Part shown: positions 1 to 32,968 of the stretch, in pieces | How positions within the stretch are numbered: the stretch's first letter is position 1 | How the letters are laid out: each line of letters opens with the position of its first letter | DNA from: Myxococcales bacterium | Lineage (GTDB): Bacteria > Myxococcota_A > Polyangia > Polyangiales > Polyangiaceae | Length of the DNA: 32,968 nucleotides | NCBI GenBank assembly: GCA_013297655.1 | Contig: JAAFHV010000086.1 | Span: 1-32,968 of the forward strand | Direction of reading: 5' to 3' | Program-made: the position numbers and the translations under genes | The notes under the pieces: generated by a model | Database searches by the model: none | What the model saw: only the letters and a program-made list of their open reading frames with translations | Told to the model about the DNA's origin: nothing

Positions 1-1284
1 CCCGGCGAATCCGGCCGTCGTGTGGAAGAGGTGGAAGCCGAGGCGCGCGGCTTCCATGTTCATCTCCTTTTGGCGGCGGGTCTTGTCGTCGGCCTTGCGC
101 GCCTCTTGTTCGGTCTTCGTGACGCTCTCGGTGTCGACCCCGAACCCGTAGGACCAGAGGCCGTCGGTGGAGGGCGCGATCTTGTCGAAGAGCTGCTTGG
201 GGAGCTCGGCGCGCTCCTTGTCGGAGAACGGCGAGTCGTCCGCGAGGATGTCGGCAAAGGCGCGCTTGGCGACGCCGTTGAAGTGCTCCGACAGCGCGGC
301 CGGGTTCCCAGTCGACCACGCACCTCCGAGCACGTCGGCGGGGAGGCGCGCGAGGCTCGACGGGGGCGTCGACACGTATCCTTGGCCGAGCACGATCTTC
401 GACGACGTCGCGTTGGTGGTCTTGAAGTGCACGCGGACCTTGGCCTGCGCACCCTCGCTCTTCGTCTCCACGTCGATCACGATCTTCTCGGAGTCGACCG
501 CGAAGTCGGTCGCGTCGCCGACCACGGTCTCGACGAGCTCGTTCACCCCCGGCTTGCGGCGCAGGTTGGAGCTCATCCCCGCGGTCGCCATGCGCGGCAG
601 CATGCGCCTCATCGCGTCGAGGGCGTCGCGGCCTTTGCCGGTGAGCACCTCCACGTGGAGATCGTTCGTCGCGGCCTCTCGGGCGTAGGTGCGCGTGAGG
701 TAGGGCGCGAGCGCCTCGACCCCCGCCACCTCGCCGCAAACGAGGCGGGCCGGAGCCGAGCCCGCGGCGGGCGTGAGGAGGCACGTCTTCGCGCTGTCGC
801 CTGAGTCTTCCGGCGGCAAGAGCCCTTCGACCCGCGAGCCTCCGTTGTCGACGGGGATGAGCTTGTACTTGCCGAGCTTCGCGCGCGCGTCGTCGAGCGA
901 TTTGAGGGGGATCGACACGGCGAACGACGGCTTCGGGAGGCGACCGCCGCCGACGAGGGCGACCGCAAAATCGATCGGCTGGTTCATGTCGACCGCTTGG
1001 CCGAGCTCTTCACCGGTCGCGAATCCGACCATCTCGGCGGCGGTCGGCACTGGCATCCCCGAGAGCTGCGCGGCGTGTTTTGCGGTGTCCTCGGGCTTGC
1101 CCATGTGGCCTCGCACGAGGAGGCCCATCGGCTCCGTGACCGCGCTCGTGTCGATCGGCGCCGGCTTCGCGACCTCGACGGGAGCCTTCGGCGTAGCGGG
1201 CGGAGGCGCGACCGCCGGGGGATCCCCGCACGCAACGAGGGCGAGGAGGAGGGGAGGGACGACGAGTGCTCGAGAAGTGCGCAT
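1..1284 (-). CDS. Putative lipoprotein, 3' end outside the window
   Basis: The reading frame is open on the minus strand from an ATG at 1284 to the window edge, giving 428 codons and no stop. The N-terminus has an Arg, a hydrophobic stretch and a lipobox ending LVAC with the acceptor Cys at residue 19. It is therefore predicted to be exported and lipidated. A short Pro/Ala linker follows (about residues 22-45), then a mixed alpha/beta region with no motif I recognise. It contains evenly spaced segments such as GFATGEELGQ and repeated Lys/Asp-rich stretches, with no Cys-pair metal site and no nucleotide-binding loop. G/C-rich third positions throughout support real coding. Function is unknown. 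The next gene on the same strand ends 97 bp upstream of this start, so the two may be cotranscribed. Confidence 0.8.
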   Translation of the reverse strand, partial: MRTSRALVVPPLLLALVACGDPPAVAPPPATPKAPVEVAKPAPIDTSAVTEPMGLLVRGHMGKPEDTAKHAAQLSGMPVPTAAEMVGFATGEELGQAVDMNQPIDFAVALVGGGRLPKPSFAVSIPLKSLDDARAKLGKYKLIPVDNGGSRVEGLLPPEDSGDSAKTCLLTPAAGSAPARLVCGEVAGVEALAPYLTRTYAREAATNDLHVEVLTGKGRDALDAMRRMLPRMATAGMSSNLRRKPGVNELVETVVGDATDFAVDSEKIVIDVETKSEGAQAKVRVHFKTTNATSSKIVLGQGYVSTPPSSLARLPADVLGGAWSTGNPAALSEHFNGVAKRAFADILADDSPFSDKERAELPKQLFDKIAPSTDGLWSYGFGVDTESVTKTEQEARKADDKTRRQKEMNMEAARLGFHLFHTTAGFAG

Positions 1285-1381
1285 GGCCGGCCAGAGTACA
1301 GTTCCCCGCAGCACCTCGGAAGGCCGAGATTAGGCCAAAAGTATGTCCAAAATGCGCTTTGGTATTCAGTAGATACGCAAG

Positions 1382-2683
1382 CTAGAACTCGCCACCGACG
1401 AAGATGCGGGGCCGGTAGTCGACCGCCGCGCCGACACCGCCGTCGGCGCCGAAGTTGTCGGCGCCGATCGCCGCGATCCAGCGGAGGTCGAACCCGAGCG
1501 GGCTCGCGGCGACGAAGAAGTGACCGAACGCGAAGTTGAGCCGTACGTCGACGCCGCTAGAGATCGCCGCGAGCGCGCCGCTGCCGCCACGTGTGCCGGA
1601 GATGCCCAGCACGTTGAAGTTGAGGAGCGCGAACGTGGGCTCGACCTCGACGCGGAAGCCCTCTTTCCGGTGGACGGGGATCGCGACGCCGAAGGTGACC
1701 GGCTCGAGGCGAACGCCCTGCACCGAGGCCCCGTTGATCGGGACGGTCGAGTACGCGACGGTGAGGTGGTAGCGGAAGTAGCTCTTCCCGAACGCGAACT
1801 CGACGCCGATGTTGTGCTGCGGGGTATCGAGGCTGAGATCGCTCGAGTTGACCGGGATGTGCGGAATGTAGACGAGGCCGATCCGCGTGCCGCCATTGAC
1901 GTCCTTCGGCTTGTTCGCGTCCGGGTCGTAGTGCCGCGGCTCCGGGCGCACGCCGGGCTCGCCGAGCGTGGGGTTCGGCTGCACCACGACCACGGGAGGC
2001 GGGAGCGAGCTCTGCCCCGGAGAGAGCGAGAGCGCGACCGAGCGTGACTCTTTCTCCTTCAACGTGACGTCGATCGCGGTGTCCTTGTAGCCGTCGGCGC
2101 GCGCGACGATCTTGGTGAGGCCCGGGTTCACCGGCCGCGCGACGCCGACGAGCTCCGCTGGGATGATGACGTCGTTCACCACGAGCTGGAGCCCGCGGAG
2201 CTGCTCGGGCTTCGGCGAGAGCTCCACCTTGAGCGACGGGATGCGCGCACGAAGCGCGGGCAAATCGGCCTCGGCCTGCGCCTTCGCGTGGACGAACACC
2301 TCGGGCGCCCCGGGCTGGAGCTGCGAGCGCTTCAGGAGCTCGTACGTCTCCGCGGCTTCCACCAGCTTGCCGATCGCGATTTGGCACTGCGCCAGGTGCT
2401 GGAGGTGGGTCGGAGCGTCGTAGAGCTTTTGCGCCTTCTCGAAGAGGGCGATCGCCTCGGGGTAGTGCCCCGCCTCCTGCTCCTTCGTCGCCTGCGTGAA
2501 GATACTCCGCGCCGCTGCCTTCTTCTCCGCGTCGGAGAGCTGGGCCTGGGCATGGGCCTCGCGCGGCGCGAACGACGCGCTGGCGAGCACCGAGACGAAA
2601 GCGACGAGGACGGAGGAGAGCCCGAAGGCCCGAGGGAAGGCGTGCAATCCGAGACGCATGAGGACCCTAGGGAAGAAGGACAC
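1382..2683 (-). CDS. Exported TPR-PEGA protein with C-terminal beta-barrel-like region
   Basis: 433 residues if the GTG at 2683 is used; an ATG at 2659 (protein starting MRLGLHAF) is equally possible and gives a more typical signal peptide. The N-terminus is hydrophobic and ends in AHA-QA, a likely signal peptidase I site. Residues about 50-140 look like TPR helices (EQEAGHYPEAIALFEKAQKL). Residues about 150-225 match a PEGA-type domain, a small beta domain common in surface proteins of myxobacteria. After a Pro-rich linker, residues about 260-433 have alternating aromatic/hydrophobic strands and end in Phe (FVGGEF), as outer-membrane barrels do. This three-part layout is frequent in Myxococcota. 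Role unknown; I infer a periplasm/outer-membrane location. Confidence 0.8.
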   Translation of the reverse strand: MSFFPRVLMRLGLHAFPRAFGLSSVLVAFVSVLASASFAPREAHAQAQLSDAEKKAAARSIFTQATKEQEAGHYPEAIALFEKAQKLYDAPTHLQHLAQCQIAIGKLVEAAETYELLKRSQLQPGAPEVFVHAKAQAEADLPALRARIPSLKVELSPKPEQLRGLQLVVNDVIIPAELVGVARPVNPGLTKIVARADGYKDTAIDVTLKEKESRSVALSLSPGQSSLPPPVVVVQPNPTLGEPGVRPEPRHYDPDANKPKDVNGGTRIGLVYIPHIPVNSSDLSLDTPQHNIGVEFAFGKSYFRYHLTVAYSTVPINGASVQGVRLEPVTFGVAIPVHRKEGFRVEVEPTFALLNFNVLGISGTRGGSGALAAISSGVDVRLNFAFGHFFVAASPLGFDLRWIAAIGADNFGADGGVGAAVDYRPRIFVGGEF

Positions 2684-2788
2684 GGCTCATGGCCGCTCGC
2701 CCCCGAACGTACACCACCTCGTGGCCCTTCGCAGCGCGCCGCTGACGCCACCGAACAGCGCACGACCGCGATCCGTCGACCGGCGCGA

Positions 2789-3667
2789 TCAGCCCCGTGG
2801 CGCGACCGTGACCTCGTCGCGACGCTGGCACCGCGGGCAATAGTACGTGCTGCGGGGGGGGTCGCCCTGATACGCCATCGCGATCTTCGTGCGGCAGACG
2901 AAGCATGGCTCGTCGCGCCGCGAGTAGACCCACGTCGTCGTGCTCGTCTCGCGCGCACCCGCGCTCCCGAGGGCGCTCCGCTCGCGTGTGATGCGGCGAT
3001 TCGCCACGAACCGCGCGCCGTCGTCATGTCGCGAGGCTCCGTCTCGCTTTGCGACGGATTTCTCCATTGTTTCGCGAACTTTGGCCACGACCGCTTCCAG
3101 CTCCGCGTCCGTGCATGATGCACACGATGCGAACGGGCTCGCCTTCGCGAGGAAGAGGGACTCGCTCTTCAGCACGTTGCCCACTCCTGCGATGAGGCGC
3201 TGGTCCATCAGCGCTTCGCCGAGGGTGTCCTTCCGGGTACGCAGCTTCGCGATCACGTCGGCGGACGGCATCTCGGTGGCGGCGAGCGGATCGACGCCCA
3301 GCATCGCGCGGACCCGCTCCACCTCCCGCGACGACAAGAGCCGTACGATCGGCGCGCGACGGATCACGATCGATCGATCTGCGAACACGAACAGCGCGCG
3401 GTACTCGAACGGCGTCGAGCGCGCGCTCCCGTCGTGGAGGACCACCCGAATGCTCCCGAGCATCTTCAGGTGCACGTGCACCGCGAGCCCGGATGAAAAG
3501 CGGAGGAAGAGGTTCTTCCCGTGGGTCTCCGCCGTGGACAGCGTGTCGCCGGCGAGGCGCGCGAACGACGGGCCCGGCGCGCGTGACTCGGCCTCGACGA
3601 CGACGCGGCCGGCGCACGTCTCACGAATGCGCGCCGCCGCGCGGAAGATCGAGTCGCCTTCGGGCAC
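2789..3667 (-). CDS. nei: Endonuclease VIII-like DNA glycosylase/AP lyase (Fpg/Nei family)
   Basis: Removes oxidised bases from DNA and nicks the resulting site, in base excision repair. The start is the GTG at 3667 because the family needs Pro as residue 2: the protein begins V-PEGDSIF, so Pro2 becomes the catalytic N-terminal amine and Glu3 the acid. A longer in-frame start at 3898 would bury this Pro and is wrong. Length is then 292 residues. Other family signatures are the Lys of HGKNLFL (Lys51), the helix-two-turn-helix segment DQRLIAGVGNVLKSE, and a C-terminal zinc finger with CFVC and CPRCQ; the CPRCQ lies in STYYCPRCQRR, as in Nei. PEGD and the sequence around the finger favour Nei over Fpg. 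The start lies 7 nt after the stop of the PPK2 gene, so the two are probably translated from one message. Confidence 0.93.
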   Translation of the reverse strand: MPEGDSIFRAAARIRETCAGRVVVEAESRAPGPSFARLAGDTLSTAETHGKNLFLRFSSGLAVHVHLKMLGSIRVVLHDGSARSTPFEYRALFVFADRSIVIRRAPIVRLLSSREVERVRAMLGVDPLAATEMPSADVIAKLRTRKDTLGEALMDQRLIAGVGNVLKSESLFLAKASPFASCASCTDAELEAVVAKVRETMEKSVAKRDGASRHDDGARFVANRRITRERSALGSAGARETSTTTWVYSRRDEPCFVCRTKIAMAYQGDPPRSTYYCPRCQRRDEVTVAPRG

Positions 3668-3674
3668 CGTCGTG

Positions 3675-5222
3675 TCAGCGCAGGATCGCGTCGAGCTGCG
3701 ACGCGATGTGCTCCAAGACCGTGACCCGCGCGAAGCGTTTGTCGTTCGCGCCGACCACCTTCCACGGGGCCTCTTTGGTGCTGGTGCGCTCGAACATGTC
3801 GTTCGCAGCCTCGACGTAGGCGTCCCACTTTTCGCGGTTGCGGAAGTCCTCGTCCGTGATCTTGTAGCGCTTGAACTCCAAGCTCTGGCGCTGCGCAAAT
3901 CTCCGCTTTTGCTCGTCTTTGTCGATCGTGAGCCACAGCTTGACGACGGCCACTCCGCGCGCGCGGATCTCGTCCTCGAAGCGCACGATCTCGCCGTAGG
4001 CGCGGGCGACCTCTTGCGGCGTCGCGAAGCCTTCGACCCGCTCCACGAGCACCCGTCCGTACCACGAGCGGTCGAACACGGTGATGCGACCGTGGCGCGG
4101 CAGCTTGCGGAAGAAGCGCCACAGGTACGGGTACGCGCGCTCCTCTTCGCTCGGCGCCGCGATGGGCACCACCTCGTAGAGGCGCGCGTCGAGGGCTCGC
4201 GAAAGCCTCCGGATCGCGCCGCCCTTGCCCGCCGCGTCGACGCCTTCGAGGACGATCGCCGCGCCGTGCTTGGGGAATCGTTTGTGACGCGTGAGGAGCG
4301 CGATGCTGCGTTGGGCGCGCTCGAGGCGATCCTCGTAGGCCTTCTCTTCGAGCGTCTCGAACGACACGTCCTCGATTCGGGTCGCCTTCGCGAGCCGGCC
4401 CTTCGGTAGCGCGGCGGGCAGGCTGAGCTTGGTCTTCTTGTCCTTCGTCGCGGCGTCGGACTTCTCGGCGAGGCTCGCCGTGATCGCGCTCGTCAGCGCG
4501 CGCCCCACCTCGATCGCGGCCGCGCGCGGCTTCGAGCCGTCGATGATCTGCCAGGGCGCTTTTGGTGTGCTCGTCGCGCGGACCACGCTCATCGCGCCGG
4601 CGTGGATCCTTTCGTGCTCGGCGTTGTCGCGCCAGTCGTCCTTCGTGACCCGCCAGCGGGTGTCCTTGTCGCTCTCGAGCTCCAAAAATCGCTTCTTCTG
4701 CGCTTTACGATCGAGATCGAAGAACAGCTTCACGAGGTGAACGCCGTTGTCGGCGAGGAGCGCCTCGAGCCCGAGGATCGACGAAGGATCGAGCTTTTTC
4801 CCCTTCGCGGCCTGTTCGAACATGCCCTGGTACCAGCCCGAGAAGAAGATCCCGACCTGGCCTCGCTTCGGGAGATCGCGGAAGAAGCGGAACGCGAACG
4901 GCAGCTCGTTCTCCTCTTCGATCGCCCCGCCGAACGCGAAGGTGCGCACGTGACGAACGTCCATCCATTCGCCGAGGAGGTTCACGTTCTCCCCCCGCCC
5001 GGAGCCGGCGAGCCCGTTCACGATCACGAGCACGGCCTTCTTCTTCGCGTCCACGAGCGAGAGCTGAGCTGTGAGGAGCTCCGTTCGTGTCTCCTCCTCG
5101 CGCCGATCGTAGACCTCGCGCGAGATGTCCTTCGGCTCGCGCGCGCGCGGCTTGGCGCCCTTCTTCGGCTTCGTGGGACGAGCACGTTCGGTCTTCGCGG
5201 CGGCGGGAGCTTTGGATGGCAT
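3675..5222 (-). CDS. pap: Two-domain PPK2: polyphosphate:AMP phosphotransferase
   Basis: 515 residues with two tandem PPK2 domains. Family members of this fused type (class II PPK2) transfer phosphate from polyphosphate to AMP, making ADP. The C-terminal domain (about 295-515) is the catalytic one: Walker A GVDAAGKGG at 327-335, Walker B-like VFDRSWYGRV at 382-391, and a lid segment KLWLTIDKDEQKRRF. The N-terminal domain (about 35-255) keeps the fold but has a degenerate loop (GLAGSGRGE at 70-78) and FFSGWYQGM in place of FDRSWY. This matches the known pattern of an inactive first domain. Residues 1-32 are Lys/Arg/Ala/Pro-rich and probably disordered. Start ATG at 5222. No exopolyphosphatase or ppk1 is adjacent; nei follows directly. 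Confidence 0.93.
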   Translation of the reverse strand: MPSKAPAAAKTERARPTKPKKGAKPRAREPKDISREVYDRREEETRTELLTAQLSLVDAKKKAVLVIVNGLAGSGRGENVNLLGEWMDVRHVRTFAFGGAIEEENELPFAFRFFRDLPKRGQVGIFFSGWYQGMFEQAAKGKKLDPSSILGLEALLADNGVHLVKLFFDLDRKAQKKRFLELESDKDTRWRVTKDDWRDNAEHERIHAGAMSVVRATSTPKAPWQIIDGSKPRAAAIEVGRALTSAITASLAEKSDAATKDKKTKLSLPAALPKGRLAKATRIEDVSFETLEEKAYEDRLERAQRSIALLTRHKRFPKHGAAIVLEGVDAAGKGGAIRRLSRALDARLYEVVPIAAPSEEERAYPYLWRFFRKLPRHGRITVFDRSWYGRVLVERVEGFATPQEVARAYGEIVRFEDEIRARGVAVVKLWLTIDKDEQKRRFAQRQSLEFKRYKITDEDFRNREKWDAYVEAANDMFERTSTKEAPWKVVGANDKRFARVTVLEHIASQLDAILR

Positions 5223-5297
5223 GGGGAAGCTAGCGTGACAAAAAGCAGCGGCGCGCGAAAGGGTCTTCGCGCGCCACTCGAAACGAGAGCTCTCGGC

Positions 5298-6626
5298 TCA
5301 GCGGTAGGGGCCGTCACCGAGCACGGTGTCGTCGGCCGGCTTCTTCTTTCCAGGGAAATACCCTGCGAATCGCGTCGATACGAGCACACCGACGCCGACG
5401 AAGAGGAGGCCCATGACGAGCGGCGGACCCACGAACGGGAGCGGATATACGAAGAGGAAGATCGCGCAGCCTACGGCCAGGTGCACGTACACGTTCTCGC
5501 TCTTGTGGCGCACGAGGGCGGCGCCGAGCACCGTGAGCGCGGCGACCATGCCACCGTAGAGGCCCACGAACCCGAGCAAGAGCCCGATGAACGCGACCGG
5601 GATCCCGATCACGGTGACGCAGAGCACGACGACCGCGACGAGGAAGCCCACGAAGCCCACGATCCCGAGCCCGAGCTGACGCATCGGCGCGCGCGCCACC
5701 TCGATCCGCAGGCTCTCCATGCGCTTCGGAGCGAGCGCGAGAAGCACGACGCCGAGCACGAAGAGGAGCGCCGTGTTGGAGATCGCGTCGCCGACCCGCC
5801 GCGCGAAGGTCCTTGGTTCTTTCTGCTCCTCGGTGACGCCGACCGCGACGTGCTTGCCGACCTTCGCGCCACTCTCCTTGTGGATCGTGCCGCCGAGGGT
5901 GTTCATCCGCCCGCGCACCTCCGCGCCTTTCTCGATCTCGACGTGGCCGCCCATCGTCGTGATGTCGTGGTCGACGATCGCGCCGTCGTGGAGGTTCACC
6001 CGTCCGCCCATCACGCTCACGTCGCCGGTGACGTGGCCGAAGAGATCGCACGTGCCGCCCATCACGGTGACGTTGCGCACCGAGCGACCCTTCGCGAGCT
6101 CCCCGCGCCCCCCCATGACCTTGAGGTCGTCGCCGTCGTCCTCGGTCGTGCCTTCCGTGTCGGTGGCTCCTTTCGGCTCCGGCACCGCGGCGGAGGCCTC
6201 CGCCACGTCTGCCGCACCCGCGTCGCGCATGTCGATGCGCACGAGGCTGCCTTTGCGGGTCGCGACGAGATCGCCGTCGTCGAGGAGCGCGTCGAGCACG
6301 TCGCTCGGGGCTTGCCCCTTCAGCGAAACGGACACCGTGCGCGGCGACGCGAGGGCGGCTTTGTCCGAGAGAACGAGCGACCACCCCGCCTGCTCCGCGA
6401 GCTTCTCGAGCCCTCCGATCCGCGGCCCTTCGTATTGGAAGCTCACCGGCTTTTCGTCCGATGGCCAGGTGCCCTTCTTCTCCACCGCCGCGAGCGCAGA
6501 CGAAGGAAAAAGGTGCATCATGCACACGAACGCGACGGCGATGGCGACGACGCGAAAGACGCGAGCGACGAACGCGCGCACGTGAAGCGCGGTGGAGGGA
6601 AAGAGCGCTAGGGAGTGGTGCTTCAT
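5298..6626 (-). CDS. STN-like domain / VMGG-repeat beta-helix / multi-pass membrane protein
   Basis: 442 residues. A signal or anchor segment (about 18-47) ends in SALA-A. Residues about 58-133 resemble the STN (secretin/TonB short N-terminal) domain, with VSVSLKGQAPSDVLDALL and the later GSLVRID. An acidic linker (155-167) leads to five copies of a roughly 18-residue repeat (168-262) built around VMGG, TMGG or TLGG. These resemble bactofilin/polymer-forming beta-helix turns and probably stack as a right-handed solenoid. The C-terminal third is hydrophobic, with about four or five membrane spans (286-299, 319-353, 355-371, 383-417). The gene lies 34 bp after the anti-sigma gene, so I infer one operon with the sigma factor. 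It may be a target or sensor partner of that system; function unproven. Confidence 0.82.
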   Translation of the reverse strand: MKHHSLALFPSTALHVRAFVARVFRVVAIAVAFVCMMHLFPSSALAAVEKKGTWPSDEKPVSFQYEGPRIGGLEKLAEQAGWSLVLSDKAALASPRTVSVSLKGQAPSDVLDALLDDGDLVATRKGSLVRIDMRDAGAADVAEASAAVPEPKGATDTEGTTEDDGDDLKVMGGRGELAKGRSVRNVTVMGGTCDLFGHVTGDVSVMGGRVNLHDGAIVDHDITTMGGHVEIEKGAEVRGRMNTLGGTIHKESGAKVGKHVAVGVTEEQKEPRTFARRVGDAISNTALLFVLGVVLLALAPKRMESLRIEVARAPMRQLGLGIVGFVGFLVAVVVLCVTVIGIPVAFIGLLLGFVGLYGGMVAALTVLGAALVRHKSENVYVHLAVGCAIFLFVYPLPFVGPPLVMGLLFVGVGVLVSTRFAGYFPGKKKPADDTVLGDGPYR

Positions 6627-6660
6627 GGGAGGGTTCCTGGGTTCGATTCGATAGGGAAAA

Positions 6661-7176
6661 TTACGATGCCTGCGCGCGTGCGGCGCGACGGGCTAGCGCC
6701 GCGGCGACGGCGAGCAACAAGGCTCCAGCGGCGATCGAAGCGACGAGACGGCCCTGCTCCGACGCGTGTCCGAGCTCGACCATGCCGTGGCTCGCGGTCC
6801 GCACGAACGACGGCCCACCTTCGACCATCGACTTGCCGAACGAGAGGGCGTCCTCCGGCAACGTGGCGAGGCGAGGGAGCGCGCCGAGGATCGCGAGCAA
6901 AAGCCCCGCCGCGAGCGCGAGGTACGGTGAGGGCACGAGCTTCGCCTCGTGTGCCTTCTTCGCCGCGAGGTGGTGCGCCACTTCTTCTCCTGCGCGAAGC
7001 GAGAGCAGCGCCGCGTTCCCCAGGTGACCGTGGCAGGTGGGGCACGCGAGCACGTGGGCGACGAGGGCTGGAGGCACGATCGCCTTTTCGCCGTCCGCGA
7101 GGCACGTGAGCACGACGTCGCTCGCGTGGCCGTTCTCGGCGTAGAGCAGATCTTCGGGGAGCATCTCGGCGCTCAT
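6661..7176 (-). CDS. Zinc-binding (HC2-type) membrane anti-sigma factor
   Basis: 171 residues from the ATG at 7176, chosen because it overlaps the stop of the sigma gene as ATGA; the longer in-frame start at 7266 lies inside the sigma gene. The cytoplasmic part carries HVLACPTC (His41, Cys45, Cys48), the H-x3-C-x2-C motif of zinc-associated anti-sigma factors, which bind and hold an ECF sigma. Two hydrophobic segments follow, about 84-100 and 144-162. Both termini would then be cytoplasmic, with about 43 residues between the spans in the periplasm as a possible sensing loop. The C-terminus is short and basic (ARRAARAQAS). Position directly after the sigma gene and the coupling of the two support the call strongly. 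Confidence 0.88.
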   Translation of the reverse strand: MSAEMLPEDLLYAENGHASDVVLTCLADGEKAIVPPALVAHVLACPTCHGHLGNAALLSLRAGEEVAHHLAAKKAHEAKLVPSPYLALAAGLLLAILGALPRLATLPEDALSFGKSMVEGGPSFVRTASHGMVELGHASEQGRLVASIAAGALLLAVAAALARRAARAQAS

Positions 7177-7802
7177 GGCGTTCGCCTCGGTTCGGTAGGT
7201 TTCGACGATGCCGCGTCCTCCTCGGAGAGCGCGTCGGCAATGGCTTTTCTTCCGCGGGTGACCCACGTCGCGACGGTGCCGAGCGGCACCTCGAGGCGGG
7301 CCGCGATCTGGGCGTAGGCGAGGCCTTCTCCGTGGAAGAGCTCGAGCGCCGATCGTGTTCCCTCTGGCAAGATCGCGAGCGCACGCATGACCCGCGCGCG
7401 TCGTTCGGTCTCGAGGAGCGACTCGACCGCGCCGTGACCCGGGTCCGCGATCCGCTCGATGAGCAGCGTGCTCGCGCTCTCGGGTGCATCGGGCACGCCG
7501 TCCTCGAAGCGCGCGCGGTCACGGCGCCGCGCGCGGATAAGGTCGAGCGCGACATGGCGAGCGACCCCGAGCAGCCACGGACGCGCAGGCCCGGTCGGCC
7601 GTGATTTTCCCTCGACCGCGCGACGGAGCGCCTCTTGGGTCACGTCCTCCACGTCGGGGTGATCGTGAGGCTCGCGCAGCACCGACGCGACGACGGCACG
7701 CACGAGCGGGCGCAGCGCCGCGACCTCGCCCTCGAAGGCCGGATCGGGCGTCACCGGCCGCGCCACCAGCGTCTCGGCCTTCTCGAACAATGCAGCAAGC
7801 AT
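7173..7802 (-). CDS. ECF-family RNA polymerase sigma factor
   Basis: 209 residues, ATG at 7802. Region 2 (about 28-95) contains HPDVEDVTQEALRRAV and the PWLLGVARHVALDLIRARRR helix that contacts the -10 element and core polymerase. Region 4 (about 130-193) has LPEGTRSALELFHGEGLAYAQIAARLEVPLGTVATWVTRGRKAI, a clear helix-turn-helix for the -35 element. There is no region 1 or 3, as in all ECF sigmas, and no extra C-terminal domain. The 7-residue tail (EPRRTP region) overlaps the anti-sigma start. The upstream gap to the divergent gene (7803-7901) holds GAAATT-type repeats that could be its own promoter or operator; autoregulation is usual in this family but is only inferred here. Confidence 0.93.
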   Translation of the reverse strand: MLAALFEKAETLVARPVTPDPAFEGEVAALRPLVRAVVASVLREPHDHPDVEDVTQEALRRAVEGKSRPTGPARPWLLGVARHVALDLIRARRRDRARFEDGVPDAPESASTLLIERIADPGHGAVESLLETERRARVMRALAILPEGTRSALELFHGEGLAYAQIAARLEVPLGTVATWVTRGRKAIADALSEEDAASSKPTEPRRTP

Positions 7803-7828
7803 CGCAAGGGAAGTCGCCCGCGGTTCGC

Positions 7829-7876
7829 TCGAAATTTCATCGCGTTGGCGAATTTCGGTGTTTCAGGGGAAATTCG
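7829..7876. promoter_or_regulatory. GAAATT inverted-repeat cluster between sigma and membrane-protein genes
   Basis: The 99-bp divergent gap contains three related sites: the palindrome GAAATTTC at 7831-7838, CGAATTTC at 7849-7856 and GAAATTCG at 7869-7876. The last two form a perfect 8-bp inverted repeat with a 12-nt spacer, and site centres are about 19 bp apart, near two helical turns. GGGGAAATT at 7866-7874 also resembles the GGAA-type -35 of many ECF promoters. It may be a shared operator or promoters for the sigma gene or the 7902 gene. No experimental support. Confidence 0.4.
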
Positions 7877-7901
7877 AGTACTTGCGTGCTAGTTCCAAGG
7901 G

Positions 7902-8528
7902 GTGAGCACGGCCGCCGGAAGCCCTCCGAAGAAACGCCCCTTTTTCCTCATTTTGGCGCTCGTCGTGTCCTTCATGCTGGGCACCGGTGGCTGGGTGGGG
8001 GGCTGCGAGACGATCTCGTATTACCAGGCCGATCCCGCGCTCTTGAAGGGCGCCGCTCCGATCAAAAACCCGGACGAGCGCCCGCGCTACGAAGCAGCGA
8101 CCGACCAGTGGATGCTCGCGCGCGACATGGGGAAAAAGCACGCGTTTCCCCTCGGGGTCGCGGCCTTCGTGCTCGGCGCGGCGATCCTCTCGCTCGCGGC
8201 GCGTGGTCTCGCCGGTCGTCCCGGTGGTCGTAGCGCGCTCGTGCAAGTCGTCTCCGTTCAAGCCGTTCTCGCCCTCGTCGCGTTCGTCGGAACACGCGAA
8301 ATTCGCTGGGCGGAGCGTGAGCACGACGTCGCGAGCGTGATGGCAGGGCAGCCCGCGTTCCCCACCCCAGAGGAGCGGCTCGTGCAAGAGCGGGCGTGGC
8401 GCGCGTTCTGGACGCTCTTCACTCCTGCCGCGCTCGGTATCCGCACGTTGATGGCGCTCTTCGTGGTGCTCGCTCTCACTCGTCCCACCGCGCGCGAGCT
8501 GCTCGAGCCGGCGGGCGCCGAAGAGTGA
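7902..8528 (+). CDS. Four-span membrane protein of unknown function
   Basis: 208 residues from a GTG at 7902, preceded by AAGGG a few bases upstream. Predicted spans are at about 13-34, 81-100, 113-130 and 173-192. After the first span comes a roughly 45-residue loop with a Cys (WVGGCETISYYQADPALLKG), which may lie outside the cytoplasm. The second large loop (131-170) is charged. No family is recognised. Its stop overlaps the GTG start of mutL as GTGA, so it is most likely translated together with mutL and miaA, although nothing in the sequence ties it to repair. Confidence 0.8.
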   Translation: MSTAAGSPPKKRPFFLILALVVSFMLGTGGWVGGCETISYYQADPALLKGAAPIKNPDERPRYEAATDQWMLARDMGKKHAFPLGVAAFVLGAAILSLAARGLAGRPGGRSALVQVVSVQAVLALVAFVGTREIRWAEREHDVASVMAGQPAFPTPEERLVQERAWRAFWTLFTPAALGIRTLMALFVVLALTRPTARELLEPAGAEE

Positions 8529-10408
8529 ACGAGCGAGTCGCCTCTCGCCAAGGCGAACGCTGCATTCACAAGCTCCCTGACGCGCTCGCGAACCAAATCG
8601 CGGCCGGCGAGGTCGTCGAGCGCCCCGCCAGCGTCGTCAAGGAGCTCGTCGAGAACGCGGTCGACGCCGATGCCCGTCGCATCACGGTCGAGATCGAACA
8701 GGGTGGCCTCCATCGCATCGCCGTGACCGACGACGGCATCGGGATGATCCCGGAAGATGCCGAGATGGCCCTCGAGCGTCACGCCACGAGCAAGCTCTCC
8801 CGCATCGAGGACCTCGAGCGGCTCGGCTCGTTCGGGTTCCGCGGCGAGGCGATCCCCAGCATCGCGTCGGTCGCGAAGGTCTCGCTCGTCACGCGCGCGC
8901 GCGGAAAACCCGAGGGATTTCGCATTCTCATCGAGGGCGGTCGTGTCGTCGAGCGAGGGCCGAGCGGCGCGCCGGAGGGCACCCGCTTCGACATCACCGA
9001 CCTCTTCTTCAACGTGCCAGCGCGCCGCAAATTCCTGAAGGCCCCCGCGACCGAGAGCGCGCACGTCGGCTCCGTCATCGCGCACGCCGCGCTCGCGCGA
9101 CCGGGGGTGCACTTCCGTCTCCTCCGCGACGGCAAGCTCGCCCGCGACTACCTCCGCGCGAAGACGCGCGACGAACGCGTGCGGCAGGTGATCGACGGCG
9201 AGGATCTCCGCGAAGTGAAGGGCGAGCGCGGCATGTACCGCATCACGGCGCTCCTCTCCGATCCGGCCCGCGCACGAAGCGGCGCGACCGCGCTCGAGAT
9301 CCTCGTCAACGATCGCCCCGTCACGGATCGCGCCCTCGCGCGCGCGGTCGCCCAAGCGTATGGCTCGGTCCTCCCGCCGGGTCGATACCCCATAGGTGTA
9401 CTTTACATCGACATGCCGCCCGAGCGCGTCGACGTGAACGTGCACCCGCAAAAGGCAGAGGTGCGTTTCCACGACGCGCGCGAGCTCCAGGGCGCGGTCA
9501 TTCGTGTGCTCAACGAGGGCCTCGGGCGCATCTTCTCGGTGCCCGCTCTCGGCCTCGGCGCGCCCCACGGCTCGCGGCTCCCTCCCGCGCCCATCCCCTC
9601 GCAAACCAACGATTTTTTCGCCTACGCGTCCCGAGAGCGGGCTCCCGGACAGGAGGCCCTCCCGCGCGCGCATCACGAGCCGCTGCTCGCCGGCCCGCGT
9701 GCTCTCCACGAGCCCGTTCCGGCGCCTTCGTACGCGCGCGCTCCGAGCGACGAGCCGGCGCCGCTCTTCCCCGAAAAACCATCGGCCGATCTCGAGGGTG
9801 TGCTCTTTCGTCGCGAGCCCTCGGGGTTCTACGGAAAGCTTCGCTTCTTGGCGCAGGTGCAGGCGATGTTTCTGCTCTGCGAGGGCGACGACGGCATCTA
9901 CGTGCTCGACCAGCACGCCGCCGCGGAGCGGGTCACGTTCCACCGGCTCTCGGTCGCGTTCGCGAAACGAAGCGTCGCCTCCCAGCGACTGCTCGTCCCG
10001 GAGATCGCGCAGGTCGGCGAGCACGCGGTGGGGCTCTTCGTCGACGCCGCGAGCGACGTCGAGGCGCTCGGCTTCGAGATTCGTGCGTCCGGTGATCGTG
10101 CGGTGTCGATCCACGCCATGCCCGCGTTGCTGGCGGGGGGGCGCGCGAAGGCCCAGGAGCTGGTCCACGATTTGTTCGCGGAGCTGTCGCGGAGCTCGGG
10201 GCGAGCGTTCGCGTCGCGGGTCGATCTCGTGCTCGCGACGATGGCCTGCCACGCGTCGGTCCGTGCCGGCGATGCGCTCGATCCGCTCGAGGTCCGCGCG
10301 CTCCTCGAGGGCCTCGACGAGGTCGATTTCTCGGGCCACTGCCCGCATGGGCGCCCGGTCGTCACCCGCCTCACCTTCGAGGAGCTCGCGCGTCGTGTCG
10401 GACGTTGA
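8525..10408 (+). CDS. mutL: DNA mismatch repair protein MutL
   Basis: 627 residues from the GTG at 8525, which overlaps the preceding stop; the upstream in-frame extension to 8396 lies inside the previous gene. GHKL ATPase motifs are complete: NQIAAGEVVERP, VKELVENAVDA (catalytic Glu40, Asn44), DDGIGM (70-74), GFRGEA (104-109) and the LFFNVPARRKF segment (160-170). A Pro-rich linker (about 337-420) joins the C-terminal dimerisation domain. There, DQHAAAE at 462-468 and CPHGRP at 606-611 resemble the metal-site motifs of endonuclease-type MutL. The second Glu expected in DQHA-x2-E-x4-E is His473, and ACHASVR replaces the usual ACR-type motif, so nicking activity is uncertain. MutL couples mismatch recognition by MutS to strand removal. 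miaA overlaps its 3' end. Confidence 0.97.
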   Translation: MNERVASRQGERCIHKLPDALANQIAAGEVVERPASVVKELVENAVDADARRITVEIEQGGLHRIAVTDDGIGMIPEDAEMALERHATSKLSRIEDLERLGSFGFRGEAIPSIASVAKVSLVTRARGKPEGFRILIEGGRVVERGPSGAPEGTRFDITDLFFNVPARRKFLKAPATESAHVGSVIAHAALARPGVHFRLLRDGKLARDYLRAKTRDERVRQVIDGEDLREVKGERGMYRITALLSDPARARSGATALEILVNDRPVTDRALARAVAQAYGSVLPPGRYPIGVLYIDMPPERVDVNVHPQKAEVRFHDARELQGAVIRVLNEGLGRIFSVPALGLGAPHGSRLPPAPIPSQTNDFFAYASRERAPGQEALPRAHHEPLLAGPRALHEPVPAPSYARAPSDEPAPLFPEKPSADLEGVLFRREPSGFYGKLRFLAQVQAMFLLCEGDDGIYVLDQHAAAERVTFHRLSVAFAKRSVASQRLLVPEIAQVGEHAVGLFVDAASDVEALGFEIRASGDRAVSIHAMPALLAGGRAKAQELVHDLFAELSRSSGRAFASRVDLVLATMACHASVRAGDALDPLEVRALLEGLDEVDFSGHCPHGRPVVTRLTFEELARRVGR

Positions 10409-11369
10409 TCTCGCGCTCGAGGTAGAGCAAACACTCGCGCTCCTCGACGCACGACGGAGCGAAGCTCCTCGTGGGCAAGAGCCCCTCCTCTGCGTCGTCG
10501 GGCCCACCGCGTCCGGGAAAACCGCGCTCTCCATCGGGGTCGCCGAGCGCATCGGCGGCGAGGTGATCTCTGCCGACAGCGTGCAGATCTACCGTCGCTT
10601 CGACAAGGCCTCCGGCAAGCCCAGCGACGAGGAGCGCGCGCGGGTTCCGCATCACCTCGTCGACATCGCGGACCCTCTCGAGCCGTACGACGCCGCGCGC
10701 TTCGTCCACGCCGCCGACGCCGCCATTCACGAGGTCCGCGCGCGCGGTCGTGTTCCTGTCGTCTGCGGCGGCACGTTTCTTTGGGTGAAGGCGCTCGTCT
10801 CGGGGCTCTCGGAGGCCCCGGCGGCAGACGAGACCATTCGCGCGCGGCACCGCGATCTCGTGGCAGAACGGGGGCGGGAGGCGTTCCACGCGATGCTCGC
10901 CGCGATCGATCCGCCGATGGCGGAGCGCCTTCACCCGAACGACGTCGTGCGGGTAGGGCGCGCGATCGAGGTGTTCGAGATCTCCGGCAAGAGGCTCTCC
11001 GACCTCCAAGCGGCGCACGGTTTTCGCGAGGCCCGCTACGCGGCGCTCTATGTCACGCCGTCACGTTCGACGGAGCACCTGACGGAACGCATCCGCGCGC
11101 GTGTTCATGGCTTCGTCGCGAGCGGTTTGTGCGACGAGGTTCGCGCGCTCCTCGACGACGGCCTTCGCGGAGCGCGCGCGATGGGCTCGGTTGGCTACAA
11201 GGAAGCCGTGCGCTGCGTCGACGGCGCGCTCGCGGTCGCCGATCTCGAGCCCACGATCGTACGCGCGACCCGCGTCTTCGCCCGCCGCCAGCGCACCTGG
11301 TTGGGGCACGAGCCGGTCCTCAGCGTAGGTCCCGTCGTCGCCGCCACGAGCGCACACGACGGCGACTAA
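10395..11369 (+). CDS. miaA: tRNA dimethylallyltransferase MiaA
   Basis: Transfers a dimethylallyl group to A37 of tRNAs reading codons that begin with U. 324 residues from the GTG at 10395, overlapping the last 14 bp of mutL; the open frame upstream of this is a shadow of mutL. Motifs are the P-loop GPTASGKT (36-43), SADSVQIYRRFDKASGKP (59-76, matching DSMQVYRGMDIGTAKP), PHHLVDIADPLEPYDAARF, the GGTFLWVKAL segment, and RRQRTWLG near the C-terminus. A roughly 28-residue N-terminal extension precedes the P-loop. The mutL-miaA pairing is also found in enterobacteria; hfq, the next gene there, is absent here. Confidence 0.96.
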   Translation: MSDVDLALEVEQTLALLDARRSEAPRGQEPLLCVVGPTASGKTALSIGVAERIGGEVISADSVQIYRRFDKASGKPSDEERARVPHHLVDIADPLEPYDAARFVHAADAAIHEVRARGRVPVVCGGTFLWVKALVSGLSEAPAADETIRARHRDLVAERGREAFHAMLAAIDPPMAERLHPNDVVRVGRAIEVFEISGKRLSDLQAAHGFREARYAALYVTPSRSTEHLTERIRARVHGFVASGLCDEVRALLDDGLRGARAMGSVGYKEAVRCVDGALAVADLEPTIVRATRVFARRQRTWLGHEPVLSVGPVVAATSAHDGD

Positions 11370-11646
11370 CCTCTCGTATCTACAAATGAAATGGGAGTGC
11401 GCCAGGGAAGCGCGGGGCTCGCCTCGATCGCGGGGCAACGCGCGCGGGTGTTCTTTTTCCGTCCGCGTTCGGGTTCCTTCCGCCGTCGCCGACCAGAGAC
11501 CGTGGGTGACGAGCCGTCTCGACCGAACAGGGTCGCCCCGAGGACGGCGCACGTGTGGCGGAACGCGCCGATCGGGTCAGCGAAGGTGGCTTGTTGCGCG
11601 CTTCTTCTGCGTCGCGCTCTAGGCACGTCGGTTGCTTAGGGAGGGC
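11370..11646 (+). other. Intergenic stretch with no supported gene
   Basis: These 277 bases follow miaA. Open frames exist on both strands but are Arg-rich, lack family motifs and have no good ribosome-binding site. I see no tRNA, strong hairpin or repeat. It may hold the promoter of the small gene at 11647. Confidence 0.5.
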
Positions 11647-11823
11647 ATGAACCCACGCCATCGCAAGTCCGCCATTCGTGAGACCGACGCCCAGTGCGAC
11701 GGCGCCGATTTCCTCGCCTCGGCCACGTCCGGTGATCGTTCCCAAAGCGACCTCGAGGCCCTCGACGTGGCGCGCTTCGCCGACTCGGACGAGCCCCCGA
11801 TGAGCGAGGTGTTGTTCATCTGA
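11647..11823 (+). CDS. Small acidic protein, 58 residues, unassigned
   Basis: The ATG at 11647 is preceded by AGGGAGGG, a good ribosome-binding site. G or C occurs in about four fifths of third positions. The product is Asp/Glu/Ser-rich with a basic start (MNPRHRKSAIRE) and a hydrophobic last few residues (SEVLFI). It has no signal peptide, membrane span or Cys motif; one Cys is present. I do not recognise a family. A peptide of this size with a charged leader could be a precursor peptide, but no modification enzyme lies nearby, so that is only a possibility. Confidence 0.5.
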   Translation: MNPRHRKSAIRETDAQCDGADFLASATSGDRSQSDLEALDVARFADSDEPPMSEVLFI

Positions 11824-11860
11824 GCGGCGCGACGCGTTCTCGCAGAAACTTCGAGGGACC

Positions 11861-12232
11861 ATGAAAAAAGCTCATATTCCAGCAGCGACGGACCCTCCAA
11901 GAGGTCACGAGAGCGGCGTGCGACCCCGCCAACGATTGACGTGGATCGCGACCGTAGCGCCGCCCAGCAACCTGCCGCCCATGCCCGCGGAGACGTTGGC
12001 AGCGACGCGGACGGCGGGCGCGACTCGCGCGCCGACGACCACGATCCCACCGCCGCTCGCGCCGCGTCCCGCTGAGCCGGAGCCCGTGGCCCCGCTCGAG
12101 ACGGCTCCCCTCGCGCCGCCTTCCGCGAAGCCCTCCCCGCGTCGCGACCGCGAGAAAGACAAAGTGCGCCCGCTGGTGATTACGGAGATCGTGATGCCGT
12201 CGCCCCGTCGCGATTGCCGCCGCGACGACTGA
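11861..12232 (+). CDS. Pro/Ala-rich hypothetical protein, 123 residues
   Basis: The ATG at 11861 follows a GAGGGA ribosome-binding site at suitable spacing. The first 15 codons are unusually A/T-rich (AAA AAA GCT CAT ATT), after which third positions become G/C-rich like neighbouring genes. Residues about 35-95 are a low-complexity Pro/Ala/Thr stretch with repeated PAP- and APP-type units. The C-terminus is charged (SPRRDREKDK, then SPRRDCRRDD, a repeated SPRRD). No domain recognised. It lies 37 bp after the 58-residue gene and may be cotranscribed with it. Confidence 0.5.
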   Translation: MKKAHIPAATDPPRGHESGVRPRQRLTWIATVAPPSNLPPMPAETLAATRTAGATRAPTTTIPPPLAPRPAEPEPVAPLETAPLAPPSAKPSPRRDREKDKVRPLVITEIVMPSPRRDCRRDD

Positions 12233-12283
12233 GCCTCCTCGGGGCCGGGAGGCGCTTTCGAGTCGACGCGACCCCGCCAGAGA

Positions 12284-12841
12284 ATGCACAATCGTCGCGT
12301 GAGCTCCGCCAAAGTCGTTAAGAAGCCCGCGTCCAAAACGCCCGCCGTCAAGCCGAAGCCGCCTCCGGTGGCCTCCGCGAAGGCCAAGCCCGCCGCGAAG
12401 GAAGCGGCAGCGAAAAAGGCGCCGACGAAGCCTGCGAAGGGCGTCGCAAGCGCGTCTTCCGCATCCAAGCCGATGGCCAAGCGCGCCGATTTCGGCGCAC
12501 CGATCGACGCGTTCTTCGCGAAGCAGCCTGAGAAGTTCCTCCCACTTTTGAACGAGCTTCGCGCTCTCGTCGAACGGGCGGCGCCGGGGGTCGAGTCGTC
12601 GTTGAAGTGGGGAATGCCGTTCTTCTCTTTGAATGGCAACATGCTCTGCGGCATTGGCGCGCACAAAGCACACGTGAACCTCATCCTCTCCGGTCCTCCG
12701 GGCACCTTCGCCGATCCGGACGGGCTCCTCGAGGGCGACGGCGAGACTGGGCGCCGACTGAAGATCACCAAGATCGACGACCTGCCGCGCGCAGCGATCA
12801 AAGGGTGGCTCGCGACCGCGGTAAAGCGCGCGCGGGCGTAG
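12284..12841 (+). CDS. DUF1801 protein with Lys/Ala-rich histone-like N-terminal tail
   Basis: 185 residues from the ATG at 12284; a GTG at 12299 (VSSAKVVKK) is an alternative. Residues 1-66 are almost only Lys, Ala, Pro, Ser and Val (KPAAKEAAAKKAPTKPAKG), very like the C-terminal tail of histone H1 or bacterial histone-like proteins. The folded part (about 70-180) matches the DUF1801 / YdhG-like fold: IDAFFAKQPEKFLPLLNELRALV, SLKWGMPFFSLNGNMLCGIGAHKAHVNLIL and the terminal LPRAAIKGWLATAVKRA. The biochemical role of DUF1801 is not established; the tail suggests DNA or polyanion binding, which is inference. Confidence 0.82.
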   Translation: MHNRRVSSAKVVKKPASKTPAVKPKPPPVASAKAKPAAKEAAAKKAPTKPAKGVASASSASKPMAKRADFGAPIDAFFAKQPEKFLPLLNELRALVERAAPGVESSLKWGMPFFSLNGNMLCGIGAHKAHVNLILSGPPGTFADPDGLLEGDGETGRRLKITKIDDLPRAAIKGWLATAVKRARA

Positions 12842-12880
12842 CTCCCCCGACGAGGTACGACTGCCCGCGCCCGCAACCGA

Positions 12881-12922
12881 CGGTGCTGCGGCTCTAGAGC
12901 ACCGAGCCGCTTGATTCGGCTC
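12881..12922 (+). terminator. Two adjacent hairpins after the DUF1801 gene
   Basis: CGGTGCT (12881-12887) pairs with AGCACCG (12898-12904), and GAGCCG (12904-12909) pairs with CGGCTC (12917-12922). They begin 40 bp after the stop. There is no real T-run, so termination is possible but weakly supported. Confidence 0.3.
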
Positions 12923-12939
12923 TTCGCTGATTTGCGTCG

Positions 12940-12959
12940 CCGTCCCTCGTCAGGGACTT
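12940..12959. repeat. Hairpin repeat copy 1, inverted
   Basis: The core GTCCCTCGTCAGGGAC is a 6-bp stem with a 4-nt loop. The 20 bases are the exact reverse complement of 13189-13208. This copy lies outside the MITE-like element. Confidence 0.7.
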
Positions 12960-12977
12960 GCGGCCCTGTAGCGTCGT

Positions 12978-13095
12978 GCTTCGTTGCTCCTCCTCGGCTA
13001 TCGGCACGTAGCAGGCTGCTGAAAGACTCCCGTCGTCCGTCCGCCGCCGCATCCGCAAGAGCTTCGTTGCGATCCTCCGGTGCGTGCTCACCTAG
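12978..13095. repeat. Imperfect direct repeat pair starting GCTTCGTTGC
   Basis: 12978-13011 and 13061-13095 share the first 10 bases exactly. They then diverge but keep a similar CCTCC-G core and a C-TAG end. One unit lies left of the MITE end and one inside it. Low-similarity repeat; significance unknown. Confidence 0.4.
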
Positions 13096-13099
13096 AAAA

Positions 13100-13125
13100 C
13101 GACCCTTGGAAGTCCCTGACGAGGG
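13100..13125. repeat. 26-bp direct repeat, first copy
   Basis: Identical over 26 bases to 13179-13204. It includes GTCCCTGACGAGGG, the hairpin half shared with copy 1 at 12940. Confidence 0.75.
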
Positions 13126-13178
13126 GCTAGGCTCCGCGCGCTCGTCGGATCGACGCCTCGCTCTTGCGGCGCGGACGA

Positions 13179-13208
13179 CGACCCTTGGAAGTCCCTGACG
13201 AGGGACGG
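13179..13208. repeat. 26-bp direct repeat, second copy, with full hairpin
   Basis: 13179-13204 equals 13100-13125, and 13189-13208 is the exact reverse complement of 12940-12959. The GTCCCT/AGGGAC stem is complete only in this copy and in the 12940 copy. Confidence 0.75.
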
Positions 13209-13227
13209 ACGGACTCGGTCCCTTTTT
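13201..13227 (+). terminator. Possible rho-independent terminator inside the element
   Basis: AGGGAC (13201-13206) pairs with GTCCCT (13218-13223), and T residues run 13223-13227. It would stop plus-strand transcription coming from the DUF1801 gene. The same AGGGAC can also pair with 13191-13196, so the two folds compete. Confidence 0.35.
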
Positions 13228-13304
13228 CAGCAGCCTGCTAGAGCGACAAACCGCTTAAGCAGCCGTGCGGACCCGAGCAATTTCCTGCAGGTTCGCCACG
13301 ACGG

Positions 13305-14486
13305 CTAGTCGCTGCAGCCGAGCCCCACGTCGGTGATCTCCACGCGCGGGGTGAGCACGAACGCAGACGTCGCTTCGCGGTTCGCGATCGAGAGCTCGTG
13401 ATCGCCTCGCACGTTTCCCGGCCCAGCGAGCCAAAGGAATGCGTAGCGGCCATCGGGCAGAGCGCAGGGGCTCACCGAGTTGTCGAATACCTGGTGTGGG
13501 ACCGGGAGACCTCCGTCCGAGGGGAGCCTCCAGATGATCTCGGGACGCAACACGATCTCGGGATCGCCGGAGTCTACCGGCCACGCCGCCTCGAAGAGCA
13601 GCCCATCGAGGCCCCAGTGCGGGTTCTGAACGTGTGTCTGACGCGGGTTCGGCAGCGTGGTCGCGCTCACCAATCTTCGGAAGCCGGTGCCGTCGACGTT
13701 CACCTCGCAGGCGTCGTTGTTGCCAGTCTCGGGGAACGGGTTCTGGCCACAATCGAAGCTGACCTTGGTGCCATTGAACGTGATCGCCGGCATGTTGTTG
13801 TACGGATAGGTCGAAGCGCCGGTGAGGAGGACCGGGTCGCTATAAACGCCAGTCCCGCGTCGCCTCGTCGCGAAGAGGTCCACGAGGTGGGGCCCGTTGC
13901 TCGCCGGATAAACGATGAGATCGCCGGCTCCGGAAGAAATCGCGGAGACGCCCTCGGGAGTAAACACACGCCCGCCGGGACGCACCACCTCGACGTGGGA
14001 GAAGTCGTTCGGGACGAGGACCAGACACGCGGTCGTGCCGCAGCCGAAGCGCGCCGAGTCGACGAGCATCCAACGCCCGTCGAGGCTCGCGGTGAGGCGC
14101 TGGTCGTCCCCCGCTTCGCCGAAGGCGTCGAGGCGCTCGGACACGTTCACGGGTACTGCGCCCGGAGTCGCGTCGATGCGGTAAACGTGCGTCTCCCGTG
14201 TGTAGTACACGTGCCCACCGGTGAGCGGGGGTGGCACCGGGTACGTGGGCCCCGCTTCGACCGACGCGTCAGTCACGAGACGTCCGCCGTCGCGGGCCGG
14301 CTCTCCGCCCGCTTCCGGTGACCCCAGCCGAGGCGACTCGGCGTCCTCGTCGATGACCGCGAGCACCGGCGGGGTGGGCTCGAGGCGCGGCGGCTCGAGG
14401 TAGTCGGTGCACGCGACGTAGAGCCCTGCACACGCGAGTCCCCCGAGGAGCGCGGAAGCGGATCGAGCAAAAGGAAGACTTCTCAT
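13305..14486 (-). CDS. Putative lipoprotein with TolB/WD40-like propeller repeats
   Basis: 393 residues, ATG at 14486 with AGAGGA just upstream. The N-terminus has a signal segment with two candidate lipobox cysteines, Cys19 (GGLAC) and Cys26 (LYVAC). A Pro/Glu/Asp-rich spacer (27-85) follows. From about residue 88 come blades of the kind seen in TolB/PD40 propellers: HVYYTRETHVYRID, TASLDGRWMLVDSARFG, GAGDLIVYPASNG and LPDGRYAFLWLAGPG. Several Cys pairs (FGCGTTAC, FDCGQNPFPETGNNDAC) could form disulfides. There is no catalytic signature. It lies 115 bp after the HTTM gene on the same strand; its own ribosome site and an A/T-rich upstream region suggest a separate promoter. Function unknown. 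Confidence 0.8.
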   Translation of the reverse strand: MRSLPFARSASALLGGLACAGLYVACTDYLEPPRLEPTPPVLAVIDEDAESPRLGSPEAGGEPARDGGRLVTDASVEAGPTYPVPPPLTGGHVYYTRETHVYRIDATPGAVPVNVSERLDAFGEAGDDQRLTASLDGRWMLVDSARFGCGTTACLVLVPNDFSHVEVVRPGGRVFTPEGVSAISSGAGDLIVYPASNGPHLVDLFATRRRGTGVYSDPVLLTGASTYPYNNMPAITFNGTKVSFDCGQNPFPETGNNDACEVNVDGTGFRRLVSATTLPNPRQTHVQNPHWGLDGLLFEAAWPVDSGDPEIVLRPEIIWRLPSDGGLPVPHQVFDNSVSPCALPDGRYAFLWLAGPGNVRGDHELSIANREATSAFVLTPRVEITDVGLGCSD

Positions 14487-14601
14487 GATCCTCTTTTTTA
14501 CCGCGCTCCGGGGATAGTTTTCTATTTCTTTCAGTGCCCTTACGGACGTTTTACTCGGTTCGTGCGCGCGTCGCTCGCGTCCGCCGATCTCGGCGACAGC
14601 T

Positions 14602-16023
14602 TCAATACATCGGCGACGAGGTCGGCGCGGGGAGGAGGAACGAAGCTCCGCCGATGCCGTCCTCGACCGCGGCGAGATCCACGCGCGGATCGACGAGCGG
14701 CGCGGGGGCGCGGCCGTTCAACGAGACTTCGGACGTGCTCGCGTAGACGCGGACACCGGAGATCCCCCGCCGCGCGAAGTCGTCGCGGACCACGTGCGCG
14801 AACGCGAGGATCATGTCTGGCTGCGTCGACATCTGTTTGGCTTGTTGGGGAGTAAGGTAGTCGTGCGGCTCCACGTCCCATCGTCTGCCGCTCGCAGGGT
14901 CGACGACGGTGAGCTCGAGCGCGCCATTTTTCTCCATCAGCATCACGTGCCAGGCGAAGCGATAGCCGCTCTCTGTCCAGAGCGTGTTTCCTGGATAGGC
15001 AAAATGGCGGAGCGGCATGCCGATTTGCACGAGCACGTAGAGCGCGACGAGCACCGCGAGTGGAGCGGGAAGGCGAGGCGCCACCGCGAGGTCCGGCGCT
15101 GCCCCTGCATCGTTCGGTCGGGCCTTCGTGGGGGCGAACGAGCGCGCCAACAAGGGGATCCTTCGTGGGTAGTCCGGATCGAGGAACACGAGCGACGCGA
15201 ACATCATGATCCAGGGAAAGAGACCGATCTGGAAGAGCCGCGCGGTGAGGAGATGGAACGCCACGACGAGCGCGTAGGCGTACTTTCGAGTGCCTTTCCC
15301 GAGGAGCAAGAACGGAATCGAGAGGTCGTAGGCGGCACCGGCCCAGCTCATCACGTAGGCAACGCTCTTCCGCGCGAAGAGGGGGCCGAGGAGAGGGATC
15401 TCGGCGTTCGACGAGAGCCAAATCCCGAGCGGCTGAGCGTGAACGAGCCAATCGGTCCGGAGCTTGGCGAGCCCGCCGCCGAGGTAGACACACGCGATCT
15501 GGAATCGAAAGAGCCACAGCCAAACGCGCTGCACCCGCGCTGGCGCGAGGGACGAGGGGCCCGCGCCGACCGGTGCCAAGGCGAGCAAAAAGAGAACGAG
15601 GCTGACCAAGTAATAATGATTGAGGTAGTTCGTCTTGTCGGACAGGTGCGCGTACGAGAACGCGACGAACGCGAGCGCGGCGACCAGGCGGTGGCGCGCT
15701 CCCCACGCGAGGAGCGCGCCGAGAGTGCCAATGACGGCGTAGAGGGCCGCCATGCCATGCCCCGGGAGCGGCCGCACGAAACCGAGCCCCCAATAGGGAA
15801 AGAACACCTTCGGCGCTACGTAGTACTTGTCGACCCAATCGTGGGCGAAGAAACGAATCGCGGCGACGCAGAGGAACACGCCGATACCCGCGCGGAACAC
15901 CCCGAGCGACGCCCCGTCCACGTCATCTGCGAGGGCGACTCGCGAACGGCGAGCGAACGCCGCGATCCTCGCGCACGCTCCCTTCCCGAGCGCGAGATCT
16001 CGCTGCGTGTCCGCGCGCGCCAT
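14602..16023 (-). CDS. HTTM / vitamin-K-dependent gamma-carboxylase homologue
   Basis: 473 residues, ATG at 16023, one base after the stop of the second imelysin gene. The N-terminal two thirds is an HTTM membrane domain with several spans (about 40-60, 90-125, 135-152, 165-185, 225-245, 250-290). CVYLGGGLAKLRTDWL at 178-192 matches the conserved AGLxKLxxDW segment that holds the catalytic Lys in animal carboxylase (here Lys187, from memory of the family). The C-terminal periplasmic-type part is also family-typical: WHVMLMEKNG, VVDPASGRRWDV, DYLTPQQAKQM, PDMILAFAHVV and VSLNGRAPAPLVDP. Animal members carboxylate Glu residues using reduced vitamin K; the bacterial substrate is unknown. Fifth and last gene of the Fur-box operon. 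Confidence 0.9.
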   Translation of the reverse strand: MARADTQRDLALGKGACARIAAFARRSRVALADDVDGASLGVFRAGIGVFLCVAAIRFFAHDWVDKYYVAPKVFFPYWGLGFVRPLPGHGMAALYAVIGTLGALLAWGARHRLVAALAFVAFSYAHLSDKTNYLNHYYLVSLVLFLLALAPVGAGPSSLAPARVQRVWLWLFRFQIACVYLGGGLAKLRTDWLVHAQPLGIWLSSNAEIPLLGPLFARKSVAYVMSWAGAAYDLSIPFLLLGKGTRKYAYALVVAFHLLTARLFQIGLFPWIMMFASLVFLDPDYPRRIPLLARSFAPTKARPNDAGAAPDLAVAPRLPAPLAVLVALYVLVQIGMPLRHFAYPGNTLWTESGYRFAWHVMLMEKNGALELTVVDPASGRRWDVEPHDYLTPQQAKQMSTQPDMILAFAHVVRDDFARRGISGVRVYASTSEVSLNGRAPAPLVDPRVDLAAVEDGIGGASFLLPAPTSSPMY

Positions 16024-16024
16024 G

Positions 16025-17185
16025 TCAGTCTCCGTCGGAGTCGCTGAACGTCAGCGTGGTGCCGAGGGCGCTCACGAGCTCCGTCGCGAGGGTGTTCTTG
16101 AGCTTCTTGCTCGCGTCGAAGGCCGCCTGCACCTTTCCCGGATCGCGGGTTAGGGCGAGGCGGAGGGGCGGAGGGATCTTGGCGATGCTGGCTCTGGTCG
16201 CGTCGAGGTCGCGCACGACGTGCTCGTCGACCGTCGGGTTTTTGGCGCGCACGAGATCGTCGAGCCCGAGGTCGTCCTTCTCCCCCACGCCGCGGTAAAT
16301 GGCAGATAGTCCCGCGAGCGCGGAGTCGAGATCTCGAATCGATCCATCGCTCCGGGGCGACTCCTCGGCTGCTGGAACGGGCGTCCCGCCGTTTTGGCGC
16401 CCGAGCGGCTTACCGAGGCGCGTGCTCTCGATCGCGATCGACGTGAAGCATGCTTGCCGTACGAGCTGATCGGTCGCGACCTTGGCGCTCACGAAGAACC
16501 CCGATCCCTCCGCGAGCTCTCTCGCGAGGTTCTTCCCGGCGGGGTTCCAAAGCTCGTAGAACTTCGCGGCGTCGCTGCGGAGCACCTCGCCGAGCGCGGC
16601 GAGATATCCACGCCGCGCTTGCGCGTCCGCCGCGGTGGTGAGGGAGGGGAGCACGCTCGCGTTCGCGTTCGCGGAGTCGAAGAGCAGGTACTCGATCGCC
16701 ATGAACCCCTTGGCATTCGCGCCGAGCGACGCGACGCCTTCTTTGGTGCTCGCTCTCGGGTTCGCGGTCGCCTTCGCGATGGCGTCTGCGCTCGCGGGCC
16801 AAAAGTCGATTGACGACTTCCACGTGTCGATTTCAGGAGGGCCTACGCGGAAGGCCTCGGTGCGTTTCCACGCCCCGCGGGTGGAGATAAAGGCCTGTCG
16901 CGCCTTCTCGACGGAAGCGTCACTCGGTGCCCGCGAGACCTCCGCGAGCGCATTTTTCAGGCCTTCTGCTTCTTCGTCGAGGGTCTTCCACGCCGGCACG
17001 ACCACGTTCGTGGTGAGCGCGGCGAGCACGGGGCGCGGGTCCTGGGTTTTTGTCTCTGCGGTTTCGCACGCCGTCATCGAGCCGGCGCCCGCGCCGAGCA
17101 CCACGAGCACGCAGCCTGCCAGCGCCGCGCGCGTGAACGCCAATCGTCGGTTTACGGGACCGATAGAACAAGAGAGAGCGCGCAT
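16025..17185 (-). CDS. Imelysin-family lipoprotein lacking the motif histidine
   Basis: 386 residues, ATG at 17185 overlapping the previous stop (TAATG). The basic N-terminus and hydrophobic stretch end at lipobox MTAC, Cys40. The imelysin (insulin-peptidase / iron-regulated IrpA-like) fold is recognised by the first helical bundle (VVPAWKTLDEEAEGLKNAL, ARQAFISTRGAWKRTEAFRVGP), TWKSSIDFWP and KGFMAIEYLLFD. In that last segment the family motif GxHxxE reads G160-F-M162-A-I-E165, so the His is Met. Many family members have GxPALEYLL here, so this subtype may be non-peptidase and act in iron/heme handling; that is inference. It ends SDSDGD. Located between the di-heme gene and the HTTM gene. Confidence 0.88.
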   Translation of the reverse strand: MRALSCSIGPVNRRLAFTRAALAGCVLVVLGAGAGSMTACETAETKTQDPRPVLAALTTNVVVPAWKTLDEEAEGLKNALAEVSRAPSDASVEKARQAFISTRGAWKRTEAFRVGPPEIDTWKSSIDFWPASADAIAKATANPRASTKEGVASLGANAKGFMAIEYLLFDSANANASVLPSLTTAADAQARRGYLAALGEVLRSDAAKFYELWNPAGKNLARELAEGSGFFVSAKVATDQLVRQACFTSIAIESTRLGKPLGRQNGGTPVPAAEESPRSDGSIRDLDSALAGLSAIYRGVGEKDDLGLDDLVRAKNPTVDEHVVRDLDATRASIAKIPPPLRLALTRDPGKVQAAFDASKKLKNTLATELVSALGTTLTFSDSDGD

Positions 17186-18543
17186 TACAAAGTCTCCAAG
17201 AAACGCAGCAGGGCTGCTCGATCGTTGGCACTCGCCATCACGAAGGCGCGGCGCGCGGGCTCTCCTTCGCCACCGTGCCAGAGCACGGCCTCGAGCGTCG
17301 AGCCGGCGCGTCCGTCATGCAAAAACCTCGTGTGGCCGTTCACGGTCCCGTGCAGCCCGAGGCCCCAAAGCGGGGGCGTGCGCGTCTTCGTGCGGCCGTC
17401 GTCGCCGCCGAGGCCTCGCCCCATGTCGTGGAGGAGGAGGTCGGTGTAGGGAAAGATCGTCTGCTCCGAGAGCGCCGCGATCGTGCTCTTGCCCGTAAGC
17501 GTGCGCGGAACGTGGCACGTCGCGCATCCCATCGCATCGAACGCGCTCTCGCCGCGGAGGGCGACCGCGTCGCCTAGCGCACGTCGCGCCGGGACCGCGA
17601 GGGTCTTCGCGAAGAAGGTCACCTTGTCGAGCTTGTCTGTCGTGAGCTCCGGCGTCCCACCGTGCGGCGTGGCGCGGCAAGCGTCTTGCGGGCCCGGGCA
17701 GCCCTCGCTCGGGTGAAGCTCGGAGGTGATCCCGATGTCCTCCGCGAACGCGCCCGCCACGAAGTCACGCACCGTCGCGCTCTCGCTCCGCCACCCGAAA
17801 CGCCCGATCGCGTCGCGGCCGAGCGAAGGCGAGCGCACCACCACGAGCTCGCCTCGTACGCCGTCTCCGTCCGCGTCTTCGGCGTCGACGCGGGCGCGAA
17901 GGGTGTCCTCGGGGATCGCCTCCAAGAGGCCGAGTCCCACGAGCTGCGGGGCGAGGCGTAGATCGACCGACGTGCCCGCCGCGAGAGGTCCGAACGCGAG
18001 CGCCTCGACGTGCGCGCGCGGCTTCTTCAATGTCACGCGCGTGCCGTCGCCGAGGGGCACGACGCTCTCCTCGAACGTGACGCTCACCGTACCCTCTGCC
18101 ATGACACCGTCGATCGCGAACGGCTGGAGGACGGCTCCGTACGTCGGGTCGAGTCCGTCCCTTCGCGCGAGCTTCGCGACGAGTCCGAGCGCGCGCGCAT
18201 TCGCATTCTCGGGGACCGCGCCGCGTCCGTGGCGAACGTGGCATGCGGTGCACGCGGTCGCGGTGTACGTGGGACCGAGCCCGTCGCCGCCCTCGGTCGA
18301 GGCAGGGGCGCGCACCCACGGCCGTTGAAAGAGGCTCTTCCCCGCCAAAAAGATGTCGCGTTCGCCGGGGCCGATGTTGCGCGCGGAGTACGAGAAGGCA
18401 TCGCGCGTCTCGTCGAATACGGTGGTATCCCCACCGCTGTCGGCCGATGGCGGCTCGGGAGTCACGCCCTCGGTCGCCGCCGCGCACGCCGCCGTCGTGG
18501 TGACGAGCGCTAAGAACGCCACTGTCGCCGCCACGACCCTCAC
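17185..18543 (-). CDS. Di-heme c-type cytochrome lipoprotein (DUF1111), second copy
   Basis: 452 residues from the GTG at 18543, which overlaps the previous stop as GTGA; the open frame reaching 18900 runs back through the neighbour and is not the start. The lipobox is TTAAC, Cys20. Heme attachment sites are CTACH (98-102) and CATCH (340-344). Family segments are FDETRDAFSYSARNIGPGERDIFLAGKSLF, GDGLGPTYTATAC, LVGLGLLEAIPEDTL, an Asp-rich calcium-like loop DAEDADGDGVRGE (220-232), FFAKTLAVPARR and TPPLWGLGLHGTVNGHTRFLHDGRA. The fold is related to cytochrome c peroxidase / thiol-oxidoreductase-like proteins, but the electron partner is unknown. About the same length and layout as the first copy; probably an old duplication. 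Confidence 0.9.
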   Translation of the reverse strand: MRVVAATVAFLALVTTTAACAAATEGVTPEPPSADSGGDTTVFDETRDAFSYSARNIGPGERDIFLAGKSLFQRPWVRAPASTEGGDGLGPTYTATACTACHVRHGRGAVPENANARALGLVAKLARRDGLDPTYGAVLQPFAIDGVMAEGTVSVTFEESVVPLGDGTRVTLKKPRAHVEALAFGPLAAGTSVDLRLAPQLVGLGLLEAIPEDTLRARVDAEDADGDGVRGELVVVRSPSLGRDAIGRFGWRSESATVRDFVAGAFAEDIGITSELHPSEGCPGPQDACRATPHGGTPELTTDKLDKVTFFAKTLAVPARRALGDAVALRGESAFDAMGCATCHVPRTLTGKSTIAALSEQTIFPYTDLLLHDMGRGLGGDDGRTKTRTPPLWGLGLHGTVNGHTRFLHDGRAGSTLEAVLWHGGEGEPARRAFVMASANDRAALLRFLETL

Positions 18544-19970
18544 AGCGACCCCAAGAAGCGCACGAGAGCGCCGCGGTCCGTTGCCGGCATGGTCCGGAAA
18601 GCTTCGCGCGACGGCTTCGCTTCTCCGTCGTGCCAGAGGATCGCCTCGTCGAACCCGCGCGCGCGCCCGTCGTGGAGGAAGCGCTCGTGGCGGTTCACGG
18701 TCTTCACGAGGCCGATCCCCCAGAGCGGCGGCGTGCGCCACTCGGAGCCCGTCGCGAGGTAGTCCGGGCGCCCGTCCGCGAGCCCCAATCCCATGTCGTG
18801 GAGGAGCATGTCGGAGAACGGGCGAATGGTTTGGCGCGACATCTCTGGATATCCTGGATAGTCGCCCGTTACCATCTTCGGGGAATGGCAATTTGCGCAT
18901 CCGCTCGAGAAAAATAGCCTCTCGCCGCGCTCGACGGTGGGGTCGGCGACATCACGTCGCGCCGGCACCGCGATCGTGAGGCCATAAACGGTCACCGCGT
19001 CGAGCGTCTTGTCGCCGAGGTCGGGGGCGCCGTCGCGGCCCGTCTTCGCGGCGCGGCACTGCGCCTGCACCAGGGGGCAATCTTCCCTCGGGTTCAACGA
19101 CGACGTCGCGCCGATGTCGCCGAGGAACGCTCCCGCGGTCTGTTGCTCGATCGTGGCCTTGTTCGCCTTCCATCCGAAGCGCCCGAGCCCCTTGGCGTTT
19201 TTGCGTGCATCCCACACGTAATTGGGCCGCCCCGAGATGCCGTCTCCGTCCTTGTCGTCCGGATCGGCGAGGGCCACGATCGTGCTCTCGTCGACCGCCT
19301 CGAGGAGACCGAGGCCATACGTGCCCGGCGCGACGCGAGGCGAGTACAGCGCGTTCGCCGCGAGCGGACCGAACGCGAGACCCTCGAACGTGTACACCGG
19401 TCGGCGAAGCACGTAGCTCGTGCCGTCGCCGTACGTGCCCGGCTCGTCGACGTACGCGACACGCGGGGTGCCCTCGCCCGGAACGCCGGGCACGCCGGAG
19501 GGGTTCAGTTGGCCGCCGTAGCTCGGCTCGTCGGCGGGCCCGCCGTGGGCGTCCTCACCGGGGATAGAGAGGCGCACGAGCAGCGAAACGAACGCTTCGT
19601 TGCCCTCTGGCGGAGCGCCGCGACCATCTTTGAAGTGACACGCCGAGCACGACGTCGCGACGAACGTAGGGCCGAGGCCGACGTTGTCCGAGGTCGAAGG
19701 CATGCCGGCAGGGACCCAGCTCCGATTGAAGAAATGGTCGCCCAACGCGAACGTGTCGCGATGAGGGCCAGACAGGTTGCGGAGCGGGTAGGCGAACGCG
19801 TTCCTCGTGGTGTCGAAGATCGTGCCTTCCCCCGCCGAGAGCTCGCGGTCCGCGTCGAGCTCGAGGGGGCGCGAGGCAGGCAACGGTGCGGCGTCCGAGC
19901 ACGCACCCGCCGAGCCCACGAGCGTGAGCGCGAAGGAGACGAAGAGCGCACGACGGACGCCGACGGTCAC
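18540..19970 (-). CDS. Di-heme c-type cytochrome lipoprotein (DUF1111), first copy
   Basis: 476 residues from the GTG at 19970, 4 nt after the imelysin stop. The lipobox GAC has Cys24, followed by a short spacer. Heme sites are CSACH (108-112) and CANCH (358-362). Shared DUF1111 segments include FDTTRNAFAYPLRNLSGPHR, VGLGPTFVATSC, TYGLGLLEAVDEST, DPDDKDGDGISGRPNYVWD (calcium-like loop), RFGWKANKATIEQQTAGAF and TPPLWGIGLVKTVNRHERFLHDGRA. It is an exported redox protein, anchored by lipid in the envelope. In other bacteria DUF1111 genes sit beside imelysins in Fur-regulated clusters, which matches this position. Substrate unknown. Confidence 0.92.
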   Translation of the reverse strand: MTVGVRRALFVSFALTLVGSAGACSDAAPLPASRPLELDADRELSAGEGTIFDTTRNAFAYPLRNLSGPHRDTFALGDHFFNRSWVPAGMPSTSDNVGLGPTFVATSCSACHFKDGRGAPPEGNEAFVSLLVRLSIPGEDAHGGPADEPSYGGQLNPSGVPGVPGEGTPRVAYVDEPGTYGDGTSYVLRRPVYTFEGLAFGPLAANALYSPRVAPGTYGLGLLEAVDESTIVALADPDDKDGDGISGRPNYVWDARKNAKGLGRFGWKANKATIEQQTAGAFLGDIGATSSLNPREDCPLVQAQCRAAKTGRDGAPDLGDKTLDAVTVYGLTIAVPARRDVADPTVERGERLFFSSGCANCHSPKMVTGDYPGYPEMSRQTIRPFSDMLLHDMGLGLADGRPDYLATGSEWRTPPLWGIGLVKTVNRHERFLHDGRARGFDEAILWHDGEAKPSREAFRTMPATDRGALVRFLGSL

Positions 19971-19974
19971 GGGT

Positions 19975-21183
19975 CTACTCGTCCTCGAGGTTGATCTTCA
20001 CGCCGAGCGCGGTGGAGATTTCCACGGTGACGGTGCCAATCTCCTTCGTCGCGTCGATCGCGGCTTTCACCTTCTCGCGGCCGGGCGAGCCGTCGAGGAT
20101 CGCGGTGTCGAAGGGCGCCGGGATCGCGGCGACGGCGTCGTGGGATTTTTTGAGCGTCGCCTTCATCTTCGTGTCGAGGGCCGCATCTTTGGCGGCGACG
20201 AGCTTGGAGAGGCCAGGGCTGATGCTCTTTCCGTTCAAGGTGCCGGTGTAGACGTTCTCCACCGAGACCACGTCGTTCAAGTGGTCGATCGGGACGGTCG
20301 TGTCGCTGAAGCACGAGTGCTCTTCTTCGGGATCCTTGGTCTCGTAGGCGTTGTTCATGCGCTCGCGGGAGAGCTCGACGCCACCGAGCGCGCCGATGCC
20401 CTTGAGGATGTTTCCGAGCGCGGTTTTCGCGTCTCCAGCGACGAGCTTCGCGCCGTACGAGGTCGCGTCGTCGAGCTTCCACGCCTTCTCCAGGCCTTCG
20501 AGCTGCTCCACGAGGAGCTCCGTGCAGACCTTGAGATACGCCTTGCGACGGGCCTGGTTCTTCGCGGTGCCGCCGGTCTCGACGTAGTCGGTGAAAGGGC
20601 GATTTCCGGGGCCGTTCGCGTTCTCGTCCTGTCCCCAGAGGAGGAACTCGATCGCGTGCCAGCCGGTGGAGATGTTTTTCTCGCCGTCCTTCTCGTTGAG
20701 CTCGACGAGCGCGGTCTTGGTGATGTCGGGGTACTTCGCGCTGTCGTTGATGATGCCCGCGTTCTCGTTCCCCTTCACGTAGTCGATGTAGCCCTCGTCG
20801 AGCGGCCACGCGTTGAGCGCGCCCTCGGGGCCGTCGTCCGCGTCGATAGGTCCGCCGTAGAAGCGAAAGGCCTCGGTCTGGATGTACGCGGGGCGAGCTT
20901 CGATCCACGCCTTCTTCGCGGCGTCGAGGGTGGCTTGCGACGGCGCCGCGACGAACGCGTCGATCGCGGTCTTCATCGTCTTCGCGCCAGCGACGGAGGC
21001 GACGTAACTCTCGTGGACGAGCGTGGCGTACCCCTTCACGGCCTCTTGTTCGAGCGCGGTGGGCGGCGTGGCCCCGGCGTCGGTACCTCCGTCCGCGTCG
21101 CCCGCGGGCGTGGTCGACGAGCAGGCAAACACGACGGCGGCGCAGCCCGCGAGAAGGGGAACGAGTCGAGCGAAAGAGCGCAT
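19975..21183 (-). CDS. Imelysin-family lipoprotein with intact GxHxxE motif
   Basis: 402 residues, ATG at 21183, first gene after the Fur box. Signal segment and lipobox VFAC, Cys21, are followed by a Gly/Asp/Thr spacer. The two helical bundles of the imelysin fold are visible (YATLVHESYVASVAGAKTMK, AKKAWIEARPAYIQTEAFRFYGG; later ISPGLSKLVAAKDAALDTKM). The signature is GWHAIE at 174-179 in GWHAIEFLLWGQDE, so this copy has His176 and Glu179, unlike the second imelysin of the operon. Family members are iron-regulated outer-membrane or periplasmic proteins (IrpA, IcmP); some cleave peptides, others seem to bind metal. It probably acts at the outer membrane in iron limitation, by inference from family and promoter. 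Confidence 0.92.
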   Translation of the reverse strand: MRSFARLVPLLAGCAAVVFACSSTTPAGDADGGTDAGATPPTALEQEAVKGYATLVHESYVASVAGAKTMKTAIDAFVAAPSQATLDAAKKAWIEARPAYIQTEAFRFYGGPIDADDGPEGALNAWPLDEGYIDYVKGNENAGIINDSAKYPDITKTALVELNEKDGEKNISTGWHAIEFLLWGQDENANGPGNRPFTDYVETGGTAKNQARRKAYLKVCTELLVEQLEGLEKAWKLDDATSYGAKLVAGDAKTALGNILKGIGALGGVELSRERMNNAYETKDPEEEHSCFSDTTVPIDHLNDVVSVENVYTGTLNGKSISPGLSKLVAAKDAALDTKMKATLKKSHDAVAAIPAPFDTAILDGSPGREKVKAAIDATKEIGTVTVEISTALGVKINLEDE

Positions 21184-21214
21184 GAAACCTCCGGAAAGGA
21201 CTTGGTTCCTCCCT

Positions 21215-21244
21215 CCTATAGGACATGAATATCATTTTCAACAA
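21215..21244 (-). promoter_or_regulatory. Fur box and overlapping promoter of the imelysin/DUF1111/HTTM operon
   Basis: On the minus strand 21239-21221 reads GAAAATGATATTCATGTCC, which agrees with the 19-bp Fur consensus GATAATGATAATCATTATC at 14 positions. TTGTTG (21244-21239) or TTGAAA (21241-21236) can serve as -35 and TATAGG (21220-21215) as -10, with spacers of 18 or 15 nt. Fur bound here would cover the promoter. The imelysin ATG lies 38 bp downstream of the box. The stretch is A/T-rich, unlike its surroundings. Confidence 0.8.
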
Positions 21245-21396
21245 GCGAGACGACGCAAGCTGTCACGAAGGTCACGTTCGACGCTGCGAGTCCCGACGCT
21301 CTCGCACACGAGCGTGAGCGCGTTGGTCGCTGCACCGGCGAGCTTTCGTGCCCAGTCGTGACTTCCGTCGTCGCGCGAGGAAGGCCCGAGCGTCGG

Positions 21397-24300
21397 TTAC
21401 GAGCTCGGCTCGTCGTCCTTCGGCTCCGTCTCGTCTTCTTCGACGCCGAGGATGCCGTACTCTTTGAGCCTTCGATAGAACGTGCGTCGCGGGATACCGA
21501 CGAGCTTCGCGGCCTGCATGCGGTTCCAGTTCGCGCGCCCGAGCGCTTCGAGGATGCGCTCTTTCTCGGAGCTGCGGAACTCTCCCGGTGTGCGCGCGCG
21601 GACGGCGGGGCTGCCCTGACGCGATTCGGAGCTCGGGATCGGGAGGGTGAAGTCGTCGGGCCCGAGATCGTCGGCGTCGGTCATGAGCCACGCGTTCAGG
21701 AGGACGTGCTCGAGCTGCCTCACGTTGCCGGGCCAGTCGTACCCGGAGAGCTTCCGCATCGCGGCGCGGCTCACCGTTTTTCGATCGCGGCGGTGGCGTG
21801 CGGCGAAGATGCCGAGGAAGTGATCGACGAGGGCGGGGAGGTCGTCGAGGCGCGCGCGCAAGGGCGGGATCTCCACGGTCACGACGTGGAGGCGGTAATA
21901 GAGATCTTCGCGGAACGTGCCCTCGCGAACCATCTGGCCGAGCTCGCGGTGGGTCGCGGCGACGACCCGCACGTTCACTTGCTCCTCGGACACGCCGCCC
22001 ACCGGGCGGACCGTCTTTTCCTGGAGCACGCGGAGCATCCCGGCCTGCATTTTGTGGGGCATCTCGCCGATCTCGTCGAGCAAGATCGTGCCGCCCTCCG
22101 CTTCACGAAAGAGGCCTTTTCGCTCGCGATCGGCGCCCGTGAACGCGCCGCGGACGTGTCCGAAGAGCTCGCTCTCGAGGAGGTTCCCCGGGATCGCTCC
22201 GCAGTTCACGCCGATGAACGCGTTCTTCGCGCGCGGCGACGCTTGATGAATCGCGCGCGCGACGACCTCTTTGCCAGTACCGCTCTCGCCGGTGACGAGC
22301 ACGGGCACGTCGGTGTCCTTTACCCGCTCCAAAATCGCGTAGAGCTTCCGCATCGGCGCGCTCGTACCGACGAGCCCCGCGTAGCCGAAATGGCTCCGGA
22401 GCTCGGCGCGCACCTGACGAAGATCGCGCCGCGTCGCCGCGAGCTGCTCGGTGCGACGTCCGAGCGCCTCTTCGAGCCGCACGTGAGCACGCTGGAGCTC
22501 CTCGTTCGCGATCGCGAGCTCGTTCGAGCGCTTCGTATTCTCTTCGATGAGGCGCGCGCTCTCGATCGCGATCGCGGCCTGATCGGCGAACGCGGTGAGG
22601 GTGGGGAGCTCCTCGCGGAACCGAAGGCCCGGTCGAAGGCGCGTCTCCAGGTAGAGCGCGCCGATGATCGGGCTCGTCACGTGCGAGCCATGAATGGGCA
22701 CACACGCTATCGATTGGATCATCAAGCTCTGCACGCTCACGGCTTGCGCGAGCCGCTCGTCGTCGCGCGCGCTCGCGGCGATCACGGGCTCGCCCTCGGT
22801 GATCACCTTCTCCGCCACGCTCCGCGAGAACCGCGCGTGGCCGTCTTCCACGAGCTTGCCGCGGATCGTCTGCGCGAAGACCTCGCCGTCCTCCGAGAGC
22901 AGCACGAAGCCGCGCTCCGCCCCGACGAGCGCGATCGCATAGTCGACGACCCGATCGAGGAGCCGTGTCAGGTCACGTTCGCGTGCCAAATCTCGAGTAA
23001 TTTCGAAGATTCGCGAGAGTCGGTCGGTGTCCGGGAGGTGGGTCGAGCGGGTGTGCGCGGTGATGGGACCGTGCGCCGTTTTGCGCGTGGCGCGGGGCTC
23101 TTGCGTCGCCGAGTGGGTCGTCGCCACCTGCGAGCGCAGCGAGCGCCTCCGCGGGTCGTCCCAGAACACCTCGCGTAGATCGCGGGGGAGCTTCGCGGCG
23201 ACCTCTTCGAGCATCGCGAGCGCGGCCTCCGTATCGCGGCGCGCCGTCGCGGTGCTGCCTTGCGAGAGCGCGAGCGCCCCTCGGGCCTCGAGCGCGCGCC
23301 ACCCGAGCTCGTGCTTCGCGTCGGCCTTCGCCTTCTCGTACGCCGCGTCGAGCGCGCTCTTCGCGGCGACCTCGTCTCCGAGCACGGTGAAGCAGCTCGC
23401 GCGCACGATCGACGCGAGCGCCTCGTGCTCGGCGAAACCGGTCTTCGGGTCCATCCGCTCGCGAAGCGCGTCCACCTCGCCGAGCAGGGCGCGCGCGTCG
23501 GCGTTGGGCTCCTTCGACGACAAGAGGAACGACTCCAGGCGCGCCTCGGCGGCATCGAGCGGGCGCCCGAGCGCGTCGTAGGCGTTCGCGCACGCGGCGT
23601 AACGATCGCGCGCGACCGTCAATTCGCCTGTTTTCTGGGCCAAATCCGCGTCGAGGCCGAGGAGCTGCGCGCGCGCGGCGGGAGGCAAATCGCCCTCTAC
23701 GCGCCACAGCTCGTCGATGCTCGCCCGCGCCCGCGCGACGCGGCCCAAGTACAGATCGAGGTTCGCGAGGTTCAGCGTCGCTTGCCGCGCGGCGAGAGAG
23801 CCGCCCGCGCGCGCCCCGAGATCGTTCGCCGCCTCGAGGTGCACGATCGCGCGTCCTAAATCGCCCTCTGCCTGCGCGAGGCCGGAGAGGTTCAAGCGCA
23901 TCGTCGCGACGCTCCACGCGTCGTTCGCGGTCTCGGCCGCGGCGAGGGCCTCTTCGTATCCACGCCGCGCGTCGGCGGTGCGGCCCGCGCGTTGATGCGC
24001 GACGCCGAGTGAGCCCTTCGCGATCCCGAGCGCGCGCGCGTCTTGGGCGAGGTTCGCGACCATCACCGCGCTCTCCAAGGTCTGCCGTCCACGTGCGTCG
24101 TCGCCCTTGTACGCGTAGGCGACTCCGCGCACCGAGAGCGCCTCGGAGGCGATCGCGTCCTCGAGGCGACCGACGGTGAGCTTTTCGGTGAGCTCGAGCA
24201 CTTGATCGAGCATCATCACGCGAAGCTTGGCGCGCGCGGCGAAGAGCAGCCAAGGCCGCGACCGCGCTTTTTCAGCCAGATCCGCGACCTCGTCGAGCTC

Positions 24301-25833
24301 CTTCGTGGCAGCGGCGGCGTCGCCCTTCGCGAGGTGGATCCGCGCCTGCACGCACGCGAGGCGCACATGATCGTCGCTCTTGGTGGGGGAAAATCCCGCG
24401 ATCGCCTGCGCCGCGAGGTCGAAGCGACCGCGATCGCACGCGCTCTCGGCTTCGTCGAGGACGGGCCCGCGGGTGCTGTCGACCGGGACGTCGCGGGTCG
24501 ACTGCGCGAGCGCCGCGTCCACGTCGCCGGTGGACACGAGCACCTCGCGGCCGAGCTTCTCGAGCATGGTCCGCAGCGCGCCCGGGTTGCCGTCTGCGCG
24601 CTCCACGAGGTGGGCGACGAGCGAATCGGGGAGCGACACGATCGCCTTCCGCGCGAGCTCTTCTGCGGCGCGCGCGTCGAGGCGGGGCATCTCGAAGACG
24701 ACGGCCTCGCCCTTCACCTGCGCCGCGACCGCTTCTCTCGAGCCCACCGCCACGATGCGTGCACCCTTCACGGAGTGTTCGCGCAGCGCCGCGCGCGCGT
24801 CGTCCGGGAGCGCGTCGAGGTCGTCGACGAAGATCACGAGACGAGACGGGGAGAGGCCGTCGAGGGCGAGCTCGAGGCCCTCGAGCGCGGAAATTCCCGT
24901 CGTTGGCACCGTGACCATCGCGGAGGGGACGCGCCGCAGGCCGAGCGAGAACGCGAGCCGCCGAAGGAGCGTGGATCGCCCCGACCCCTCCGAGCCCACG
25001 AGCGCCACCGCGTCGCCGTCGCCCATCGACAGGACCGCCGCCTCGAACGAAGTGAACGCTGCGTCGAGGCCGAGGAGGCGCCACCCGAGCGCCCCCTCGA
25101 ACGCACGTTTCCCGAGGCCACCCGCTTGCCGAAGCGCGACGACGAGCTCGTCGACGCTGGGGTAACGATCGTCCGGCTCGCCCAGCGTCGCGCGCTTCGC
25201 CACGCGCGAGAGGGCATCGAACGCTGATTTTTCGAGCTCGTGCCCGCGTTCGTCGAGGCCTTCTTGCAGCGTCGCCCCGAGCGCGTACACCTCTGCGCGC
25301 ACCCCGATGGGCTCACCATCGAGCAGCTCTGGTGCCGCATATTTGGGTGTAAGTCCGAGGGCTTGCGAGCTCTCCCGGAAGGGCCGCGCGAGCCCGAGAT
25401 CGACGAAGGTGGCGCGCCGCGATCCGAGGGGGGACACGATGATGTTCGCGGGCTTGATGTCGCCGTGAAAGAGCCCGCTTCGATGGATGAGCGTGAGCTG
25501 GTCGGCTGCCTCGGCGAGGGGCTCGAGCCACGGCACACCTTCGTCGACGAACGCCTCGTCGAGGCCGCGGCCCTCCGCGAGCTCGCGCACCATGTAACGC
25601 TCGCCGGACGCGATCGATCCGAAGCCCACGATCTTCGGAAGGCCGAGCCCATCGAGGGCGGAGAGCGCGACCGCCTCACGAACGAGCGCGCGATCTTCGG
25701 CTTCTCCCGACTCGGCAGAGAGGACCTTGAGGGCGAGCTTCGCCCCCGTCACACGGTCGCGGACCGCGTACACCTCGCCGCCGCCGCCTTTACCGAGGCG
25801 TTTTTCCGTCTCGTAGCGTTTCGGAAGATTCAT
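21397..25833 (-). CDS. Kinase-NTPase-TPR-GAF-sigma54 activator fusion protein
   Basis: 1478 residues from the ATG at 25833, chosen because GGAGA lies 7 nt upstream; an in-frame start at 25893 is less likely. Domains in order: (1) Ser/Thr kinase, about 7-250, with GKGGGGEVY (14-22), Lys36, HGDIKPAN (123-130; Gly replaces the usual Arg of HRD) and DLG (145). (2) STAND-like NTPase, P-loop GSEGSGRST (280-288), Walker B VIFVDDLD (333-340). (3) TPR superhelix, about 450-870. (4) GAF sensor, about 950-1097. (5) Coiled coil, then sigma-54 AAA+ (about 1153-1390) with GESGTGKE (1182-1189), intact GAFTGA (1229-1234) and Walker B LLDEIGE. (6) Fis-type HTH (1421-1462). It should activate sigma-54 promoters in response to a signal. 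There is no receiver or FHA domain. Gene target unknown. Confidence 0.93.
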   Translation of the reverse strand: MNLPKRYETEKRLGKGGGGEVYAVRDRVTGAKLALKVLSAESGEAEDRALVREAVALSALDGLGLPKIVGFGSIASGERYMVRELAEGRGLDEAFVDEGVPWLEPLAEAADQLTLIHRSGLFHGDIKPANIIVSPLGSRRATFVDLGLARPFRESSQALGLTPKYAAPELLDGEPIGVRAEVYALGATLQEGLDERGHELEKSAFDALSRVAKRATLGEPDDRYPSVDELVVALRQAGGLGKRAFEGALGWRLLGLDAAFTSFEAAVLSMGDGDAVALVGSEGSGRSTLLRRLAFSLGLRRVPSAMVTVPTTGISALEGLELALDGLSPSRLVIFVDDLDALPDDARAALREHSVKGARIVAVGSREAVAAQVKGEAVVFEMPRLDARAAEELARKAIVSLPDSLVAHLVERADGNPGALRTMLEKLGREVLVSTGDVDAALAQSTRDVPVDSTRGPVLDEAESACDRGRFDLAAQAIAGFSPTKSDDHVRLACVQARIHLAKGDAAAATKELDEVADLAEKARSRPWLLFAARAKLRVMMLDQVLELTEKLTVGRLEDAIASEALSVRGVAYAYKGDDARGRQTLESAVMVANLAQDARALGIAKGSLGVAHQRAGRTADARRGYEEALAAAETANDAWSVATMRLNLSGLAQAEGDLGRAIVHLEAANDLGARAGGSLAARQATLNLANLDLYLGRVARARASIDELWRVEGDLPPAARAQLLGLDADLAQKTGELTVARDRYAACANAYDALGRPLDAAEARLESFLLSSKEPNADARALLGEVDALRERMDPKTGFAEHEALASIVRASCFTVLGDEVAAKSALDAAYEKAKADAKHELGWRALEARGALALSQGSTATARRDTEAALAMLEEVAAKLPRDLREVFWDDPRRRSLRSQVATTHSATQEPRATRKTAHGPITAHTRSTHLPDTDRLSRIFEITRDLARERDLTRLLDRVVDYAIALVGAERGFVLLSEDGEVFAQTIRGKLVEDGHARFSRSVAEKVITEGEPVIAASARDDERLAQAVSVQSLMIQSIACVPIHGSHVTSPIIGALYLETRLRPGLRFREELPTLTAFADQAAIAIESARLIEENTKRSNELAIANEELQRAHVRLEEALGRRTEQLAATRRDLRQVRAELRSHFGYAGLVGTSAPMRKLYAILERVKDTDVPVLVTGESGTGKEVVARAIHQASPRAKNAFIGVNCGAIPGNLLESELFGHVRGAFTGADRERKGLFREAEGGTILLDEIGEMPHKMQAGMLRVLQEKTVRPVGGVSEEQVNVRVVAATHRELGQMVREGTFREDLYYRLHVVTVEIPPLRARLDDLPALVDHFLGIFAARHRRDRKTVSRAAMRKLSGYDWPGNVRQLEHVLLNAWLMTDADDLGPDDFTLPIPSSESRQGSPAVRARTPGEFRSSEKERILEALGRANWNRMQAAKLVGIPRRTFYRRLKEYGILGVEEDETEPKDDEPSS

Positions 25834-25920
25834 CTCGTGTCTCCCTCCCTCGGTCGGTGGGGCGGCACGATCGAGCCCGTCGCGTTCTCGCACCTTCGGG
25901 TGGTCACTTCGGGAAGAGCC

Positions 25921-26949
25921 TCAGCGGATCTGGGTGAGGACCGACGGCTCGCCGGTGCGTGCCGTCTCGGGGCCTTTGCTGACGGGCCTCTCGAAGCCGT
26001 AGTTGCCACTCAGGCCGAACCAAAATCCAGTGAGGGATACACCCAACCCGAGGCGCGCCTCGAACGCCTTGATAGGCTTGAAGCGGAGCCCGATTTGGGG
26101 AATCGCGACCCAAGGGATCACGTTCGGCTTCGACCCGCCGTTCGCCCAGCTCGGCTCGAGGTAGTTGTTTACCCGCGCGACGTCGGCGTTCTGGTGGTCT
26201 TTCCTGTTGCAGCCGGTACCGACAGCGTCCTCGGCGGCGCAGGGTGAGTACTTCTTGCCATTCGCGGCCGAGTACCTGCCATTCGCGTCCTCGCGGACCC
26301 AGTTGTTCAACAGGTCGCCGAACACGAAGCCCACGCCGAGCCCCACGCCGTACTCGAAATCGAGGACCTTGTTGATCTTGGCCGACCACAAGAGGTCCAC
26401 CGTGAGCTGAATCATCTTCAGCCCGCTGTTGCCGAGGCCGTAGTTGCCGACGAAGTCGGCCGCGTTCTTGTCCTTGTAGAGCAAGTCGCCGGTGCTGAAC
26501 TCGGCGTAGCTTATCGCCGGAATGACCGAGAAGCCGTTCTTCCGGATGTCGAGCTCGAGCCCGATCTGGTTCGAGTAAACGGTTTGCCCGCCCTCGATGA
26601 ACGCGTCGACGACGAACTTCGGCAGCACCACGCCGCGGTAGCGAATGCCCGCGAAGAGATACGTGCGCTCGAACGCCTCGGTGACGTTCGACATGTTGGA
26701 GCCCTTCTCTGCCGGAGGGGCCTCTTCCACCTTCGCGACGCCCGATTTGTCGTCCCCGCTGGCCTTCGGGCCATCGGAGGTGGCGCCGTCCGTTTTGGGG
26801 GCGTCGGCCTTCGGCGGATCGGTCTTCGGCGTGCCGGCGTTCGAGCCGCTCGGGCCGGCCTTGGGAGCGGCTCCTTGGGCGAGCGCGGCAGCGGGCAACG
26901 AGAGCGCAGCGATGGCAAAAAGGCAGGGAAGCGTCGTTCGAGAAAGCAT
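25921..26949 (-). CDS. Outer-membrane beta-barrel-like protein
   Basis: 342 residues from the ATG at 26949, with GGAG at a proper distance; a longer frame to 27042 has no ribosome site and puts a charged stretch before the signal peptide. The signal peptide ends ALA-QG near residue 25. A Lys/Pro/Asp/Ser-rich spacer (about 30-85) leads to a region of alternating hydrophobic strands with many Gly and aromatic residues (TYLFAGIRYRGVVLPKFVVDAFIEGG, FEYGVGLGVGFVFGDLL, FEARLGLGVSLTGFWFGLSGNYGF). This is typical of a small outer-membrane barrel. A Cys pair (SPCAAEDAVGTGC) may form a disulfide in a surface loop. It ends 87 bp before the kinase-activator gene on the same strand; the pair may share a message. 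Role unknown. Confidence 0.78.
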   Translation of the reverse strand: MLSRTTLPCLFAIAALSLPAAALAQGAAPKAGPSGSNAGTPKTDPPKADAPKTDGATSDGPKASGDDKSGVAKVEEAPPAEKGSNMSNVTEAFERTYLFAGIRYRGVVLPKFVVDAFIEGGQTVYSNQIGLELDIRKNGFSVIPAISYAEFSTGDLLYKDKNAADFVGNYGLGNSGLKMIQLTVDLLWSAKINKVLDFEYGVGLGVGFVFGDLLNNWVREDANGRYSAANGKKYSPCAAEDAVGTGCNRKDHQNADVARVNNYLEPSWANGGSKPNVIPWVAIPQIGLRFKPIKAFEARLGLGVSLTGFWFGLSGNYGFERPVSKGPETARTGEPSVLTQIR

Positions 26950-27097
26950 TCGGATCTCCGAGCTTCGGGACGTGGCTTCGGCGCGCGAGGGTGCCGCCTC
27001 CCCATCCCATTGCGAGCGATGACAGCGTACTCGATGTGCCATCGGAAAGGGAAAAAACGAGGAAAACGGCCGGGTTCCACCCCGACGGCGTTTCCGG

Positions 27098-28138
27098 GTG
27101 CGGCGCTCGCGGGTGTATCGTTTGGATGTGATCCTCTACGGACGCACCGTCCAGCAATCGATCGACCACCACCATGTGGGTACGTTCAGGAAAGAAGTGG
27201 CGATCACCGCTGGCGTGCCGCTCGCGCTCGTCCGGAAGCGCCTCGCGAACGCGGAGAGCACCCGCGCGCCGGTCTTGCTCATCCATGGCTTCGGGCAAAA
27301 CCGCTACACGTTCCACCTCCCGTCGCGCAGCTTCTCGAACTACCTCGCGGCGGAGGGCTTCGACGTGTTCAACGTCGATCTCCGCGGTCATGGGCGCTCG
27401 CGAAAGCTCGGCGGCGCGCGCTCGCTCGGTGCCCACAGCTACGTCGAGGAAGACATTCCTCAGGCCGTCGCGGAGGTGCGCGCGCTCTCTGGCGGGCGCC
27501 CCGTGTTCCTCGTCGGCCACTCGCTCGGTGGGCTCGTCAGTTATGCCGCGGCGCCCTCGCTCGTCGGCCACGTCGCAGGCGTCGTATCGCTCGGCAGCCC
27601 GTACCATTTCACGCGCGGATCCATGTTCCTCGGCGCGGTCCGCGCGCTCAACGGCGGTCTTCGTGCGCTCGGAGTTCCGCTCGGGAATATCCCTCTCACG
27701 CTCCGTCCGGTCGGCATCGCGCTCCGCGGTATGAAGCGCATGTTGGGCGAAGGCGTGCATCCGCTCCCGCTCCGCGCCTGGCACCACGAGGGCCTCGAGA
27801 AGCACGTCCTCGACGAGCACATCGATCTCGCGTTCGACCGTGCGAGCCTCGAAGATCTACGCAACCTCTTCGATTGGGCGTGGGAGCGCAGGTTCGGCGG
27901 AGCGCGCGGATACGCCGAGCGCTTCGAGCGTCTCACCGAGCTGCCTCTCCTCGTCATCGCTGGCGAAAAAGACGATCTCGCCTCTCCCCGCGCCGTCCGC
28001 CCCGCCTACGAGCGCAGCCGCTCGCGCGACAAGACCTACCGCGAGTACGTCGCCGGCCACATCGACCTCGTCGTAGGCCGCGAAGCCCCAAGAACGATCT
28101 GGCCCGATGTCCGCAACTGGCTCCTCTCCCACCTGTAG
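27098..28138 (+). CDS. Alpha/beta-hydrolase fold protein
   Basis: 346 residues if GTG at 27098 is the start; GTG at 27128 is possible and the true start is uncertain. Catalytic pattern: nucleophile Ser142 in GHSLGG (140-145), oxyanion-hole HGFG (63-66), acid Asp292 or Asp293 in AGEKDDLASP, and His321 in AGHIDLVVG. The sequence VFNVDLRGHGRSRKLG is the usual strand-4 region. A lid of about 90 residues (168-255) sits between Ser and Asp and is rich in Arg/Leu/His. Substrate cannot be told from sequence; lipase/esterase-like or a polyhydroxyalkanoate-type acyl hydrolase are options. The TAG stop is the first three bases after the G of the repeat element that follows. Confidence 0.88.
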   Translation: MRRSRVYRLDVILYGRTVQQSIDHHHVGTFRKEVAITAGVPLALVRKRLANAESTRAPVLLIHGFGQNRYTFHLPSRSFSNYLAAEGFDVFNVDLRGHGRSRKLGGARSLGAHSYVEEDIPQAVAEVRALSGGRPVFLVGHSLGGLVSYAAAPSLVGHVAGVVSLGSPYHFTRGSMFLGAVRALNGGLRALGVPLGNIPLTLRPVGIALRGMKRMLGEGVHPLPLRAWHHEGLEKHVLDEHIDLAFDRASLEDLRNLFDWAWERRFGGARGYAERFERLTELPLLVIAGEKDDLASPRAVRPAYERSRSRDKTYREYVAGHIDLVVGREAPRTIWPDVRNWLLSHL

Positions 28139-28260
28139 GCAGGGCGGCTTTTCGACGATCCCTTCGCCCTGGCGTCGTCGGACGTCCTCACGAACAGGAG
28201 TTCGCTCCGGGCGATCCTCCTAGCCAGGGCTCGGTCTCGTCGAAAATCCACCCTGCCTAC
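28135..28260. repeat. TA-bounded palindromic element A, 126 bp
   Basis: Starts GTAGGCAGGGCGG and ends CCCTGCCTAC. The arms pair imperfectly over about 25 bases, and the outer ends are perfect complements with TA next to each end (28136-28137 and 28258-28259). A TA pair at each end is the pattern left by IS630/Tc1-type MITEs. The first 34 bases (28135-28168) are the exact reverse complement of 28460-28493. The hydrolase stop codon TAG (28136-28138) lies within its first bases. Confidence 0.7.
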
Positions 28261-28270
28261 CCTGGGACGG

Positions 28271-28310
28271 GGGCTCGCGGACTCGCCGGGCGGCTCGCGG
28301 ACTCGCCGGG
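28271..28310. repeat. 20-bp tandem duplication, two units
   Basis: 28271-28290 and 28291-28310 differ at one base (unit begins GGG or CGG, then CTCGCGGACTCGCCGGG). It lies between the two palindromic elements. Confidence 0.8.
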
Positions 28311-28368
28311 CACGCACGTCCACCTCCGCGGGCGGGTCTGCGAGCCCGCGCCGACCATATAACGAGAG

Positions 28369-28493
28369 GTAGGCGGGGCGGATTTTCGGCGAGACCGATC
28401 CTGGCCTAGGAGCCCGCGCGGAATGTACTCCTGTACATGAGCACGGGCGACGACGGCCAGGCGAAGGGATCGTCGAAAAGCCGCCCTGCCTAC
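28369..28493. repeat. TA-bounded palindromic element B, 125 bp, opposite orientation
   Basis: Starts GTAGGCGGGGCGG and ends CCCTGCCTAC. Its right arm is the reverse complement of element A's left arm (34 identical bases), and its left arm matches the reverse complement of A's right arm with a few changes. TA flanks lie at 28370-28371 and 28491-28492. The inner part contains GTACTCCTGTAC, a short palindrome. Neither element encodes a protein. Confidence 0.7.
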
Positions 28494-28500
28494 GCGCTGC

Positions 28501-28773
28501 CTACGGTTTGCGGTCGCGTTCGAGGCGGGCTACTTCGTCTTCGAGGCGGCGGACGGTGCGCTTCAGATCGTTCACTTCGTCCTCCGTCGCGAGCGACATG
28601 GACTTGGCGAGCTTCTCGAGCTGCTCCGACGTAAAGCTCTGCACCTTGCCGGGCACCGCCATCGCCTGCATGAGCGCGTTCATCACCCGCGGATCTTGGA
28701 GGAGCTTCCCCACGCGGGGATCGCTCATCAGCTTCAGACCCTGCTTCATCAAGGACTTCTTGAGGTCGCTCAT
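28501..28773 (-). CDS. Small coiled-coil protein, phasin-like
   Basis: 90 residues from the ATG at 28773; the longer frame to 28959 is Arg/Cys-rich and unlike the rest. Residues 1-60 are amphipathic helices (LKKSLMKQGLKLMSDPRVGKLLQDPRVMNALMQAM). Residues about 62-87 form a heptad-pattern coiled coil (EDEVNDLKRTVRRLEDEVARL). This resembles phasins and similar small granule- or membrane-associated helical proteins, but the match is by pattern only. Its TAG stop lies in CCGTAGGCAGC, a second copy of the repeat-end motif GTAGGC found in elements A and B. Convergent with the hydrolase gene. Confidence 0.72.
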   Translation of the reverse strand: MSDLKKSLMKQGLKLMSDPRVGKLLQDPRVMNALMQAMAVPGKVQSFTSEQLEKLAKSMSLATEDEVNDLKRTVRRLEDEVARLERDRKP

Positions 28774-28941
28774 GTGCGGAGAAGCGTAGCAATTTGCCGC
28801 ACACGAGCGAAAGGCCCGCGATGCGCAACTACGAGAAATTCCTTGGAAACCATGAGAGAAAGGAATCCAACATAACGGAGGTAGGCGCTCGGTTCGGTCT
28901 CCGCCTGCCCACGCTTTTGGCCGCGTTGCGCGCAAACGCAA

Positions 28942-28973
28942 AGACCCGAAGCACCGCAAGGCGCCTCGGGTCT
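28942..28973 (-). terminator. Rho-independent terminator of prkA
   Basis: AGACCCGA (28942-28949) pairs with TCGGGTCT (28966-28973), with further partial pairing inside the loop. Read on the minus strand the hairpin is followed by TTTGCGTTTG. It lies 35 bp after the prkA stop. Confidence 0.65.
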
Positions 28974-28978
28974 CGCGG

Positions 28979-29002
28979 GGTCGCGAGGAGATGCTCGCGA
29001 CC
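28979..29002 (-). other. Perfect 9-bp hairpin after prkA
   Basis: GGTCGCGAG (28979-28987) and CTCGCGACC (28994-29002) pair exactly around GAGATG. It starts 5 bp after the stop, directly before the terminator, and could protect the mRNA end or pause polymerase. Confidence 0.55.
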
Positions 29003-29007
29003 GTCGG

Positions 29008-31065
<2,058 letters not shown>

Positions 31066-31443
31066 GGTTCTCCTCGGCAGCCGTCGCGAGCGAAGCGCCC
31101 CGGCGGGTCCTCCGGAAGTAGACGGGAGGACCCGTGCCTTGCGCAAGGCGTCTCGTGCGGACCCATCGGTTCTTCGGCGAATTGCACCATCGAGACGGTC
31201 GCCAGCGCCGCTCGAGCCGTCGTCTTTTTGCGGAGTGCGGCGTGAAGGCGCGTTCACGCGCGAGCGGCCTCGGCTTGCACGTGCCCCCGTGCGCCACCAG
31301 GAGTCTTACGAAAAGTTTGAAATATCCAGTGGTTCCAATGTGGGTGTCCGACCGCTTCGGAACCGTCGCAAACGGTGCGATGCTTGCTTCGTAGGGCTGG
31401 CACGTCCACCGTTTCGAGCCCACGTTTTTCGTAGGAGCACCCC
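31066..31443. other. Divergent intergenic region, 378 bp, no gene seen
   Basis: Separates prkA from the DUF6600 lipoprotein gene. It holds the prkA leader with a hairpin (31104-31134) and an A/T-rich patch at 31306-31326 (TTACGAAAAGTTTGAAATA) that may be the promoter of one or both genes. I could not fit a clean -35/-10 or sigma-54 site. Frames reading through here are Arg-rich shadows. Confidence 0.5.
31104..31134 (-). promoter_or_regulatory. Hairpin in the prkA mRNA leader
   Basis: CGGGTCCTCC (31104-31113) and GGAGGACCCG (31125-31134) are perfect 10-bp complements around an 11-nt loop, 39 bases upstream of the ATG at 31065. On the mRNA one strand of the stem reads GGAGGA, like a ribosome-binding site. 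Candidate cis-element; whether it regulates translation or terminates is unknown. Confidence 0.5.
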
Positions 31444-32952
31444 ATGACGTCCCGCCTCACCCTTCTCGCCATCACCCTCTCCGGACTCCTCGGTCTCGTG
31501 GGATGTGGCGGCTACTACGAAGAGGCGGCGTACCCCGAGGTCCCGCCGCCGGCGCCACGCCAAGTCGCAGTCGAGGCGGCTCCGCAGCCCGAAGCCGTTC
31601 CCCCCCCTGGCCCCACCGACGAGCTCATCGTCGGCGGCGACAACGACGACGAGACGCTCTACCGCGAGACCGATCCGAGCGCGCTCACCGAGTTCAAGAG
31701 CACCCTCGATCCGCACGGCACTTGGGTCGACGACGACAACTACGGCACCGTCTGGGTGCCCTCCACCGCCGCCGTCGGCGCCGACTTCACGCCCTACGTC
31801 ACCGCCGGTCGCTGGACCTACGACGACGGCTACGTGTGGGTCTCCGATTACGACTGGGGCTGGGCCCCGTTTCACTACGGCCGCTGGGTCTACATCGGCG
31901 GTCGCGGCTGGTCGTGGATTCCGGGGCGCACCTACCGTGGCGCGTGGGTGAGCTGGCGCACGGGGCCTGCGGGCTTCGGTTATGTCGGCTGGGGCCCGAT
32001 GGCGCCGAGCTGGTACTGGCGCGGTGGCTACGCCTACGGCTACAGCGGCGGTTACCGAACACCCTATTATTTCTGCGAAAATCGCTACGTGTTCCACCCC
32101 CAGGTTCAGACCCGCGTCGTTCGTGGCCCGATGGCGAACGACATCGGCAAGCGCACCGAAGCCTATGTTCCGGCAGAGCCGCGCGTCGATCAGGGCCGCG
32201 TCGGTGCGAACCCGCGGGTCACGGCCGATGGCAGCGGTGCTGGCGGGCTCACGGGCCCTGGCGCCTCGGGCCTTCGTCGCGGCGCCGCGGGGCCTGAGCT
32301 CGGGAGCCTCGGGCTCGAGAGCGCCAAGGTGCCCCGCGCACCCGAGGGCGACAAGGGCATCGCCCGCGCCGTCGCTTACGGTCAGCCCAAGTCCGCCGTC
32401 GTGCTCGGCGCGCGTCCTCCGTCGGCCGCGGTTCGCCCGCTCGAGTCCGTGACGGGGAAATCTCCCCTCGCCGAGGGGCCTCGTCGCGTCGGCGGCACGG
32501 GTCCCGTCGCTCCTTCGCTCGCCCCGACGGAGCGCACGCAAGCAGGTCCCACGCGACTCCCCGCGCTCCGCAACGAGCGAGCGTACGCGCCGCCCTCCGC
32601 GGCCGTCCCGGTGATCCCGCGGATGAGCGAGGCCTCGCGCAGCTCCATGTCTTCGCCTCCGTTGGTCGAGCACCACCGGTCTCCCTCGTACGCCGGTAGC
32701 GGCAGCTCTCCGTCGTTCCGCGGAAGCCCCAGCGTGTCGTCGCCTTCGGTGTCTTCGTCGTTCCGGTCCTCGGGTGGCGGTGGCGCCACGCGGTCGGGCG
32801 GGTCCACGTCGTCGCCTTCGTTCCGCTCGTCGTCTCCCTCCATCACCCGATCGGCCCCGAGCCCGTCGATGGGCACGTCCGGTGGCGGGGGAAATCGCGC
32901 ACAGTCTGCGTCACCGCGAAGCTCTGGTGGTGCCGTCCGTGGTCGTCGCTAA
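31444..32952 (+). CDS. DUF6600-type lipoprotein with Trp/Tyr-rich domain and Ser/Gly/Pro tail
   Basis: 502 residues, ATG at 31444 with GGAG upstream. The lipobox is LVGC, Cys21, followed by a Pro-rich spacer to about residue 55. Residues about 85-205 are the conserved part: LDPHGTWVDDDNYGTVWVP, then FTPYVTAGRWTYDDGYVWVS, DYDWGWAPFHYGRWVYIGGRGWSWIPGR and VGWGPMAPSWYWRGG, as in DUF6600 proteins. From about 230 on it is low complexity (Ala/Gly/Pro, then Ser/Gly/Arg), ending in RGRR. No catalytic residues are recognised. Probably an envelope protein with a disordered surface-exposed or periplasmic tail. Confidence 0.85.
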   Translation: MTSRLTLLAITLSGLLGLVGCGGYYEEAAYPEVPPPAPRQVAVEAAPQPEAVPPPGPTDELIVGGDNDDETLYRETDPSALTEFKSTLDPHGTWVDDDNYGTVWVPSTAAVGADFTPYVTAGRWTYDDGYVWVSDYDWGWAPFHYGRWVYIGGRGWSWIPGRTYRGAWVSWRTGPAGFGYVGWGPMAPSWYWRGGYAYGYSGGYRTPYYFCENRYVFHPQVQTRVVRGPMANDIGKRTEAYVPAEPRVDQGRVGANPRVTADGSGAGGLTGPGASGLRRGAAGPELGSLGLESAKVPRAPEGDKGIARAVAYGQPKSAVVLGARPPSAAVRPLESVTGKSPLAEGPRRVGGTGPVAPSLAPTERTQAGPTRLPALRNERAYAPPSAAVPVIPRMSEASRSSMSSPPLVEHHRSPSYAGSGSSPSFRGSPSVSSPSVSSSFRSSGGGGATRSGGSTSSPSFRSSSPSITRSAPSPSMGTSGGGGNRAQSASPRSSGGAVRGRR

Positions 32953-32968
32953 GCTCACTCCGTCGTCA

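Follow-up and report, generated by a model that had tools for sequence, protein, structure and literature searches.

Palindromic repeats in sense orientation at gene ends of a Polyangiaceae genome

Two long hairpins, elements A and B, occupy the gap between an alpha/beta hydrolase gene and a convergent gene of a Polyangiaceae bacterium (GCA_013297655.1, contig JAAFHV010000086.1). They are best read as copies of a dispersed, non-coding family of palindromic repeats (here family 1) of the MITE-like or stem-loop-sequence class. It is fairly probable, judging from where and in which direction the copies lie, that the family acts as a directional 3'-end hairpin, i.e. as a terminator or mRNA stabiliser at the ends of sense transcription units. 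To our knowledge, the transcript-end signals of the large, GC-rich genomes of myxobacteria have been little described.

Two convergent hairpins of a dispersed family

The window, i.e. the whole analysed stretch of 32,968 nucleotides, carries the hydrolase gene at 27128–28138 on the forward strand (gene call; Pfam Hydrolase_4, 2e-23) and the convergent 90-aa gene at 28501–28773 on the reverse strand (gene call; a weak STI1-HOP_DP match below the curated cut-off), with 362 bp between them. Element A, an imperfect hairpin of ~125 nt at 28136–28260 on the forward strand, is sense to the hydrolase gene, which ends inside it. Element B, a family-1 hairpin like A at 28369–28492 on the reverse strand, is sense to the convergent gene, which ends beside it. 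The covariance model scores them at 131.5 and 127.1 bits, respectively. Folded alone, each forms one long hairpin (A: −75.9 kcal/mol, z −8.5; B: −75.1 kcal/mol, z −8.4), equalled by none of 200 shuffles in either case. The first-pass annotation had described two palindromic elements of ~125 nt in opposite orientation at this place, and both are present. The 34-base identity that it reported is exact: 28135–28168, the left arm of A, equals the reverse complement of 28460–28493.

The apical motif of A (28184–28213, forward strand; GTCCTCA-stem-AGGA-stem-CTCCGGGCG) is among the most conserved columns of the alignment. Its counterpart in B (28415–28444, reverse strand; GTGCTCA-stem-AGGA-stem-TTCCGCGCG) is placed by the alignment, with an exact match to a shorter pattern at 28418–28444. 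Between the elements lies a tandem array with a 20-bp unit in 2.2 copies (28268–28311; TRF and repeat search), and next to B lies a partial second copy of the element foot (GTAGGCAGCGC; 28494–28504, reverse strand). Both stop codons had been placed in repeat ends, correctly so: the TAG of the hydrolase gene (28136–28138) is inside the first bases of A, and that of the convergent gene (28503–28501) is inside the partial foot copy, with B beginning 8 nt past this stop. The description of the elements as TA-bounded does not carry over to family 1, of which a flanking TA is no general boundary. By eye, the TA of GTAGGC in A, B and a few other copies merely pairs with its complement at the opposite foot, and the majority of copies begin with GGAGGC, GAAGGC or unrelated letters.

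A search of the host genome (G000) disposed of the idea that the sequence might be single-copy. BLAST with A gave 44 matches, some of which are fragments of one element (40 of 89 candidates scored). A covariance model built from 27 copies gave at least 77 host matches at E≤1, in which at least one copy is counted on both strands, and at least 52 of these score ≥57 bits; the copy numbers are lower bounds, since 150 of 14,012 candidates were scored. The many dispersed one-hairpin copies are those of a stem-loop-sequence or palindromic repeat family. A diverged hairpin relative at another gene end (L054:4400) was absent from the BLAST matches.

Model matches at E≤0.01 occur in 18 of the 59 genomes searched, host counted. 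After the host, most matches are in G028 (35), G024 (32), G051 (19), G003 (13), G008 (12) and G010 (11), with one or two in each of the remaining matching genomes. In an evenly drawn sample of 188 genomes from the phylum, eight match at E≤1e-4 (host counted), and five of these belong to the family of the host. Scanning named genomes with a pattern gave 41 stretches: 18 in one Polyangiaceae bin, eight labelled Myxococcales or Labilithrix, ten in one Proteobacteria bin, two in one Actinomycetota bin, one in Nitrospinota and two in Shewanella. Rfam has no gathering match in the window and the one match at E≤1 is to an implausible miRNA family (0.51). Nor does it match the hairpins at six distant loci, and scans of the tRNA loci discussed below returned the two tRNAs only. 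BLAST of A against plasmids found no match. Integron attC sites have conserved GTTRRRY and RYYYAAC ends, and by eye no such common ends occur among the listed foot sequences.

The consensus has three stems, the first of them long, set apart by two internal loops, the second of them large, and is topped by a small apical hairpin; some copies have an extra hairpin or a long apical insert. Covariation in the 27-copy alignment is extensive. Compensated double changes occur in 22 of the 35 pairs, with 125 cells against 35.6 in shuffles (reached by 0 of 500), and the signal is lost when the partner columns are slid by 1–3. Outer arms can be wholly different in sequence between copies, with complementarity kept. 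Arm sequences vary all the way to the foot, and no fixed end that a transposase could recognise is visible. The idea of a loop-loop pseudoknot (AGGAG/CUCCU) was abandoned, because by eye CUCC is kept even in families whose apical loop differs.

Placement at gene and transcription-unit ends

Genes were called by a hexamer model trained on the host genome, and element ends were placed by eye or by the covariance model. So placed, 46 of the 53 host copies begin between −13 and +29 nt from a same-strand stop, and 39 of them within −6 to +3. Not one of the 53 has its 3' end within −16 to +35 nt from an opposite-strand stop, 45 copies having at least 250 bp of contig there. The seven copies away from a same-strand stop include one at a tRNA gene and some at contig ends. 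The set of 53 comprises 42 copies from BLAST and 11 of 21 further model matches that were fetched; the model matches beyond these are mostly weaker. Ten of the 21 were left out. Eight of these ten belong to other subfamilies or are too diverged (stop distances 973, 179, 80, 14, 129, 286, 21 and 26 nt); in addition, a low-scoring gene call overlaps L245, and L248 (−1) is split by a nested element. When all 21 further matches are counted, 13 lie within −16 to +35 nt.

Other genomes show the same placement to varying degrees, with 17 of 20 copies at same-strand stops in G028, 9 of 11 in G010, 8 of 9 in G003 and 5 of 7 in G008, against 0 of 10 in G024. None of the 20 copies in G028 adjoins an opposite-strand stop, and two copies each in G010 and G003 also touch one. 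Gaps between divergent genes carry no element among the fetched loci (0/49 in G000, 0/13 in G028). The upstream genes share no evident function: among ten scanned, six have Pfam matches of mixed function and four have none. A general terminator explanation was rejected: among 124 gene ends with room, the 92 that lack an element are on average less stably folded (−60.5 versus −74.6 kcal/mol); the 25 most stable of the 92 were inspected, and one of them is the diverged relative at L054.

A tRNA scan of 26 loci, chosen mainly as exceptions, found a tRNA gene in three, two of which have the hairpin at its 3' end. At host locus L242, a same-strand hairpin starts 1 nt from the 3' end of a tRNA-Leu gene, and at L136 of G008 the foot of a same-strand hairpin overlaps the last bases of a tRNA-Asn gene. 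Because copies occur at tRNA 3' ends, the common factor is the end of the transcription unit rather than the stop codon itself. A repeat found at stop codons need not have been targeted there by the stop codon.

The annotation had further proposed that repeat ends supplied or replaced native stop codons. TAG is indeed the stop of 18 of 42 element-bearing genes compared with 35 of 244 other called genes (Fisher p 5.7e-5), but 24 of the 42 end in TGA or TAA, and a stop codon supplied by the element suits part of the family only. For the hydrolase itself, a comparison of orthologous C-termini by eye shows that 9 of 12 readable orthologues end no more than one or two codons away from the position of the host's stop. 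Five residues follow the last conserved tryptophan in the host, compared with five in one orthologue, 6–7 in eight and 9–13 in three; since these tails are near-equal in length, the hydrolase stop seems hardly to have moved.

Matches to the hydrolase occur in 40 of 60 genomes of the family and matches to the convergent gene in 49 of 60, host counted in both. Empty sites were found among them: assigned by length, fold and eye, in relatives so distant that exact element ends are not resolvable, six of seven genomes with the same convergent pair have 0–85 bp between the genes and no such element. These gaps measure 0 (overlapping), 19, 21, 21, 29 and 85 bp, the last with a different, simpler hairpin. 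In G135 the genes are 184 bp apart, and the hairpin between them, sense to the hydrolase gene, has an apex of the same kind but another build; it does not figure among the model matches listed for G135. G337, a closer relative (81% identity over 1.2 kb), provided no empty site, as it carries the convergent gene with no hydrolase match in the fetched stretches.

Tandem arrays often follow the hairpins, with a repeat unit that differs by locus. Host arrays were found in 21 of 39 element-adjacent intergenic stretches versus 14 of 163 others. Among the 34 host copies with an array no more than 450 bp away, 26 arrays start 5–60 bp past the foot. The host excess holds within convergent gaps (11/14 versus 3/12, p 0.016) and within tandem gaps (7/18 versus 8/79, p 0.006). 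Arrays in G028 are likewise found in 11 of 17 element-adjacent stretches versus 3 of 35 others; its tandem gaps alone give no significant difference (5/9 versus 3/16, p 0.087), and its convergent gaps have no control. The numbers for G010, G003 and G008 (0/5, 1/4 and 3/7) are small and not significant.

Possible roles and origins

The element is presumably transcribed. With copies on the coding strand at the 3' end of the transcription unit, the transcript would end in a hairpin of ~125 nt that starts at about the stop codon. Such a directional hairpin could terminate transcription, shield the 3' end of the mRNA, or do both, and would do so with no classical U-tract. A 3'-end role is preferred because it predicts the tRNA cases, the lack of copies in divergent gaps among the fetched loci, and the orientation. 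The hairpins do not look like textbook intrinsic terminators: four T in a row occur at the foot in only 2 of 32 copies, and a terminator scan gave no hit at A or B. The right foot is pyrimidine-rich, with 72% pyrimidine in the last 12 nt versus 47% at 7–40 nt beyond (32 of 33 copies). Orientation could in principle reflect a target preference instead of selection.

A possible but rather unlikely explanation is that the structure matters in DNA, as a cruciform or as a single-strand hairpin bound by protein, and that template switching rather than selection on RNA keeps the arms matched. Arm mismatches on the sense strand of 26 host copies comprise 278 pyrimidine-pyrimidine and 16 purine-purine cases, and four further groups are biased likewise (140/34, 131/14, 84/18 and 175/23). 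On the opposite strand these mismatches are G.A pairs. G.A pairs stack well. Furthermore, G.T pairs in the host arms are no commoner than A.C pairs (49 and 48), and one-sided changes are few among the 35 pairs, one column excepted. Taken alone, the mismatch bias and the near-equality of G.T and A.C do not speak for simple selection acting on the sense RNA. The enrichment of tandem arrays beside the elements would also suit a structure in DNA. However, conserved mismatches persist that arm-to-arm copying should erase, and the strict orientation to transcription argues against this explanation as well.

Equally modest is the probability we give to an IS630/Tc1-mariner MITE that inserts at TA, often at CTAG, and hits TAG stops as CTAG is rare elsewhere, with orientation secondary; such an insertion and a 3'-end role are not mutually exclusive. 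IS630 favours CTAG, and this tetranucleotide is six times under-represented in the whole window (16 versus 99 expected from base composition). The over-representation of TAG among element-bearing genes agrees with part of such an origin, but the majority that use TGA or TAA do not. IS630 ends, as had been suggested, were not recognised. The sole DDE_3 gene found in the host genome has an inverted repeat unrelated to the element, and no autonomous IS630-type element with family-1 ends was found there. No fixed terminal inverted repeat is shared by all copies of family 1, whose feet differ from copy to copy yet are complementary. By eye, TA on both sides is confined mainly to GTAGGC/GCCTAC stems, and most right feet lack TA. 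An IS630-type MITE also leaves the 46 sense versus 0 antisense copies and the copies at tRNA ends unexplained.

Two other hairpin families of the host are TA-flanked in the copies seen. The second family, with ends GAGCACCGAAC, has near-identical copies at L248 (about 4000–4160), L251, L253 and L254, with CTAG on both sides in three of the four. At L248 it is nested in a family-1 hairpin at the CTAG of the latter, as expected of an IS630-type MITE. The third, with ends CAGCCCGTTGATTTAC, occurs at L249, L251 and L252, is TA-flanked in the two complete copies and bears the apical motif of A and B. Because these two families resemble TA-inserting MITEs and one of them shares the apex, a MITE origin of family 1 followed by rebuilding of its feet is possible. 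Its copies may have spread by some transposition-like process.

The copies in G024 were rejected as members of family 1. All ten lie off stops, and they have GTA-type repeat ends with 8-bp duplications (L125 and L126, by eye); the G024 family represents another mobile element whose apex is similar. At L124–L132, near-identical copies of the GTA-ended element, which we take to be IS66-like, enclose a hairpin with the same apex.

The apical motif also occurs well beyond the family. In four viral contigs (L144, L145, L146 and L147; four matches to one pattern), a long open frame ends at a hairpin with this motif; in the three scanned, the frame encodes a major capsid protein by Pfam. Shewanella has such a hairpin at the end of gcvP. 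A 2.2-Mb bin labelled Nitrospinota (L085/G319) has 97 weak model matches at E≤0.5, and in 4 of 13 hairpins inspected an open frame ends 45–47 nt before the motif, roughly where the left arm starts. The likeness in all three cases is one of the motif, for which homology and convergence are both possible. BLAST of two viral-contig hairpins against a phage collection found no match. One such hairpin matched Pseudomonas plasmids, in which a TA-flanked palindrome has a related apex. Only 32 bp separate this palindrome from an IS630 transposase gene, but the end repeats of that insertion are outside the hairpin. The Pseudomonas hairpin is antisense to its nearest gene, so the sense rule, which the G024 copies also break, fails for some hairpins with this apex.

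It is conceivable, if improbable, that A and B belong to a superfamily of 3'-end hairpins across phyla and phages (apex GCUCA-stem-YUCC-GC), rebuilt to the stop region of each gene. Copies would then be made onto transcript ends by copy-back or reverse transcription, with no insertion into a DNA target and with the arrays as a by-product. The rarity of the exact motif speaks against such breadth, as a pattern search matched no more than 3 of the 282 genomes searched in the phylum (reversed-pattern control 0). Moreover, a more permissive scan of viral contigs mostly gave sequences other than long hairpins; among its 15 stretches (11 new), a clear long hairpin was visible only in L171 and L176, one sequence found twice.

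Bidirectional terminators shared by convergent genes, as the first-pass annotation had envisaged, seem slightly less probable still. A folds on both strands, and 14 of the 32 element-bearing gaps in G000 are convergent. Yet the other 18 lie between tandem genes, and antisense copies at stops are absent, as counted above; the copies are directional. Besides, eight fetched loci have two convergent copies, and at four of these (the window, L031, L033 and L043) there is one copy at each stop. REP/RAYT-type repeats moved by a Y1 tyrosine transposase are very improbable: A and B begin with GTAG, but few copies do and it is not conserved in the family, the element of ~125 nt is 3–6 times the length of a REP palindrome of 20–40 bp, and the 97.6%-complete host genome has no Y1_Tnp (PF01797) match, compared with 5 of 14 control genomes.

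Relation to known repeats

The nearest kinds to the 3'-end hairpins of family 1, in the portions of the literature drawn on here, are YPAL, ERIC, NEMIS and RUP. The YPAL/RU-2 repeats of Yersinia are palindromic intergenic repeats of about 168 bp that are co-expressed with upstream genes and are thought to influence the stability of the upstream transcript; a comparison of empty and filled sites indicates recent mobility, and the targets span or adjoin dyad symmetry (PMC2229807). Family 1 resembles them as long palindromic intergenic repeats, but it has another host, its arms covary, it is placed in sense at the stop and also at tRNA ends, arrays follow it, and no target duplication was seen for it. 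The same source describes ERIC, NEMIS and RUP as TA-flanked hairpin MITEs of about 107–155 bp, and the effect of ERIC on mRNA as orientation-dependent (PMC2229807). Terminal inverted repeats and TA termini characterise these MITEs in that account, whereas neither is fixed in family 1.

GTAG-tagged REPs are palindromes situated at the ends of genes, and their GTAG end may provide a TAG stop (PMC3733652). They are, on that description, short and RAYT-associated, whereas no RAYT-type (Y1) gene was found in the host. Rho-independent terminators likewise have a stable coding-strand hairpin directly 3' of the gene; in contrast, most copies of family 1 lack a U-tract and have large, conserved internal loops and a conserved apex. 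Stem-loop families have been described systematically (PMC2267715). A literature search, conducted mostly outside subscription journals, found no description of family 1 or of such repeats in myxobacteria. Bacterial palindromic repeats of this general kind are known; among them the family, with its unusual features, appears to be new.

These unusual features are a repeat in one orientation at the ends of dozens of unrelated genes and at least some tRNA genes, with covarying arms and often with arrays behind it. Such a family offers a handle on how transcript ends form, and on how a dispersed repeat becomes, or mimics, gene punctuation.
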